Assembly: GCF_007097485.1 (NCBI RefSeq)
Contig: NZ_VKDE01000004.1
Span: 124,001-188,000 of the forward strand
DNA from: Carboxylicivirga sp. M1479
GTDB lineage: Bacteria > Bacteroidota > Bacteroidia > Bacteroidales > Marinilabiliaceae
Reading direction: 5' to 3'
Length of the DNA: 64,000 nucleotides
Shown here piece after piece: positions 1 to 64,000 of this stretch. Position 1 is the first letter of the stretch. Each line of letters starts with the position of its first letter. The notes below the pieces were generated by a model. The model was not told the origin of the DNA. It saw only the letters and a list, made by a program, of their open reading frames with translations, and did no database searches. Position numbers and translations under genes: made by a program.

Positions 1-814
1 ACGATGCTGTTGCTGATGAGTTTGGCTTTGGTATTGCTACTATTATGGATCTTCCTTTAGGTACCTACGACATTACTGTTTCAATGGATGGTTTTGTTAC
101 TCAAACAATATCATTTGACTTAACCAGTGATGTAACAACTCAAGGAGTCCCAACAGTTTCATTGGTGCCTGTTCCAACAGAAAATCTGCCAGTCATCGTT
201 AAAGATGCATCGGTAACACCACCTATTGGACCATCTATTGGAATTGATCCAACATTATTAGGAGGTGCTACTGTATCGGTTACCGACGGTGTTGATACCT
301 GGACCGGAACAACCGGCAACGATGCTATGGCTGATGAGTTTGGATTTGGTATTGCTACTATTATGGACTTGCCATTAGGTACCTACGACATTACTGTTTC
401 AATGGATGGTTTTGTTACTCAAACAATATCATTTGACTTAACCAGTGATGTAACAACTCAAGGAGGCCCAACGGTTTCATTGGTTCCTGTTCCAACTGAA
501 AACCTGCCAGTCATCGTTAAAGATGCATCGGTAACACCACCTATTGGACCATCTATTGGAATTGATCCAACATTATTAGGAGGTGCTACTGTATCGGTTA
601 CCGACGGTGTTGATACCTGGACCGGAACAACCGGCAACGATGCTATGGCTGATGAGTTTGGATTTGGCATTGCTACTATTATGGATCTTCCTTTAGGTAC
701 TTACGACATTACTGTTTCAATGACAGGTTATGTATCTCAAACAATATCATTTGATTTAACAAGTGATGTGACAACACAAGGAGGCCCAACGGTTTCATTG
801 GTGCCTGTTCCTAC
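1..814 (+). repeat. 318-bp near-identical in-frame tandem repeat
   Basis: Copies begin at 45, 363 and 681, with the tail of another copy at 1-44. Full units differ by only a few bases (for example cttcctttagg versus ttgccattagg). The last copy diverges (SMTGYVSQ instead of SMDGFVTQ) and stops near 814, where the sorting domain begins. Confidence 0.9.
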
Positions 815-1064
815 TTCAATTGATAAAAACGAAAGTAGCACCTTGTCAGTGTATCCTAATCCAACTGCAGATTTTGTTAATATTCAATCAGAAGTGGCAA
901 TTCGTTCGGTAGAAGTGTTCTCAACAGGAGGTGCACTAATTAAACGATTCGATGGAGAAGCAATTTCTCAAATAAACATAGCTGAGTTAGTGAATGGTAT
1001 CTACATCATTAAAACCACTGATAGAAATAGAAATCAACAGATAACAAAGATTAATAAACATTAA
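1..1064 (+). CDS. T9SS type A sorting-domain protein, 3' part of gene
   Basis: The frame is open from base 3, so the gene begins before the window. At least 2.5 copies of a 106-residue beta-rich repeat (period 318 bp, copies starting at bases 45, 363 and 681) precede a C-terminal domain of about 80 residues carrying the YPNPT motif, a GIYIIKT strand and a basic end. That tail is the type A T9SS sorting signal, so the protein is probably exported and anchored on or released from the cell surface. The repeats look like small carboxypeptidase-regulatory/Ig-like modules. Function is unknown; an adhesin or a surface partner of the following SusC/SusD system is possible. The repeats are almost identical at DNA level. 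Sorting-domain call is firm, role is not. Confidence 0.85.
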   Translation, partial: DAVADEFGFGIATIMDLPLGTYDITVSMDGFVTQTISFDLTSDVTTQGVPTVSLVPVPTENLPVIVKDASVTPPIGPSIGIDPTLLGGATVSVTDGVDTWTGTTGNDAMADEFGFGIATIMDLPLGTYDITVSMDGFVTQTISFDLTSDVTTQGGPTVSLVPVPTENLPVIVKDASVTPPIGPSIGIDPTLLGGATVSVTDGVDTWTGTTGNDAMADEFGFGIATIMDLPLGTYDITVSMTGYVSQTISFDLTSDVTTQGGPTVSLVPVPTSIDKNESSTLSVYPNPTADFVNIQSEVAIRSVEVFSTGGALIKRFDGEAISQINIAELVNGIYIIKTTDRNRNQQITKINKH

Positions 1065-1076
1065 TCATTGCCCATG

Positions 1077-1103
1077 ACTACCCTCTCAACGGGGAGGGTA
1101 GTT
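1077..1103 (+). terminator. hairpin terminator after the T9SS gene
   Basis: A 9-bp perfect stem, ACTACCCTC pairing with GAGGGTAGT, with an 8-nt loop, lies 13 nt after the stop codon. It has no long T run, so it is a moderate call. Confidence 0.6.
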
Positions 1104-1199
1104 ATTAATGAATGCTAATGGTCGATTTATGCAAGCTCTTTATTCTGCTTAGCAGTGTTTGCATCATCATACCCACGCAACAAACTAAAAACAATAAGC

Positions 1200-1622
1200 A
1201 TGAAAAATAAGTATTTGATAGTATGTCTATTCCTTATGCCTATATGGCTGGCATGTCAAAAAGATGAAGTTGAAGATACCACTCCTCCGGTAGCTAGGGT
1301 TGAATTGCCAACAAATAATACGATGTACTATCGTGGTAACACCCTTATGTTCACCGGATACTTCACTGATGATGTAGAATTAAAAGAGTGCACCTTTTAT
1401 TTGAGTCAGGGTCTAAAAGCAGCCCGTGGTTGGGATGAGGTTTGGGAGCCAGATGCTCAAACATTTCCTCTATCCGGATTGGAAGATGAGTTGATTGAAC
1501 AGTATTTATTCGAGTTGATGATACCTAACGAAATTAAATCGGGTGACTATGTGCTCAAGGTACTGACTGTAGATAAAGCCCTAAACTATAGTACGACAGA
1601 GATACCTATTCAGATAAAATAA
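1200..1622 (+). CDS. DUF4625-like lipoprotein
   Basis: A 140-aa lipoprotein. The start at 1200 is chosen over an in-frame ATG at 1155 because it puts a signal peptide (MKNKYLIVCLFLMPIWLAC) directly at the N-terminus, with a lipobox ending at Cys19. The mature part begins with acidic residues and then TPPVARVELPTNNTMYYRGN, followed by FTGYFTDDVELKECTFYL. This beta-sandwich pattern recalls DUF4625, which is often found beside SusC/SusD genes. It lies 71 bp before susC with no terminator between, so it may belong to the same transcription unit. Substrate is unknown. Confidence 0.7.
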   Translation: MKNKYLIVCLFLMPIWLACQKDEVEDTTPPVARVELPTNNTMYYRGNTLMFTGYFTDDVELKECTFYLSQGLKAARGWDEVWEPDAQTFPLSGLEDELIEQYLFELMIPNEIKSGDYVLKVLTVDKALNYSTTEIPIQIK

Positions 1623-1693
1623 TTCACACTTAAATAAGTGTAATATAATATAGATCAGAGATTAACTAAATAAAGAACTACAAAAATATCGAC

Positions 1694-4600
1694 ATGAAGC
1701 ATGTATTTTATTATCTGCTCTTGCTTTGTATTGCCTTTTCTGAACCACTATTTGCTCAAAATAGCACAATACGTGGTACAGTTAAAGACAAAAGCAATGG
1801 CGAAGCAATGATTGGCGTCACTATCGTAGTGAAAGGAACAACAATAGGGACCGTGACTGATTTTGAAGGGAATTATAATTTGCAGGTGCCACAAGAAGCA
1901 AATGCACTTTTATATTCATTTATTGGCTATGAACAACAAGAAGTAGCCTTAACGGGTCAGCAAGTAATTAACATCTTGTTAGAGTCGGATTCAGAGTCAA
2001 TTGATGAAGTAATTGTAACTGGGTATGGCATTAAAAAGAAGGGTACTTATACAGGTTCGGTAGAAGTTGTGTCAGCCGATAAGATTGAGCAAGTGCCTGT
2101 TGCCAGTTTTGACCAGGTACTGCAAGGACAAGCCCCCGGATTAATAGCTGTTGGCTCCTCGGGTGCTCCCGGTTCTGCTGCCACTGTACGTATTCGCGGT
2201 ATTAGCTCAATTAATGCCGGTAACGATCCTTTGTACATAATGGATGGAATCCCTATTTCAGCTGGTCAGTTTAGTGCCCTTAACCAAAACGATATTGAAA
2301 ATGTATCGATATTAAAAGATGCTACGGCCACTTCGCTATATGGTAGTAGAGCCAGTAATGGTGTTATTGTTATAACCACCAAGCGCGGAGATAAAGAGGG
2401 TAAAACAAAGATACAATATCGCGGTCAGTATGGGTTTAACCAAATAGCACGCGATAATTTTGAAATGATGAATACTGAGCAAAAGATTCAGTATGAAGAA
2501 GAGACTGGTTTGAAAGATTACACTCCAGAAGAAAAATTGGAGTTGATGAAAACCAATACCAATTGGCTCGATGTGGTTTTGCGCGATGCCATGACAATGT
2601 CGCACGAGCTATCGGCAAGTGGAGGAAATGAAAAAACACAGTTTTATGTGTCGGGTAGCTATTACTACCAAGAGGGTATACAGTACCGTTCTGATTTTGA
2701 CCGCATGAACTTTCGCTTGAATCTGGATAATAAAATATCGGAGAAAGCTAATTTGGGAACGAATTTGACCATTGGATACGAAACCAACAGCAATACCATT
2801 ACAGGAGGCAACAATGTTTACAATCCAATTTTCTCTGCTCGTTTACTTAATCCGTATTTAAAGGCCTACGACGAAAACGGTGATTACAATAATGAAGGAC
2901 TGCCTTGGGCTAACCCCATCGAACAATTGATGTTAAACGATAATTCAAATAACACCTTAAAGATTGTTGGAGGTGTATTTTTTGACGTTGAATTAGCCAA
3001 AAACCTGGTGTTCAAAACCAATGTAGGTGTCGATTTTTACGATTATACCGCAACGAGCTATTTACATCCCGATTCTGAATGGGGAGCTGCTACGCATGGT
3101 AAAACTACGCGTGCATTCAGGCGTAACTTTCGCATTACACCAACCAATACCTTGCGCTATAAGCTAATGCTTAATGATGCCCATGACTTTAACTTTTTGC
3201 TTGGTCAGGAATTGATTAGTAATAACTCTGAGTCGTTTAGCGTAGGAGCTAAAAATCTACCCAAAGATTTGAAAGTACTAAATGTGGCGGCAGAAGCCGA
3301 TACCTGGGGCGGCAGCGCTTATGATTACTCCGTGGCTTCCTTTTTTGCCAATTTAGCTTATAACTATAAGTATAAATACCTCGTTGATCTAAGTATCCGG
3401 CGCGATGGATCATCACGCTTTGGTCAGAATAACCGCTGGGGAACATTTTGGAGTGCTGGTGCCGGTTGGAATATTCAGGAAGAGGAGTTTATGAAAGATA
3501 TTTCATGGCTCGATCAGTTAAAAATTAGAGCCAGTATAGGTGAAACAGGTAATTATAACATTGGAAATTATGAGCACCTGGCGTTATTTGGTTATGGTAC
3601 GTATATGAATCAAAGTGCGGCCTATTTTTACCAACATCAGAACGATGACCTTACCTGGGAGAGAAAGCTTAAAGCCAATGTGGCCCTAGATATGGCGTTT
3701 ATGCGCAAGTACCGCATGAAAGTTGATTTGTATCAAGAAACTACTAAGGATATGTTATTCTACATACCTTATTCTATTACCAGTGGTACATCGGGTAGGA
3801 TGGAAAATATTGGCGAGATGACTAATACAGGTATTGAACTGGAATTGGATGCGCAGATATTGAAGTTGCAAGACTTTACATTTCATTTTAATGCCAATGC
3901 TGCTTACAATAAAAATGAAGTAACCAAGCTATACAACGGTTTAGAAAACATTGATCAGGGTTATACACAAATAACGGTTGGCAAGCCCTTGGGTACATTT
4001 TATTTAACCGAGTGGGCAGGTGTTGATGAGTCGAACGGTAAAGGCCTTTGGTATCGTGCAGATGGCAGCGTTACTGATACCTATTCTGATAGTGACCGCC
4101 AATTACATGATGGCAAAGTGTATTTACCACCATTGACAGGTGGATTTACAGGCACCTTTTCATACAAAAACCTGCAATTAACTGCTTTCTTCTCGTGGAT
4201 GGCTGACAAATGGATTATAAATAACACACGTTATTTTACCGAGAGTCAGGGTATGTTTATGAGCTATAATCAAAGCACCGAAATGTTAGATTACTGGAAG
4301 CAACCCGGTGATCAGGCCAAGCACCCTTCTCCTGAATATCAGGATAATCAGTTTGATACACGTTTATTGGAGAATGCTTCATTCTTACGACTTAAGAATC
4401 TGAACATCTCTTATAATATTAATCCATCATGGCTTAACAGAACCGGATTCTTCCGTAGTGCACGTATTTATGCGCAAGGACAAAACCTGTTGACTTTTAC
4501 TAAATACACCGGTATCGATCCTGAATTTTATGGGGTTAATGAGTTGAATATGTATCCACATGTGAAAACATTCACGTTTGGTATTGACCTTGGATTTTAA
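1694..4600 (+). CDS. SusC/RagA-family TonB-linked outer membrane protein
   Basis: 968 aa, TonB-dependent outer-membrane importer. A signal peptide ends near residue 21 (LFAQ). Next come a carboxypeptidase-regulatory-like domain (about 24-105, GTVKDKSNGEAMIGVTIVVKG), the SusC signature IDEVIVTGYGIKKKGTYTGS, a plug domain (about 110-220, ILKDATATSLYGSRASNGVI) and a long 22-strand-type barrel ending in aromatic residues (FTFGIDLGF). Length is normal for the family. It is followed at once by its SusD partner; the two stop/start regions touch. Substrate cannot be told: no glycoside hydrolase, sulfatase or peptidase gene is adjacent, so this is not an obvious polysaccharide locus. Confidence 0.95.
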   Translation: MKHVFYYLLLLCIAFSEPLFAQNSTIRGTVKDKSNGEAMIGVTIVVKGTTIGTVTDFEGNYNLQVPQEANALLYSFIGYEQQEVALTGQQVINILLESDSESIDEVIVTGYGIKKKGTYTGSVEVVSADKIEQVPVASFDQVLQGQAPGLIAVGSSGAPGSAATVRIRGISSINAGNDPLYIMDGIPISAGQFSALNQNDIENVSILKDATATSLYGSRASNGVIVITTKRGDKEGKTKIQYRGQYGFNQIARDNFEMMNTEQKIQYEEETGLKDYTPEEKLELMKTNTNWLDVVLRDAMTMSHELSASGGNEKTQFYVSGSYYYQEGIQYRSDFDRMNFRLNLDNKISEKANLGTNLTIGYETNSNTITGGNNVYNPIFSARLLNPYLKAYDENGDYNNEGLPWANPIEQLMLNDNSNNTLKIVGGVFFDVELAKNLVFKTNVGVDFYDYTATSYLHPDSEWGAATHGKTTRAFRRNFRITPTNTLRYKLMLNDAHDFNFLLGQELISNNSESFSVGAKNLPKDLKVLNVAAEADTWGGSAYDYSVASFFANLAYNYKYKYLVDLSIRRDGSSRFGQNNRWGTFWSAGAGWNIQEEEFMKDISWLDQLKIRASIGETGNYNIGNYEHLALFGYGTYMNQSAAYFYQHQNDDLTWERKLKANVALDMAFMRKYRMKVDLYQETTKDMLFYIPYSITSGTSGRMENIGEMTNTGIELELDAQILKLQDFTFHFNANAAYNKNEVTKLYNGLENIDQGYTQITVGKPLGTFYLTEWAGVDESNGKGLWYRADGSVTDTYSDSDRQLHDGKVYLPPLTGGFTGTFSYKNLQLTAFFSWMADKWIINNTRYFTESQGMFMSYNQSTEMLDYWKQPGDQAKHPSPEYQDNQFDTRLLENASFLRLKNLNISYNINPSWLNRTGFFRSARIYAQGQNLLTFTKYTGIDPEFYGVNELNMYPHVKTFTFGIDLGF

Positions 4601-4638
4601 TGATAAGCTCACTATTAGTAATCGTTGATCACTTGATA

Positions 4639-6099
4639 ATGAAAGAAAAAATTAAAGATATGCATCGCAAAATAAAATATTATACCAGCAGCCTGCTCCT
4701 AATAGTGGCATTGGTAAGCTGCGAAAGCTTTTTTGAAAAAGATCCGTATGACAGCACCAAGAAAGAAGACATCATAACTAATGAAAAGGATGCTCAAACT
4801 TTGCTTTATGGTATGTACGCTGGTTTTAAGTCATCGGCATCGTATGGAACCTACTTAACTGTTTTAACCGATATAATGACCGATGCTTCATTGGCATCAG
4901 CCGGTTTTACCAATCAAATGGGTGATTTATATGCCTGGAAAATTAATCCTGGAACATCTGAAGTAGGTGCTGTTTGGTCAAATCACTATGCTTCTATTTA
5001 CAACACAAATTACATTTTAAATGGGATAGATGAGATTGAGGGAGATGTAGACAATATTAACCGTTTAAAAGGTGAAGCCTTGGCTGGCCGGGCGTTATTG
5101 CATTACAATCTGGTGCGTTTATACGGTAAAGCATATAATGCCACCACTTCTGCAACTGATTTGGGCGTACCCTATATCACTAATAACGACATTACATCTC
5201 CATCAAGGCACACAGTAGCTGAGGTGTATAAGTATATAGTTGATGATTTGGAAGATGCCGAGGTTCTATTGCAAGACAACATGTATTACGATAACATGGT
5301 GTTTACCAAAGATTTTGTAAAGGGATTAATGGCCCGAGTTCTGCTGGATATGAAAAACTACGATGGTGCAATTGCTTATGCCACCCAGTTGATCGAAAGT
5401 CCGTCTTATGCCTTGTCAGAAGGTTTGGGTTTTATTAATATGTGGTTGCATGATTCAGGCAGCGAAATAATTTGGCGAGTTGGTTATTCCCCTACCGATT
5501 ATGGTGCTGCTCCAGGTTATAACTTTTATAATCGTAACAATAGCAACACCTTGCCATTGCCCGATTATATTCCGGCCGAGTGGTGGGTAAATAGCTTTAA
5601 CCCGTCTTTGGATGTGCGCTACACTTCTTACCTCACTTACACACAAACTGGCTTTGGTTGGACTGGGCATTTAATACGCAAATATCCAACCAATCCGGCT
5701 TATACATCTCAGGGATTAAACATGCCAAAACCAATGCGTTTAGCAGAGATGTATTTGATTCGTGCGGAAGCGCATGCCTATAACAACACGGATGATTTAG
5801 CACGCGATGATATCAATGAATTGCTGTCGAAACGAATCATAGATTTTACTGGTATTAGTTTGTCTGGTGATGATTTAAAAGAATACATCGCTGATGAGCG
5901 GAAGCGTGAGCTCATGTTTGAAGGCTTTTATTGGTTTGATTTAAAGCGCATGGGTAAAGGATTTGAGCGTGTGCCACAGGCTAATACTTCAACGGCTAAT
6001 GATTTACAAATAGCGGCTGATGATTATCGTTGGCAATGGCCTATTCCAACCTCTGAGTTAAATGGGAATGAGAATATTGAGCAAAATGCAGGTTATTAA
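4639..6099 (+). CDS. SusD/RagB-family nutrient-binding lipoprotein
   Basis: 486 aa surface lipoprotein that would cap the SusC barrel. The start at 4639 gives a signal peptide with lipobox LVSC; an ATG at 4660 is also possible. The earlier in-frame ATG at 4600 overlaps the susC stop and spoils the signal peptide. SusD hallmarks are visible: the N-terminal FFEKDPYD segment, TPR-like helices (GEALAGRALLHYNLVRLYG), and the C-terminal block RLAEMYLIRAEAHAY...INELLSKR...IADERKRELMFEGFYWFDLKR. It is in the same operon as susC (spacing 38 bp). Ligand unknown. Confidence 0.93.
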   Translation: MKEKIKDMHRKIKYYTSSLLLIVALVSCESFFEKDPYDSTKKEDIITNEKDAQTLLYGMYAGFKSSASYGTYLTVLTDIMTDASLASAGFTNQMGDLYAWKINPGTSEVGAVWSNHYASIYNTNYILNGIDEIEGDVDNINRLKGEALAGRALLHYNLVRLYGKAYNATTSATDLGVPYITNNDITSPSRHTVAEVYKYIVDDLEDAEVLLQDNMYYDNMVFTKDFVKGLMARVLLDMKNYDGAIAYATQLIESPSYALSEGLGFINMWLHDSGSEIIWRVGYSPTDYGAAPGYNFYNRNNSNTLPLPDYIPAEWWVNSFNPSLDVRYTSYLTYTQTGFGWTGHLIRKYPTNPAYTSQGLNMPKPMRLAEMYLIRAEAHAYNNTDDLARDDINELLSKRIIDFTGISLSGDDLKEYIADERKRELMFEGFYWFDLKRMGKGFERVPQANTSTANDLQIAADDYRWQWPIPTSELNGNENIEQNAGY

Positions 6100-6115
6100 T
6101 TCTAAAACTATAGAA

Positions 6116-6928
6116 ATGAAAAAGATTCTTATAAAAGTTTATGCATCTATGGTTTTGCTAGTGCTATTGGGTGCTTGTCAGGAGAACAATGTGGAACTAT
6201 ACGATGGACCATCCTTAATACATTTTCTTGAAACAAAAGGGAATGTGCTAATTGATGAATCAAACCCTGTTATTACTATTGAAGTTGGTGTAACTAAAGC
6301 ATTGGATGTATCACGTGTTTTTGATGTTGTGGTAGACACCGATGAATCAACTGCTGTTGAAGGCCTTAGTTTTGAACTGTTAACGCCAACTGTCACAGTA
6401 GATGCAGGTGAGGTGATTGCTGAAGTGCAAGTTCGAGGTTTATACACAGGCGCAGAACCAACAGGACAGCTTCTTAAATTAAGCTTATCGAGCTCAAATA
6501 CAGATGAAGTAGCTTCATTCCAAAATGCCTATAACTTAGAGTTATATAAGTTTTGTGAATTCGATCAGATGGCCTTCGTGGGTACTTTTCAAGTGGTAGA
6601 AACTGATTACTGGCAGAATATTTTCGAATACGAAGTAGAATCAGTTGTTGGCGATGATCCATACTCAGTAAACATTACTGGTTTGTGGGGCACTTCTTCA
6701 CCCGTTAAAATATCTTTTGCCATTGATGAGAATACCTGTTCAATACTTAATCAGTTCTTTTTTGACGACCCGGATGCTGGTTACGACAATGCTTGGATCA
6801 GAAGTGTGGAGGATGGACAATATAATAGCTGTATGGGTAGCATTACTGGATTAAAGTACTTCATATATCCCGAAGGATCGAATCAGGGTTGGGATTTAGG
6901 AACCTTTGAGATAAAACGTATAGATTAA
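6116..6928 (+). CDS. DUF4843/Calx-beta-like lipoprotein, third SusCD operon member
   Basis: 270 aa. The start at 6116 (MKKILIKVYASMVLLVLLGAC) gives a canonical lipoprotein signal with Cys20; an upstream in-frame ATG at 6062 lies inside susD. The mature N-terminus (about 25-150) looks like a Calx-beta/DUF4843-type beta sandwich, with VVVDTDESTAVEGLSFELL and a hydrophobic-strand pattern. The C-terminal half has a separate fold with FVGTFQVVETDYW and ends GTFEIKRID. Such lipoproteins take the SusE/SusF position and probably bind substrate on the surface. Family assignment is by pattern only. A strong terminator follows, closing the operon. Confidence 0.6.
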   Translation: MKKILIKVYASMVLLVLLGACQENNVELYDGPSLIHFLETKGNVLIDESNPVITIEVGVTKALDVSRVFDVVVDTDESTAVEGLSFELLTPTVTVDAGEVIAEVQVRGLYTGAEPTGQLLKLSLSSSNTDEVASFQNAYNLELYKFCEFDQMAFVGTFQVVETDYWQNIFEYEVESVVGDDPYSVNITGLWGTSSPVKISFAIDENTCSILNQFFFDDPDAGYDNAWIRSVEDGQYNSCMGSITGLKYFIYPEGSNQGWDLGTFEIKRID

Positions 6929-6952
6929 TAAGTGGTTTCCGATTATTGTTAA

Positions 6953-6988
6953 AAGGGCTGTATCAAAATAAGGTACAGTCCTTTTTTT
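6953..6988 (+). terminator. rho-independent terminator of the SusCD operon
   Basis: AAGGGCTGTA pairs with TACAGTCCTT (one G-T pair), loop of about 10 nt, followed by seven T residues. It lies 25 bp after the last lipoprotein gene. Confidence 0.85.
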
Positions 6989-6993
6989 ATTGA

Positions 6994-7119
6994 GGTGAAA
7001 GGCCAAGTTATTTATCAATTGAGTCTTTCAATGCTAAAATCAAAGAGTTTCGTCGGCAGTTTAGAGGTGTGAGCGATGTGAAGTTTTTCCTGTATAGACT
7101 CTGTAAAATTTATGCCTAG
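6994..7119 (+). pseudogene. C-terminal remnant of an ISAon1-type transposase
   Basis: About 41 codons stay open and end in TAG. They encode SFNAKIKEFRRQFRGVSDVK then FFLYRLCKIYA, which is the characteristic C-terminus of Bacteroidota ISAon1-family (ISL3-like) transposases as I recall them. The rest of the gene and its other end are missing, and a stop in frame sits directly upstream. Just after it lies a 10-bp direct repeat TTCTGATCCG twice (7133-7152), which may be the surviving IS end. Similarity is from memory of the family, not a search. Confidence 0.6.
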
Positions 7120-7188
7120 ACCCAGAATTTGGTTCTGATCCGTTCTGATCCGAAATTATTATTTGCAATCACCAGGCTCCATAAACAA

Positions 7189-7216
7189 CAAAAGCCTCGT
7201 AAAAACGAAGCTTTTG
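7189..7216 (-). terminator. terminator of the tRNA-Lys pair
   Basis: On the minus strand CAAAAGC pairs with GCTTTTG, with an inner TCG/CGA pairing, just beyond the 3' end of the second-transcribed tRNA. A T-rich stretch (TTGTTGTTTAT) follows. Confidence 0.65.
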
Positions 7217-7218
7217 TT

Positions 7219-7294
7219 TGGTGACTCAGCAGGGATTCGAACCCTGGACCCACGCCTTAAAAGGGCGTTGCTCTACCAGCTGAGCTACTGAGTC
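7219..7294 (-). tRNA. tRNA-Lys (UUU), CCA encoded
   Basis: The reverse strand folds as a cloverleaf: acceptor GACTCAG/CTGAGTC, D arm AGCTCAGCTGGTAGAGC, anticodon stem ACGCC/GGCGT with loop CTTTTAA (anticodon UUU), T arm with GGTTCGAATCC, discriminator A and an encoded CCA. It is the promoter-distal member of a tandem pair. Confidence 0.97.
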
Positions 7295-7361
7295 AATCCA
7301 ATGCCAATCTTATTGGCTTTTTGCAATCTAAAAACTCTTCTTTTAGAGCTTTAAAAAGTAG

Positions 7362-7434
7362 TGACTCAGCAGGGATTCGAACCCTGGACCCACGCCTTAA
7401 AAGGGCGTTGCTCTACCAGCTGAGCTACTGAGTC
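7362..7434 (-). tRNA. tRNA-Lys (UUU), second copy, CCA not encoded
   Basis: Its 72 bases from acceptor to acceptor are identical to the copy 140 bp away, with anticodon UUU. The discriminator A is followed by CTA instead of CCA, so the CCA end must be added by nucleotidyltransferase. It is nearest to the promoter at 7460-7490. Confidence 0.95.
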
Positions 7435-7459
7435 GTACTTGTTTTTCTCAATTGCGGTG

Positions 7460-7490
7460 CAAAGATAGATGCTTTTCTTTTGAATGCAAA
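7460..7490 (-). promoter_or_regulatory. Bacteroidota-type promoter for the tRNA-Lys pair
   Basis: On the minus strand TTTG, a 19-bp spacer, then TATCTTTG, matching the TTG/TAnnTTTG consensus of the Bacteroidota housekeeping sigma factor. It ends 25 bp upstream of the first tRNA. Confidence 0.8.
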
Positions 7491-8115
7491 TTTTGAAGTA
7501 AAAAAAGTCAAAAAATATTTTGCGTTTACATGATCAGAATCGTTCTAAGAATCCCTTTTGTATTGATTTTCAAATCGACAAGATGAACTTTAGTTGTCGA
7601 ATATTTTTTTCATCAATTTTCCTGACTATATCGAATAATATCTATTCAGTATTTCGTTATTGTCTTTTATCTAAATAGTACCGAGGGATTTTACATTTCT
7701 TGAAATGTTGTGTTTTAAACCTATCATAATTAAAGGGTGTAAAAATGGAAGTGAATTATTCTTTTTATGGTTACCGGTGAATTAGAAAAAACAGTTGCTG
7801 TTATTGTTTCCTCATAGTGGGATGACACTAACCTTGCCATGGCTGACTTAGGTTTGGAGATCGAATAATCATGAATAGTACTATTGAGATTACACAAAAA
7901 CACTTTAGATAGTTAAGAATATAACAGCTGATTAATCTGATTACTATTAATAGGGTAAAAAAAATATCCCGCACTGCTTATTATCTCACACGATGAGTAA
8001 GTAATCATCAGCAATTTGAAAGTTGTTTTGTTGATTTGCTTTGGGGATTGATAGTGGAAACTTAATTTGTAGCTATGTGGCTTGTTTCTAGCATAAATTG
8101 TATGTGTAAAAGCTT
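7491..8115. other. gene-free AT-rich stretch
   Basis: I see no convincing gene, repeat or RNA here. An open frame on the minus strand at 7913-8140 has no family resemblance and covers the promoter of the next gene, so it is not annotated. Confidence 0.6.
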
Positions 8116-8123
8116 TATTTTTG
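8116..8123 (+). promoter_or_regulatory. -7 box for the hotdog-domain gene
   Basis: TATTTTTG matches TAnnTTTG and ends 19 bp before the ATG, implying a very short leader. A TTG lies upstream with a 15-bp spacer, shorter than ideal. Confidence 0.5.
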
Positions 8124-8142
8124 CATCTCACAACATTCAACC

Positions 8143-9237
8143 ATGCAAGGATTTATTAAACCAAATAGAAAAGTTAATTACGGCTTGGATCTTAACCGCG
8201 TAACCATCGGTCAGGAGATAGTCAGTCACTTTAATATCACTGTAGATGAGTCGGTTCATAGCTTATGGAGCGGCTTAATGCCTACATCTTCTTACCCAGA
8301 AAATAGTCGCGAATTTGCGGGAATACTAGGTTTTCATGAGATGTTTTTGCCTTATGGCTTTTTAATGAATCTCACCTTGAGTTTGGGCGTTGAAAATTTT
8401 GCACACTCAAGCCTTCTACATCTTGAAATACGAAATGCTTTGTATTTAAACCCAGCATTTGCAGGTGATACATTTTCGTGCGTTATACGCATTAAGGATA
8501 TTCGCACTACCTCCAATGGGGAGTATTCAACTATTGTGTCGGAACATGTTTTATCCAACCAAAAAGGTGATCCTGTTTTTAGTTTGGAGCGTGTTACTTT
8601 ATTTCCAAAGATTGATGTTAATAGTGAGTCCGCTATAGATCATGTTGAGCCTTTGAAAAATCATCATTTTAAAGAGAAAATACTTGCTCGTGTGCGTGGT
8701 ATTTCCATAGAGAATAAAATTGATGACTTTAACGAGGGAGACTTACTCTTGCACCCCTTTGTTAGGCCGGTGGGTAAAAGCGAGAATCTGTTTTGGGCCA
8801 CCTATTTTAAAAATACGCACCCGATACATTACAACTATCAGCGTTATAAACCCGGTGAAATAATTATTTCTGGTGGTATCGTATTGTCTATGGTGTTGGG
8901 TATTTCAGGAAGAGAATTCCGACAGCTATTATTACCACAGGTTGAGCGCGCGTTTCATGTGGTGCCCGTTGTGGCCGAAGATCGTGTGGGTGCATTTTCG
9001 TACATAAAAAGTAGCACCCAAATAATGCCAGGCTTCGAAGAGATTGACGTACGTACCTTTGGTTTGCGTAATGTTGATACGGAACTGGAGCTATCCGATG
9101 CCGATTTTCCATTGGAGCTATTCAATGGTTTACAGCGCCCTGCCGATGTTGAGAGAGTATTGGAAGAAAAATGTCCGCATCTGAAAGGCAAAATCTGTTT
9201 AGTGGCCGATTGGAAAGCACTGCGTAAAGTTGAGTAA
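8143..9237 (+). CDS. MaoC-like double-hotdog dehydratase family protein
   Basis: 364 aa with no signal peptide, so cytoplasmic. The two halves look like hotdog folds. The first (about 20-160) includes FAGILGFHEMFLPYGFLMNL and NPAFAGDTFSCVIRIKDIR, the latter resembling the MaoC substrate-loop pattern. The second (about 200-350) includes DLLLHPFVRPVGKSENLFWA, HPIHYNYQRYKPGEIIISGG and a typical end strand. This layout recalls mesaconyl-CoA hydratase and related (R)-enoyl-CoA hydratases; the substrate cannot be deduced. Single gene with its own promoter and terminator. Family call is moderate. Confidence 0.6.
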   Translation: MQGFIKPNRKVNYGLDLNRVTIGQEIVSHFNITVDESVHSLWSGLMPTSSYPENSREFAGILGFHEMFLPYGFLMNLTLSLGVENFAHSSLLHLEIRNALYLNPAFAGDTFSCVIRIKDIRTTSNGEYSTIVSEHVLSNQKGDPVFSLERVTLFPKIDVNSESAIDHVEPLKNHHFKEKILARVRGISIENKIDDFNEGDLLLHPFVRPVGKSENLFWATYFKNTHPIHYNYQRYKPGEIIISGGIVLSMVLGISGREFRQLLLPQVERAFHVVPVVAEDRVGAFSYIKSSTQIMPGFEEIDVRTFGLRNVDTELELSDADFPLELFNGLQRPADVERVLEEKCPHLKGKICLVADWKALRKVE

Positions 9238-9264
9238 TTGCATTATAAGCTAATAGAATATTAT

Positions 9265-9295
9265 AAGCCTGTCTGTCGACGGGCTTTGTTGTTAT
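9265..9295 (+). terminator. terminator of the hotdog-domain gene
   Basis: AAGCCTGTC pairs with GACGGGCTT across a 4-nt loop (9 bp with one G-T), followed by a TTGTTGTTATT tail, 28 bp after the stop. Confidence 0.8.
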
Positions 9296-9310
9296 TGATT
9301 AGTATATCGC

Positions 9311-9393
9311 GACCCAATTGGGTCACACAATGCGACCCAGTTGGGTTATGGTGTCTGACCCAACTGGGTTATAGTGTCTGACCCAATTGGGTC
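9311..9393. repeat. four 14-bp palindromes at exact 23-bp period
   Basis: GACCCAATTGGGTC at 9311, GACCCAGTTGGGTT at 9334, GACCCAACTGGGTT at 9357 and GACCCAATTGGGTC at 9380. The outer two are perfect palindromes and the inner two nearly so. The period is 23 bp throughout. The array lies between the 3' ends of two convergent genes, after the terminator of the first. Confidence 0.95.
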
Positions 9394-9411
9394 AGATTGT
9401 GTGGGCGACAA

Positions 9412-10104
9412 CTATACGATGCTTATCGTGCAGCTACCTGTTCTTATAGTCTTTGTACGATACACCATAGCTCTTATTTCTAAAGTGAAATTTCCCTTTG
9501 TAAGTGCGTCAGGTATAAAACACATTAATTCGCCTGGTTTGTTTTTAATCACATTAGATGCTTTAAACGATGTTTTGTGCTTGTCGATGAAATAAACCCC
9601 TTGTTGTGGATCGGCTTCGTTGAACTTTAAATAAACGCCTTTGATGGATAGTAGCTGACCGGCGCTAAAGTTACTATCCTTGCTTTTGTTGAAGTGATTA
9701 AGCAGAGATTGTATGCTGGGTTCACGTTTGGCAGTGTTAAGCTTCTTAACTTTAATTTTGTGTAGGCAGTTTTTTAGGCGCTTTTCGGCTTTTAAATTGA
9801 TGCTAACATGATGGTGATCGCGATTGAATGATTCTGACTCAGAATTAAAACAACCATTGATGGAGCTGGATATTGAAAATAACTCGGTCTGCACCCGGGC
9901 ACCTTCCGTAATTAATGTTTCAATGGCTTGATGATATTCCTCAATAACCGCTAGTGCTTCTGCTTTTGTTACGGTGGAGCCTTTTGCAATCATCATCTCA
10001 ATAATATCATCCATTGTGTGCGATTCATTATCGCTTGGTATTGCCAGGTATTTGCCTGAATAGGTGCGGAGGGTGTTGGGAGTTAATCTGTATTTTAAGG
10101 GCAT
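9412..10104 (-). CDS. HU-like DNA-binding protein with DUF4469-type C-terminal domain
   Basis: 230 aa, cytoplasmic. Residues 1-120 match the Bacteroidota HU/IHF-related fold: LTPNTLRTYSGKYLAIP, then a helix-rich MDDIIEMMIAKGSTVTKAEALAVIEEYHQAI, then SINLKAEKRLKNCLHKIKV. Residues about 130-230 form a beta-rich DUF4469-like domain (SAGQLLSIKGVYLKF...QGVYFID...FTLEIRAMVYRTKTIRTG). Such proteins probably bind DNA non-specifically or near repeats; the role is not established. Its 3' end lies 18 bp from the palindrome array, so self-related binding is conceivable but only inferred. Confidence 0.75.
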   Translation of the reverse strand: MPLKYRLTPNTLRTYSGKYLAIPSDNESHTMDDIIEMMIAKGSTVTKAEALAVIEEYHQAIETLITEGARVQTELFSISSSINGCFNSESESFNRDHHHVSINLKAEKRLKNCLHKIKVKKLNTAKREPSIQSLLNHFNKSKDSNFSAGQLLSIKGVYLKFNEADPQQGVYFIDKHKTSFKASNVIKNKPGELMCFIPDALTKGNFTLEIRAMVYRTKTIRTGSCTISIV

Positions 10105-10430
10105 TTGTATTGTTTGTTATGTTTTTAAAAAATCAAGATATAGAAAGGTGGCTACTTTAACTATGATATTTGTTAGTGCTGTTACTGCTTTATAAGATGT
10201 TTGAGTGGGATAACCCTTAATGCATAAGCGTTATTTTAATCGAGTAATTCAGTATGATTATCAAATAAATTAGTTCGTTAGTACATAAAAGTATTATTTT
10301 TGATGCGTAAAACAATTTACTAACGTGTGTGTATATTAGCTTGATAATTAGTTTGATGTAACTTTTTGGCTGGTATGGCGTACAAAAGTTAGTGGATTTA
10401 AGATACTTTAATGATAAATTATAAATTGGT
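10105..10430. other. divergent intergenic region
   Basis: This gap separates the divergent HU-like gene and the first giant T9SS gene and must hold both promoters. I could not find a clean TTG/TAnnTTTG pair; TACTTTAA about 24 bp before the ATG at 10431 is the nearest match. No RNA gene or repeat is seen. Confidence 0.5.
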
Positions 10431-12812
10431 ATGAAGTATAGGAATTTAGTTTTAATTCTTTTTATAGCTTTTGCTGGAGTGCTAGGGATTTATGGTCAGA
10501 ATCTTACTTTGCCAGATGGAAGTGCATTATCTGCCAGCACTAGTTCTGTTTACGATGGAAATACGGCAGCCACAGCCATAACATCAGGAGCGATTTCTGG
10601 CGGTACAGTTACTGATACCGTAATTGTTAAGATTGAAGGAGATTTGCATGTTGAAAAGGCGAACGGAACGAGTGAGTTAAAAGTTAATGAGCATTGTATA
10701 CTCATAATAACTGGTGATTTATTTGTCGGAAGTAATAAAGGAAATGGAAAGCTTACACTTGATGGAGTACTCGTTGTCTATGGGAGTGTTTTAATCGATG
10801 CCGCAAATACTGCAATTGCGTCTGTTGAATCTTCAGGTACATTTGCAGTAGGAGGTTCCTATACTTCAATAGGAGATAAGGAAACGGAAACGAATAATGG
10901 GAACGTGTATTTGAGTGATGAAGGCGACGGGAGTGGCTTTGGTGGAACTGGTACAAATGGAGATTTGGGAGGCTTGATTGATTCCGGAATTTTGCCTGGT
11001 GAAATATTAGATGACTTTGTTGAAAATGTAGATGGTGATAATATACCTGTATCCAGTTGGCAAGGAGATGAAGAAGGTTCTGAAACAGATTGGAATAATC
11101 CCGGCAATTGGGATGGCGGGATAGTGCCTACAAAAGGTAAAAATGTTTCGATACCGACTAATCCATCCGGGGATTCGAACCCTGACTTCTTTCCTCTTGA
11201 TTGTAGTAATGGTAAATATTATGTCTGGAATATGACAATTCAACAGGGTGCAAATCTCAGTGTGCCAATTAATAGTGAGGTGATGATATATGGTGATCTT
11301 ATTTTGGAGTCAGGCGCCAATTTATCTATAGAAAATGTAAATGATGTTGGAATTGGAGGAAGCCAAATAACTGTTTATGGAGATATCATTGTTCCTGATG
11401 ATGCCAATATAGTTGTTAATAGCTCAAATAATAATCCAACATCCTTAATTGTTAATGGTGAGGTGTATAAGTCGACGGCTCGCACAACTACAGGCAATAT
11501 TACTTTTGAATGGACCTACAACAACAATAACTGGTGGTTTATTGGTCACCCTATTTCCAATGCCACACTAAGTAATAGCTACAAGTTGATACGTGATGGA
11601 GGTGGTGATTATGCCTTGTACGACTATGTTGGCGGTGCCAGTCCTTATTCAAAGCTGTCAGATAAGGTCAGTCACGACTTTTCAAGCATAAGCCCTATCA
11701 AAGGTTATTTGTTTAAAGTGAAGGATGATAATACAACGTTAACAATGAAGGGGCAGGTTAATAATAATTCAGATTATTCACACGGATTATTGGACAACGA
11801 TTGGCAAATCGTTGCCAATCCTTATCCATCCTACTACCAGTTACCAACGGAAGATGAAACAGATGTAAATGCTGATTTTTACCATACAACTGGTACGGTG
11901 TATGTCACGCACTCAACAAGTAATAGTGACAAGATATTCTATGTTTATAATACGCTAATGAATATACGAACCCCGTCAGGGGATGATCCTGTGCTTGAGA
12001 ATGGTATTATTGCACCCGGTCAGGCTTTTTATGTGGAAACATATTCGACTGGTAATGTTAAAATGAGAGCTGCCAATTGTGTGCACGACGCCGCTAAGTC
12101 ATCTTTAAAGTCAGGTAAGGTAACCGAAGAAAATATTTTACGCATTAAGCTTAAAAATGCCAATAACTCCAACGATGAGGCAGTTATTGCTCTGCACGAA
12201 CAGGGAACTGTGGCATACACTCGTATGGATTCAAAGCAACGCTTTCAAACTAATAGCTTATCTTACGTTTATTCTGTTGTGGAAGAAAATAAGGCTGTTA
12301 TTAATGCTTTACCTTTGCTTGCAGACGATTATTCGCAGACAATTGGTGTTGATGCCAAAGCTGGCGAGCACCAACTGTCTATCGACGGGATTGAGTCATT
12401 AACGAATGAATACGAATTGCTACTTGAAGATAAACTAACCGGCGCTGTTACGCCTATGCTTAACAGTCAAACAGTTTACGAGTTTACCTCAGATGCTGGT
12501 ACTTTCGACGATCGTTTTGTATTACATTTTAAAGTTTCAAGAACAGAGATACCAACTGATATTGAAAATAAGGAAGAGGTTGATAACGGTATTTCTATAT
12601 ACGTTCAAAATGACAAGCAGCTATTTATTACCTATAAAGGTGAAGCTGCTGAAAAAAATGTTGAAGTTTATTCTATGAGCGGGCAGCTCCTTATCAAACA
12701 ATCATTCTACCAAGATTCTTTTAACGATTATTTAAATATACCGTCTGGTATATATTTAGTAAAGGTAAGCGATGGTCATAAGGAATATTCAGAAAAGATA
12801 TTCATCCCTTAA
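10431..12812 (+). CDS. large secreted T9SS type A sorting-domain protein (793 aa)
   Basis: A signal peptide (residues 1-23, ending YGQ) is followed by a beta-helix-like region (about 40-205) rich in G/N/V repeats, then a WQGDEEGSETDWNNPGNWDG element (about 209-230) of the kind that opens repeated beta-helical surface modules. From WWFIGHPI (about 368) to the end runs a module of about 425 aa (ANPYPSYYQLP, TGTVYVTHST, APGQAFYV, MRAANCVHD, DEAVIALHEQG, RFVLHF) also found in the next two large proteins. The last 75 residues are a type A T9SS sorting domain (VEVYSMSGQLLIKQSF, GIYLVKVSDG, EKIFIP). It is probably a cell-surface or matrix protein; no catalytic motif is recognised. Confidence 0.9.
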   Translation: MKYRNLVLILFIAFAGVLGIYGQNLTLPDGSALSASTSSVYDGNTAATAITSGAISGGTVTDTVIVKIEGDLHVEKANGTSELKVNEHCILIITGDLFVGSNKGNGKLTLDGVLVVYGSVLIDAANTAIASVESSGTFAVGGSYTSIGDKETETNNGNVYLSDEGDGSGFGGTGTNGDLGGLIDSGILPGEILDDFVENVDGDNIPVSSWQGDEEGSETDWNNPGNWDGGIVPTKGKNVSIPTNPSGDSNPDFFPLDCSNGKYYVWNMTIQQGANLSVPINSEVMIYGDLILESGANLSIENVNDVGIGGSQITVYGDIIVPDDANIVVNSSNNNPTSLIVNGEVYKSTARTTTGNITFEWTYNNNNWWFIGHPISNATLSNSYKLIRDGGGDYALYDYVGGASPYSKLSDKVSHDFSSISPIKGYLFKVKDDNTTLTMKGQVNNNSDYSHGLLDNDWQIVANPYPSYYQLPTEDETDVNADFYHTTGTVYVTHSTSNSDKIFYVYNTLMNIRTPSGDDPVLENGIIAPGQAFYVETYSTGNVKMRAANCVHDAAKSSLKSGKVTEENILRIKLKNANNSNDEAVIALHEQGTVAYTRMDSKQRFQTNSLSYVYSVVEENKAVINALPLLADDYSQTIGVDAKAGEHQLSIDGIESLTNEYELLLEDKLTGAVTPMLNSQTVYEFTSDAGTFDDRFVLHFKVSRTEIPTDIENKEEVDNGISIYVQNDKQLFITYKGEAAEKNVEVYSMSGQLLIKQSFYQDSFNDYLNIPSGIYLVKVSDGHKEYSEKIFIP

Positions 12813-12833
12813 GACTCATTTTAAATAACTTAT

Positions 12834-12863
12834 AAAGGCCTCCATTTGATGGGGGCTTTTTTT
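12834..12863 (+). terminator. terminator after the 793-aa T9SS gene
   Basis: AAAG-CCTCC pairs with GGGGG-CTTT (one bulged G), followed by seven T residues. Confidence 0.75.
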
Positions 12864-13019
12864 GTACATACAAGTGTGTGTGGCAGCTATGCGCCACCTA
12901 ACGTTAATGTATGTTAATAGTGTAACTTTTATAACGGGTGACGTGTAATACTTTCGAATATCCAGCTCATTTGTTTGAACTGGTTTTGAATTCTAAACCT
13001 TGAAATCTAAAAGTACACT

Positions 13020-16000
13020 ATGAAATGTAATCGCATTTTATTATTAATGACTTTACTTCTGTGGGGGACAGTAGTGAAGGCACAGAATCCTTATGCAGAT
13101 GGAACTGTTATAGCGGCAGGGAGCAGTATTAATCAACGATGGTCTATAGCAGCAAATAGCAGTGTAAGTACAGCAGGAGATTTTACATCTGCTGCTGATG
13201 GGAGAATAGGTGGGACATTTACAGTAAATGGAAATTATACGCATTCTGGTTGGAGTAGTGATCGCATACTAAGTGGTGCTGTTGTTGAGATATTTGGAAA
13301 TTTATATGCAACCCAAGAGCTAAGGGTTCAGGATGGAGCCACCCTGATTGTTCATGGTGATTTTTATAATTATGGAGGAGGTTCAACAAGACTAGCCGGA
13401 AATATTGTAATTGCTGGAGATGCTTACTTAAGTAATACAACTATTCGTTCAACAGGTAATGTGGTAGTAGGTGGTGATATTACTATGTCCGGAGGAAGTA
13501 GCTCTTCAGGAGATGTTTATGTGCTGGATCCGGATGCGACCATTGATATCCCTGGTTGGATGGGCGTTTCCACAGGTGACGAAACCGACTTTATCAATGA
13601 TGAATCAGGTAATACAGATTTAAATAATGCGGTTTCCGATGCTGGCCTAATTAGTTCAGTTGATGCTCCGGGTAGTTTTACTTACTCTAACTTAGCCGGC
13701 TCAAGTGCTGATTTATCATGGACATTAAATAGTGACAATGATAATGTAATCATTGCTATGTATTCTTCGGATACAACAGATAAACCGGTTGATGGTACAA
13801 GTTATTCGGTAGGTTCAACTTTAAGTGATGGTGCGGAAATTATTTTTGTTGGGAGTGTTGGTGAAACCGACCTTATCTATACTAGTTTTGTTGAAGGTGC
13901 AAGTAATTATCTTCGTATTTGGTCTGTTAATGCTTCTGTTGAATACTCTAAGGAGATAAAACTTACCGTTAAAGGCCTTACCTCGGCAGATATATTTTAT
14001 GAGGATTTTGAAAATGGAAATGCCAATAGTTGGACATTAGGCTCTTTATCCGGAGATCATAGTTGGGCAATAGGCTCTGCAGAATCTTACCTTGGAAGCA
14101 ATTCTGCATACATATCCGAAGATGGTGGTAATTCAGCAACTTATGATGAAACGGGCAATGGATGGGCTGGACTACAAAAGAGTATTACTATTCCATCTGG
14201 ATTTAAGAGTGCCGAAATATCTTTTTATTGGAAGTGTGTTGCTGAAGCAGGGTATGATTATGGTCGTATTTATGAAAACAATACAACCATAAGTGATGAG
14301 TTGGTGAGTCAAGAGGCATGGGTTGAGGAGGTTATCGATATTTCAGGATATATAAATAGTGATTTTGATTTAGGCGTATGGTTCTACTGTGATTGGACTT
14401 CTGGTGTTGATCCTGGTCTTTGCATCGACGAGATAAGAATTACTGGAAGTGATGTTGCACGTCCGCAGAGCTTTGCGGGTTCAGCTGTGTCTTCAGAGCA
14501 AGTTGACCTCTTGTGGACTAAAAGTACTGATAATGATGATGTAATTATTGCCTATTCATCGTTTGGCGCAGTTGGCCGACCGGAAAGTGGGGTTTCTTAC
14601 GCTGTTGGCGATTATCTCGATGGCGGTGGTAGGGTTATTTATGTTGGTTCTGGCACATCGTATTCACACATAGGGAGTTTCTCAGGTATTTTAAATTATA
14701 CAATTTGGTCTGTTAGTAGTAATGCATACTCCAGTTCCATTACTGAAAATGTGACAATACCTGTCAACCTTCCTTATTCGGAAGATTTTGAAGGTGATGT
14801 TTCGGAATGGAATTTTAGCGCTGTATCGTACAATAACTGGGTTAATGGAAGCGCAGATGCTAACAGTGGTTCAAAGTCAGCATACATTTCTTTTGACAAG
14901 GGTGTTACTTCTGCTTATGATAATTCAGAATGGACTAATACAAATTTAGAGTTGGATGTTGATCTAAGAGGTTTTGAAACAGCAAAGTTATCCTTTCAGT
15001 GGAAAGCCGATGGACGAAGAGATAGGGCTTACGGAGAATGCTATTTAGATGGTTTTAGGATATCAGGAAATCAAGAGTATCGAGATGCTTCTGGGTCTTG
15101 GAATACGGAAGAGATAAATGTATCTTCTTATGCTGATGACATACGTACGCTAGCTTTCCGTTGGTATAATAATACATCTGGAAGTCCAGAGAATCCTGGG
15201 TTGCTTATTGATGATATCAAGATTTCTGGTACAATTGCTAATCCTGCTTCATTTTCAGCAACTAATTCAAATGATCTCTTAAATAACCTTGAATGGGTAA
15301 AGAATACATATGGCGATGATTTATTAATAGCATGGTCTGAAGATGGGATTTTTGATGTGCCTGAGGAGGGTGTCGAATATGATGTAGGTGATCTGTTACC
15401 TGGTGGCGGCACCATTCTCTATCACGGAGATATTTTAACCTTCGATCATTCTCCGCTTAACTATGGTACAATTTACTATTATAAAGCGTGGTCGTCTCGT
15501 AATGGTATATATTCTTCAGGTATTGAGGTGAGTGCTAATACGCCTGCAAAAGTATCAGTAATGTTTGAAGATTGGGAAGATAGTTCGGATGGCTATCCTG
15601 AGTGGTCGTTTTCTCATTCTGATATTAACTCCGCTTCATGGCTTCTTGGCGGAAATGATGTTGCATCTAGCGGTATTAGATCATCGTATATTACGGCAGA
15701 TGGTTCTACCGCAGGTTATTATGAAAATGGAGGAACTTATTGGGCTACCTTGTCCATTAGTGTTGATTTAACAGACTTACACACTGCCTATTTAGTTTTT
15801 GATTGGATGAGTTTAGGTAATCCTACATATGATTATGGGTCAGTTTTTATAGGTTCTACACAAGTTGGCCAAGAGTATTCAGGGGAAGGAGGTACATGGT
15901 CTTCTGAATCAATTAATCTGGATGCTTTTCTTGGTAGTGTCCAAACAATTGAGTTTAGATGGAATAGCACCGGATCGGCATATTACTCACCTGCATTTTG

Positions 16001-18848
16001 TATTGATAATATTGAAGTAGGTGGTATTTATGATCCTACATCCAGAATCACAAATGGACAAAAGTTAACTACTTCAGTTTCATCGATAGCAAATTCTCAA
16101 GCTGAGGCTGTGGATGTTTTTTCATTTGACCTAACAGATAAGACTTCGCGATATAATGATATAACACGTATACAACAGTTAGTAATAAATAAAGGTAGCG
16201 GAAATACCATCGCGGACTGGAGTGATGCTTTGGAAGGAGCTAGGTTGTTCGGAACGGATTTGCCGGCAGAAGGAATGCAAGGGACGATCCTGAGTTCTGG
16301 AATAACCTTTACAGGAACAGACATAATTTTATTAGAGAATCAGGATGTTGCAGAAAATTATTTACTAAAAGTATGGCTGAAGTCTGATTTAAATGTTAAC
16401 GACATTTCAGATGGCGATAGTTTTGATTTTCAAGTGTCTGGGAGTGATATGGTGACAGGTCTTGGAGATGACTTTATTAAGTTAAGCAATACTCAGAGTG
16501 GCGCAATACCAATAGAAGTTGTTGCAACCGAACTTCGTTTTTCGCAACAGCCATCATCTAATGCAACAATTAATACCGTTCTTGGTCAGGCTCCTGAAGT
16601 AGCTGCCACTGATATCAATGGGAATATTGATTTAGAGCATGCTGCCAATATAGTGCTTACGAATGATGATGGGGCAAGTGGTTTTTTAGCTATGACTAAT
16701 GCAATTGCATCGCCCGTTGATGGTGTTGCCATATTTGCGGACTTGACTTTTACCGAAACAGGTACTGTTACTCTAAGTGCTACTTCAGCAAGTATTACAT
16801 CAAATATATCGGATGCTGTAACCATTAGTAATTATTGCCAACCAAGCAATAACTCTACAGATAGGTATATTACGAATGTTATTATTGAGAGTATTAACAA
16901 TGTAACGGGAGATGATGGTGGTTATGTAGAATATCTTGATCAGACTGCTAGTTTTGCCAAAGGGGAAACTTATGATGTAACTATTGGAGTTCGTAATAAT
17001 TCTGGTACTGGTTATGCAATTGTATGGGTCGACTGGAATGGTGATGATGATTTCGCTGATAGTGGAGAGGGCTTTTCAATTGGAAACACTAATCGTACAG
17101 GAACACAAGTATTGTCTGGGCAGCTAACAGTGCCTGCTAATGCAACTTCTGGTACTACAAGAATGAGAGTGCGTTTTTCACAAAGAAGTAGTACTGGCAA
17201 TCCATGCACTAATTCAAATGGAGAAATTGAAGATTACTCAATTGTAATAGCTTCCGAAGGATGGTTAGGACAGAATACGAATTGGAATGTTTCTAGCAAC
17301 TGGACAACAGGATCAGTGCCTAATGGGAGTACTGATATTTATATACCCGAACATCCTTATTTTAATGATGCCTTTCCAATAATAGATGGTGCGGCAAATA
17401 TGAATGATATAGAGATTTCTGATAATGCTTCATTAACAATACGTTCAGGTAGTTTGGTGACAATAAATGGCGACATTACTAACAATGGTGATTTAATCGT
17501 AGAAAACACCAATGCCAAACCAGCTTCCTTAATTACCAACGGTACTGTAACAGGTGATATTTCCTTTAAATGGACTTACGATAACTTACGCTGGTGGTTT
17601 ATAGGTCATCCAATAACTAATCCTGTCATGAGCAGTTATCAAGATATTAGAACTGGTCAAGGTAATGACTATGCACTTTACGATTATTTAAATGGTGGCA
17701 CGTACGATAAGTTGTCCGCTAAAGCAGATACTTATTTGTTTAGAGCTGACGATGAAATAGCAGGTTACTTGTTTAAAGTAAAAAATACAGGAGGTGAAGT
17801 CGTTCACACAGGCACGATTAATGATGATGCTGAGTATACGCGTACACTTTTAAGTGATTGGCAAATTATAGCCAATCCTTATTCATCTTATTATCAGTTG
17901 CCAATGGAGACGGGACCAACAGCTGACTTTGCGAATACTACAGGTACTGTGTATGTAACGGTTTCAACACGTAATAGCGATAAAACGTTTGAAACATACA
18001 ATACTCTTACCGGACTAAGCTCGCCCGAAGCATTTAAAGGTATTGTAGCACCTGGTCAAGGGTTTTATGTGAAAACGGCCAGTGCCGGTACCATGTCAAT
18101 GCGTGCCGCCAATAGAATTCACGATGTTAGCAAAACGTCATTGAAGACAGCACCTGCTCCAATAAAAGATGTACTTCGTATAAAGTTAAGCAATAGTGGT
18201 GGTGGAACCGATGAAGCAGTTGTAGCTTTAAGAGAAAATGGTGATACTGGTTTTTCTCGTATGGACTCAGAGCAACGTTTTGATACGAATAGCTTGTCCT
18301 ACATTTATTCACTTGTTGGAGACAAAATGGCAGTGATAAACGTATTGCCAAGTGTCAGTGAAAACTATAGTCAAGCAGTTGGTATCAGAGCCAAAGTAGG
18401 TGAGCATGTATTGCGCATTGAAGGTGTTGAATCACTAACTAATGCTTATGATCTTGTGCTTGAAGATAAGTTGACGGGGGCTGTAACGTCAATATCGGAT
18501 AGTCAATCGGTATATGAATTTACAACCGAGGCTGGTGATGTTGATGATCGCTTTGTCTTGCATTTTAACATGCCTAAAACAGAAGTTCCAACTGATATTG
18601 GCGATATAAATGAAGCGAATAGCTATGTTAATATCTATATAAAAGAACAAAATTCATTAACCATTAAGTGCGATTGGGACATCAGGCAGAAAACTGTAGG
18701 GGTTTATTCTGTTTCTGGTTCATTGGTGATGATGAAGCAGTTTGAAGGAGAAGTGTATGAAGAGCAACTTGATGTTTTACCAGGTATATACATTGTTAAA
18801 ATAAGCAGCGACAATCATTCGTATCAGGAAAAGGTATTTGTGAAGTAG
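13020..18848 (+). CDS. giant secreted T9SS protein with jelly-roll and GEVED modules (1942 aa)
   Basis: Signal peptide 1-22 (VVKAQ). Then a beta-helix-like start (to about 170) and three choice-of-anchor-J/MAM-like jelly rolls starting near residues 324, 584 and 847. Each opens with an F/W-E-D-F/W-E motif (YEDFENG, SEDFEGD, FEDWEDS) and closes with CIDEI or LIDDI-type strands. Fibronectin-III-like linkers lie between them. A GEVED domain (about 1271-1410) contains VWVDWNGDDDF and NGEIEDYSIVI. From about 1525 follows the C-terminal module shared with the genes at 10431 and 20025, then a T9SS type A sorting domain (GVYSVSGSLV, PGIYIVKI, EKVFVK). It is most likely a cell-surface adhesin; no enzyme motif is seen. 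Confidence 0.92.
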   Translation: MKCNRILLLMTLLLWGTVVKAQNPYADGTVIAAGSSINQRWSIAANSSVSTAGDFTSAADGRIGGTFTVNGNYTHSGWSSDRILSGAVVEIFGNLYATQELRVQDGATLIVHGDFYNYGGGSTRLAGNIVIAGDAYLSNTTIRSTGNVVVGGDITMSGGSSSSGDVYVLDPDATIDIPGWMGVSTGDETDFINDESGNTDLNNAVSDAGLISSVDAPGSFTYSNLAGSSADLSWTLNSDNDNVIIAMYSSDTTDKPVDGTSYSVGSTLSDGAEIIFVGSVGETDLIYTSFVEGASNYLRIWSVNASVEYSKEIKLTVKGLTSADIFYEDFENGNANSWTLGSLSGDHSWAIGSAESYLGSNSAYISEDGGNSATYDETGNGWAGLQKSITIPSGFKSAEISFYWKCVAEAGYDYGRIYENNTTISDELVSQEAWVEEVIDISGYINSDFDLGVWFYCDWTSGVDPGLCIDEIRITGSDVARPQSFAGSAVSSEQVDLLWTKSTDNDDVIIAYSSFGAVGRPESGVSYAVGDYLDGGGRVIYVGSGTSYSHIGSFSGILNYTIWSVSSNAYSSSITENVTIPVNLPYSEDFEGDVSEWNFSAVSYNNWVNGSADANSGSKSAYISFDKGVTSAYDNSEWTNTNLELDVDLRGFETAKLSFQWKADGRRDRAYGECYLDGFRISGNQEYRDASGSWNTEEINVSSYADDIRTLAFRWYNNTSGSPENPGLLIDDIKISGTIANPASFSATNSNDLLNNLEWVKNTYGDDLLIAWSEDGIFDVPEEGVEYDVGDLLPGGGTILYHGDILTFDHSPLNYGTIYYYKAWSSRNGIYSSGIEVSANTPAKVSVMFEDWEDSSDGYPEWSFSHSDINSASWLLGGNDVASSGIRSSYITADGSTAGYYENGGTYWATLSISVDLTDLHTAYLVFDWMSLGNPTYDYGSVFIGSTQVGQEYSGEGGTWSSESINLDAFLGSVQTIEFRWNSTGSAYYSPAFCIDNIEVGGIYDPTSRITNGQKLTTSVSSIANSQAEAVDVFSFDLTDKTSRYNDITRIQQLVINKGSGNTIADWSDALEGARLFGTDLPAEGMQGTILSSGITFTGTDIILLENQDVAENYLLKVWLKSDLNVNDISDGDSFDFQVSGSDMVTGLGDDFIKLSNTQSGAIPIEVVATELRFSQQPSSNATINTVLGQAPEVAATDINGNIDLEHAANIVLTNDDGASGFLAMTNAIASPVDGVAIFADLTFTETGTVTLSATSASITSNISDAVTISNYCQPSNNSTDRYITNVIIESINNVTGDDGGYVEYLDQTASFAKGETYDVTIGVRNNSGTGYAIVWVDWNGDDDFADSGEGFSIGNTNRTGTQVLSGQLTVPANATSGTTRMRVRFSQRSSTGNPCTNSNGEIEDYSIVIASEGWLGQNTNWNVSSNWTTGSVPNGSTDIYIPEHPYFNDAFPIIDGAANMNDIEISDNASLTIRSGSLVTINGDITNNGDLIVENTNAKPASLITNGTVTGDISFKWTYDNLRWWFIGHPITNPVMSSYQDIRTGQGNDYALYDYLNGGTYDKLSAKADTYLFRADDEIAGYLFKVKNTGGEVVHTGTINDDAEYTRTLLSDWQIIANPYSSYYQLPMETGPTADFANTTGTVYVTVSTRNSDKTFETYNTLTGLSSPEAFKGIVAPGQGFYVKTASAGTMSMRAANRIHDVSKTSLKTAPAPIKDVLRIKLSNSGGGTDEAVVALRENGDTGFSRMDSEQRFDTNSLSYIYSLVGDKMAVINVLPSVSENYSQAVGIRAKVGEHVLRIEGVESLTNAYDLVLEDKLTGAVTSISDSQSVYEFTTEAGDVDDRFVLHFNMPKTEVPTDIGDINEANSYVNIYIKEQNSLTIKCDWDIRQKTVGVYSVSGSLVMMKQFEGEVYEEQLDVLPGIYIVKISSDNHSYQEKVFVK

Positions 18849-18870
18849 ATAAAATCAGATATAACTAAAG

Positions 18871-18905
18871 ACGCCCGACTTTTATTAGTTGGGCGTTTTT
18901 TGTCT
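18871..18905 (+). terminator. terminator of the 1942-aa T9SS gene
   Basis: ACGCCCGAC pairs with GTTGGGCGT (two G-T pairs), 8-nt loop, then six T residues; 22 bp after the stop. Confidence 0.85.
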
Positions 18906-19040
18906 TTTTACTTTGGATATGCTTATCGAAAAAATAAAGGGACTTTATTGAGCTTTTTTACTCTCAGTTTCCTGTTTATATTCTCATTATAATGTGCAAT
19001 ACTATGCAACTTTGAGTTTCGTGGTTATAAAACCTCATGG

Positions 19041-19190
19041 CTTAATGGATCCTGATCCATGGAGGTATCAGCCAGATACTAGAAGCGTACCTGAAAGGGA
19101 TCAGCCTCGCTGGGAGCGTAGTTGAACCGATGGAGACCCAAGGTGGTATCGAAGCGAACACGAAGAAAGGACCATCAAGATGCGATGCTT
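19041..19190 (+). ncRNA. possible structured RNA of unknown class
   Basis: An island visibly richer in G and C than the surrounding intergenic DNA, without a good reading frame. CTGATCC (19052-19058) pairs perfectly with GGATCAG (19098-19104), enclosing AGGTA (19064-19068) paired with TACCT (19088-19092). Local hairpins include CGCT-GGG-AGCG and CGAT...ATCG around 19128-19151. A CCT-GAAA-GGG tetraloop on this strand favours plus-strand transcription. No promoter or T-tailed terminator for it was found, and I recognise no known family. Boundaries are approximate. Confidence 0.3.
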
Positions 19191-19216
19191 TACTATTGTT
19201 ATGCGATGAATGAGTA

Positions 19217-19246
19217 TAAAAAAGCCCGATAGTTTAGCTCGGGCTT
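19217..19246 (-). terminator. terminator of the response regulator gene
   Basis: AAGCCCGA pairs with TCGGGCTT (8 bp); read on the minus strand it is followed by six T residues, 11 bp after the regulator's stop. Confidence 0.8.
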
Positions 19247-19257
19247 AAGATTATAGT

Positions 19258-19614
19258 TTAGAGGGGTAATACTTTAATCGCTTCTTTGAACTCTTCTAAA
19301 ATAACCGGCTTTTTTAAAAATGCTTTAGCACCATAATAATTGCAAGCATCAATTGTTTCGTCTTGGGTATCTCCTGATACCACAATGACTGGTATACCCA
19401 TCCACTCTTCCTCCAAATCTTCTAATATGGTAAAACCATCTTTCTCGGGCATGTGAAGGTCAAGTAGAACTAGGTCTGGTTGCTCTGCAACAATCTTTTT
19501 CCAACCTTCATTGCCATCGCATGCCTCAACTACATCTACATCATAGTTTCTAAGCATACTTTTTAAAATTAATCTACTGTCCGGTGCATCATCAACTATC
19601 AGAATCTTCTTCAT
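19258..19614 (-). CDS. stand-alone response regulator receiver protein
   Basis: 118 aa, a CheY-type receiver with no output domain. The acidic pair D8-D9, phospho-acceptor D52 (LLDLHMPEKDG), switch S80 (VVSGD) and K102 (FLKKP) are all present, so it should be phosphorylatable. It begins MKKILIVDDAPDSR and ends right after the last helix. No kinase gene is adjacent; the nearest is at 42.3 kb. It lies alone between two giant T9SS genes and could act in phosphorelay or motility-like signalling; partner unknown. Confidence 0.93.
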   Translation of the reverse strand: MKKILIVDDAPDSRLILKSMLRNYDVDVVEACDGNEGWKKIVAEQPDLVLLDLHMPEKDGFTILEDLEEEWMGIPVIVVSGDTQDETIDACNYYGAKAFLKKPVILEEFKEAIKVLPL

Positions 19615-19969
19615 GCTTATGCTTTCTTGTTATTATCACTATTTAATAACGTATTTGATGTTTTATTGTTGTGTGTAAGTGGGTGATAATTAGTTTTATG
19701 TGAGTTTATTGTTTTGATGTAAGTTTTTGGTTGGTTCGTCATAATAAAACGGCAATTCGTCATATGTACCTGTGGTTTTATGGTATTTGAACCCTTGCAG
19801 CTTGACATTCGTTATTAATCTACATAATTGAGCTGTTTGTCAAAAAATCAAAATAATATTATGTGTCTTGATTTTAGTAACGTGCTGTTTAATAGTGGTT
19901 AATAGTGGTGGTGTGTGGATTGCTGATAACCTCCATGCGTTATATCAGTATTAGAATACGGAATAATTG
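19615..19969. other. gene-free divergent intergenic region
   Basis: This separates the minus-strand regulator from the 3278-aa gene. Short open frames here have no recognisable product. No repeat or RNA was recognised. Confidence 0.5.
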
Positions 19970-19977
19970 TAGTTTTG
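19970..19977 (+). promoter_or_regulatory. candidate -7 box for the 3278-aa gene
   Basis: TAGTTTTG fits TAnnTTTG and lies 47 bp before the ATG. No clear TTG is found at the right distance upstream, so this is tentative. Confidence 0.35.
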
Positions 19978-20024
19978 CAGATTATTATGGCTTGTAAAGT
20001 TATTTGTAAAGAAAAATTATTAGT

Positions 20025-23000
20025 ATGAAGCATATATACTCTAAGGTTTTAACTGTTGTTTATATCTTGTTTTTTTGTGGGCATTTAGCCTCAGCTCAAT
20101 CAGGTCCAGCAGGCATTGGAAATAGTGATGGAAGTAATGGGCATCCTCATAATGTACTTTGGTTAAAAGCTGCTGCATTAACAGGCCTGTCCAACAATGA
20201 CCAACTATCCACTTGGAGTGATTTATCAGGGAATGGGCATGACTTTATTCAAACAAATGGTGTCAATCAACCATTGTATAACAATACCACAGGAATAAAT
20301 GGGAATGCTGTTATTTCATTTGATGGATCAGGAGACCATTTGACAGATGATGATATGGACAGTTATTTTGATGGACTAAGTGGTTTAACAACCTTTGCCA
20401 TTATTCGCTCCAACCAAATAAATACCGACAGAGGATTTTTCGATACACGATCTCCCAATGGTAGTGATGATCAGTTTGCTATACGCTATGATTCTGGAGG
20501 TGCTTCAGGAGGTGGTGATGATGTCGTTAAAATAGGCTTGCGTGCAGGGAATTCATCTCAAATAGAAACAAGCTCAAATGTTCAATCAACCAGTGCTCAG
20601 CTTATTACCGTTTGGTGGAACTCTGGAGATCAGATTAGTATTGGTTTCGATGGAGTTACCAATGCATTGTCGTATGGTGGAAATCCTATTACAGGAACGA
20701 TTAGTGGTACTGCTGCAGGTTATGTTGGAAAAGGTCCCAAGGATGCCAGTGCTGGTTGGGATGGAGATATTGCTGAATTAATTGTTTATGGCGATAAACT
20801 TAATGCTGCTCAACGTATTGTTGTTGAAAATTATTTAGCCGAGACATATAATTTAACAATTGCTAATGACGCCTACACAAATCCCAATTACATTGGCGAT
20901 TTAACTGGAATGGGGCAAGCAAGTGGCGAAACTCTTCCTCTATCGCAAAGTGCTGGGTTTTATGTGCAGGATAATGGTGGATTAAGTGATGGAGACTTTA
21001 TATTCTTTGCGCATAATAATGTTGTGAACGATGGCCCTACAACTATTGATATGCCAAGTGGTATTGCACAAGCTTGGAAAAGAGATTGGTATGTTCAAAA
21101 GACAGGAAACTTTGATGCTAAAATTATTTTTGATTTGCCAGAAGGTATTGGTGGTCAAAACCCAGGTGATTTAGTCAATTATAAATTACTATATCGTTCT
21201 GGCACAAGCGGAGATTACTCAATTGTTACTGCAAGTGTTGTTGCTGCTGATAGCGATCAAATTGCTTTTGATGTAGCTGATGCCAATATAGCAGATGGGT
21301 ATTATACATTAGGTACCACTAATTCAACTGCTAGTCCCGTAGAGGGAATTCCTGGTTTAACATGGTATACATTGGCTTCTGGTAATTGGACTGATTCAGA
21401 TATATGGACATTAGATCCTTCCGGGTCATTACCAAATAATCCAGCTAGCGCATATCCAAACCTGTTAACTGATAATATTGTGGTTAAAACTGGTAAAACA
21501 GTCACCATGGATGTAAATAACCTGACTTGTGATAAACTTACGGTTGAGGGGCGTTTAGATATGGCGCAGGCAAGTGGACATTCATTCTCAGTTATCAATG
21601 GTAATGGTCGTATTCTTATGGCTGCAGATAATTTTCCGGCAGGTGATGCGTCTCATTTTGTAACAAAGGGTCAAGGAGAGGGAACGGTAGAGTATTATGG
21701 GGGTATTATTTCCATATCTAGTGGACTAACATTTTACGATGTTGAAATAAGTTTGGATGATAAGGCCAATAGCCTAACATTTATCAACGACCTAAATATC
21801 AATGGAAATTTATTTGTTGAACAAGGTATTTTGCAAATTAATGATGGTGATAACTTAAACCCCTTAAATATTACCGTGGATGGGAATATTTCTGTAAAAG
21901 CTGATGGAGGAATTAGTGTAGGAACGGCTGATGCATACAATAGTTCGGCTCAATCAGGTTATGGTAATTACCACAAAGGCTTCCACGTATTAACAGTCGG
22001 TGGAGATATTAGTAATTATGGAAACATCCGTTTAACGAATCAAACAGTGCCTGATTATAACAGTAGAGCAATGAATGGAGCTGCATCTCTTGTATTTACA
22101 GGTGCCCGCAATACCCGATTTGATTGTTATAACACAACCAATTTATACATGATGGTTGTTGATAAAGGTGTAGATCGAACATATGAGTTAATAACATATG
22201 CTGATAATAAGGCCTATTTTACTTTGTTTGGTGATAATGATGAAGGTTGGAATACGGGAGTAATTGATAACCCTGAAATGAGAAAAGCACTATGGGTGAA
22301 AGCCGGTACATTGACTTTTTCTGGTGCGGTATACGTTTCTTCATTAACTGAGGGAGGTCGTGATTATACGATCGGTTATCCAGCAGCTATAAAAGTGGAT
22401 GGTCCAAACGTATATGTTAGTGTTACGGCCAATGAAAATTCCGATTACAGCAACTTGTCATTTGCACCAGGAACACCAGATGGAGTAAGGACATCAAGTG
22501 GGAATACGGGCTTGTATTTATTTGGTAAGCTTCTTGTTAATAACGGAACGTTATACCAGGGAGAAGGAGAAGCAATTAACTTTAGAGATGAGGCACCGGG
22601 TGCAATTGAAGTGAATGGTGGTGTATTAAGTGTTAATCAAATTGGAATTAGTTCATCAGCTTCCCGTGGTGATTTCTCATACAAACAGACTGGCGGTTTA
22701 GTCGAAATTCGTGGTGACTATGGTCCTGATGGTGACAATGCAATGCTAAATCTGAATACCTCGGATATGTCCTTCACTATGTCTGGTGGTGAGTTGCGTG
22801 TTTTAAGAACTACTTCAAATAATCCGAACGGAATACATATTTCAAGTGCGCCTGCAAATACCAATGTTACCGGAGGTCTGGTAAAGGTGTTGGCTAACGG
22901 AAATACAAATTTTCAAATTAATACCACAGTTCCCTTTTATAATTTTGAGGTGGAACGAGCTAATGCAAGTGCCGATGTAACAATTGATCTTCAAACTGAA

Positions 23001-26000
23001 CTGACGATATTAAATGACTTAACAATAAATGCCAATACTTTTTTAGACCATAATGGTTTTGATGTATCCATTGGTCGTAATTTCTCAATTGATGCCAATG
23101 CGACTGAGGTTAGTAATAATAAAGGTTATTTGTATGATGCATCTGCAACCAATACCACAACATTTAACGGATCTGAAGATGGGGTGTTTTATATTGGTCA
23201 CCCTTTTGATGATGGGTGGGAATTATACTTGCATAATCTTGTTATTGACAAGCCAGCTGATAAAACTCTATTAATTCAATCAGATACTGAGAAAGAAGCG
23301 GCTAATGTTTCAAATGATTTTTATGCAAGACTAATACAGGTGAAAAACAATACCCAAGTAATAGGCGGAACACTTGACCAAGGGGCTCAGTCCCTTCGAC
23401 TATATGGGCCAATTGAAATTTCGTCTATTGGTAAGCTTGGGGTTTATGAACATGGTACAACGCATATTGATGCATTAATCATGTTTAAGGATGCTGATGT
23501 TAGCATCATCACAGAAAATGGTGCTGAATTAGGAAATATTAAAATGAACCCAGCACCTAAAACCGATATCATCACCCTAACAAGTGATGTTAAAATAGGT
23601 AGAATATCGTATTACCATGGGCGCATAAATTTAGGAAGCCATCGATTAACGTTGGACTACTTCCATCAACAGAGTACAACCAATAATTACTCAATAAATA
23701 AAGGTAACGCTGCCCAGGAGATGTTTTATACAGATGGTAATGCATCTGATGGAGGTTTATCACTTTATGTTGATTCATCAATAGCTGATGGTACTGTTTT
23801 AGGATTTCCTGTAGGTGTATTAGGAAAGTATACACCTGTGGAGGTAACCGTGAGTAATGTTACTTCAGCGGGTTATATTAATGTTAATCCAGTAAATAAA
23901 GCACAGCCTTCTCTTGTAGGAGGTACAAGCAATGCTTTACAATATTATTGGAATATTCAGCCATTGGATTTTACGGCTGTGCCTGATGTTACAATGGATA
24001 TGGTATATGAAGATGTTGATATTGATGGTAATGAAAATAACTATGTCGCCGGAAGGTTGGTTAATTTTAGTACATGGGAGAATACCGTAGGAACAATAAA
24101 CACAAATAATAATAAAATAAAATACAGCTCCGGAGTATTGACAGAAGGTGATTATACTGCTGCTCAGAATTCGCGAATAAATGGTTCGGTAAGAGTACTG
24201 TATGCCAGAAAAAATGGTGAGTGGCACGATTATACGACATGGTCTACTACGGCAGACGGGGCTAACCCACTTAATAATAAGAATCAATTACCAGCAGCGG
24301 GTGATATTTGTGTTGTAGGTAGCACATCGTCTAATTATGCAGTAGCAATTAGTGAAACACATGACGATTATGAGGCTATTAATATTGCTCGTTTATGCAT
24401 TTTAAGATATGCATCCGGAGAAAGTTCAACAGTCACGATTGGTCAGAATGGTTCTGATTGTAATTTTGGTGTAGTTAGTAACTTAGATCCGGATATAGTT
24501 GATCCTTATTTGACAGAGACACATGGTAGTAAGATTATTGTTTCGGGTCCAGATCTCCCATTAGGTGATTTTGGTCAATTTATGAACGCTCCGAATACAC
24601 TGTGGACTTATTCGAGAGCTTTCCCTGGAACAAACTCTGCAATTGATGATGCAGATGGTGGTAATCTCTCAAATGTGTATTATGATGGATATGAAATAGG
24701 GACTTCTATAACAGAATATCCAGTTCTTCAATTTGAATATTCTGGAAGAACTAGTGGAGCTATACAGTATATCACATTGCCTGCAATTGACATAACCGTG
24801 CATAATGATATTCGATTTTTTAAAAACATTAACCACATAAAGCTTAATTCGGCTTTAAATGCTGATGTTGTAGTTGAAGACGACTTAGTGTTTAGTAATG
24901 GCGGTGTGACAGTTGAGTTTCAGGCGGCCGGTGCTAACAAGAGTTTAACTGTAAATGGAAATATTGATTATAACTCTAGCAGTAACACAAGCATCATTGT
25001 GGAAGAGCAGAATTCTACATCGGCTAAACATATAATAAAATTAGGAGGAGATATTATTAATGTCAGTGCTAGCTCCTCAATTGAAGGATTTTACTCAGAA
25101 TCTAAGAGTTATTTAGATATTGAATTTAATGGAAATGGTAATTCAATTTGGGAAGAGTTTGTTGATGTGCCATCGATTAACCAATTGATTATAAATAAAA
25201 CTGATGGATTAGCAGAGTCTGTTGAGTTATTATCTGAAGTTACATTAGGATCTTTAGCAAATAGCGGATCGGAATTAAAACCTATACAATTAAAAAGTGG
25301 ACTTCTAATTCTAAATAAGGATAATACAAATTGGGTATTATCTAACGGAGGCGATAATTTCTCAATACCTTCTATAGCAGCACTTGAGGTAACTCAAGGT
25401 ACAGCTTCTTGCTTAGGGAATTCTGGTATATCCTTAGATGGAGCCCTTTATGTTTCTGGTGGAACAGTTGATATGAGTGGAGGTGATAACTTCATTGAAT
25501 ATTCAGCTTCTGGCAATGCATGCATTGAGGTTAGTTCGGGTGCATTAACGGTTGGTTCTCAGATAAGAAGAGGCTTAGCAACAGATGATGGCATATTAAA
25601 TTATATACAAACAGGTGGAGATGTTATTGTTGGTCAGTACAGTGCTCCAGAAGGAACCAGGGGGGTACTTGAGGTATTAGGTGTTGGTAGTAACTTCGAA
25701 CATTCAGGTGGTTTATTGCAAATCGCAAATGGACAAGCCAATGCGAGTGTTGCTTCCTTGTATCTTGAGCCGGAAAATTATTCCATAGGGTCTGGTACAA
25801 CTATTACCTTTGATCCGGTACAAACGAGTGGTGTGAATGGAATTAGCGTTTATTCATCAATACCATTAAAAAATGTGTTGCTAAAAGACGATGTTAATCT
25901 TAGTGTGAACTTGTTGACGGTGCCTCTAACAATAGAGGAGAATTTTGAAATAGAAAGTAATGCAAGCTTTGCTGCCAATGGTTTAGATTTAAATATTGGA

Positions 26001-29000
26001 GGTAATTTTAGCAATGCAGGTAATTTTGCTCATAATAACAACACTACGACCTTAATAGGTAATGCAGCTCAGCAAATTATCGGTAACACCGTGTTTTATA
26101 ATTTAACAAAAACTGAGAATTCAGATTTAGTATTACAAACGGGTACTACTGAACTAACAGTTGATAATATTTTTGATTTTCAGGCAGGAACCATATATGA
26201 TAATGAAAATACGATTTCAATTAAGGGCTATGTCAATTTTGCTGGAACTCATGAGTATAGTGGTATTGGCAAGGGATTATATCTTACGGGATCGTTAAAT
26301 CAAGAATTAAGTGGTGGTGGAGTCATTGGAATGTTAACGATTTTTAACCCTGAAGGAGTTGATATACCTATTGGTAATGCGTTTACTATTAATGATAAGT
26401 TGAGATTAGAAACAGGTATATTTAATATCGATAAGAATTTACTATTGCTATCTGAAACATGTATCATTGAGCATGGTCTTGAAGATTTCTCGTCAAATAA
26501 TATGATTCAGAATAATATCTCATTTACCGATAATGGTGTTAAAAAGATATTCCCGAAAGTGACTTTTGGTGTTGATCCAAGTTATAGTTTTGTTTATCCA
26601 ATGGGCTCGGGTGGTAAATATACTCCTGTATCAGTGGTGATGACCAATAATGGAACAAACACAGGTAGTTTAACCGTTAAGCCTGCTAATGAGTATCACC
26701 CAAGTGTGGATGATCCAAATAATGTTCTTCATTACCATTGGGAATTAAAATCTGATGAAATCTCAGATTTTACCGCTACGGTGAAAATGAAATTTGTATT
26801 GGAAGACGCTCATGTTGATGGTGCTAATTTAGTGACGGACTACATCACAGCTCGTCTATTGTCAGATGGAACAGGTGATTGGAATAAATTCTCAGGTTCT
26901 GGAGTAATTGATGAATCATCCAACGAGTTAGTTTTCGATTTTGCAGGTACTGATGATGCTGGTATTAGCGGTGCTTATACAGCTGGTATTAATGAAGCTA
27001 TACCTGATCAGGTTCCGTCATATATAACAATAATGGATGGAGATTGGACCAATGAAAATATTTGGGACTCCTACCCAGTTTCTGGTGGTACCGTACCTGC
27101 AGGTGGGCCGAGAGGTTCCATCGTTTATGTTGCTCACGATGTTGATGTGCCAAATAATTTCCTTTCAGTGTATAGAACCAATGTACAGGCAGCAGGAATC
27201 TTAAATATTGGATCTACTTTTGGTCACCGTGTTGGTGATGTGAGCGGAACAGGACGAATTAAATTGGAGGATCAGGGAAGCCTGCCAGCTGGTGTTTATG
27301 ACGACTTTTTTGCAGAAACCGGCGGTACTATTGAATTTTCAGGAAGTACAGATTATGATTTTTTAAGTGATATTAATAGTCTAAACCATGTGATATTAAG
27401 TGGTACTGGCGAACGTCGTTTCCCTAACTTGGATTTATCTGTTAAAGGTGATTTGAGTATAGTTGGAGTTGAGGCTATTAACGAACACAACAGAAATATT
27501 TCGTTGAAGAAAAACTTCTATTTTAATGGAGGAGCTTTTGATTCAGGAGATAATGGAGCTAAAATTATTTTTAATGGTACAACTCTTCAGTTGATTGATG
27601 GAACAAGTAGTTTTATTGGAACAAACGGAATTGATTACCTTGAAATGAATAACCCTGCTGGCATTGAATTGAAAGTAAGTGTAAATGTGGATAGTTATTT
27701 AAATTTAAAGAATGGTATCATCTATAATATCAATGAAGATGCATTCGTTGTTAATAGTGCCTCGGCTTCTTCCGTTATAGGTGGTGGGGCTAGCTCGTAT
27801 GTTCAAGGTCCTTTAACTAAACTTGTGAATAACGGAGAAAGTTTTAGTTTCCCGATTGGAGATGCAGACAGGCTAGGAGATGTGTTGATTAGTAATACTA
27901 TAACCGGTAGTGCTGATTATTGGACAGCTGAATATTTTAATAATAATCCAGGAAATGATAGCAAAGATCCTAATAGTGTGAGTGGAGATATCGAATTTGT
28001 TAGTCAAAATGAATATTGGCGTATTCAAGGACCAGCATCAGGCAAGGCCGAAGTAACATTGCGTTGGGATAATTTAAGTGGTGTTAATCCAGATGCAAAC
28101 TTTAGAGTTGTAGAATGGCTTAGTGCTTTCAATTGGGGCGAAGTGGATATTGCAACGCCTAATACAACTATGCAAACTGTTAAGACAGATTTGGCAGCTG
28201 TATTCAATGAATTTGCAGGAGAAGGGAATTATTTCACATTTGGTTCAATAAATATTCCAGCGTTTACGTGGAAGGGTACGGGAACTACTGGTAACTGGTT
28301 CGACGTTACTAACTGGACCGGAGGCATTATTCCATCTGCTGGCACCGATATTACTTTAAATGATGATGGACTTGCACCTTTTATTCCAAATGATGTTCTG
28401 GTTGCTCAAGTAAATAATTTAACCATTAATCATACGGGCGGACTAACCATGAACCCTGGGGCTCAATTGACGGTTAATGGTAATTTAACTACTAACGGTT
28501 TGTTATTTGTAGAAAATACCAATGCCAATCCAAGTTCATTAATTACGCATGGAACGGTTACAGGTAATGTTGCGATGAAATGGGCTTATGATAATGAGCG
28601 TTGGTGGTTTATTGGTCATGCGATTGCTAATCCAACCATGGCTGAATATGAAAAGATACGTGATGAGCAATCCAATGATTATGCCATGTACGATTTAATT
28701 AATGATGGTTCATTCTACAAAGTATCCTCTAATGTAGGAACTTACGACTTAAGTGGTCAGAATGAATTGCAAGGGTACCTGTTTAAGGTTCGTTATGCAG
28801 GTGCTGAGGTTACTCAAGTAGGAACATTAAATAATTTAGCAACTTATCAAATGCCACTACAAGATGATTGGCAGATCATGACCAACCCTTATGCTTCGTA
28901 CTATAAATTACCAAAGCAAACAATAAGTGGAGCTGATTTTGAGCACACAACCGGAACGGTTTATGTTACGGTGTCCACTCGAAATAGCGATAAGACCTTT

Positions 29001-29861
29001 GAGACATTTAACACCATCTCAGGTTTGTCGTCACCTGAAACTTTTGCCAATGGTATTCTTGCTCCAGGGCAGGCCTTCTACATTCAAACCGAACCAAGTC
29101 ACAATGGTCAGATGGTTTATATGCGACAGGGTAATCGAGTTCATGATGTGAACAAGGTGTCTTTGAAGTCGCAAAAAACGGATGTTGATGTAATAAGAGT
29201 GAAGCTTAATAATGGCGAATTAACTGACGAGGGCGTTATTGCCTTGAGGGAGAACGGCGATTTTGCATATTCACGCATTGATTCGGAGCAGAAATTTACA
29301 ACAAGTAGTAATTATTCCTTTATTTATTCTGTAGTTGATGAAAAATCACTGGTGATTAATGTGCTTCCGCAGGATGTGTCGAATAGCTCAGTTACCCTAG
29401 GCTTTAAACCAAAATTTGCAGGTGTTCACACCATTACAATCGATGGATTATCAAGCTTAGTTGATGATTATAAACTTCAACTGGAAGATACAGAGGTGGG
29501 AGTTATTGTAGATATGGATGCCACTACAGAATATACTTTCTCAGCCAATGAGCAGGAAAATAATACGCGCTTTATATTGCACTTTAGCAAAACCGAGGTA
29601 GCAACCGGTATTGAAGATGAGAACGAAGGTGCAAGCGAAGAAGTGAATGTATTTATTCAAAACAAAAGTTCGCTGCATGTGAATTGCGATTGGTTAGGGG
29701 AGAAGCACTTAATGCTTTATACGCTGGATGGACGATTGATATCTAATCAAACATTTGATGGCGCATCATTTAAAGATGAACTGAACCTACAGCCAGGTGT
29801 GTATATTGTAAAAGTATTAGGCGATGATAAACAATACGAGCAGAAAGTATTTGTTCGTTAA
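20025..29861 (+). CDS. giant secreted T9SS protein with LamG-like domain and beta-helix (3278 aa)
   Basis: Signal peptide 1-25 (HLASAQ). Residues about 40-280 look like a concanavalin/LamG fold (LWLKAAALTG, WSDLSGNGHDF, FDGSGDHL, GDIAELIVYGDKLNAAQRIVVENYLAETY). The next 2500 residues are beta-helix-like with recurring openers (WYTLASGNWTDSDIW, ARKNGEWHDYTTW, ITIMDGDWTNENIWDSY, WKGTGTTGNWFDVTNW) that suggest at least four repeated blocks. From about 2860 follows the C-terminal module shared with the two upstream proteins, ending in a type A T9SS sorting domain (LYTLDGRLISNQ, PGVYIVKV, EQKVFVR). At about 9.8 kb it is the largest gene here and intact. Probable surface adhesin or matrix protein. 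Confidence 0.92.
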   Translation: MKHIYSKVLTVVYILFFCGHLASAQSGPAGIGNSDGSNGHPHNVLWLKAAALTGLSNNDQLSTWSDLSGNGHDFIQTNGVNQPLYNNTTGINGNAVISFDGSGDHLTDDDMDSYFDGLSGLTTFAIIRSNQINTDRGFFDTRSPNGSDDQFAIRYDSGGASGGGDDVVKIGLRAGNSSQIETSSNVQSTSAQLITVWWNSGDQISIGFDGVTNALSYGGNPITGTISGTAAGYVGKGPKDASAGWDGDIAELIVYGDKLNAAQRIVVENYLAETYNLTIANDAYTNPNYIGDLTGMGQASGETLPLSQSAGFYVQDNGGLSDGDFIFFAHNNVVNDGPTTIDMPSGIAQAWKRDWYVQKTGNFDAKIIFDLPEGIGGQNPGDLVNYKLLYRSGTSGDYSIVTASVVAADSDQIAFDVADANIADGYYTLGTTNSTASPVEGIPGLTWYTLASGNWTDSDIWTLDPSGSLPNNPASAYPNLLTDNIVVKTGKTVTMDVNNLTCDKLTVEGRLDMAQASGHSFSVINGNGRILMAADNFPAGDASHFVTKGQGEGTVEYYGGIISISSGLTFYDVEISLDDKANSLTFINDLNINGNLFVEQGILQINDGDNLNPLNITVDGNISVKADGGISVGTADAYNSSAQSGYGNYHKGFHVLTVGGDISNYGNIRLTNQTVPDYNSRAMNGAASLVFTGARNTRFDCYNTTNLYMMVVDKGVDRTYELITYADNKAYFTLFGDNDEGWNTGVIDNPEMRKALWVKAGTLTFSGAVYVSSLTEGGRDYTIGYPAAIKVDGPNVYVSVTANENSDYSNLSFAPGTPDGVRTSSGNTGLYLFGKLLVNNGTLYQGEGEAINFRDEAPGAIEVNGGVLSVNQIGISSSASRGDFSYKQTGGLVEIRGDYGPDGDNAMLNLNTSDMSFTMSGGELRVLRTTSNNPNGIHISSAPANTNVTGGLVKVLANGNTNFQINTTVPFYNFEVERANASADVTIDLQTELTILNDLTINANTFLDHNGFDVSIGRNFSIDANATEVSNNKGYLYDASATNTTTFNGSEDGVFYIGHPFDDGWELYLHNLVIDKPADKTLLIQSDTEKEAANVSNDFYARLIQVKNNTQVIGGTLDQGAQSLRLYGPIEISSIGKLGVYEHGTTHIDALIMFKDADVSIITENGAELGNIKMNPAPKTDIITLTSDVKIGRISYYHGRINLGSHRLTLDYFHQQSTTNNYSINKGNAAQEMFYTDGNASDGGLSLYVDSSIADGTVLGFPVGVLGKYTPVEVTVSNVTSAGYINVNPVNKAQPSLVGGTSNALQYYWNIQPLDFTAVPDVTMDMVYEDVDIDGNENNYVAGRLVNFSTWENTVGTINTNNNKIKYSSGVLTEGDYTAAQNSRINGSVRVLYARKNGEWHDYTTWSTTADGANPLNNKNQLPAAGDICVVGSTSSNYAVAISETHDDYEAINIARLCILRYASGESSTVTIGQNGSDCNFGVVSNLDPDIVDPYLTETHGSKIIVSGPDLPLGDFGQFMNAPNTLWTYSRAFPGTNSAIDDADGGNLSNVYYDGYEIGTSITEYPVLQFEYSGRTSGAIQYITLPAIDITVHNDIRFFKNINHIKLNSALNADVVVEDDLVFSNGGVTVEFQAAGANKSLTVNGNIDYNSSSNTSIIVEEQNSTSAKHIIKLGGDIINVSASSSIEGFYSESKSYLDIEFNGNGNSIWEEFVDVPSINQLIINKTDGLAESVELLSEVTLGSLANSGSELKPIQLKSGLLILNKDNTNWVLSNGGDNFSIPSIAALEVTQGTASCLGNSGISLDGALYVSGGTVDMSGGDNFIEYSASGNACIEVSSGALTVGSQIRRGLATDDGILNYIQTGGDVIVGQYSAPEGTRGVLEVLGVGSNFEHSGGLLQIANGQANASVASLYLEPENYSIGSGTTITFDPVQTSGVNGISVYSSIPLKNVLLKDDVNLSVNLLTVPLTIEENFEIESNASFAANGLDLNIGGNFSNAGNFAHNNNTTTLIGNAAQQIIGNTVFYNLTKTENSDLVLQTGTTELTVDNIFDFQAGTIYDNENTISIKGYVNFAGTHEYSGIGKGLYLTGSLNQELSGGGVIGMLTIFNPEGVDIPIGNAFTINDKLRLETGIFNIDKNLLLLSETCIIEHGLEDFSSNNMIQNNISFTDNGVKKIFPKVTFGVDPSYSFVYPMGSGGKYTPVSVVMTNNGTNTGSLTVKPANEYHPSVDDPNNVLHYHWELKSDEISDFTATVKMKFVLEDAHVDGANLVTDYITARLLSDGTGDWNKFSGSGVIDESSNELVFDFAGTDDAGISGAYTAGINEAIPDQVPSYITIMDGDWTNENIWDSYPVSGGTVPAGGPRGSIVYVAHDVDVPNNFLSVYRTNVQAAGILNIGSTFGHRVGDVSGTGRIKLEDQGSLPAGVYDDFFAETGGTIEFSGSTDYDFLSDINSLNHVILSGTGERRFPNLDLSVKGDLSIVGVEAINEHNRNISLKKNFYFNGGAFDSGDNGAKIIFNGTTLQLIDGTSSFIGTNGIDYLEMNNPAGIELKVSVNVDSYLNLKNGIIYNINEDAFVVNSASASSVIGGGASSYVQGPLTKLVNNGESFSFPIGDADRLGDVLISNTITGSADYWTAEYFNNNPGNDSKDPNSVSGDIEFVSQNEYWRIQGPASGKAEVTLRWDNLSGVNPDANFRVVEWLSAFNWGEVDIATPNTTMQTVKTDLAAVFNEFAGEGNYFTFGSINIPAFTWKGTGTTGNWFDVTNWTGGIIPSAGTDITLNDDGLAPFIPNDVLVAQVNNLTINHTGGLTMNPGAQLTVNGNLTTNGLLFVENTNANPSSLITHGTVTGNVAMKWAYDNERWWFIGHAIANPTMAEYEKIRDEQSNDYAMYDLINDGSFYKVSSNVGTYDLSGQNELQGYLFKVRYAGAEVTQVGTLNNLATYQMPLQDDWQIMTNPYASYYKLPKQTISGADFEHTTGTVYVTVSTRNSDKTFETFNTISGLSSPETFANGILAPGQAFYIQTEPSHNGQMVYMRQGNRVHDVNKVSLKSQKTDVDVIRVKLNNGELTDEGVIALRENGDFAYSRIDSEQKFTTSSNYSFIYSVVDEKSLVINVLPQDVSNSSVTLGFKPKFAGVHTITIDGLSSLVDDYKLQLEDTEVGVIVDMDATTEYTFSANEQENNTRFILHFSKTEVATGIEDENEGASEEVNVFIQNKSSLHVNCDWLGEKHLMLYTLDGRLISNQTFDGASFKDELNLQPGVYIVKVLGDDKQYEQKVFVR

Positions 29862-29880
29862 TTGAATAGTTAGAATAGAT

Positions 29881-29919
29881 AAAAAAGCTGGATGAACTTA
29901 CGTTTATCCAGCTTTTTTA
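29881..29919. terminator. bidirectional terminator between the T9SS gene and tadA
   Basis: AAAAAGCTGGAT pairs with ATCCAGCTTTTT with a 12-nt loop. It has A and T runs on both sides, so it serves both convergent genes. Confidence 0.88.
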
Positions 29920-29921
29920 TA

Positions 29922-30368
29922 TTATCGCTTTTTAGCAAAGAATTCCTGAATAATCATTTTGCATTCGTCTTGCATAATACCGTGGCTTATTTCTGTTTTG
30001 GGGTGTAAAAGTGGAGGGTTACATCGAGCAAAGCCACGCTTGGCGTCGCTTGCGCCGTAAACCACGCGTTTTAATTGAGACCAGTTGAGAGCGCCAGCAC
30101 ACATCACACACGGCTCTAAAGTAACATAAAGAGTGCATTCAGAAAGATATTTACCTCCTAAAAATTCAGCGGCCGATGTTATCGCCAGCATCTCGGCATG
30201 CGCTGTAACATCATTAAGTGCTTCCGTTAAGTTATGAGCCCGCGCAATAATCTGGTTGTTGCATACTATTACGGCACCAACTGGTATTTCATTTTTCTCA
30301 TCTGCTTTTTGAGCCTCAACAAAAGCTTGTTTCATAAAGTATTGGTCGGAAAAACTTATTTCATTCAT
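29922..30368 (-). CDS. tadA: tRNA-specific adenosine deaminase
   Basis: 148 aa from the chosen start MNEISFSDQYFM; an in-frame ATG at 30428 would add 20 unrelated residues. TadA converts A34 to inosine in tRNA-Arg(ACG). Zinc/catalytic motifs are present: HAE in DVTAHAEMLAI and PCVMC in LEPCVMCAGAL; the YGASDAKRG segment is typical of TadA. Cytoplasmic. Length is normal. Divergent from aspS. Confidence 0.92.
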   Translation of the reverse strand: MNEISFSDQYFMKQAFVEAQKADEKNEIPVGAVIVCNNQIIARAHNLTEALNDVTAHAEMLAITSAAEFLGGKYLSECTLYVTLEPCVMCAGALNWSQLKRVVYGASDAKRGFARCNPPLLHPKTEISHGIMQDECKMIIQEFFAKKR

Positions 30369-30493
30369 TGCTAATAAATTTGCAGAATTCGTGGATAATT
30401 GATGATAAAAGTCATGTTTTGGAGACAATTAACTAAAAAAAGAAATTCTAAAAGTCTTAAGGGCTTTTTGTATTCATTTTCTTACTATTTTCG

Positions 30494-30501
30494 CAAAGAT
30501 A
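30494..30501 (-). promoter_or_regulatory. candidate -7 box for tadA
   Basis: On the minus strand TATCTTTG matches TAnnTTTG and lies about 125 bp upstream of the tadA start. No well-spaced TTG was found. Confidence 0.35.
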
Positions 30502-30563
30502 ATTTTAAACGTCAATATCGTCGCATACAATTAATCATTGGCAACGATAAATATGTAATAGCA

Positions 30564-32321
30564 ATGTACAGGACACATACGTGCGGAGAACTAAGAATTG
30601 ATCATATCAATCAATCGGTAACCCTAAGTGGATGGGTGCAAAAGGTAAGAAACCTGGGAGGTATGACCTTCATTGATTTGAGAGATAGATACGGAATAAC
30701 ACAGTTGGTGTTTAACGAGGAAACTCATAAAGATTTATGCCAACGAACCACGGACTTAGGTCGTGAATACGTTATCCAGGTTAAGGGACAAGTAGCAGAG
30801 CGAAGCAATAAAAACAACAAAATAGCAACTGGTGAAGTTGAAATTCTTGTTGACGAGTTAGTTGTGCTTAACTCTTCAGAATTGCCTCCTTTTACTATCG
30901 AGGATGAAACCGATGGTGGCGATGAGTTGCGTATGAAGTATCGTTACCTTGATTTACGTCGTAATCCTGTTCGCGAAAATCTTGTGCTACGCCATAAAAT
31001 AGCCTTTGAGGTTCGTAACTATCTTAATAAGCAGAATTTTATTGAGACAGAGACGCCTGTTTTAATAAAATCAACACCTGAAGGAGCTCGTGACTTTATT
31101 GTGCCATCGCGCATGAACGCAGGTGAATTTTATGCTTTACCTCAATCACCACAGGTATTTAAGCAATTGTTGATGGTGAGTGGTTTTGATCGTTATTTCC
31201 AGATTGTGAAATGCTTTAGAGATGAAGATTTAAGAGCCGACCGCCAACCTGAGTTTACTCAGATCGATTGTGAAATGTCTTTTGTTGAGCAAGAGGACAT
31301 CTTAAATACATTTGAAGGCCTTACCAAGCACTTGTTTAATGTGGTTAAGAGTGTGAATTTCGACTTCACTTTCCCACGTTTATCATATGCCGATGCCATT
31401 AAATATTATGGTTCAGATAAGCCAGATACTCGCTTTGAAATGAAGTTTGTTGAGTTAACAGATGATGTGAAAGAATCATCGTTTAAATTGTTTAACGAAG
31501 CAGAATATGTTGGTGGTATTTGTGCTGATGGCTGTGCCTCTTACACAAGAAAGCAATTAGATCAACTGACTGACTTTGTTAAGAAACCTCAGATTGGAGC
31601 TGGTGGATTAATCTATATCAAGTTTAATGCCGATGGAACCACTAAGTCATCGATCGATAAATTCTTTTCTCCAGATGAATTAAAGGCTATCGGACAAAAG
31701 TTTAATGCTAAGGAAGGTGATTTAGTATTGATTCTTGCTGGTGGTAAAGATAAAACACTTAATGCCTTGTGCGAATTACGCCTGGAAATGGGTGAGCGCA
31801 TGGGCTTACGTGATAAAAATAAGTTCTCTCCATTGTGGGTTGTTGATTTCCCATTGTTAGAATGGGATGAGGATTCAAAACGTTTCCATGCAATGCACCA
31901 TCCATTTACCTCACCAAAACAAGAGGATATGGATATGCTGGAATCAGATCCGGGAGCGGTAAGAGCTAATGCCTATGACTTGGTAATTAACGGAGTTGAG
32001 ATTGGCGGCGGTTCTGTTCGTATCTTTAATGACGAGTTGCAGCAGAAAATGTTTAAGCTATTAGGTTTTACTGAAGAAGAAGCTGAGAATCAGTTTGGAT
32101 TTTTGATGAATGCCTTTAAATATGGTGCTCCTCCACATGGTGGTGTTGCGTTCGGATTCGATCGATTGGTTTCATTGTTTGCCGGTTTAGATTCAATACG
32201 TGATGTAATTGCTTTCCCTAAAAACAATTCGGGTCGCGATGTGATGATTGATTCGCCTTCACCTGTAGCAGTTGAGCAGCTTGATGATTTAAATATTGCT
32301 TTAAATGTGAAAGAGAAATAA
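30564..32321 (+). CDS. aspS: aspartyl-tRNA synthetase
   Basis: 585 aa from [19 protein letters not shown], the usual bacterial AspRS N-terminus; in-frame ATGs from 30399 would add a basic extension that is not typical. An OB-fold anticodon-binding domain (about 1-110) precedes the class II catalytic core: motif 2 [18 protein letters not shown], a bacterial GAD insertion (about 290-420), and motif 3 [16 protein letters not shown]. It charges tRNA with aspartate (or Asp/Asn if non-discriminating). Monocistronic with its own terminator. Confidence 0.97.
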
Positions 32322-32343
32322 TCTTTCATGAAATATAAAATTG

Positions 32344-32375
32344 AAAGGCTTTCCTGTTAGGAGAGCCTTTTTTGC
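32344..32375 (+). terminator. terminator of aspS
   Basis: AAGGCT-TCCT pairs with AGGA-AGCCTT (one internal mismatch), followed by six T residues; 24 bp after the stop. Confidence 0.85.
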
Positions 32376-32427
32376 TTTATGATATTTGGAAAGTGAGTGG
32401 TAGTTGAGATAAGCTATTTTAGTTCAC

Positions 32428-32500
32428 AAAAAAAAGGACTCTTAAGCCGTTGCCTAAAGTCCTTTTTACTAACCTAACCCAAATCTATGAAAAAAATCTG
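32428..32500 (-). ncRNA. sigma-54-driven small RNA, copy 1
   Basis: About 73 nt. The 5' end is placed 12 nt after the -12 element. The 3' end is the T run of an intrinsic terminator: AAAAGGACT pairs with AGTCCTTTT, with an inner TTAGGC/GCTTAA stem and AACG loop. The stretch 32429-32506 is identical over 78 nt to the copy at 57126-57203, while the bases between promoter and start differ. It has no credible open frame. Located between aspS and the PurF-like gene. Target unknown; a regulatory sRNA is inferred. Confidence 0.75.
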
Positions 32501-32510
32501 ATAGGTATAT

Positions 32511-32527
32511 TGCAAGCCTTGTGCCAA
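32511..32527 (-). promoter_or_regulatory. sigma-54 (RpoN) -24/-12 promoter
   Basis: Minus strand TTGGCACAAGGCTTGCA fits the consensus TGGCAC-N5-TTGCW with GG and GC exactly 10 bp apart. The same 16 bases occur before copy 2. A conserved block extends upstream to about 32580 and may hold an activator site (AACTTAAGT). Confidence 0.85.
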
Positions 32528-32601
32528 AAAGCATATCACTTAAGTTACTGGAAGTTAAAAGATGAAAACAAATGTAGATATCTAGAATCGTACATGTGAT
32601 T

Positions 32602-32643
32602 GAAAAAAAAATAAACCCACTGTGATAAAACACAATGGGTTTA
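32602..32643 (-). terminator. terminator of the PurF-like gene
   Basis: Minus strand AAACCCA-TGTG pairs with CACA-TGGGTTT around an ATAAAA-type loop, then a T-rich tail (TTTATTTTTTTT). Confidence 0.85.
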
Positions 32644-32672
32644 ATTATATGAGTTAATGTTCTTTTGAACAA

Positions 32673-34574
32673 TTAATAGGCTCTTCCTGTATTTCCTTCA
32701 ACAAAGTTGATGAATGAAGTATTAACCACTTTGTTGCCTCCAGGAGTTGGATAATTACCTGTGAAATACCAATCACCATTGTCATTAGGACAAGCTTTGT
32801 GGAGATTTTCAATCGATTGGTACACAATTTCAATATCGGCATCAATATCCTCAGGACGTAACATTTCTGCTATTTTAGCTGATATTTGCTCTGCCGTAAA
32901 AGATTCGTAAATTTCTTTTACATGATTAACAATTTCTTCCTTAGGAAGGTATTGCTGCTCTTTACACTTCTTATAAACCGTGTCAATTATGCTTGTTTTA
33001 CCTGTGTCTTTAAGTAGTTCAATGGTAGCAGCAAAAGCACAAAAGTCTTTCAACTTTGCCATATCTATACCATAACAATCAGGGTAGCGTATTTGTGGAG
33101 CGGATGAAACAACAATAATTTTCTTAGGATGTAAACGATCCAGTATTCGTAAAATACTTTGTTTAAGTGTTGTTCCTCTTACTATTGAATCATCAATAAT
33201 AACAAGTGTGTCAACGCCATTTTTAACAATGCCATAGGTCACATCATAAACATGAGCAACCATATCATCACGACTGTCGTCATCGGCAATAAAGGTGCGC
33301 ATTTTCACATCCTTAATAGCGATTTTTTCAACCCTTGGTTCAAGACTTAAAATTTTGTCTAATTGATCAGGATCAATATCATTGCCTAAATCAAGTATTT
33401 GCTGTTTTTTAACTTGATCCATTTCACGACGAACACCTTCCATCATGCCATAAAATGCTGTTTCAGCAGTATTAGGGATGAAAGAGAATACGGTGTTCTC
33501 TATATCATAATCAACTTTTTCAAGTATGGATTTGGCAAGTGAACGGCCTAACTCTTTGCGCTCTTCATATATTTGACGGTCGCTACCTCGTGAAAAGTAA
33601 ATGCGCTCAAAAGAACAAGAACGACGCTCCTGCGGAACACGAACTAACTCTTCTGATACTTTACCATTCTTTTTAATGATTAATGCATGACCTGGCTTTA
33701 ACTCCTTAACCTGAACCGAACGAATGTTCATGGCCGTTTGGATAACAGGTCGCTCAGAGGCTACTACTACAATCTCATCATCGGCATAATAGCATGCCGG
33801 ACGAATACCCCAAGGATCACGTGCAACAAAGGCATCGCCATGACCAACAACACCTGCTATGGCATAACCTCCATCCCAGCGTCGGCTTGAACGTTCTAAT
33901 ATTTCGCGAATATTAAGTTCTTCTTCAATGCAGGCAGAAATCTCTAGGTTGTTTTTACCTTCGTTTTTATATTTTCTGAAAAGCAATTGGTTCTCTTCAT
34001 CAAGGAAGTGACCAACATTTTCTAGGATAGTTACCGTATCGGTATAATCTTTCGGGTGCTGACCAAGTTCCGTTAAAGACTGGAATATTTCATCAACATT
34101 GGTTAAGTTGAAGTTCCCAGCTAATGTAAGGTTTCGTGAGCGCCAGTTATTTTCCCTCATAACCGGGTGAACGTAATCGATGCTATGGTTTCCAAAAGTA
34201 CCATATCGTAAATGACCTAAATACAATTCACCAGCAAATGGCAAGTGTTCTTTGGCGAACTGAGCATCATTTAGTTTCGCGGCATCTTTGTCTTGCTGCT
34301 TTATAAATGGTGCGTTAATTTTTTCAAACACATCCTTAATCGGATTCGCTTTATTAGAGCGATGTCTTGAAAAATATTTTTGGCCCGCTGGCTGATCAAT
34401 CTTTAGGTTGACAGCACCTGCTCCATCTTGCCCTCTGTTATGTTGTTTTTCCATTAACAGATATAGCTTGTTTAAGCCATATCGCCATGTACCATACTTT
34501 TCCTGATAGTACTCCAGTGGCTTCAATAATCGGATAAGAACAATCCCACACTCGTGCTTAACTTGATCACTCAT
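32673..34574 (-). CDS. amidophosphoribosyltransferase-like protein (long PurF family)
   Basis: 633 aa, longer than classical PurF (about 470-500). A glutaminase domain starts with Cys9 after a short propeptide (KHECGIVLI), the N-terminal nucleophile. HNRGQDGAGAV, GHLRYGTFG and RDPWGIRPACYY are typical of class II amidotransferases. The phosphoribosyltransferase domain has the PRPP motif VIIDDSIVRGTTLKQSI. The extra about 100 residues at the C-terminus (KACPNDNGDWYFTGNYPTPGG) are typical of a Bacteroidota PurF-like group as far as I recall. It likely makes phosphoribosylamine for purine synthesis, but no other pur gene is nearby, so it may be a paralogue with another role. Confidence 0.85.
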   Translation of the reverse strand: MSDQVKHECGIVLIRLLKPLEYYQEKYGTWRYGLNKLYLLMEKQHNRGQDGAGAVNLKIDQPAGQKYFSRHRSNKANPIKDVFEKINAPFIKQQDKDAAKLNDAQFAKEHLPFAGELYLGHLRYGTFGNHSIDYVHPVMRENNWRSRNLTLAGNFNLTNVDEIFQSLTELGQHPKDYTDTVTILENVGHFLDEENQLLFRKYKNEGKNNLEISACIEEELNIREILERSSRRWDGGYAIAGVVGHGDAFVARDPWGIRPACYYADDEIVVVASERPVIQTAMNIRSVQVKELKPGHALIIKKNGKVSEELVRVPQERRSCSFERIYFSRGSDRQIYEERKELGRSLAKSILEKVDYDIENTVFSFIPNTAETAFYGMMEGVRREMDQVKKQQILDLGNDIDPDQLDKILSLEPRVEKIAIKDVKMRTFIADDDSRDDMVAHVYDVTYGIVKNGVDTLVIIDDSIVRGTTLKQSILRILDRLHPKKIIVVSSAPQIRYPDCYGIDMAKLKDFCAFAATIELLKDTGKTSIIDTVYKKCKEQQYLPKEEIVNHVKEIYESFTAEQISAKIAEMLRPEDIDADIEIVYQSIENLHKACPNDNGDWYFTGNYPTPGGNKVVNTSFINFVEGNTGRAY

Positions 34575-34601
34575 GATTTTTCCCTTCTAAAAAATAAAGC
34601 G

Positions 34602-34632
34602 CAAATTTATTGCTATTTTTTTAATCGCCCAA
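34602..34632 (-). promoter_or_regulatory. promoter of the PurF-like gene
   Basis: Minus strand TTG (34630-34632), 20-bp spacer, TAAATTTG (34602-34609), ending 27 bp before the start codon. Confidence 0.65.
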
Positions 34633-34650
34633 CGCGATGTAATAAAAAAG

Positions 34651-34675
34651 AAAAGCCGGATTGATTCCGGCTTTT
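34651..34675 (-). terminator. terminator of the SPOR gene
   Basis: AAAAGCCGGA pairs perfectly with TCCGGCTTTT over a 5-nt loop. On the minus strand a CTTTTTT tail follows. Confidence 0.88.
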
Positions 34676-34692
34676 GATGATTCTATAATTCT

Positions 34693-35136
34693 TTAAAACT
34701 TACTCATTTTTACATTTCCATCCTTCACAATATAGCAGTTCGGAAATAGCTCTCGCACCTCGGTTAAAAGCGGTAAGGCTTCGTGTTTGTGCCGATAATT
34801 GCCAACTCGTACACGCCAAAATGGTGAGGTAAACGATAGATCAACCTCATTGTGAGGAAAGCTGTTTAAAAATTTACTTTTTACCTTCAGTCCATTTCGC
34901 TTACCAACAGGCCCCGAACCAGAATATAACTGTATGCGCCACCCTTCAACACCTCCTATTCGCTCATTAACTTCAACCTGAATGTCAATTAACTCTTCAA
35001 TCCCTTCTTCGTCATAAATAGTAATTGTCCCCTCACCTTCCGTTTGCTCCTGGAGCTTGTGAGCTAGGTTGTTATTGTTTTGGGCAAATAGAATACCAGA
35101 ACAAAACAAGCAAATAATTATAAGTATATTCTTCAT
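34693..35136 (-). CDS. SPOR-domain protein
   Basis: 147 aa with a signal peptide (1-18, GILFAQ) and a C-terminal SPOR domain (about 65-147): GWRIQLYSGSG, PFWRVRVGNYRHKHEALPLLTEVRELFPNCYIV. SPOR domains bind peptidoglycan lacking stem peptides, often at division sites. The middle (about 30-60) is acidic. It has its own promoter and terminator. Periplasmic location is expected; exact role unknown. Confidence 0.88.
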   Translation of the reverse strand: MKNILIIICLFCSGILFAQNNNNLAHKLQEQTEGEGTITIYDEEGIEELIDIQVEVNERIGGVEGWRIQLYSGSGPVGKRNGLKVKSKFLNSFPHNEVDLSFTSPFWRVRVGNYRHKHEALPLLTEVRELFPNCYIVKDGNVKMSKF

Positions 35137-35156
35137 CTACTAAAGCTTATTGGGCG

Positions 35157-35164
35157 CAAATATA
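35157..35164 (-). promoter_or_regulatory. -7 box for the SPOR gene
   Basis: Minus strand TATATTTG, 20 bp before the ATG. The region where the -33 element should lie is the 3' end of the upstream uspA-like gene; no clear TTG. Confidence 0.5.
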
Positions 35165-35175
35165 GTTAATAGTAT

Positions 35176-36015
35176 TTAATCTTTGGTAGGAATTATCAGT
35201 AGTGGTTTTACCGATTGATTGATAAGATCATTGGTAAACGATTGAAAAATGCGAACGAATGGATTATTAGTATGGTGAACATGAGTGGTTATTAAATCAA
35301 TCGCTTGTGCTTTTGAGTATTGCATTAAGTTGCTCGCGTAATCTTTTCCTGTCAATATTTCGGTGTTAACCTCTATTTTCGATGTTGTTTGAATGAATAG
35401 CTGTACTTGCCTAACAAATGTAGAAATGCGTTTATTCATCCATTTTAAATTGGAAGATTTTAATCCTATTACATTTATGCGTGCTTTAAACAAACAGGCA
35501 ATGCCAGCAATAGCTGCTACTTTTTTTCTGCTAGCAATATTATAATCAATGGGAAGAGCAATACTATTGATGTGCTTATTCAATTGCATACGTTTATTGA
35601 CCACCAAAACAGGGCATGGCGAATGAGCCACTAATCGAAAAGCCTCACTGCCTGGCCAGGTTGATTGAGAGGTTTCGTAGTGAGAACCTAAAACAATTAG
35701 CGTTGAGTCGCCATATTTCGCTTGGTTGCACACTTCTGTTCTCACATTACCTTCTCTTATTTTATAATCAAACCGACCATTTGTAACGTTGTATCTCTCA
35801 GAGTAAGTTTGGTGTAGCTTTTTTGCCCATGCTGAAATGTCTGGATTTATCTTGTCGTATATTTTATCCGAAGTGAAAAATGGAACAATAAGGTTGTTGG
35901 TTTTAATATGAATAACTCTCACATTGGCTTGCATGGTATTAGCTATGTCAATACCATATTCTAAAGCAACTTTTGATTCATCGGAAAAATCTACAGGAAT
36001 TAGGACTTCTTTCAT
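35176..36015 (-). CDS. tandem universal stress protein (UspA family)
   Basis: 279 aa with two Usp domains. The first (1-140) begins MKEVLIPVDFSDESKVALEYG and ends with the nucleotide-loop pattern TLIVLGSHYETSQSTWPGSEAFRLVAHSPCPVLVV. The second (about 150-279) is more degenerate (HINSIALPIDYNIASRK ... PLLIIPTKD) and lacks a clear G-x2-G-x9-G motif, so only the first half may bind ATP. Cytoplasmic. Its upstream region shares a block of about 58 bp with that of the Cys-rich lipoprotein at 50743. Confidence 0.9.
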   Translation of the reverse strand: MKEVLIPVDFSDESKVALEYGIDIANTMQANVRVIHIKTNNLIVPFFTSDKIYDKINPDISAWAKKLHQTYSERYNVTNGRFDYKIREGNVRTEVCNQAKYGDSTLIVLGSHYETSQSTWPGSEAFRLVAHSPCPVLVVNKRMQLNKHINSIALPIDYNIASRKKVAAIAGIACLFKARINVIGLKSSNLKWMNKRISTFVRQVQLFIQTTSKIEVNTEILTGKDYASNLMQYSKAQAIDLITTHVHHTNNPFVRIFQSFTNDLINQSVKPLLIIPTKD

Positions 36016-36046
36016 CTGTTTAAATTTATTTTAATTTGTCAGATGG

Positions 36047-36104
36047 AACTCGCCAAAATTAATCATGCTCCTGTTTATGAAACATCCTTATGTCTGGTTT
36101 CAAA
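36047..36104 (-). promoter_or_regulatory. promoter block shared with the Cys-rich lipoprotein gene
   Basis: Contains TAATTTTG (36054-36061, a -7 match on the minus strand), then GGCGAGTT downstream and TGTTTCATAAACA, a 5-3-5 palindrome, upstream. About three quarters of the bases match 51101-51157, in the same place relative to its gene. Confidence 0.5.
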
Positions 36105-36236
36105 TGACATTGTTTGAAGTACTTCTACCATTCAAGTTAAGGAATGTAATGCTAATAATCTAGTAGTGAGGAGAAAGTAGTTGATTCCAAATTTTGGAAT
36201 AGCATTATTGATGTGTTTAATTCAGAATGATTTTAC

Positions 36237-36266
36237 TTGTCAGTCAGCAGTTAAGCATTAACTTTG
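36237..36266 (+). promoter_or_regulatory. promoter of miaB
   Basis: TTG (36237-36239), 19-bp spacer, TAACTTTG (36259-36266): a full match to the Bacteroidota consensus, 50 bp before the ATG. Confidence 0.75.
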
Positions 36267-36316
36267 CATCTCTAAAAAAATAGGACAATTAATTAGAATA
36301 TTAATCCCGAGTAAAG

Positions 36317-37678
36317 ATGATGGAGTTTAGTGACGTTAAGCCTTTAATTGGAACCAAAAATGGTAAGAAACTATTTATCGAAACCTATGGTTGTCAAATG
36401 AATGTAGCTGATAGTGAGGTGGTGGCTTCGGTAATGGAGATGGATGGTTATGGTGTTTGCTACGAAATGGAGGAAGCCGATGCTATCTTTATCAATACAT
36501 GTTCTATTCGGGAGAACGCTGAGCAGCGAGTTTTAGGTCGCTTAAAGCACTTGACTTCAATGCGCAAAAAGAAACCAGATTTAATTATTGGTATTATTGG
36601 GTGCATGGCTGAGCGCGTAAAAGAGACTTTATTTGAACATGGTGCCAACATTGTTGTCGGTCCAGATGCCTACTTAGATTTGCCTAATTTAATTGGTATG
36701 GCTGAGCGAGGTGATAAAGCCATTAATGTTGAATTATCTACCAATGAAACATACTCAGATGTGATACCCTCGCGCTTGAGTACCAATAAAATATCCGGCT
36801 TCGTTTCTATTATGCGAGGATGTAATAACTTTTGTTCATACTGTATAGTGCCCTATACACGTGGGCGAGAGAGGAGCCGTCAGCCCGAAAGTATTAAAAA
36901 GGAAATTCAGGATTTGTACGATAAGGGCTTTAAGGAAGTAACATTGCTCGGGCAAAATGTGAATTCGTACAATTTTGAGGCTGATGGCTGTAATGCCATG
37001 AACTTCCCTTCCTTGTTAAATTTTGTGGCTGGCAACTTTCCAGGTATGCGCATTCGTTTTAGTACTTCTCATCCCAAGGATATGTGCGACGAAACGCTAA
37101 AAGTAATGGCCAAGCATCACAATATTTGTAAATATATTCATTTACCCTTGCAGTCAGGAAGTTCGCGTATTCTTAAATTGATGAATAGAAAATATGATCG
37201 TGAGTGGTACATGGAACGTATTGAAGCAATCAGACGAATTTTACCAGGTTGTGGCTTGTCAACCGATGTCTTTTGCGGTTTTCATAGCGAAACGGAGGAA
37301 GATCATCAAGAAACATTGAGCCTTATGAAATGGGCTGCCTATGATTATGCTTTCATGTTTAAATATTCAGAAAGGCCTGGAACCTATGCTGCTAAGAATT
37401 TAGAAGATAATGTACCTGAGGATATTAAGAGTAGAAGGTTGCAAGAAATTATTGACCTGCAATGTACTTTATCATTCGACAATAACCAGTTGGATATTGG
37501 GCAAACATTCGAGGTTTTAGTTGAAGGCGTATCAAAAAAGTCAAAAGACGAGTTATACGGACGAACATCGCAAAATAAAGTTGTAGTATTTCCGCGTAAA
37601 GATTATCAAATTGGTGACTTTGTTAATGTTGTTGTTAGAGAAGCAACGCAAGGAACCTTAAAAGGTGATGCTATTTAG
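36317..37678 (+). CDS. miaB: tRNA-2-methylthio-N6-dimethylallyladenosine synthase
   Basis: 453 aa radical-SAM methylthiotransferase modifying A37 of tRNAs that read UNN codons. The N-terminal UPF0004 domain has three cluster cysteines (ETYGCQMN, INTCSIREN, GIIGCMAER). The radical SAM motif is CNNFCSYC within MRGCNNFCSYCIVPYTRGRE. A C-terminal TRAM domain (about 385-450) binds tRNA. Length is normal. ATG at 36317 or the next ATG at 36320. The following AhpD-like gene is 36 bp away and probably co-transcribed. Confidence 0.95.
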   Translation: MMEFSDVKPLIGTKNGKKLFIETYGCQMNVADSEVVASVMEMDGYGVCYEMEEADAIFINTCSIRENAEQRVLGRLKHLTSMRKKKPDLIIGIIGCMAERVKETLFEHGANIVVGPDAYLDLPNLIGMAERGDKAINVELSTNETYSDVIPSRLSTNKISGFVSIMRGCNNFCSYCIVPYTRGRERSRQPESIKKEIQDLYDKGFKEVTLLGQNVNSYNFEADGCNAMNFPSLLNFVAGNFPGMRIRFSTSHPKDMCDETLKVMAKHHNICKYIHLPLQSGSSRILKLMNRKYDREWYMERIEAIRRILPGCGLSTDVFCGFHSETEEDHQETLSLMKWAAYDYAFMFKYSERPGTYAAKNLEDNVPEDIKSRRLQEIIDLQCTLSFDNNQLDIGQTFEVLVEGVSKKSKDELYGRTSQNKVVVFPRKDYQIGDFVNVVVREATQGTLKGDAI

Positions 37679-37714
37679 TATATTCGTGGACGTATAATTA
37701 TATAGGATTCGCTT

Positions 37715-38062
37715 ATGAATGAGAAAGTAAAAGAATTTAGAGAGTACCGCGAGAAGATGAATGAGAAGATTCTGGCTGGTGATAATAAGGTAATGAAGCG
37801 TATTTTTAATTTAGATACTAATACCTATATGGAAGGTGCGCTATCTACTCGTGTAAAAGAAATGCTTGGCTTAGTTAGTTCAATGGTCTTAAGGTGCGAC
37901 GATTGCGTGAAGTATCATCTTGAGAAATGTCACGAACAAGGTGTGTCCACCGATGAAATGATGGAAGTTTTTGCTGTAGCCAATCTTGTAGGTGGTACCA
38001 TTGTTATACCACATACCCGACGAGCTATTGAATATTGGGAAATTATAAACCAGGAGGCCTAA
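37715..38062 (+). CDS. carboxymuconolactone decarboxylase (AhpD-like) family protein
   Basis: 115 aa helical protein. The family core is visible: MKRIFNLDTNTY...LSTRVKEMLGLVSSMVLRCDDCVKYHLEKCHEQGVSTDEMMEVF. CDDC is a CxxC pair, and with H48-type context (YHLEKCHEQG) it suggests an AhpD-like thiol-peroxidase/disulfide role rather than decarboxylation. No signal peptide. Likely co-transcribed with miaB; a hairpin overlaps its stop codon. Confidence 0.85.
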   Translation: MNEKVKEFREYREKMNEKILAGDNKVMKRIFNLDTNTYMEGALSTRVKEMLGLVSSMVLRCDDCVKYHLEKCHEQGVSTDEMMEVFAVANLVGGTIVIPHTRRAIEYWEIINQEA

Positions 38063-38076
38063 GCCTCCTGGAGCCT
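38050..38076 (+). terminator. hairpin overlapping the AhpD-like stop codon
   Basis: CCAGGAGGC pairs perfectly with GCCTCCTGG around CTAA. The stop codon lies in the loop. Only a weak T tail (CCTTTAC) follows; it may serve both convergent genes. Confidence 0.55.
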
Positions 38077-38080
38077 TTAC

Positions 38081-38425
38081 TTAAACCATTAATAGGTCAT
38101 CAGAAAAGGGCTTTGGACGGTCACAAAAAAAGAAATAACTATCAAGGTCGTACTTTTTCATTGAATTAAGCACTTCCTTCTTCACATTAAACAAGCTCAG
38201 CTGACTTTGATTCATTTCCGACAAACGCTGGCCCGCCATTAAAGTATTCAACCCTTCTGCATCAACATTTTCTACCTTTTCTAAATCCACAAAAAGATTT
38301 GTAAAAGGTTTCTTTAATATATCCATCATTTGATTCTTGAATTGTCTAGATGTTCTAAGATCTAAACTTTCTTGTTTATCAAAGGATATTAACGTGGTGT
38401 TCTTAAATACTTTTATTCGTATCAT
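38081..38425 (-). CDS. STAS-domain-like protein
   Basis: 114 aa from MIRIKVFKNTTLISFDKQ; an in-frame ATG at 38467 would add 14 residues. The order strand, helix, strand (TNLFVDLEKVENVDAEGLNTLMAG), helix, strand (SLFNVKKEV) fits the STAS fold of anti-sigma-factor antagonists. The DAEGL segment is where a phosphorylatable Ser usually lies; here D-A replaces the D-S pair, so regulation by phosphorylation is doubtful. No anti-sigma kinase or PP2C gene is adjacent. Moderately sure of the fold, not of the role. Confidence 0.65.
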   Translation of the reverse strand: MIRIKVFKNTTLISFDKQESLDLRTSRQFKNQMMDILKKPFTNLFVDLEKVENVDAEGLNTLMAGQRLSEMNQSQLSLFNVKKEVLNSMKKYDLDSYFFFCDRPKPFSDDLLMV

Positions 38426-38626
38426 AATCTTGGGTGTTTGTCCATGATAAAACAATGGGTGTGCCATATTTTTAAATACACTCTATGTCAATATGTTAGG
38501 TATTTGATGTTTTTATTTTTGTCTGTATTGCGGAATGCATTCCAAAATATGGAACTTGTCCAATTTTGAATATATGATGAATGCGTATATTAATGCTTTA
38601 AATTTCGTAAACACGATAGTTTGCCT

Positions 38627-38634
38627 TAATTTTG
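38627..38634 (+). promoter_or_regulatory. -7 box of the acyltransferase gene
   Basis: TAATTTTG, 22 bp before the ATG, giving a short leader. No clear TTG upstream. Confidence 0.5.
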
Positions 38635-38656
38635 CATCAAACTATATAGAATACAG

Positions 38657-39793
38657 ATGATAAAAGATTTAAGCTTTGATTCAATTCGTCCTTATAACGA
38701 TGAAGAGATTCATAAAGTGTTTGAGCGTTTGATTAATGAAGTGAGTTTCTTAGAATTAATCAAATTTCTCTATCCCAATTTCTCCACAGAGCAATTTTTA
38801 AAAAAACTATTAAGTATACAGTCTATTCGTGAATTTCAAACGGAAGTAATTTATCCGTATGTGAAAGAAGTGTTGCGAACAACTACAAAGGGAATTACAC
38901 ACTCAGGACTTGATCAATTGGATCCCAATGGGCAGTACTTATTTATATCAAATCACCGTGATATTGTACTAGATTCAGCTATCCTTAATATTTTAATGGT
39001 AGAAAACGGCTTTAGCACAACAGAGATAGCTATTGGTGATAATTTATTAATCTACCCGTGGATAACAGATTTAGTTAAGCTTAATAAATCCTTTATTGTA
39101 CAACGTAATTTGCCAGTGCGACAAATGATGGAAAGTACCCAGCGCTTATCGGCTTACATTCGTCAGGCTTTAACTCAGAGGAATCAAAGTATTTGGATTG
39201 CACAAAGAGAAGGCCGTTCAAAAGATGGTGATGACCGTACGCAGGTAAGCCTACTTAAAATGCTAAATATGAGTGGCGAAGGCAGCTTTGGTGAGAACTT
39301 TAAAGAAATCAACATCGTTCCTCTGTCCATATCTTACGAATATGATCCGTGTGATTACTTAAAGGCTCATGAATTTCAAATGAAGCGTGACAATGAGGAC
39401 TATAAAAAAACTCAGGCCGACGATTTGAAGCATATGGGCGCTGGACTTCGTGGTAGAAAAGGACGTGTGCACTTTGGTTTTGGTACGCCAATTAATCACG
39501 AGCTAAAAGATTTGGAGTCGATGGCTAAGAATGATCAGTTACAAGGTTTGGCTGAAATTATTGATACACAAATACACAATAATTATAAGTTTTATCCTGG
39601 TAATTTTATTGCTGATGATTTATTTACGAACCATAAAAGGCATGTAAATAAATATACCGACGAAGATAAAAGTACCTTTCTGGCCTATTTAGATGAGCAT
39701 TTATCTCGCATTGATGGAGATAAGGATTTTCTGCATAATACCTTGCTTGAGATGTATGGTAATCCAGTAAAAAACTTTTATACGAACGATTAA
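38657..39793 (+). CDS. glycerol-3-phosphate/lysophosphatidate-type acyltransferase
   Basis: 378 aa, membrane-associated PlsC/GPAT superfamily. The catalytic HX4D motif is NHRDIVLD (near residue 98), with a later block WIAQREGRSKDGDDRT corresponding to the conserved EG motif and a proline-rich strand (NIVPLSISYEYDPCDY). It transfers an acyl group to a glycerol-phosphate or similar acceptor. The N-terminal 80 residues and C-terminal 100 residues are extra relative to simple PlsC. Single gene with bidirectional terminator. Exact acceptor not known. Confidence 0.85.
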   Translation: MIKDLSFDSIRPYNDEEIHKVFERLINEVSFLELIKFLYPNFSTEQFLKKLLSIQSIREFQTEVIYPYVKEVLRTTTKGITHSGLDQLDPNGQYLFISNHRDIVLDSAILNILMVENGFSTTEIAIGDNLLIYPWITDLVKLNKSFIVQRNLPVRQMMESTQRLSAYIRQALTQRNQSIWIAQREGRSKDGDDRTQVSLLKMLNMSGEGSFGENFKEINIVPLSISYEYDPCDYLKAHEFQMKRDNEDYKKTQADDLKHMGAGLRGRKGRVHFGFGTPINHELKDLESMAKNDQLQGLAEIIDTQIHNNYKFYPGNFIADDLFTNHKRHVNKYTDEDKSTFLAYLDEHLSRIDGDKDFLHNTLLEMYGNPVKNFYTND

Positions 39794-39820
39794 TTTGTTT
39801 GTAAGACATATATGAAATAA

Positions 39821-39849
39821 AAAAAAGCGGAGTTACTCCGCTTTTTTTA
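39821..39849. terminator. bidirectional terminator
   Basis: AAAAAAGCGGAG pairs with CTCCGCTTTTTT around a 3-nt loop, between convergent genes. Confidence 0.9.
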
Positions 39850-39906
39850 TTTCTGTATTTTTAAGAAAATGTTTTGCAACTATTCACCATGTGCCATCGT
39901 TAAAAG

Positions 39907-40242
39907 CTAATTGATAAAATACAATGTAATGGTTTTGTCGTCGTAATTCACGTGGTATTTAAGTAGTTTGCTCAAATCATAGGTCACTTTGTAATATGCA
40001 AAGTCATTCACAATCAGAAAATTATTTTCAATTGTAAAGTTTAATTTTTGATTTGTAGGCATTTCCCATTCTCCATTATCATCATTAGAAGGCTCGTAGA
40101 CATAAACACCCGAAATGCTGTATTTAGTAACTTCCTGTTTAATTTGTTTGGCGTTAATTTCACCCTGATTCGGAGTGACTACATCTTTATCACACGATGA
40201 AATTACAAATACGAGTGCGAGTAGGCATATAAACTGTTTCAT
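39907..40242 (-). CDS. small lipoprotein of unknown function
   Basis: 111 aa. The signal peptide MKQFICLLALVFVISSC has a lipobox with Cys17. The mature protein is short, with a beta-rich C-terminal half (LNFTIENNFLIVNDFAYYKVTYDLSKLL...KTITLYFIN) resembling a lipocalin-like strand meander, but I do not recognise a family. Divergent from the ABC-F gene. Confidence 0.7.
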   Translation of the reverse strand: MKQFICLLALVFVISSCDKDVVTPNQGEINAKQIKQEVTKYSISGVYVYEPSNDDNGEWEMPTNQKLNFTIENNFLIVNDFAYYKVTYDLSKLLKYHVNYDDKTITLYFIN

Positions 40243-40397
40243 AAGTTAGGAATTAAGTTAGATTCAAATAAAAGACATTTGATGAGCCTATTACACTTAC
40301 TCTATTCCAGTATTTTTTGCTGCTACATTTTAAATATATTGTGTAAACGGTTTTATTAATGTGTCGATGTATTAACTCGACATGCAGTTTTTAATGC

Positions 40398-40405
40398 TAC
40401 CTTTG
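40398..40405 (+). promoter_or_regulatory. -7 box of the ABC-F gene
   Basis: TACCTTTG, 20 bp before the ATG; -33 element not clear. Confidence 0.5.
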
Positions 40406-40425
40406 AAGCTCTTTAAAAAAGGTAT

Positions 40426-42294
40426 ATGATTAATTATTTATCGGTTGAAAACCTGACCCAAAATTGGGGCGACGTTCGTTTGTTCAATGAAATATCGTTT
40501 GGGCTGAATGAAGGACAGAAAATTGCTTTAATTGCTCGCAATGGAGCAGGTAAAACTACACTTTTAAATATTTTGGCAGATAAAATTCCCGCCAATGACG
40601 GGAAAATAACACTACGATCTGGCATTAATATGGGATATCTGCCACAGGATCCATACCTGAATATTAATCATACGGTTATTGAAGAGGTTTTTAATACTGA
40701 TAGTGATGTAGTACAAACTATAAAAGCTTATGAGCAAGCTATTGAAACCAACAATCAAGAAGCACTTGGAGTTTTAATTGAGAAAATGGACCTTTTGCAG
40801 GCTTGGGATTATGAGCAACGAATCAAACAAATTCTTTCTCAGCTAAAAATTACAAAATTTAATCAGCCTGTTTCAGAGCTATCTGGAGGACAGCAAAAAC
40901 GTGTTGCTTTAGCCAGCATATTAATTAGCGAACCAGAATTATTAATTCTTGATGAGCCTACAAACCATCTAGATTTAGAAATGGTTGATTGGTTGGAGCA
41001 GTATTTATCAAAATCGAAAGCTACCTTATTAATGGTAACGCATGATCGATATTTTTTAGATAGGGTATGTAATGAAATTATTGAATTAGCCGACGAAACA
41101 ATTTATACTTACCAAGGCAACTATTCTTATTTTCTTAAGAAACGGCAGGAGCGATTAGCAAACAAGAAAACTGAAATAGAAAAAGCCCGTAATCTTTTAA
41201 AAACAGAGCAGGAATGGATGAATCGTATGCCACAAGCAAGGGCTACGAAAGCAAAATATCGCATTGATGCTTTTCATGATTTAAAAGACAAAGCCAATCA
41301 AAATGTTAATGAGCAAAACCTGGAACTTGGAATTGCGCAAGCACGTTTGGGTAAAAAAGTTGTTAACCTGCATAAGGTATCCAAATCATTTGATGACCTG
41401 CAGTTATTAAAGGAATTCTCGTATAAGTTCGCACCCTACGAAAAGGTTGGTATCGTTGGCAAAAACGGAACTGGTAAATCAACTTTTTTAAATATTTTAA
41501 CCGGGGCATTAACGCCTGATTCTGGTGAGGTTGAAACGGGTGATACGGTTGTGTTTGGCTACTATCGACAGGAAGGAATTAAGATTGATGGAAATAAAAA
41601 AGTAATTGAAGTCATATCAGATATTGCAGAGGACATCTCTTTGGGCGAAGGGAAACGTATGTCTGCAACGCAATTCTTGAGGTATTTCTTGTTTCCCAAT
41701 GAGATGCATTATGTGCAGGTGAATAAACTCAGTGGGGGCGAGAAAAAGCGTTTGTTCTTGATGACTGTGTTAATTAAAAATCCGAACTTCCTGATACTAG
41801 ATGAGCCAACCAATGATTTGGATATTTTCACCCTTAATGTATTAGAAGATTACCTGGCTAATTTTAGAGGTTGTGTCATGGTTGTGTCGCACGATCGATA
41901 CTTCTTAGATAAAGTAACTGATCATCTTTTTGTTTTTGAGGGTGATTGTAAAATAAAGGATTACGTTGGCAGCTATAGTGATTATAACAAAGAGAAAAAA
42001 TCAGAAGAGCGTCAGGCAACAAAAACAGAAAAGAAGCCAAAGTCTGAAAAGTCTGTTAAAACGGAGTCTAAAGCAAAGAAACTGTCTTACAAAGAGAAAC
42101 GTGAACTAGAGCAATTGGAGATTGACTTGGAGCAGCTTGAGGCGAAAAAAGAAGTACTACAGAATGAATTGAATTCGGGGAGCATGGACTCCGAGTCCTT
42201 GGTTAAAGCATCTCAGGAACTTACTCTTGTAATGGATGCCTTGGATGAAAAAGAGATTAGGTGGTTAGAGCTTAAAGAAATAGAAGAAGGTTGA
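40426..42294 (+). CDS. ABC-F family ATPase
   Basis: 622 aa, two fused ABC domains and no membrane segment. Walker A motifs GAGKTT (first domain) and GTGKST (second), signatures LSGGQQKR and LSGGEKKR, Walker B LLILDEPTNHLD and FLILDEPTNDLD. The linker between domains (about 235-300, MNRMPQARATKAKYR) is the P-site-tRNA interaction motif of ABC-F proteins. A Lys/Glu-rich coiled coil forms the end (about 530-622), as in Uup. Likely acts on ribosomes to relieve stalling; Uup-like is the closest match. Confidence 0.92.
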   Translation: MINYLSVENLTQNWGDVRLFNEISFGLNEGQKIALIARNGAGKTTLLNILADKIPANDGKITLRSGINMGYLPQDPYLNINHTVIEEVFNTDSDVVQTIKAYEQAIETNNQEALGVLIEKMDLLQAWDYEQRIKQILSQLKITKFNQPVSELSGGQQKRVALASILISEPELLILDEPTNHLDLEMVDWLEQYLSKSKATLLMVTHDRYFLDRVCNEIIELADETIYTYQGNYSYFLKKRQERLANKKTEIEKARNLLKTEQEWMNRMPQARATKAKYRIDAFHDLKDKANQNVNEQNLELGIAQARLGKKVVNLHKVSKSFDDLQLLKEFSYKFAPYEKVGIVGKNGTGKSTFLNILTGALTPDSGEVETGDTVVFGYYRQEGIKIDGNKKVIEVISDIAEDISLGEGKRMSATQFLRYFLFPNEMHYVQVNKLSGGEKKRLFLMTVLIKNPNFLILDEPTNDLDIFTLNVLEDYLANFRGCVMVVSHDRYFLDKVTDHLFVFEGDCKIKDYVGSYSDYNKEKKSEERQATKTEKKPKSEKSVKTESKAKKLSYKEKRELEQLEIDLEQLEAKKEVLQNELNSGSMDSESLVKASQELTLVMDALDEKEIRWLELKEIEEG

Positions 42295-42320
42295 TAGTCT
42301 TTTAAATAGGGGCAAAATGT

Positions 42321-42328
42321 TATATTTG
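42321..42328 (+). promoter_or_regulatory. -7 box of the sensor kinase gene
   Basis: TATATTTG, 18 bp before the ATG at 42347. It lies downstream of the alternative ATG at 42317 and so supports the later start. Confidence 0.5.
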
Positions 42329-42346
42329 TGTAGCATTGCTCAAATT

Positions 42347-44401
42347 ATGATAAAACCTGTCTTTCTTTTATTAGTTCTTAGCCTGTTTTTGCAGGTTACA
42401 AATTCATATGCCAATACGGGTGAATATGTACGGGTTGGGGTTCATTATAATCCACCTCTCTGTTCCATTGATTCTACCAATGAAGCAAAGGGTATTTTTA
42501 TTGATGTTATTAATGAAGTAGCAGCAATTAATAATTGGACTATTGAATACGTGCCAACTACTCTTACAGATGGTATTGAAGCCATTCATTATGGAAAAAT
42601 AGATTTACTTACGACTGTTGCACGTACGCGTGAACGAGAAAAATTTATTCATTTTTCTGAAGAATCTATATATACCAACTGGGGGATTGTATATTGTAAT
42701 AAATCAAATGATATTGAGTCTATTACCGATCTGGAGAATAGGAAAGTAGCTCTTGAAAACGGTGATGTACATGCTATTGCATTGGTAAAGTTATTAGCAG
42801 ATTTCAAAATAGAAGCTGAGATTATTTGGTGCAATAATCTTATTGAAGTGTTTGATAAAATTAACTCAGGTGTTGCAGATGCGGGCGCAGTGAATAAATT
42901 ATTTGGCTACCAGCAAAATTTAAGTCAAAAGCTTAAAGCTACTCCAATATTGTTTAATCCTGTAAATGTGCACATTGCAGGAGGTCCTCTGTCTAAGCCA
43001 ACTCTTAATAAGGTTGATGAAGCATTACAGTATTTAAAAAATGAGGAACCGGAATATTACCAGGGGGTTATCAACCAATGGTTAATTAAGGGTGAACGAC
43101 GAACACCTTATTGGCTAAGGGGCCTCGTGCTAATTCTTTTTGCAGTTACATTTGTATTGGTACTAGTTCTAATTATACTGCGAAGTGCAGTACGAAAAAA
43201 GGCCAAGAGTTTAGATGTGGCCAATGAAATTGGGCAATTAAGAGCGAATGCTATTCTACAATTAGAAAAAGAAAAGACCTTGATTCTAAATAGTTTAGAT
43301 GAGCAGGTGGTTTTTATGGATAATGAATACAATTTGGTGTGGGCCAACGATGCTTTTAAGAATGCGACGTCTGTGCCATTTGAACAACTGATAGGTAAAA
43401 AATGCTACTCAGTATATTTTCAAAAAGATAAGCCTTGCGATTTTTGTCAATTTGAAACGTGTTTAAAAACAAATAGAACAGAAGTTAGGGAGCATGTCAG
43501 TGAGATTTCAGGTAAAGTGTTTACACATAAAACACATACAGTTTATGATGCAGAACATCGCTCAATTGGTTTTGTAGAAATTTTATCTGACGTGACAGAT
43601 AAAAAGAAGTACGAAGATGAACTAATAAAAGCGAAGGAGAAAGCGGAACAATCAGACTATTTGAAATCTGCATTTTTGGCAAATATGTCACACGAAATTA
43701 GAACGCCAATGAATGCGATAATTGGCTTTTCTGAATTATTGGAAGATGATACATTATCTCTCAATGATAAGCGTAGTTACTTGCGAATTATTCAATCCAA
43801 TGGGAATCAATTACTAAAACTGATCTCTGATATTTTAATATTTTCACAAATAGAATCTGGTCATGTGCAGTTGCAATTTTCTTGTATTAATGTGCTTGAT
43901 TTTTTGCAAGAGATTAAAAAACAGTTTAATAGTGAAGTTAAAAAGCATAGCAAGAATTTAGATATTGTATTGGAAGTTAATGTTGGTGAACAACTTGAAA
44001 TAGAAACAGATGTGGTTCGGTTTAAACAGGTTATTTTCAACTTATTAACCAATGCCATAAAATTTACCGATGAGGGGCAAATAACGATTCGTGTTTCGGA
44101 GGAGAGTGATAAGTTAATTCTAGTTGTAAAAGATACAGGCATAGGCATTCCTCATGAACAACATGATGCTATATTTGAACGTTTTTCTCAAGTTGAAAAC
44201 AAGCAAACACGTAAATTACCTGGTTCGGGATTAGGCTTAACAATAGCCAAAGATTTAATACTACAAATGGGAGGGACTATAAGCTTAGAATCTGAAGTCG
44301 GAGTAGGAAGTGAATTCTGTATAAAACACCCTTTTCAGCAACAAAGTGCCAAAAAAGAATCAGGATTAATGATGCCTCATTTATTAAATGCCCAAAAATA
44401 A
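42347..44401 (+). CDS. membrane sensor histidine kinase with periplasmic solute-binding domain
   Basis: 684 aa from MIKPVFLLLVLSLF. Order: signal peptide; a periplasmic SBP family 3 domain (about 25-245, VRVGVHYNPPLCSID ... GKIDLLTTVARTRERE); a transmembrane helix (about 258-280, GLVLILFAVTFVLVLVLIIL); a PAS domain (about 310-430) with four cysteines in CYSVYFQKDKPCDFCQFETC; HisKA with SHEIRTPMNAIIGFS; HATPase with NLLTNAIKF, DTGIGIP and GSGLGLTIAK. It probably senses a small ligand such as an amino acid and passes phosphate to a separate regulator; no receiver gene is adjacent. The PAS cysteines could bind metal or sense redox state. Confidence 0.92.
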   Translation: MIKPVFLLLVLSLFLQVTNSYANTGEYVRVGVHYNPPLCSIDSTNEAKGIFIDVINEVAAINNWTIEYVPTTLTDGIEAIHYGKIDLLTTVARTREREKFIHFSEESIYTNWGIVYCNKSNDIESITDLENRKVALENGDVHAIALVKLLADFKIEAEIIWCNNLIEVFDKINSGVADAGAVNKLFGYQQNLSQKLKATPILFNPVNVHIAGGPLSKPTLNKVDEALQYLKNEEPEYYQGVINQWLIKGERRTPYWLRGLVLILFAVTFVLVLVLIILRSAVRKKAKSLDVANEIGQLRANAILQLEKEKTLILNSLDEQVVFMDNEYNLVWANDAFKNATSVPFEQLIGKKCYSVYFQKDKPCDFCQFETCLKTNRTEVREHVSEISGKVFTHKTHTVYDAEHRSIGFVEILSDVTDKKKYEDELIKAKEKAEQSDYLKSAFLANMSHEIRTPMNAIIGFSELLEDDTLSLNDKRSYLRIIQSNGNQLLKLISDILIFSQIESGHVQLQFSCINVLDFLQEIKKQFNSEVKKHSKNLDIVLEVNVGEQLEIETDVVRFKQVIFNLLTNAIKFTDEGQITIRVSEESDKLILVVKDTGIGIPHEQHDAIFERFSQVENKQTRKLPGSGLGLTIAKDLILQMGGTISLESEVGVGSEFCIKHPFQQQSAKKESGLMMPHLLNAQK

Positions 44402-44515
44402 ATCATTACCAGAGAATTTATCACTTAGAAACATGATACCTGTCAGCTTACGACTTATAAGTATGCTTGCCTCAATAGTGTTAAATTAATTTTTCTATAA
44501 ATTATTCACTAACGA

Positions 44516-44546
44516 TTTTGCAATAACAAATATATTCATACATTTG
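44516..44546 (+). promoter_or_regulatory. promoter of the Phe/Tyr operon
   Basis: TTTTG (ending 44520), 18-bp spacer, TACATTTG (44539-44546). Transcription should start near 44553, about 13 bases before the leader-peptide ATG. Confidence 0.8.
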
Positions 44547-44565
44547 TACCCAACATAACAAGACA

Positions 44566-44622
44566 ATGATGGCTCACAATTTATATTATAACTTTTATTA
44601 TTTCTTTTTTAGCGACAGTTAA
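44566..44622 (+). CDS. Tyr/Phe-rich attenuation leader peptide
   Basis: 18 codons encode MMAHNLYYNFYYFFFSDS, with four Tyr and four Phe among nine consecutive residues (YYNFYYFFF). It lies between the promoter and a terminator in front of the genes that make Phe and Tyr. This is the same logic as the enterobacterial pheL leader. Starvation for charged tRNA-Phe or tRNA-Tyr would stall the ribosome on these codons. The peptide itself is not expected to have a function. Too short for normal gene finding; the call rests on composition and context. ATG at 44566 or 44569. Confidence 0.85.
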   Translation: MMAHNLYYNFYYFFFSDS

Positions 44623-44623
44623 A

Positions 44624-44697
44624 GAGGTGGGCGTTCTATGATATAAACTAAACGAAAAAATATTTAAAAACCCGCCTCATACAGGCGGGTTTTTTTT
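44624..44697 (+). terminator. attenuator: antiterminator strand and terminator hairpin
   Basis: Terminator: AACCCGCCT (44669-44677) pairs with AGGCGGGTT (44683-44691), then a run of eight T. Antiterminator: GAGGTGGG (44624-44631), starting two bases after the leader stop codon, can pair with CCCGCCTC (44671-44678), which overlaps the 5' arm of the terminator. A ribosome at the stop codon covers GAGGTGGG and lets the terminator form; a ribosome stalled upstream leaves it free. Confidence 0.85.
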
Positions 44698-44717
44698 ATG
44701 ACCATATTTCTCAAAAC

Positions 44718-45617
44718 ATGAAACCAACAAACAAAAGAATTGCAATACAAGGGTGGCCAGGAGCCAATCACGAAATAGCTGCGAGAGACTATTTTGAGGA
44801 GGAGAAAATTGATATCATCCCATGCTTAACCTTTCCTGATTTGTTTGAAACACTGAAGAAAGATCGTGATTGCTACGGTATTATCGCAATTGAAAATACT
44901 TTGGTTGGGAGTTTACTACCGAATTATACCATGTTAAAAGATAGCGACCTGGTAATTATTGGAGAGTATAAATTACGTATCAAGCACCAGTTTTTAGCAC
45001 TGCCAGGTCAATCCATTGAAGACATTAAAGAAGTTTACTCGCACCCTATGGCTATTGCGCAATGTGAGCGCTTCTTTAAAGATTATCCACACATTAAGTT
45101 AATTGAGTCGGAAGATACGGCCTTGAGTGCCAAAAGAATAGCTGACAATAAGCTAACTGGTGTTGGAGCTATTGCTTCAGAATTAGCCGCAGAAATGTAT
45201 GAGCTTGAAACATTGGCTAAGAACATTGAAACCAACAAAAAGAATTATACCCGCTTTTTGGTTATTACCGATAAGGGGAAGACCGAAGTAGATGAGTTGT
45301 TGGAACAAGGCAAGGTTAATAAGTCAACGCTTGTCTTTTCACTTCCGCATGAAGAGGGTAGTCTTTCAAAGATATTGACCATACTTGCTTTTTATAGCAT
45401 TAACTTAACTAAAATTCAATCCTTACCAATTGTTGGACAGGAGTGGGAATATTTGTTTTACATCGATTTAACCTTTAGCGATTATAAGCGTTACCTCCAG
45501 TCTTTAGATGCCATTCGTCCGCTAACAAGCAAATTAAAGTCATTGGGTGAGTATGAGAAGGGTCGTCAGTCGTACCCGATAATGAACGGTCAATTAACCA
45601 CCGAACAAGCTTTGTAA
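44718..45617 (+). CDS. pheA: prephenate dehydratase
   Basis: 299 aa, converts prephenate to phenylpyruvate for Phe synthesis. The catalytic PDT domain (about 5-190) starts IAIQGWPGANHEIAARDYF and has IIAIENTLVGSLLPNY and the NYTRFLVI motif with the conserved Thr-Arg-Phe. A C-terminal ACT domain (about 205-285, STLVFSLPHEEGSLSKIL ... IQSLPIVG) suggests feedback inhibition by Phe. Monofunctional, without a fused chorismate mutase, which is supplied by the third gene. First gene after the attenuator; 4 bp before the aminotransferase. Confidence 0.93.
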   Translation: MKPTNKRIAIQGWPGANHEIAARDYFEEEKIDIIPCLTFPDLFETLKKDRDCYGIIAIENTLVGSLLPNYTMLKDSDLVIIGEYKLRIKHQFLALPGQSIEDIKEVYSHPMAIAQCERFFKDYPHIKLIESEDTALSAKRIADNKLTGVGAIASELAAEMYELETLAKNIETNKKNYTRFLVITDKGKTEVDELLEQGKVNKSTLVFSLPHEEGSLSKILTILAFYSINLTKIQSLPIVGQEWEYLFYIDLTFSDYKRYLQSLDAIRPLTSKLKSLGEYEKGRQSYPIMNGQLTTEQAL

Positions 45618-45621
45618 AATT

Positions 45622-46803
45622 ATGACACAGATACAAAACACCATACAACCAGCTACAAGAATTGGAACAGTTGAGGAATACTATTTTTCAATTAAACTAA
45701 AGGAACTTGATAAGCTTCGTAAGCAGGGAAAGCAAATTATAAATATGGGAATTGGTAACCCTGATTTACAACCCGCCCCCCAAGTGCTGGAGGAGTTAAA
45801 TAAGCAAAGTATTGCCGAAGGTAACCATGGTTATCAAAGCTATATTGGAATACCAGAGCTTCGTGAGGCTATCAGCACTTGGTATGCTCAAAACTATTCA
45901 GTTAACTTGAACCCCGTTAACGAGGTGTTACCTCTAATGGGCTCTAAGGAAGGTATTATGCACATCATGTTGGCATTTGTTAATCCGGGTGATGGCGTGT
46001 TAGTGCCTAACCCTGGTTATCCAACTTATGCATCGGTAAGTAAAATAGCCCAAGCCAATCTTATTCAGTACGATCTGGATGAAGATAATAACTGGCTGCC
46101 AAATCTGGATGAGTTGGAGCAAAGCGACTTAAGTAGAGTGAAGCTGATGTGGATTAATTACCCTAATATGCCCACTGGAGCGAATGCCGATGCTGACTTT
46201 TTTAAGCGCGTAATAGATTTTGGTCGCAAGCATAACATTGTCATCGTTAACGATAATCCCTATAGCTTTATTTTGAATGATGCGCCACAAAGCATTATGC
46301 AAATTGAAGGAGCAAAAGAGGTGGCCATTGAGCTAAACTCGCTGAGTAAATCTCACAATATGGCAGGATGGCGGGTTGGCATGGCTGTTTCGAACCCTGA
46401 ATTTATTCAATACATTTTGAGGGTGAAAAGCAACATGGACTCAGGCATGTTTAAGCCCCTGCAGTTGGCAGCCGCCAAAGCACTCTCATTAGGATCCGAT
46501 TGGTACAACACAGTCAATGCTGAGTATAGAAAGCGTCGGGTATTGGTATATGAAATAATGGATCTGTTAAATTGTTCATACGACCTTAATCAAACAGGTA
46601 TGTTTGTTTGGGCACGAATACCAGATTCTTATGCCGATAGTGGAGAGCTGTCTGATGAGATATTATATGGTTGTGATGTTTTTATCACGCCAGGATTTAT
46701 ATTCGGTAGTAAAGGAGAAAAGTACATACGCATTAGTTTATGTACGAACCAAACCGTTTTAGAAGAAGCAAAACAACGAATTATAGCAATAAAAAATAAT
46801 TAA
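45622..46803 (+). CDS. class I/II PLP-dependent aminotransferase
   Basis: 393 aa fold-type I aminotransferase. Motifs: GIGNPDLQPAP near the start, NPGYPTYASV, the NYPNMPTGA segment, NDNPYSFI, and the PLP lysine in LNSLSKSHNMAGWRVG. The C-terminal Arg for the substrate carboxylate lies in KYIRISLC. Its place between pheA and DAHP synthase points to the last step of Phe/Tyr synthesis (phenylpyruvate or hydroxyphenylpyruvate transamination, or prephenate transamination). It could also use aspartate. Cytoplasmic. Confidence 0.88.
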   Translation: MTQIQNTIQPATRIGTVEEYYFSIKLKELDKLRKQGKQIINMGIGNPDLQPAPQVLEELNKQSIAEGNHGYQSYIGIPELREAISTWYAQNYSVNLNPVNEVLPLMGSKEGIMHIMLAFVNPGDGVLVPNPGYPTYASVSKIAQANLIQYDLDEDNNWLPNLDELEQSDLSRVKLMWINYPNMPTGANADADFFKRVIDFGRKHNIVIVNDNPYSFILNDAPQSIMQIEGAKEVAIELNSLSKSHNMAGWRVGMAVSNPEFIQYILRVKSNMDSGMFKPLQLAAAKALSLGSDWYNTVNAEYRKRRVLVYEIMDLLNCSYDLNQTGMFVWARIPDSYADSGELSDEILYGCDVFITPGFIFGSKGEKYIRISLCTNQTVLEEAKQRIIAIKNN

Positions 46804-46805
46804 CC

Positions 46806-47903
46806 ATGGAACATAAACTAGATTTACAACCTTTAGCATTACCAGGCTTAGAATTAAAGCGTCCGATAATAATTGCAGGACCATGTAGTGCAGAAACAGA
46901 GGAACAAACATTAGAAACCGCTCGTCAGTTGTCTGCTCAAGGCGTAAAAATATTCCGAGCAGGTATATGGAAGCCCCGTACACGACCAGGCGCCTTTGAA
47001 GGTGTTGGAACTGTTGGTTTACCTTGGTTGAAAAGGGTAAAAGAAGAAACAGGTATGTTTGTGGCTGTTGAGGTGGCCAATGCTCACCATGTATACGAAG
47101 CACTTAAATTTGGTGTTGATATGTTATGGATAGGTGCCCGTACAACAGCTAACCCATTTGCTGTACAAGAGGTGGCTGATGCCTTGGCAGGTGTTGATAA
47201 ACCAGTATTAATTAAAAATCCGGTTAACCCAGATTTAGAGTTATGGATTGGTGCCATTGAGCGTGTTAATCGTGCTGGTGTAAAAATGATTGGTGCTATC
47301 CATCGTGGCTTTAGCACCTACGATAAAAGCCAATACAGAAATAATCCTGAATGGCAAATTCCTATTGAGTTGCGTCGTCGTATTCCTGAGTTACCTATTA
47401 TTACAGACCCGAGTCACATTACCGGTAAGAGTGAAATGATTGCTGGTTTATCTCAGGAGGCCATGGATCTTAACTTCAACGGATTAATTATTGAGTCGCA
47501 CATGTGTCCTGAGAAAGCATGGAGTGATGCTAGTCAGCAGGTAACGCCAGAGGTGCTTGGCGAAATTAAGAGTAATTTGGTAGTACGTCGTTCTGCCATT
47601 GGCGATACGCCGCGTGTTACCTTGGATGAATTACGTCAGAAAATTGATAGCCTTGATAAGCAATTGCTTGAAGGATTAAAGTCACGTATGAAAATTTCGG
47701 AGGCAATTGGTAAGTACAAGCACGAAAATAACATTACCATTCTCCAAACACGTCGCTACGATGAGGTAATGAACAACCGCCGTAAGCAGGCTGAGGATGT
47801 AGGTTTAAATCCTGAGTTTGTAGTAAAAGTTTACGAACATATTCACGAGGAGTCGATTAATCGTCAGAATATTGTGATGAACAAGGAATTGGCAAAGAAA
47901 TAG
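46806..47903 (+). CDS. bifunctional DAHP synthase / chorismate mutase
   Basis: 365 aa. The N-terminal type I-beta DAHP synthase (about 1-260) has IIAGPCSAETEEQT, KIFRAGIWKPRTRPGAFEG, VLIKNPVNPD and DPSHITGK. The C-terminal AroQ chorismate mutase (about 270-360) has TLDELRQKIDSLDKQLLEGL and RMKISEAIGKYK, RYDEVMNNRRKQA. It thus catalyses both the first shikimate step and the branch to prephenate; the mutase domain may also provide allosteric control. It starts 2 bp after the aminotransferase. Confidence 0.93.
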   Translation: MEHKLDLQPLALPGLELKRPIIIAGPCSAETEEQTLETARQLSAQGVKIFRAGIWKPRTRPGAFEGVGTVGLPWLKRVKEETGMFVAVEVANAHHVYEALKFGVDMLWIGARTTANPFAVQEVADALAGVDKPVLIKNPVNPDLELWIGAIERVNRAGVKMIGAIHRGFSTYDKSQYRNNPEWQIPIELRRRIPELPIITDPSHITGKSEMIAGLSQEAMDLNFNGLIIESHMCPEKAWSDASQQVTPEVLGEIKSNLVVRRSAIGDTPRVTLDELRQKIDSLDKQLLEGLKSRMKISEAIGKYKHENNITILQTRRYDEVMNNRRKQAEDVGLNPEFVVKVYEHIHEESINRQNIVMNKELAKK

Positions 47904-47979
47904 AAAAGAGATAAAAAAGGTGAGAAACGAGAGCATGAACAAACTCTCTTCTCATTTCTCACTACTTGAAACAACAACT

Positions 47980-48756
47980 ATGAAAATTCTAATTCTAGGA
48001 GCTGGTAAAATGGGCACTTGGCTAACCGATGCCCTTTGCCTTCAGCACGAAGTAGCTATATTTGATAAAGATGTAGCACGACTTCGATATGTGTTTAATA
48101 CACAGCGACTGACTAAATTTGAAGAAATAACTGAATTTGGTCCCGAGCTACTCATCAATGCGGTGAGTTTAAAGTATACTTTGCCAGCTTTTGAAGAGGT
48201 ACTGCCTTATTTGCCAAAAGATTGCATATTATCTGATATTGCATCAGTAAAAACAGGTTTGCAATCATTTTACGAAAACAGTGGTTTACGCTATGTATCT
48301 ACTCACCCGATGTTTGGACCAACCTTTGCTAACCTGAAGGATTTAAGCATGCATCATGCCATTATTATTACGCAGAGTGATCATTTGGGTAAAGCTTTTT
48401 TCAAAGATTTTTATGCATCATTAGGACTTAATATTCATGAGTATAGTTTTGATGGTCATGATGAAACAATTGCTTACTCTTTATCAATACCTTTCTCTTC
48501 TTCTTTGGTTTTTGGTGCATGTATGAAACACCAGAAGGCTCCAGGTACAACTTTTAACAAGCACATGAATATTGCTAAAGGTTTGTTGTCCGAAGAAGAT
48601 CATTTGTTGACTGAAATTCTTTTTAATCCTTTTACCTACGAGCAGGTTGAAAATATTCGCTTTCAATTAAAGCACTTGTTAGCACTTATTGATGCAAAGG
48701 ATACGGAGGGTATGCAGGTATTTTTAAATAAAGTACGAGAAAATATAAAGGAGTAG
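47980..48756 (+). CDS. tyrA: prephenate dehydrogenase
   Basis: 258 aa from MKILILGAGKMGTWLTDAL; an in-frame ATG at 47920 would add 20 residues ahead of the Rossmann strand. The NAD-binding motif is GAGKMG. HPMFGPT and the SIPFSSSLVFG region match TyrA-type dehydrogenases, which convert prephenate to 4-hydroxyphenylpyruvate. Shorter than fused enzymes and without an ACT domain. Last gene of the operon; a strong terminator follows. Confidence 0.88.
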   Translation: MKILILGAGKMGTWLTDALCLQHEVAIFDKDVARLRYVFNTQRLTKFEEITEFGPELLINAVSLKYTLPAFEEVLPYLPKDCILSDIASVKTGLQSFYENSGLRYVSTHPMFGPTFANLKDLSMHHAIIITQSDHLGKAFFKDFYASLGLNIHEYSFDGHDETIAYSLSIPFSSSLVFGACMKHQKAPGTTFNKHMNIAKGLLSEEDHLLTEILFNPFTYEQVENIRFQLKHLLALIDAKDTEGMQVFLNKVRENIKE

Positions 48757-48778
48757 AACACCAATAATAGTGATAACT

Positions 48779-48818
48779 ATGCCTGCTAATCAAATGTGAT
48801 TGGCAGGCATTTTTTTTA
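48779..48818 (+). terminator. terminator of the Phe/Tyr operon
   Basis: ATGCCTGC-AATCA pairs with TGATT-GCAGGCAT (one mismatch) around AATG, followed by eight T residues. Confidence 0.92.
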
Positions 48819-48854
48819 AAAGTAATGCTACAACGAAATATACTGTTCTACAAT

Positions 48855-48942
48855 CTCCCGTAGGCTGGGAGTTATCGATCCCAAGCTAAATACACCTACA
48901 TTCCTGAGGTAAGGGAGCGCTGCCTCCCACAGTTCGGGATCG
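48855..48942 (+). promoter_or_regulatory. structured leader upstream of mnmA, possibly a switch
   Basis: CGATCCC (48876-48882) pairs with GGGATCG (48936-48942). Inside are ACCT/AGGT (48894, 48907) and GGGAG/CTCCC (48913, 48924), forming a three-way junction. A separate hairpin CTCCC/GGGAG (48855, 48867) lies just before it. The arms of the first and last hairpins can also pair with each other, which would break the junction. No class recognised. Confidence 0.4.
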
Positions 48943-49001
48943 TGCGAGAAAAAGTAAACATATCATCCTCTTTTACTAATTTAGCAGCAGTTTTAGCACA
49001 T

Positions 49002-50048
49002 ATGAGAGATAAAAGAGTATTATTAGGGATGAGTGGTGGTATGGATAGCTCTATGTCGGCGGTATTATTGCAGCAGCAAGGCTATGAGGTTATTGGTGCT
49101 ACCTTGTTAACACATACCGACGAAAAGGATGCAAGTATTATAGCTGCTCAAAATTTAGCAAAAGAGCGGAAGATTGAACATCACGTGCTTGATTGTCGGG
49201 AACGATTCGAAAAGACAGTAATCCAGTATTTTATCGATGAATACTTGAGTGGGCGTACACCAAACCCGTGTATTCGCTGTAACGAAACCATCAAATGGAA
49301 ATTGCTTTTGCAATTGGCCGATGAATTAGATTGTCAGTTTATTGCAACAGGCCATTATGTACAGAAAGAAAAAGTTGGGCATCGTTATTATATCCGAAAA
49401 GGCATTGATCCCACCAAAGACCAATCGTACTTTCTCTGGAACCTTAATCAGGAAGTAATAGCCAAAGCTCTATTCCCTTTGGGCGAATTGCATAAGAAAG
49501 AAGTGCGCGATTTAGCACGTCAGTTGGGTTATGCCGCAATAGCTGATAAGAAAGAAAGTATGGGAGTTTGCTTTTTAGCGGGCACCGATTATCGCAATTA
49601 TCTGAGCGATTTATTGGATAAAAATCATCCTGCTTTATCGCAAGGAACTGTTGTTGATGAAAATGGGAATGAACTGGGGCATCACGATGGCTTTCCATTT
49701 TATACCATTGGGCAACGACGCGGTATAGAAGGTGTTGCTAAAGGGATGTGTGTGGTGGCTATTGATGCAGATAAAAAACAGCTGATTGCGGGAAAGCGCG
49801 AAGCATTAAATAGCCAAGCTCTTGTTTTAAAAGACTACAGTTTAAGCCCTGATGCATCGTTATGGAAGAATATAAAAGTATTTATTCGTATTAGAGGTTT
49901 AGACAGTGTGCCAGGTTATTGGGGACATATTAGAGAACATGAGGGAGAGCTTCATATTCAATTTGACGAGACCGTTTGGGCTATTACTCCGGGACAGTCA
50001 ATTGTTATTTATCACAACGATATGATTGTAGCGGGTGGTATCGTATAG
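49002..50048 (+). CDS. mnmA: tRNA 2-thiouridylase MnmA
   Basis: 348 aa from MRDKRVLLGMSGGMDSSMSA. A GTG at 48942 would also be in frame but lies in the structured leader. It carries the PP-loop SGGMDSS, TPNPCIRCNETIKW with the first catalytic Cys, ATGHY, RKGIDPTKDQSYFLW and SMGVCFLAG with the second catalytic Cys, and a C-terminal beta-barrel. It 2-thiolates U34 of tRNA-Lys, -Glu and -Gln. Met replaces the usual Val in SGGVDSS. Bacteroidota often have two mnmA genes; this could be either. Confidence 0.9.
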   Translation: MRDKRVLLGMSGGMDSSMSAVLLQQQGYEVIGATLLTHTDEKDASIIAAQNLAKERKIEHHVLDCRERFEKTVIQYFIDEYLSGRTPNPCIRCNETIKWKLLLQLADELDCQFIATGHYVQKEKVGHRYYIRKGIDPTKDQSYFLWNLNQEVIAKALFPLGELHKKEVRDLARQLGYAAIADKKESMGVCFLAGTDYRNYLSDLLDKNHPALSQGTVVDENGNELGHHDGFPFYTIGQRRGIEGVAKGMCVVAIDADKKQLIAGKREALNSQALVLKDYSLSPDASLWKNIKVFIRIRGLDSVPGYWGHIREHEGELHIQFDETVWAITPGQSIVIYHNDMIVAGGIV

Positions 50049-50129
50049 TTAAGAAAAATAGCAAATCAGTGTCGTTCACTTATTTGATTATCTTAGTGGC
50101 TGTAAATCCATTGTCGTGAAACGAATCAA

Positions 50130-50666
50130 ATGCTCATGAAATATTTAGTACTATTTTTGATATCAGGCCTGTTATTTGGCCAGATAGAGCTCAAAGCTCA
50201 AGGTTTAAAAATAGGCGATAAAGCTCCCGAGATTGTACAGCAGTCAATTAATGGCCAGCCAATGCGACTATCATCCATAGAAGGCTCTGTTGTTTTGATC
50301 GACTTTTGGGCCTCGTGGTGTGCTCCCTGTCGTAAAGAAAACCCACATTTGATAGCAGCTTACAATGAGTTTCGTAATACAAGAATTGGCAGTGCCGATG
50401 GTTTTACCATTTTTAGTGTTTCCTTGGATATGAAACATGAGTCGTGGAAAAAGGCAGTGGAAGACGATGGTCTTATTTGGCCCTATCACGTTAGTGATTT
50501 AAAAGGTTGGCGCAATGAGATTGCCAAATTATATGGTGTGCGTAAGGTGCCTACTAATTTTTTAATTGATGCCGATGGCATTATCGTAGCCATGGATCTG
50601 CGGGGAGATGAAATAGCTAAGAAACTGAAAAAGTTGCAACGCAAAAGTTGGTTTCGCTTTTGGTAG
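50130..50666 (+). CDS. TlpA-like periplasmic thioredoxin-family protein
   Basis: 178 aa. Signal peptide about 1-24 (IELKAQ), so the mature protein is periplasmic or membrane-bound. The fold starts GLKIGDKAPEIVQQSINGQPMRLSS, with active site WCAPC in DFWASWCAPCRKENP and cis-Pro VPTNFLID. AhpC/TSA-Redoxin type, likely a thiol-disulfide reductase. Start at 50130 or the ATG two codons later (50136). Confidence 0.9.
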   Translation: MLMKYLVLFLISGLLFGQIELKAQGLKIGDKAPEIVQQSINGQPMRLSSIEGSVVLIDFWASWCAPCRKENPHLIAAYNEFRNTRIGSADGFTIFSVSLDMKHESWKKAVEDDGLIWPYHVSDLKGWRNEIAKLYGVRKVPTNFLIDADGIIVAMDLRGDEIAKKLKKLQRKSWFRFW

Positions 50667-50692
50667 AGAAAAAGTACTTTGATAAAAAATAT

Positions 50693-50730
50693 AAAGCCCG
50701 TTTAGCAGTTGCTAAGCGGGCTTCTTTTTA
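50693..50730. terminator. bidirectional terminator
   Basis: AAGCCCG-TTAGC pairs with GCTAA-CGGGCTT (one mismatch) around AGTT, then CTTTTT. Confidence 0.85.
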
Positions 50731-50742
50731 AATTTATATTTT

Positions 50743-51078
50743 TTATTGGCAGATAGCTGCCGATCGTGCTTCGTTGATAAGCTGCATCGTAATGTCATCT
50801 AACTGTATTTCAAATGCTTTAAGTTGTTGTGCACTTCCAGGCTTACAAATATTCGCCAATTCAGTTGCCGAACTGTATTCCTCACCTTGGTAAATAAAGT
50901 AACAAGAGCCACCATCATCGCAACAAGCCGTAATATCATCGGCCGAGCATGTGCCAATATCGTCTTCATTTTTATTACACGATTCTTCTGGATCATCGTC
51001 ACAGCTCATTAATGATATAGAGAATAGTCCCAACAATGCAAATGCATATAACCTCGCTTGCTTTTTCATGTTTTTCAT
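50743..51078 (-). CDS. small Cys-rich lipoprotein of unknown function
   Basis: 111 aa from MKNMKKQARLYAF; an ATG at 51138 in frame would add 20 residues and lies beyond the promoter block. The lipobox is SLMSC. The mature part is acidic and has seven cysteines besides the lipid one (ESCNK, GTCSA, ACCDD, GSCYF, ICKPG, AICQ), suggesting several disulfides. The YQGEEYSSATELANIC segment is a short beta-hairpin followed by a helix. I do not recognise a family. It lies next to a DsbA-like gene on the same strand, which could fold it. Confidence 0.65.
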   Translation of the reverse strand: MKNMKKQARLYAFALLGLFSISLMSCDDDPEESCNKNEDDIGTCSADDITACCDDGGSCYFIYQGEEYSSATELANICKPGSAQQLKAFEIQLDDITMQLINEARSAAICQ

Positions 51079-51100
51079 TTTTGTTTTTATTGTAACATGC

Positions 51101-51157
51101 AACTCGCCAAAATATTCATATTCTTGTTTATGAAGCAATTCTCATGGCTCGTTTCAA
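51101..51157 (-). promoter_or_regulatory. promoter block shared with the uspA-like gene
   Basis: Same order of elements as at 36047-36104: AACTCGCCAAAA, TGTTTATGAA and GTTTCAA in plus-strand reading. The -7 box here is one base short (TATTTTG). Confidence 0.45.
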
Positions 51158-51182
51158 TTATCGTCTTTTAAAAGTTAAAGTT

Positions 51183-51809
51183 CTAATTTAATTTGTCTGA
51201 TAAATAGTCAAAGTCCTGATATCCTGATACGACTTCATCACCTATTACAAATGTAGGCGTTCCTTTTGTCTTTAGTAACTGAAATTGAAAAATATTTTGA
51301 ATAATCGGATTGTCATTGGTGTTTAATATGCAATCGCCAATTAGCTCATTGCTTGCGATGTAATCTTCTATTAACTGTTGGAAATGAGTAGAGTATATAA
51401 TCTCGCTTTTGTGCATGAGAAGTGCGTGTAACTTACTGTAATCTCCATATTTATCAATGCAAATAGCCGTTTGGTAGGCTTTGCTAGCCACTTGATCCGA
51501 GCCACGACAGACAAGACGCATGACCAATTTAACTTGACCAGTTTTGATATAATACTCTTCTAAATTTGGATAGACATCGGTAAAAAAACGTTTGCAATAG
51601 GAGCAGTTATAATCGAAAAACAACAGAATAGTTTGGGGTGCTGATGCATCTCCAAAAATAATATCTGAATCACGGATTACATTAATTTGTTTCAGTTGTT
51701 CACGCTTAACTACTTGTTTATTTGTCAAATAAACTATTCCAACAAATAGAATCACGACTGTTGCGAAAAGCCATTTATAACGGTAGAATAATGAATTCGT
51801 TTTACTCAT
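51183..51809 (-). CDS. membrane-anchored DsbA-like thiol-disulfide protein
   Basis: 208 aa. An N-terminal transmembrane anchor (about 12-30, WLFATVVILFVGIVYL) is followed by a periplasmic DsbA-type thioredoxin fold: FGDASAPQTILLFFDYNCSYCKRFF with CSYC active site and cis-Pro in KGTPTFVIGDEVVSGYQ. Likely catalyses disulfide formation or exchange in the periplasm. Its start overlaps the 3' end of the AsmA gene by 8 bp, so translation is probably coupled. Confidence 0.88.
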   Translation of the reverse strand: MSKTNSLFYRYKWLFATVVILFVGIVYLTNKQVVKREQLKQINVIRDSDIIFGDASAPQTILLFFDYNCSYCKRFFTDVYPNLEEYYIKTGQVKLVMRLVCRGSDQVASKAYQTAICIDKYGDYSKLHALLMHKSEIIYSTHFQQLIEDYIASNELIGDCILNTNDNPIIQNIFQFQLLKTKGTPTFVIGDEVVSGYQDFDYLSDKLN

Positions 51810-54780
51810 CGGTAACCCCTGTATTGTAATTAATTATTAATGGGTGGAATTCGAGTTCGGCAAAAGCCTCTTTAAGGTAAATTTGGCTTCTCATCTTCTT
51901 CCTTGATTGAGAATCTTTACCCTCCAGTGTGCTCTTTACTGTTTTACCATTCTCTACTTTGTATATGGCAAACATGGATGTTAAACCTTTGGTGCCGCCC
52001 TCATCAGTCTGCTTACTTTCTTTCGATTGTTTCTTTTCTATTCTATTGGTTTTGCCTTTGCGAAGAATTTCTTTCAAATAGAATCGTAAATGATATTGAC
52101 AATCAAGGTTGAAATCTTGCTTTCCGAATAAGCTGATGTCGAATGTATTTGTTTTGATGTTTGTTAAGGGTGCGTAAACAGCACCTCCGGTTACAAAAAG
52201 TTTAGTGTCCAATGTTTTAAACTGCAAATCATCAAGCCCATCGATCTTGTAATCTTTACCCATTTCAGCAGTAATCGGATAATCTTTAAGTCGACCGTCT
52301 TCCAATTTAAGCTTGGCTTTTAGTTTTACTTTATTCAAATCTATTGAGTCGCCAATTAGTATTATTTGGCCGTCTAAACTATCGGTACTAAATACACCAC
52401 TTAACTGCTCATGGCTGATATACACCTCGTCGGTATACTCCATAAAATCATCAAAGTCGTAAAGAAGCTGGTTAATGTCCAAACCGCTTGTACTATTGTT
52501 GAAGTTTATTTTCATTACATCATCAGGCATTAGCTGAGCTTTTACCGAACTGTTGGTACTTCCTTTAAAAGCATCGAATTTAATTTGATCGGCTATATAC
52601 AAGCTGTCAGAAACATTGTACAAGGCACTGAGGTTTTCGAACAAGGCATTGTTATACCAAAAGCTATTGGCACTGACTTTGCCTTTGGCTTGGATGCTGT
52701 AGCGCGCAGGCTCAATGCTTTCGTTGGTTGGCTCTACTGCTTCGACTTCGCTGGTCATTAGTGATTCAATCAAAGTGTAATCAATATCGCCCAAGTGCAT
52801 GTAGGCATCAACTTTTATCGTGTCTTCCTGATTAAGCCAATATGCAGCGTATATGTTTTGTACTGAAGTAGAATCTGAGCTGAATGTAATGCCGCTAAAA
52901 TCGCCCGATACTTTTTCTATGCTCAATGAATCGTTCTGCAAGCTAAAACGTCCATTAAGCTTCGAAAGGTGCATGTTTTCATCAAACATTGCTACTTCGG
53001 CGTTTTTAAACTCAGTTTTAAGTATGGTGTTGGTAAACAAGGTTTGAATCACATTATCACTTATGGAATCAAGATTCATTGTACCACCGGTTTGAAGCGC
53101 AGCTGACATGTACCCATCCATTTGCTTAACCAGTGAGTCGGGTGCAAAAGCCATCCATTCATTTAGCTTAACATTGGCCTTTATATCCATCTCATAGCTT
53201 GGCATTGTTAGGTTTTTAAATTGTGCTGTGCCCGCCAGATGACTGCCTTCAGTGGCCAATTCCAACCTTGGTATCTCTATGCTTAAAGAACTTAGGTCAT
53301 GTAGCTGGCCCTTGAAATGGCTTGTTAAATCAGCATCAATAATGTTAAGATTAAAATCGGGTAAGTAAAGTCCTAAGTCGTCAACAGTTAAGGTGTTGTT
53401 GGCATACATTAGTAGGGCATTACAACCTTTCAGCTTAATGACCGAATCCATGCTAAGCCCAAGATCATTGAGTGTAATTTGTAGATTAGTTCTTTGTAAA
53501 AAATAATCTGCAAAATGCATGTCATATGTATTAGGTAGCTTACCATGCGTAGATAATTGAACATCAACTAAACCTTGTAAATCTTTAGCCGGCAAATCAG
53601 GAATCGCCGTTTCGATATCAGCCAGATCAAGCTGTACCTTAGCTTTCGCACCGTATTGTATGTTGTCCAAGTTATTAATGTTTGCAGCCAACCACACTTT
53701 ACTTTGACCTGTGTTAAACGATAAAGTATCGATAATAACCTGGCTTGTTTGCATATTCATTAACTCACCATTGGAATAGTTAGCTGCTAACTGCATATGC
53801 TTAATAGTAGGGTACTCGAGCATGGCTACACTTCCATCATTCAATCGTATGCTCGCATTGATGTGCGGCATAACACTGTCGTTATACACCCCCTTAACAC
53901 TGGCTTGAACATTGGCAATGCCAGATAGTTTCTTTATTTGATAGGCCTGAATTAAACTATCAGGTATGTATTTTTTCAATTCTCCCATGTTAAAAAACGA
54001 GGAGCTGATTTGAAGATCAGTATAGATCGAATCCCCTATGTTAACAAGGCCGTTCGCTTGAATGTCTAGTCCATCAGATTTAATGTGTAGGTGTTTGATA
54101 TTGGTGGCTTTATTAAAGTACTCAACATCCAATTGAACTTTCAGTTCCTCCATAAGATGGAGCTTGCTTTTTGGATATCGACAGTTATTAGTTCTTAGTT
54201 CACCTTTAAAAGATGCCTTCTGATTGTCATTATCAATATAAACATCCATTAAACCACTATCGATGTACAAACACGAAGCAATATTGCTTTCATCATCGGT
54301 AAACGAGCAGAAAAGCTTGTTTAGTTCCAGTTGTTTTAACGATAGAAAAAGTTCATTTGTACTGCTGTCTTGCTCCTGTTCTTCTGGAACGGCCAAAAAA
54401 GCATCAAAATTTGTATGTCCCAGGCTATCGATGTGATAATTGGTATAGCCGCCTTCGAGGGTAATGCTGTTGACAATAAACTCGTTATCTATTAACGGCA
54501 ATGCCTCAACAGATATGTAAAAGCGCTTAATATGTGCCAATGTATCGCCTGGTCTCGAAATGTTTACATCTCTGAGTTCAACTACCGCATTGGGGTAATC
54601 GCGCAATAGGGAAAAATCAACATTTTCAACCGAAATAGTAGCATCAACACCATCGTTAATGCGTTCCAATGCTATTTGGGTTACTTTGTTTTCTGCAAGT
54701 TCGGCAATTAATAGTACCGATAAGAATATAGCAAATAATATAATAAAGATGATAGCTGTAATTTTGCCTAGTAACTTCAT
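51802..54780 (-). CDS. AsmA-family envelope protein
   Basis: 992 aa from MKLLGKITAIIFIILFAIFLS; a more upstream ATG (54822) falls within the likely -7 box. An N-terminal transmembrane anchor is followed by a long, beta-rich periplasmic part. It starts with VTQIALERINDGVDATISVENVDFSLLRDYPNAVVELRDVNI, typical of AsmA. The C-terminal AsmA repeat region includes LDGQIILIGDSIDLNKVKLKAKLKLEDGRLKDYP. The family may carry phospholipids across the envelope. Upstream of and overlapping the DsbA-like gene. Confidence 0.88.
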   Translation of the reverse strand: MKLLGKITAIIFIILFAIFLSVLLIAELAENKVTQIALERINDGVDATISVENVDFSLLRDYPNAVVELRDVNISRPGDTLAHIKRFYISVEALPLIDNEFIVNSITLEGGYTNYHIDSLGHTNFDAFLAVPEEQEQDSSTNELFLSLKQLELNKLFCSFTDDESNIASCLYIDSGLMDVYIDNDNQKASFKGELRTNNCRYPKSKLHLMEELKVQLDVEYFNKATNIKHLHIKSDGLDIQANGLVNIGDSIYTDLQISSSFFNMGELKKYIPDSLIQAYQIKKLSGIANVQASVKGVYNDSVMPHINASIRLNDGSVAMLEYPTIKHMQLAANYSNGELMNMQTSQVIIDTLSFNTGQSKVWLAANINNLDNIQYGAKAKVQLDLADIETAIPDLPAKDLQGLVDVQLSTHGKLPNTYDMHFADYFLQRTNLQITLNDLGLSMDSVIKLKGCNALLMYANNTLTVDDLGLYLPDFNLNIIDADLTSHFKGQLHDLSSLSIEIPRLELATEGSHLAGTAQFKNLTMPSYEMDIKANVKLNEWMAFAPDSLVKQMDGYMSAALQTGGTMNLDSISDNVIQTLFTNTILKTEFKNAEVAMFDENMHLSKLNGRFSLQNDSLSIEKVSGDFSGITFSSDSTSVQNIYAAYWLNQEDTIKVDAYMHLGDIDYTLIESLMTSEVEAVEPTNESIEPARYSIQAKGKVSANSFWYNNALFENLSALYNVSDSLYIADQIKFDAFKGSTNSSVKAQLMPDDVMKINFNNSTSGLDINQLLYDFDDFMEYTDEVYISHEQLSGVFSTDSLDGQIILIGDSIDLNKVKLKAKLKLEDGRLKDYPITAEMGKDYKIDGLDDLQFKTLDTKLFVTGGAVYAPLTNIKTNTFDISLFGKQDFNLDCQYHLRFYLKEILRKGKTNRIEKKQSKESKQTDEGGTKGLTSMFAIYKVENGKTVKSTLEGKDSQSRKKMRSQIYLKEAFAELEFHPLIINYNTGVTDE

Positions 54781-54819
54781 ATTTAGAATGTGCTGATGCT
54801 TTGAGTTATTGAGATAAGG

Positions 54820-54827
54820 CAAATTTA
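54820..54827 (-). promoter_or_regulatory. -7 box of the AsmA gene
   Basis: Minus strand TAAATTTG, 39 bp before the chosen ATG; no clear TTG at the proper distance. Confidence 0.45.
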
Positions 54828-54947
54828 TGATTAAAACATGGTATTGGTATCCATTTTATATAAAAACTTAAGATCATGTTTAATCTGTTTAAATTTATTT
54901 CCACTTGGTTGTTTCGCATATATAAACACAAAAATAATGTCTATAAC

Positions 54948-54976
54948 TTGACACTTACAGCGAGTTGACGTAAATT
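54948..54976 (+). promoter_or_regulatory. possible TTGACA/TAAATT promoter before the RNA at 55015
   Basis: TTGACA, 17-bp spacer, TAAATT. This is a sigma-70-like arrangement, unusual for the phylum, so tentative. It would give an RNA start near 54983. Confidence 0.3.
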
Positions 54977-55014
54977 ACTTATTGTCTCGTGGATGAGATT
55001 TCGAATCAGTTATA

Positions 55015-55118
55015 GAGCCAAAAGCTGTGGCGCCTCGCTATAATAAGGGTACGAGGATCCTGGTAAAGCATTACCATTAAAGGATAACGAGAGATGAAAC
55101 GGCTTTTAGCTCTTTTTT
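55015..55118 (+). ncRNA. structured RNA of unknown class with terminator-like closing stem
   Basis: GAGC-AAAAGC (55015-55025) pairs with GCTTTT-GCTC (55102-55112) with one mismatch, then six T residues. Inside are CCTCG/CGAGG (55033, 55052) and a two-part hairpin ATCCTGGTAA...TTACC...AGGAT (55057-55085, AGCA loop). The three-way junction leaves AACGAGAGATGAAACG single-stranded, a pattern like a ligand-binding or sRNA scaffold. It precedes the RemB-like gene by 112 bp. It could be a leader element of that gene or a separate sRNA. I recognise no known family. Confidence 0.5.
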
Positions 55119-55229
55119 ATGCCCCTCCGATACATATTTCTCCCATTATTAAACGAAACTTTGCGTACTACTACGGCGTATAGATTGCTCGTATGTTGTA
55201 TATTCGTTCTAAAATAAGACCTTACTTTC

Positions 55230-56828
55230 ATGTTAAATAAGTTGTGTACCCTTTTCGTATTGTTACTTATTGGTAACAGCCTAATGGCTCAATCGGTCAG
55301 CCATTACGAAGATCCATATTATTCTCCTTTTGAGCGATATGTGTATCAACCGGGCAGTGGTTTTCATACCGCAGTGCGCCAATTTCGAATGGATCAGCTC
55401 GAAGAAGTTATTAATACAGACTCCGTTTTGTATGATGGTTTGCGAGTGCCAGACGGGAAGTTGAACTTTTGGAAACGTATTTGGCACGATGATTTATTTA
55501 AGTTGGAACACGACGATATTAACATTGTTGTTAACCCTATTTTTTCTTTTGAGGGTGGCCGCGATAACACCGATGGGCTTAGTACATGGACGAATACACG
55601 GGGCTTATTTATAAAAGGTAATATTGGGAAACACCTTTATTTTTATACCGATTTTGTAGAAAATCAGGCAGTGGTACCCAATTATGTGGATGCTTTTGCC
55701 CGCGAAACCAATATGATGCCAGGACAAGGGCAGCGAAAAGACTTTGGAGACAATGGTCATGATTTTGCACAGGCAACAGGATACATCGGCTTTAATTTTG
55801 CCAAGTATTTTAATTTGCAGCTTGGTAATGGCAAGCACTTTATTGGCGATGGTCATCGCTCCCTACTACTGTCCGACGGCGCTTTTAGTTATCCATATGC
55901 AAAGCTAACGGCCGACTTTTGGAACATCAAATACATGGTAATGTGGAATAAGATGTTGCAGTACGATCAAGAGGCCGATAATACCGATTACCGTTATCCC
56001 GGACGCTATGGTGTTTTTCAATACCTGGATTGGAACATGGGTAAACGCTTGAGTATAGGCTTTTATGCCAATGTAGTATATGCCGAGCAAGATTCAACAG
56101 GTCACAGAGGTTTTGATATGCATTATTTGAACCCGGTTAACTTCTTCCGTCCGGTAGAATATAATCTAGGGTCGCCCGATAATGTGACAATGGGTTTAAA
56201 TGCCCGTTATATTGCGGCCAAGTGGTTAACCCTTTACGGACAGTTTGTGCTGGGGGAGTTTAAGTTTGATGAGGTAAAGTCAGGTGAAAAATGGTGGGCC
56301 AATAAGCATGGTTTTCAATTGGGCGCGCGCACCTTTAATTTGTTTGGTATTGATAAACTCGATCTACAGCTTGAATATAACCAGGTACGACCATACACCT
56401 ATTCGCATTATACAACAATGTATGCCTATGGACATATGAACCAGCCAATGGCTCATATATTGGGTGCCAACTTCCGGGAGGCTTTAGCCATTTTAAAATG
56501 CCGCAAAAAACGTTGGCTATTTAAAGCCGAAGTGATGGCTACGACCTACGGACTAGATTATGGTGATGGGATTAGCTGGGGTAAAGATGTATTTATGCCC
56601 AATACCGAGCGTCCTTACGATTATGGGCATACCATAGGGCAGGGTTTAGAGACTGAAGTATTCAATGCCGATTTTAATGTGTCCTTCTTGATTAACCCTC
56701 GCAACATGTTTAATGTGGTGGCTGGGGCTCGCATCAGGAACCTGACGAATGATCAGGAAACCATGGATACGCAGCATTTTTATTTTGGCGTTCGTACCTC
56801 TATCAAGAGTCTGTATAATAATTTCTAA
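55230..56828 (+). CDS. RemB-like gliding/outer-membrane barrel protein
   Basis: 532 aa. A signal peptide (1-20, NSLMAQ) precedes alternating strands ending in an aromatic barrel terminus. Features such as ILSFEGG-like NPIFSFEGGRDN, GYIGFNFAKYFNLQLGNGKHFIGDGHRSLLLSD and LNPVNFFRPVEYNLGSPDN recall RemB, an outer-membrane gliding protein of Flavobacterium, and Wzi-like capsule assembly barrels. Function here is inferred; single gene. Confidence 0.65.
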   Translation: MLNKLCTLFVLLLIGNSLMAQSVSHYEDPYYSPFERYVYQPGSGFHTAVRQFRMDQLEEVINTDSVLYDGLRVPDGKLNFWKRIWHDDLFKLEHDDINIVVNPIFSFEGGRDNTDGLSTWTNTRGLFIKGNIGKHLYFYTDFVENQAVVPNYVDAFARETNMMPGQGQRKDFGDNGHDFAQATGYIGFNFAKYFNLQLGNGKHFIGDGHRSLLLSDGAFSYPYAKLTADFWNIKYMVMWNKMLQYDQEADNTDYRYPGRYGVFQYLDWNMGKRLSIGFYANVVYAEQDSTGHRGFDMHYLNPVNFFRPVEYNLGSPDNVTMGLNARYIAAKWLTLYGQFVLGEFKFDEVKSGEKWWANKHGFQLGARTFNLFGIDKLDLQLEYNQVRPYTYSHYTTMYAYGHMNQPMAHILGANFREALAILKCRKKRWLFKAEVMATTYGLDYGDGISWGKDVFMPNTERPYDYGHTIGQGLETEVFNADFNVSFLINPRNMFNVVAGARIRNLTNDQETMDTQHFYFGVRTSIKSLYNNF

Positions 56829-57104
56829 GTATTGATTAGTTAATAATAGCATATTAAACGAAAGCTTGAGTTGGGTGTAATTGATTGAAATTAAATCACA
56901 TATAAAGTGATTGATTTTGAGAAATTCTTTAATTGCATATTGCACTGTGGCCTCTCTTTTAAATAGCTTACGTTTTATAGAGAGCAAATATTACCTAAGC
57001 AATAAAAGTCTAGTTTGCTTTATACATCATTCATATATGTCAGAATGTATATATCTACATTTGTTTTCATCTTTTAACTTTCACTAACTTAAGTCATGCG
57101 CTTT

Positions 57105-57120
57105 TTGGCACAAGGCTTGC
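57105..57120 (+). promoter_or_regulatory. sigma-54 (RpoN) -24/-12 promoter, copy 2
   Basis: TTGGCACAAGGCTTGC followed by T, identical to the 16 bases before copy 1. The block 57050-57104 is also strongly conserved between the copies and may hold an enhancer-binding-protein site. Confidence 0.85.
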
Positions 57121-57131
57121 TGTAAACCTAT

Positions 57132-57203
57132 CAGATTTTTTTCATAGATTTGGGTTAGGTTAGTAAAAAGGACTTTAGGCAACGGCTTAAGAGTCCTTTT
57201 TTT
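57132..57203 (+). ncRNA. sigma-54-driven small RNA, copy 2
   Basis: About 72 nt by the same reasoning as copy 1 (12 nt after the -12 C, ending in the terminator T run). The 5' half is single-stranded and U/G-rich (GGGTTAGGTTAG); the 3' half is a long hairpin with AACG loop acting as terminator. It lies between the RemB-like gene and an unknown minus-strand gene, opposite in strand to copy 1, and shares no flanking gene with it. Confidence 0.75.
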
Positions 57204-57296
57204 GTGCAATAAACTCTATAAGACTCTTCTGTGTGTATAGGCAAAGCAAAATAGCTTATGAGTATGCCGAAGTGCAATAGGGGCTATTGATTTTGA

Positions 57297-57415
57297 ACAG
57301 GAAGCTATGATCTTGTACAGGAGCATGATTGTAGGTAACAGGAAGGTCAAATCCCGAACAGGAGCAATAGATCACGGTGATTTAATGCTCCTGTCCACTG
57401 CATTGAGCTTCCTGT
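57297..57415. repeat. degenerate 20-21 bp direct repeats with inverted units
   Basis: ACAGGA at 57297, 57317, 57338 and 57358 (spacing 20, 21, 20), alternating continuations AAG and GC. Inverted CCTGT at 57390 and 57411 (spacing 21) lies within the 3' end of the minus-strand gene. All units fall on one face of the helix. Confidence 0.75.
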
Positions 57416-58103
57416 AGTAGTTTGATACGTACTGTTGGTATTTCTTGTCATTATTGTGTGAAATATATTGACCACAAGTGCGGACTTCACTCATGCGATG
57501 GGATAGGAGGGTGTAGGCCCTGTCGCGCCAGAGCTTACTCTCCACTTTAGCGCCTTTATTTAGCTTAGCAGAAGCATATTGCTCTGATACCTGACGTGAC
57601 AAGGTACGGGCTTGTGTAGTTTGCTCGGTGTTGTAGTTAATGTTTTGAAGTACATCAGCATTATTATCGGCTAAGTTAGCTAAGAGCAGCAAATCGAGTA
57701 TCAGGTTGTTAATATCACGATGCCTACCAATGGTAATTAGCTTTTTCTTGATGCTGGGATGATGATAGAAGGCATAGTTGAAATGTCGTAACAGTTCTTT
57801 TTTGAGTTCAAAAGCCTCCTTTTTTAGTTCTTGCCACTTGGCTGCCTCTTTTGTTCTACCCGAAGCGTTAAGCCAATGTGCCTGACAGAACCTTAGTGCC
57901 AGACTTAAGCTTTTGAGATCATCGACATATTGCCAGTTTAGGCCTGCCGCCAATAGTTCTGTTTTGTCTTTGTGGCAAACAACAGAAAGGGTTTCGGCCT
58001 CGGCACACATCTCATCAATTGGTATGGATGGCGTTTTTACTTCATTGCTGGATAGTTGAGCCAAGGCGGGCTTCCAGGCGTTAAAGGCTTGTTCAAATTG
58101 CAT
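57372..58103 (-). CDS. helical protein of unknown function
   Basis: 243 aa, no signal peptide and no membrane segment. It is almost entirely alpha-helical (LSLALRFCQAHWLNASGRTKEAAKWQELKKEAFELKKELLRHF; NNLILDLLLLANLADNNADVLQNI). The pattern resembles small hypothetical proteins common in Bacteroidota, but I know no function. The C-terminal residues are encoded inside the repeat array (YYRKLNAVDRSIKSP), so the repeats invade the coding end. It is divergent from the STAND gene with 261 bp between. Confidence 0.7.
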   Translation of the reverse strand: MQFEQAFNAWKPALAQLSSNEVKTPSIPIDEMCAEAETLSVVCHKDKTELLAAGLNWQYVDDLKSLSLALRFCQAHWLNASGRTKEAAKWQELKKEAFELKKELLRHFNYAFYHHPSIKKKLITIGRHRDINNLILDLLLLANLADNNADVLQNINYNTEQTTQARTLSRQVSEQYASAKLNKGAKVESKLWRDRAYTLLSHRMSEVRTCGQYISHNNDKKYQQYVSNYYRKLNAVDRSIKSP

Positions 58104-58364
58104 TGCGTTAGGTTTAGTTGTGTATTAGTATGTAGGAACAAGATATAAAAGATGTATAAGAATCAGAACTTGTTTATTAAACAATAATTGATAGTTTTAT
58201 AGGGGATCCGCAGTTAGTAGGTAATAGATAGTGGATATTGATATGTATGGACTATTAAATTGGGGGCAAAAGGGTTGGTAACAATTTAATGACGTACCAT
58301 TTTTTAGCAATACAAAAATCAGTTTTTAGGTCAAATTAACTATAAATAAAAATCTAGTACTAAG

Positions 58365-60650
58365 ATGGAGTATGACTTTTCGAAGCTTAATGATAGGGAG
58401 TTTGAAGCATTGGGAGCATCAGTTGTTGGGAAAGTATTAAATGAAAGAATTGAAACCTTTAAACCTGGTAGAGATGGTGGAGTCGATGGTAGATTCTGGA
58501 TTGGCGCCAAAAAAGAAGGAATTATTCAATGCAAACACTACATCGGGACTCCATATAATATTCTAATATCAAAATTAAAATCAGAGGAATTAGCCAAGGT
58601 TAAAAAGCTTGAGCCCGCCAAATATATATTTATTACATCTCAGAAACTATCAAGGTTAAATAAACAAGAAATACGAGCGATATTTCATCCATACATAGTG
58701 AGAGAGGATGATATTTTTGGTAAAGAAGATTTAACTGACTTTTTGTTAAAAAAAGAAAATCAGGATATAGTTGAGCAAAATCTTAAATTATGGATTACGA
58801 GTACTTCTGTCTTAGATTTAATTTATAATAATGCTATTAAGGGACGAAGTGAAAGTACAATACATGAAATAGAAGAAAATTCTTACATGTATGCTGTTAC
58901 AGAAAATCACAATAAAGGACTGAGGATACTAGAAGAAAATAATGTCGTAATAATGACTGGTGAACCAGGAATTGGCAAAACAACTCTTGCTGATAATTTA
59001 GCACTTTATTATACCGCTAGAGGGTATGAGTTTTGCGACATTGAAGAGGATTTTAGCGAAGCTGAAAGTATATTTAGAGAAAAAGAAAAAAAGAGAATAA
59101 TATTTTACTGTGATGATTTTTTAGGCAGTAATATGTATGATGCTGTTAATAACAAAAGAGATTCACATATTGTTAAATTTATAAATAGAGTTCGTAAGGA
59201 TAAATCTAAAAAATTTATTCTGACATCAAGAACGAATATCTTGAATAAGGCTTACAGTCTAAGTCATAAATTTCAAAATAAAAATATTCGTGATAATGAG
59301 TTATTACTTCGAGTTGAAAATTTAACAGACTTGGATAAAGCAAATATCCTATATAATCATATATATCATTCCAACTTGAATAAGGAATATATAGACGTAA
59401 TATATCAAGAAAAAAGATATAAAGACATAATAAAGCATCGCAATTTTAATCCACGGATAATCGAATTCGTTACCGACAATATTAGAGTTGGGAATATTAC
59501 GCCAGTTGAATATTGGGATTACATAAAAAGAAATCTAGAAGAACCTGAAAGTATATGGGCTGATTATTTTCAAAACCAAACAGATGATTGTGTTAGAGCA
59601 TTAACGTATCTCACTGTTTATAATAATGGTAAGATATCAGAAGAAAAACTTAGATATTCATACAATACGTTTCTTAAAATTCATCGTGTAAATTTAGGTG
59701 ATTACTCTGACAAGAGCTTTGAAGCAATAAGGAAATTAGCTACTAAATCATTATTAAATAGAAATCAGACTGATAAAACAAATTATGAGTATACCCTTTT
59801 TAATCCATCTATTGCAGATTTTATATTAAGTTCTTATTCTGGAGAGTGTGAGTTAATTTCAAATATTCTAAAATCGCTAGGAACACAAACTTCCATAAGT
59901 TATTTAAACACTCTTTCTGTTTTTAATAAAGTAAATAAACAGTGCTTAGAAAAGATTCAAGAAAACTTATTTGACTATTTTTTCGAAGAAAAATTGGCAG
60001 AGGAAAATTGGGATTTCTTAATATTGCTATCCTATATTAATATTTTCAATGAGAGCATAAAAACGAGAATAGAACAATTCATAGAAGTTTTGTTAAATAC
60101 TGATTATCCTAGGGGAAATAGATTATCCGAACTCTTAATGATATTAACAGAATTTGAACCCCAAATAGAAGTTAAGAATTACGATTTTCTAAAGAATTTT
60201 ATTGAAGACACCATAGATGAAGATTCTTTGAAAGAACTATTAAATTTTATTGAAAAATTTAATATTACAGATACACATATATTCTCCCTAGTAGAAAATA
60301 AAATTGGACTTTACTTGGAAGATATTATTGCTAATGATGGATTAGACATTGATTTTAGTAGTAATATCAATCACTTTGAATATCCAGATGGTTATTCTGA
60401 CTTTGAAATTAACACAACAGGTATTGAATCAGAAGCATATGAAAGTTTAGATTATTGTTTAGAGGGTTTTAATGAATCCGTTTTGGAAAAGATAGAGTTT
60501 AGTACATCAAATATTGTTTCGAATTTAGATTTTGAAAGTATGGCAATGACTTATTTAGAAAATCAAGATCCTTATGATGATACGAGAGGGTATGCTGCAA
60601 TTACACCTTCTTTTCAAGATGGTATTGATGCGATTTTTGAACGTTCATGA
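58365..60650 (+). CDS. Mrr-type nuclease fused to STAND (nSTAND3-like) NTPase, probable anti-phage defence
   Basis: 761 aa. The N-terminal Mrr-like PD-(D/E)xK nuclease domain (about 1-110) begins DFSKLNDREFEALGASVVGKV, with GRDGGVDG (Asp41) and IIQCKHY (Gln55, Lys57), a complete catalytic set. A STAND-family NTPase follows (about 180-400): P-loop GEPGIGKTT at 199-207, Walker B IIFYCDDF (Asp250/251), and a sensor-like FILTSRTN. Residues about 400-761 are helical and variable, likely the ligand sensor. This order fits Avs-like defence proteins that recognise phage proteins and cut DNA, but it is smaller. The gene is visibly A/T-richer than its neighbours, suggesting horizontal gain. No cognate methylase is adjacent. 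Confidence 0.8.
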   Translation: MEYDFSKLNDREFEALGASVVGKVLNERIETFKPGRDGGVDGRFWIGAKKEGIIQCKHYIGTPYNILISKLKSEELAKVKKLEPAKYIFITSQKLSRLNKQEIRAIFHPYIVREDDIFGKEDLTDFLLKKENQDIVEQNLKLWITSTSVLDLIYNNAIKGRSESTIHEIEENSYMYAVTENHNKGLRILEENNVVIMTGEPGIGKTTLADNLALYYTARGYEFCDIEEDFSEAESIFREKEKKRIIFYCDDFLGSNMYDAVNNKRDSHIVKFINRVRKDKSKKFILTSRTNILNKAYSLSHKFQNKNIRDNELLLRVENLTDLDKANILYNHIYHSNLNKEYIDVIYQEKRYKDIIKHRNFNPRIIEFVTDNIRVGNITPVEYWDYIKRNLEEPESIWADYFQNQTDDCVRALTYLTVYNNGKISEEKLRYSYNTFLKIHRVNLGDYSDKSFEAIRKLATKSLLNRNQTDKTNYEYTLFNPSIADFILSSYSGECELISNILKSLGTQTSISYLNTLSVFNKVNKQCLEKIQENLFDYFFEEKLAEENWDFLILLSYINIFNESIKTRIEQFIEVLLNTDYPRGNRLSELLMILTEFEPQIEVKNYDFLKNFIEDTIDEDSLKELLNFIEKFNITDTHIFSLVENKIGLYLEDIIANDGLDIDFSSNINHFEYPDGYSDFEINTTGIESEAYESLDYCLEGFNESVLEKIEFSTSNIVSNLDFESMAMTYLENQDPYDDTRGYAAITPSFQDGIDAIFERS

Positions 60651-61019
60651 AAAGTGTTTTAGTTTGACCTATAAATATAAAAAACTGTTGCCAAAAATGG
60701 CTCATAAAGCATAGTCTTGCCGCAGGCGCAACACAAGCCTAGGTCTTCATAGCAATTTAGAATAGCAATTCTAATTAGAGTTCAAACAATTTGATAAGTT
60801 TAAACTATATGCAAGAAAAGAAAGTATTAGTGTTTCTGGCAAAAGTTTGAACCCATGGAACTTAATATTTACCCTATTCAATTAAACGGCAAGTTGCATG
60901 TAAGTGATAATGTTTCGGGCGTTTGTAATCTTAAGGTAATTGATCTCTTGAAAGAACGAAAAGCACTCCAAGGAGCTAAGAATGGAAATTATTAAGCCGT
61001 TAATTTTAAAGTAAACACG
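60651..61019. other. intergenic stretch with a doubtful small open frame
   Basis: Contains one 41-codon frame (60855-60980, plus) starting MELNIYPIQLNGKLHVSDNV. It has no recognised family and only moderate codon quality. A small palindrome TTAGAAT-AGC-AATTCTAA (60757-60774) is also present. No promoter clear. Confidence 0.35.
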
Positions 61020-61490
61020 ATGAAGAAAAATAAACAATACCCTCTAACGCCGATGGCTACAACTGATTTTAAATCCGTTCAATTACAAAGCTCTTCGTCT
61101 TGTGGTTGTAATAGTGGCTGCTGCGATACTTCTGGTGACACGGCAGGAGAGCAAACAGGCAATAGTAGCAAAGCCAATGAAATGCATATTACCATTGATG
61201 GTAAAAAGATTGTAGTGAGTGATAGTAGCAAGAATATTGTGGAAATAGCCAAGGAAGCTCGCATCGGTATTCCCGCTCCTTGTTTTTTGAATAAGCACAA
61301 ATATGGCTGCTGTAATGCCTGTGTTATTGAGGTAAATAATGAGCAGCTGTATGCTTGCGTTACCAAACCGACGGATGGTATGGATATTATTTTTAATCGC
61401 GATGACTTGAAAGCACTTAGGAAAGAACGCCTGTTAAAATATAGAGAGAACAAAGAAAATGGAATCTTTCAAAAATGTGGTTGTCCGTAA
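61020..61490 (+). CDS. [2Fe-2S] cluster protein with Cys-rich extensions
   Basis: 156 aa, no membrane segment. The core (about 55-130) matches the NuoG/hydrogenase-type [2Fe-2S] domain: HITIDGKKIVVSDSSKNIVEIAKEARIGIPAPC then KYGCCNACVIEV and YACVTKPTDGMDI. The ligand spacing reads C-x9-C-x2-C-x11-C. An N-terminal Cys cluster (SCGCNSGCC) and a C-terminal KCGC lie outside the core. Electron-transfer role is likely; the partner is not in the window. It follows the STAND gene but shares no clear operon with it. Confidence 0.75.
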   Translation: MKKNKQYPLTPMATTDFKSVQLQSSSSCGCNSGCCDTSGDTAGEQTGNSSKANEMHITIDGKKIVVSDSSKNIVEIAKEARIGIPAPCFLNKHKYGCCNACVIEVNNEQLYACVTKPTDGMDIIFNRDDLKALRKERLLKYRENKENGIFQKCGCP

Positions 61491-61771
61491 TTGGATGTGA
61501 TCACTTCTATCGCTGATAGTTTATATAATTTAAAATTGGATTGAATTCTAAAAACGACAAGCAATGTGCCGCAGACTAGTGTAGAATCAAGACGGGTATA
61601 TGTAAACACAGTATGCTTGAACTTTAATGCGCAATGCAATAAATGCTCATCGAGCAAAGTCAAGATGAAGAATGAATAGCAATTCTTATCATTTCAACTT
61701 CGCTCAAAGAGCATTCAAGTATTTTTTTAGCACCTTTTTAAAGGTATACCAAAGCGGCATTTAAAAACACC
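61491..61771. other. intergenic stretch, nothing recognised
   Basis: No gene, terminator or RNA stands out between the convergent ends of the [2Fe-2S] and thioredoxin-like genes. A weak hairpin CACCTTTTTAAAGGTAT near 61730 is the only structure. Confidence 0.5.
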
Positions 61772-62941
61772 TTATTTTTTCTTAATCTCTTCGTTGAGCC
61801 TTGCGATGCGCTTTTTAAGCTTCTCAATGTTTTCAGTATCCGCATCCGTATTTATTAATATTTTTAGTTTTTCATCGAGGTAAACAATGTTGTTGGCTAA
61901 AGGCCATTGACTTACCTCAAAGGCTTTTTCCATCCATTGGGCTGCTTGCAGATGGTGGCTTTTTTTAGAATCCTCATCACCACTTATTGAACGTGCCCAA
62001 TTGTAATACAAAAAGGAGTTGCCAGAATCGTGATAGCCCAGTTCCATGTTCCTATTGACCTGCTTGATATAAGCATCCCAGTTTTTTTCACTTCTATAGA
62101 TGCTTTCTTGCACATAAGCGAGCATTTTTTCTTTACCTACTACTTTTCTTGTTTTTAGTGTTTGCTTGTATTTTTCAAAGCCTGGGTAATCTACTTTGTT
62201 TTTTTTAATGAGCGATTGACCGTATGAAAGGTATGTTTGGTAAAGCTTTTGGTCTACATCACCGGGCGTATAACTATCTTTAAATCTGTTTTGATGCTTA
62301 TCGAACCAGGTAAAAGCGGGTGAGTATATATCGTTGAGGTAGTTGTTTATCAAGAGGTAGTTAGTTTCACTCAATAATTTTTTACCCTTTTGATTAGTGA
62401 AATAGTCGGCTAGCACGATTTGTATTTTCTGCTTTTCATAGGCATTGCTCAAGGTCTCAATATAGGTGAGCATTGTTTGGTAATCATCAGGTGTAGCTTC
62501 GTATTGACGCTGTAAAGCCACCATGCCTTTGCCATCAATCACTAGCTGAGCAATGTTGATTAGCGCTTCAGCTTTAGGAGCACCCACCGATTTGTGTAAC
62601 TCATTGCCATCGCCATCGACCCATACAAGGGTTGGGAATGCAGCCACATTAAATTGCTCTTTAAGCTTTGGACCTTCGCCCTTTTCCATATCTACTTTAT
62701 AGTTAATGAAGTTGTTGTTGAACAATTGTCCAACTTTATCCTGGGTAAAAATGTCTTTTGATAACATCTTACATGGGCCACACCATTCGGTGTAGCAATC
62801 AATAAAAATGGCTTTGTTCTGTTCTTTAGCCAGTTGTTTTACTTCGCTCCAACTGCCATGTGTAAATTGGATACCATGTTTATCTTGTGCCCACGATGTA
62901 ATAACGATCAGACTTAATAGTATGCTTAAAAGTGTTTTCAT
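61772..62941 (-). CDS. secreted thioredoxin-fold protein with helical C-terminal part
   Basis: 389 aa. Signal peptide about 1-19 (TSWAQ). An N-terminal thioredoxin domain (about 25-150) has WCGPC in FIDCYTEWCGPCKMLSKDIF and cis-Pro in AAFPTLVWVDGDG. The rest is helical and repeat-like (DDYQTMLTYIETLSNAYEKQK ... SHHLQAAQWMEKAFEVSQWP), similar to TPR-like tails in Bacteroidota thioredoxin proteins. Likely periplasmic. Tandem with a similar protein upstream (63018), 76 bp apart. Confidence 0.85.
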   Translation of the reverse strand: MKTLLSILLSLIVITSWAQDKHGIQFTHGSWSEVKQLAKEQNKAIFIDCYTEWCGPCKMLSKDIFTQDKVGQLFNNNFINYKVDMEKGEGPKLKEQFNVAAFPTLVWVDGDGNELHKSVGAPKAEALINIAQLVIDGKGMVALQRQYEATPDDYQTMLTYIETLSNAYEKQKIQIVLADYFTNQKGKKLLSETNYLLINNYLNDIYSPAFTWFDKHQNRFKDSYTPGDVDQKLYQTYLSYGQSLIKKNKVDYPGFEKYKQTLKTRKVVGKEKMLAYVQESIYRSEKNWDAYIKQVNRNMELGYHDSGNSFLYYNWARSISGDEDSKKSHHLQAAQWMEKAFEVSQWPLANNIVYLDEKLKILINTDADTENIEKLKKRIARLNEEIKKK

Positions 62942-63017
62942 TATCTATTATTTACAGCAAACGCCTTGAATACAATATCCAAAGCGTTTGCCAATAAAAC
63001 CAAATGTTAAATAAATT

Positions 63018-64000
63018 CTAATATCCACCCATTTTCATAGCTGGGATTGCACGCCCACCTGTATTGCCTTCTTCTTTGGCTTTTTGAGCTTCTTTATGTG
63101 TTTTATCAAGCAACTTACGATGCTTTGGCACCATGTTAACAAACAGATCGTTCATGGCTTTAGCCACCGCCAAACGCTCGCCAGTAATGCCGGCTTTGGT
63201 CAAATAGTCATAGCTATCGCGGTACGCAATTGATAGACTAAACATGTCCAACTCTTCCGCGTTCATTTGTGTTTCAACGGCATCATCCAAAAGTTTTGCT
63301 GCACGCTCATAAATGGCTTTGTCTTCGCAGTCTTGCAAACGGTTTAATAGGTTAAAACCCGACTCGGCATAGTACTTAGGGTTGCTCGCTAATCCTTTTG
63401 CAAACTTCTCTTCAACTACATCCATGTAACCGGCATAGTCGCCCACACTAATTAGTAAAGCTCTGTTAGTATAGTCTTTAACGTTGTCGATGCGGTCAAA
63501 TTCATTCGTCTCCATCAACTTAATCAGTTTATCAAACTTCTTCTGATTAAACTCATCCTTGGTGCTTACTTCGGTAAGTTTACCTGCATAGCTGTAGTAC
63601 ATGCCCGACTCGAAATATTCGCCTTGAAATCCGTTTGCCTCCAGGAACTTGGCCTTATTCTTATAAAAGTAGGCTGCTTCCTTACTGAAAGGATCTTTTA
63701 CGTAACGCGCCATCAACCAAAAATACTCTTTCTTGTGCCAGTCTGTTTTAGGCACCATCTTTAGGTAATGCAAAGCCACTTCTTCGGCCTTAGGGTCACT
63801 TACCTTCACAAGGTAACTTAAGTAATCCTCAACGGTTTTTAAGTCCTTTTTATTTTTGTTGTAAGCTACTGCTAATGCTTCGGCACGCTTGGCTTCAGCA
63901 GGTGCACCTTTAGCTTCTTTAATCAGCTCTTCTGCCGGACGAAAACCTACAACACGGTGTAATACTTTTTCGTTGCTAGGATCGATAAATAGCATGGTTG
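63018..64000 (-). CDS. thioredoxin-family protein, 3' part of gene
   Basis: The frame is open to the window edge; codons before base 63995 read T-M, giving a cis-Pro-like TMLFIDP end of a thioredoxin domain. So the first about 120 residues are outside. What is seen is the C-terminal helical extension of 325 aa (SYLVKVSDPKAEEVALHYLK, NLLNRLQDCEDKAIYERAAKLL), analogous to the tail of the next gene. Paralogue pair; probably one operon. Function unknown. Confidence 0.75.
   Translation of the reverse strand, partial: TMLFIDPSNEKVLHRVVGFRPAEELIKEAKGAPAEAKRAEALAVAYNKNKKDLKTVEDYLSYLVKVSDPKAEEVALHYLKMVPKTDWHKKEYFWLMARYVKDPFSKEAAYFYKNKAKFLEANGFQGEYFESGMYYSYAGKLTEVSTKDEFNQKKFDKLIKLMETNEFDRIDNVKDYTNRALLISVGDYAGYMDVVEEKFAKGLASNPKYYAESGFNLLNRLQDCEDKAIYERAAKLLDDAVETQMNAEELDMFSLSIAYRDSYDYLTKAGITGERLAVAKAMNDLFVNMVPKHRKLLDKTHKEAQKAKEEGNTGGRAIPAMKMGGY

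Follow-up and report, generated by a model that had tools for sequence, protein, structure and literature searches.

A FopS-like small RNA family with a sigma-54 branch in Carboxylicivirga and related Marinilabiliaceae

Introduction

What kind of RNA is encoded by two inverted, nearly identical loci of Carboxylicivirga sp. M1479, and what might it regulate? TGGCAC-N5-TTGCW is the promoter of RpoN (sigma-54), a sigma factor that responds to signals, and the Qrr small RNAs (sRNAs) of Vibrio are multicopy RNAs with sigma-54 promoters. An original prediction placed two Qrr-like sRNA copies behind such promoters in a 64-kb stretch of this genome (the window) and held that no such sRNA had been described in the phylum. 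We analysed these loci, their relatives, and their predicted targets.

Results

Two sRNA copies follow perfect sigma-54 elements

We identified the following features at the two loci:

57132-57203, plus strand: sRNA copy 1, a U-rich 5' seed (CAGATTTTTTTCATAGATTTGGGTTAGGTTAGTAAA) and a terminator, supported by sequence and genus conservation, with the start predicted from the -24/-12 spacing
32428-32500, minus strand: sRNA copy 2, which lies 3' of a purF-like gene, at a locus also present in eight other genomes of the genus
57105-57120, plus strand: copy 1 sigma-54 promoter TTGGCACAAGGCTTGC, an exact pattern match evaluated with a shuffle control
32512-32527, minus strand: copy 2 sigma-54 promoter TTGGCACAAGGCTTGC, an exact pattern match
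57165-57203, plus strand: copy 1 terminator-like hairpin with an AACG loop, then a T-run, from folding
57075-57088, plus strand: copy 1 TAAC-N6-TAAC repeat, a candidate operator that is present in the other promoter class too
32544-32557, minus strand: copy 2 TAAC-N6-TAAC repeat
57045-57060, plus strand: copy 1 near-palindrome ATGTATATATCTACAT, a candidate enhancer (UAS)
32572-32587, minus strand: copy 2 palindrome TTCTAGATATCTACAT, a candidate UAS
32673-34574, minus strand: gene for a purF-like glutamine amidotransferase that scores under the purF model cut-off, adjoining copy 2 and serving as the orthologous-locus marker
32428-57203, no strand: segment between the inverted sRNA copies, with a gene block (purF-like gene to 55230 ORF) that is inverted relative to the outer genes by comparison with genome G011

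The two sRNA copies with perfect sigma-54 elements are real and lie on opposite strands, where they had been predicted. GG and GC are spaced by exactly 10 bp in both -24/-12 elements, and the exact TGGCAC-N5-TTGCW pattern has two matches in the window, both at the sRNA copies. The 5.4-Mb genome contains six exact matches (a reversed control pattern has one). Starts are predicted 12 nt past the -12 C, at 57132 for copy 1 and 32500 for copy 2. As described originally, the copies share 78 identical nucleotides (57126-57203). Their flanks had been called unrelated, but similarity continues to approximately 60 nt above the -24 box, with 95% identity across 153 nt that include the palindrome and the TAAC-N6-TAAC repeat. 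No ORF of at least 80 aa in the ORF listing overlaps either copy.

Folded in isolation, the two copies reach -18.9 and -19.2 kcal/mol (z-scores of -3.1 and -3.6), and the seed also pairs weakly with itself. Folding bears out the predicted intrinsic terminator as a hairpin and T-run; a simple promoter/terminator scan flagged no element in 56900-57400, and the terminator call thus rests on folding. The 3' part folds at -8 kcal/mol or below in all 78 sigma-54 copies classified below, 71 of which have a run of at least four T, and the AACG loop is invariant in 10 aligned copies. Terminator covariation in one alignment comprises three pairs with double changes, which is not above shuffles. Just 3' of copy 1, at 57276-57394, an AACAGGA-type sequence recurs imperfectly as three direct repeats, and an inverted repeat of 18 bp is present.

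Seed and promoter classes change together

A DNA search identified the element in 37 of 60 genomes, including that of M1479. R1, a sequence-only model of the sRNA, matches 66 of 71 genomes of the bacterial family (again including M1479), with 7-16 matches in each of 14 genomes of the genus. M1479 itself has 12 R1 matches at E <= 0.01. Reading by eye, five of these have a sigma-54 promoter (the two window copies, one copy on C73, and a tandem pair on C54), and four, in tandem on C87, combine a TTTG-type -7 box with another seed. The other three matches are weaker. Both seed/promoter classes coexist in this genome. The C87 array (G000:C87:31758-32331, L180) consists of four FopS-like copies approximately 166 bp apart with TTTG-type promoters and a GGATTTAGTTAACGAAC seed.

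We classified 150 copies from 100 stretches (core with at most five errors, a minimum of 130 nt upstream, no exact duplicates) into seed and promoter classes that were defined after a first look at the copies. The GGGTTAGG-type seed occurs in 100 copies, with a sigma-54 promoter in 78 cases, a TAnnTTTG (ABfr) box in 3, and neither in 19. The GGATTTGG-type seed occurs in 48 copies. None of these has a sigma-54 promoter, 46 have the housekeeping TAnnTTTG box, and the 2 scored as neither read GATATTTG and CATATTTG. Two of the 150 copies belong to neither seed class. After dinucleotide shuffling of the upstream regions, a mean of 0.82 of 150 (maximum 3) still receive a sigma-54 call. The sigma-54 promoter class is well supported.

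The sigma-54 branch is found in genera g1 (taken to be Carboxylicivirga), g3, g11, g12, and g20. Genus g3 has 11 promoterless copies, 10 of which have another core 97-107 nt upstream; in 9 of those, this other core is preceded by a sigma-54-like site. Also in g3, loci L143-L152 of genomes G073 and G034 contain paired sRNA units, the first with a sigma-54-like site and the second, approximately 100 nt on, without its own. Two g1 copies (L102 and L114) have in common a third type of upstream sequence, CCCTATT...GAAAGCA.AAGAG, which belongs to neither of the promoter classes. Genome G002 encodes three sub-threshold Acido-Lenti-1 RNA matches approximately 512 bp apart beside FopS-like copies (L110:1773-2842, minus strand).

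The strict pattern occurs in 2 of 393 evenly drawn Bacteroidales genomes, M1479 and one genome of the same family, of which the draw included only six. The R1 model matches 3 of 395 genomes drawn from the phylum at E <= 1e-4, M1479 included, a result that says little because strict filters were applied. Among 50 named stretches that contain the pattern, those from Bacillus, Flavobacterium, and Brocadiia look like chance matches, and several further Bacteroidales metagenome-assembled genomes look real. We rejected spread by phages: viral contigs contain no match to the 23-nt core and one match to the promoter-plus-core pattern.

These sRNAs constitute a real, conserved family of the FopS kind that has a sigma-54 branch. 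Genomes of relatives keep the promoter across many species and M1479 encodes a complete RpoN, which supports the original reading of the loci as paralogous sRNA genes behind RpoN promoters. The refuting case named with that prediction, copies confined to one species and lacking a conserved promoter, does not hold.

Chromosomal positions are conserved and the second copy coincides with an inversion

At three chromosomal positions, sigma-54 copies are found again in 8, 12, and 11 other genomes, and these positions are kept over much of the genus Carboxylicivirga. Eight other genomes encode the purF-like gene of the copy 2 locus at 90-93% identity, in every case beside the sRNA. One gene next to the C73 copy also accompanies sigma-54 copies elsewhere, in 13 genomes in total, and genes next to the C54 pair do so in 12 (M1479 included in both cases); we take these neighboring genes to encode DJ-1/PfpI, RuvA, and ThiL.

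The gene order in the window is aspS-sRNA-purF-like...55230-sRNA-57372...61772-63018, versus 63018-61772-sRNA array-purF-like...55230-aspS in G011. The 24.6-kb block between the copies is therefore inverted relative to its surroundings, and the opposite-strand sRNA copies mark both of its breakpoints. Both junctions are visible in G011 only; G010 contains the junction of 55230 with aspS, and G009 the one on the 61772 side. The distance between 55230 and aspS is 165-176 bp in G010 and G011, with no core between. The location of the copies at the ends of the inverted block ties the second copy to the inversion. One possibility is that the locus was duplicated by a staggered-break inversion; the other is that inverted copies recombined and thereby flipped the block.

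Genes 61772 and 63018, which lie beyond copy 1, adjoin the sRNA array in G011 and G009, and G013 encodes a 50%-identical relative of the 57372 gene 1.6 kb from an sRNA. We rejected a plain duplication of copy 1 into an unrelated place: the genes beyond it adjoin the sRNA in relatives and the inter-copy segment is inverted.

Two large window proteins were also identified. A 761-aa protein near copy 1 (58365-60650) contains nSTAND3 and Mrr-like domains and matches the PADLOC candidate PDC-S73 over nearly its full length, making it a predicted defense gene. A 3278-aa ORF (20025-29861) has a sub-threshold G8 domain as its sole Pfam match.

A TAAC repeat precedes many copies of both promoter classes

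We identified an upstream TAAC-N6-TAAC repeat, which has a 10-bp period, in 27 of 77 sigma-54 copies (20 of 56 in g1, 5 of 7 in g11, 1 of 2 in both g12 and g20, and 0 of 10 in g3) and in 30 of 49 ABfr copies of the bacterial family. Dinucleotide shuffles contain it in means of 0.25 (sigma-54) and 0.07 (ABfr) copies, with maxima of 3 and 1. At other spacings from 3 to 11, the TAAC repeat is found in no sigma-54 copy and at most two ABfr copies. The exact repeat is absent from the upstream regions of 32 canonical FopS copies. The looser TTAA-N6-TTAA repeat is present in 18 of 77 sigma-54, 37 of 49 ABfr, and 15 of 32 canonical FopS copies (shuffle means of 1.95, 0.80, and 1.23), and is less specific in the sigma-54 group because N8 and N9 spacings give 9 and 8. 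In all three groups, the repeat mostly lies 68-84 nt before CAT[AG]. A single regulator may bind the TAAC repeat in both branches.

The palindrome ATGTAnATATnTACAT is associated with the purF-like locus. Both window copies and the eight orthologues contain it with 0-4 mismatches, beginning 59-60 nt above the -24 T. Across sigma-54 copies, 8 of 78 contain it with at most three mismatches (shuffle mean 0.2, maximum 1), and it is thus no general feature. Upstream regions have no general dyad excess (28 of 78 sigma-54 copies versus a shuffle mean of 33.5; 13 of 50 ABfr copies versus 18.7), so the palindrome claim rests on one orthologous locus.

The genome encodes RpoN and candidate activators

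The genome combines the GG-N10-GC elements with the machinery of a sigma-54-dependent unit. M1479 has a single, complete RpoN (AID, CBD, and DBD domains). Fourteen of its proteins exceed the Pfam cut-off for the sigma-54 activator domain, eight strongly and six weakly. A Fis-type HTH domain is present on six of the eight strong proteins, L037 and L040 being the exceptions. Genes similar to these activators occur in the fetched flanks of copies in 2 of 100 stretches (L107 and L117).

Elsewhere in the genome, two exact sigma-54 sites lie within ORFs and two are intergenic. One intergenic site (L006) precedes a 75-aa ORF. The other (L001, C41:111294, minus strand) has no close ORF, with no sense ORF above 90 codons in the next 330 nt, and is followed after approximately 280 nt by a GAGGCTG...CAGCCTC hairpin with a T-run. 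L001 is possibly another sigma-54 non-coding RNA.

In Flavobacterium psychrophilum, the genes predicted to have sigma-54 promoters act in envelope stress, protein quality control, and motility (PMC9723704), and a 2025 survey links Bacteroidota chaperone genes to sigma-54, with no mention of sRNA or SusC in its searchable text (PMC12316311). A link from stress to transporters is plausible.

The seed is predicted to pair with SusC start regions

Read as its reverse complement, the 5' half of the RNA corresponds to a start region, ...CCCAAATCTATGAAAAAAA, and the seed is antisense to AUGAAAAAA starts. In B. thetaiotaomicron, base pairing of FopS RNAs with the starts of SusC mRNAs blocks translation, an effect opposed by the RRM protein RbpB (PMC11697453). 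The M1479 genome encodes 43 SusC proteins over the cut-off and one RRM protein above the NF058537 cut-off.

We ranked predicted duplexes for 295 genes with uncurated starts. The sample centered on SusC loci, 30 of which it included along with the window. For the sigma-54 seed, nine of the ten best-ranked genes and 17 of the best 40 are SusC genes, and 40 full-seed shuffles place a mean of 5.8 in the top 40 (maximum 12). The ABfr seed places 22 SusC genes in the top 40 (shuffle mean 7.4, maximum 13), and the leading SusC genes are partly different ones. When the U-rich CAT half at the 5' end was kept and the rest shuffled (n = 60), the top 40 contained a mean of 11.7 SusC genes (maximum 18), with 1 of 60 shuffles reaching 17. 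Since these half-kept shuffles still enrich SusC, much of the SusC signal is generic start-codon pairing by the AUGAAAAAA complement. Their top 10 contained at most seven SusC genes, with none of the 60 reaching nine, and 5 of 60 matched the median difference. The distal seed adds to the generic start-codon signal. Near-perfect sites (at most 3 mismatches in 20) are absent from the M1479 genome except at the sRNA loci.

The enrichment by the 5' half also fits an alternative in which the sigma-54 sRNAs have main targets other than SusC, as generic start-codon complements active against numerous Met-Lys-Lys starts or against a small number of unsampled genes. Good scores also occur among non-SusC genes (for example C1:110926, at -28.1), and the sample spans only about 0.69 Mb of the genome. 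The 9 of 10 leading SusC genes, a result that shuffles of the 3' half do not reproduce, and the FopS precedent (PMC11697453) argue against this alternative, which we consider unlikely. As predicted from the duplexes, SusC repression by the sRNA is likely.

Discussion

Relationship to FopS

The best Rfam resemblance of the RNA is to FopS (RF04319), at 24.9 bits against a gathering score of 56 and thus below the cut-off. RF04319 has no match in the M1479 genome under strict filters, nor in seven sRNA loci at E <= 0.5. Under strict filters, it matches 87 of 393 Bacteroidales genomes, 75 of them above the cut-off. Conversely, the R1 model reaches 3 of 20 canonical FopS loci (four matches, E 0.002-0.006) and has one match elsewhere.

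This weak covariance-model cross-match could mean that an independent family converged on the FopS seed, since any AUGAAAAA antisense looks alike. Several observations argue against convergence. Intermediates in the same bacterial family combine TAnnTTTG promoters with a GGATTTGGTTAAC seed, the TTAA-N6-TTAA repeat is found above sigma-54, ABfr, and canonical FopS copies, and length, layout, and multicopy habit are the same as in FopS. The R1 model also reaches two genomes of another Bacteroidales family (E 3e-5). We consider convergence improbable, somewhat more so than a set of targets outside SusC.

The original comparison with Qrr holds for the layout, as both are multicopy with sigma-54 -24/-12 promoters, but no Qrr family matches the window at the Rfam gathering cut-off, nor 56950-57350 at E <= 5. 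Quorum-sensing sRNAs of the Qrr type, dependent on Hfq and activated by a LuxO homologue, are a highly improbable identity given that the seed resembles FopS and that Bacteroides is said to be without classical RNA chaperones (PMC11697453). Equally hard to credit is a mobile element or duplicated non-coding repeat that plays no regulatory role, such as a recombination site: although the window copies are inverted, the segment they bound is inverted relative to G011, and tandem arrays exist, three chromosomal positions are kept over much of the genus, RNA and promoter bases stay while flanks drift, and viral contigs nearly lack the element.

The claim that no such sRNA was described in the phylum is not supported, as the RNA resembles FopS, a multicopy, sigma-ABfr-driven family of Bacteroides (PMC11697453). 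A literature search that covered few subscription papers found no report of a FopS-like RNA under sigma-54.

Proposed mechanism

We consider it probable that these are FopS-like multicopy sRNAs and that sigma-54 and an enhancer-binding protein make RNAs that prevent the translation of SusC. In this reading, the FopS-like family has, in Carboxylicivirga and part of the other Marinilabiliaceae, a sigma-54 branch next to a housekeeping (sigma-ABfr) branch. Once activated, the enhancer-binding protein would enable sigma-54 RNA polymerase to make a 72-73-nt RNA consisting of a U-rich seed and then a terminator. At the purF-like/window locus, this protein plausibly binds the palindrome approximately 87-72 nt above the start. 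The seed, antisense to ...AAAUCUAUGAAAAAA start regions, would pair over the SusC mRNA start codon, blocking ribosome access. A single RbpB-like RRM protein may oppose the sRNA.

A second regulator that reads TAAC-N6-TAAC may adjust both promoter branches. FopS-mediated control of glycan transporters in Bacteroides was reported in 2025 with sigma-ABfr promoters and a proposed upstream regulator (PMC11697453). The shared operator is the boldest part of our account. Tentatively, the sigma factor may have been exchanged under a kept operator. One TAAC-N6-TAAC regulator would then govern the sigma-54 and housekeeping copies in the same cell, and promoter and seed would have changed together, leaving each sigma branch to silence a separate part of the set of 43 SusC genes. 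We regard this extended scenario as rather doubtful.

These findings extend FopS-like RNAs to another family of Bacteroidales, where one branch carries sigma-54 promoters and the seed differs according to the sigma factor. They also offer a candidate operator (the TAAC/TTAA-N6 repeat) and, at one locus, a candidate enhancer. The question of what turns FopS on is therefore directly testable.

Comparison with known systems

Like the Qrr sRNAs, the RNAs described here have multiple copies and sigma-54 promoters; unlike them, they have no Rfam match to Qrr and belong to another phylum, and their chaperone, activator, and targets may differ as well. RybB and MicA of E. coli are sRNAs under an alternative sigma factor (sigma-E) that cut outer-membrane protein synthesis, acting with Hfq on porins. 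We propose that an alternative-sigma sRNA cuts outer-membrane protein synthesis here as well, a functional parallel only.

GibS also combines an R1-type seed with a promoter type other than that of FopS. It differs from the present RNAs in that its promoter motif is PM2 (-10/-30 boxes) and in carrying an additional seed, R2 (PMC7366714, PMC11697453).

FopS differs from the RNA described here in its sigma-ABfr promoter. The window copies have sigma-54 promoters instead, the sister branch on C87 has an ABfr box, and the present RNA falls below the Rfam cut-off. The seeds also diverge, continuing as GGGUUAGGUUA here and as GUAUUAGAUUUAAGGUUAA in FopS. The two otherwise share a length of approximately 65-70 nt, multiple copies, a 3' terminator, and a 5' seed that is rich in U and contains UUUUUCAU, the complement of AUGAAAAA starts (PMC11697453). 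Both further have candidate SusC targets and an RRM protein in the genome, and the TTAA repeat with its 10-bp period stands above nearly half of the canonical FopS copies.
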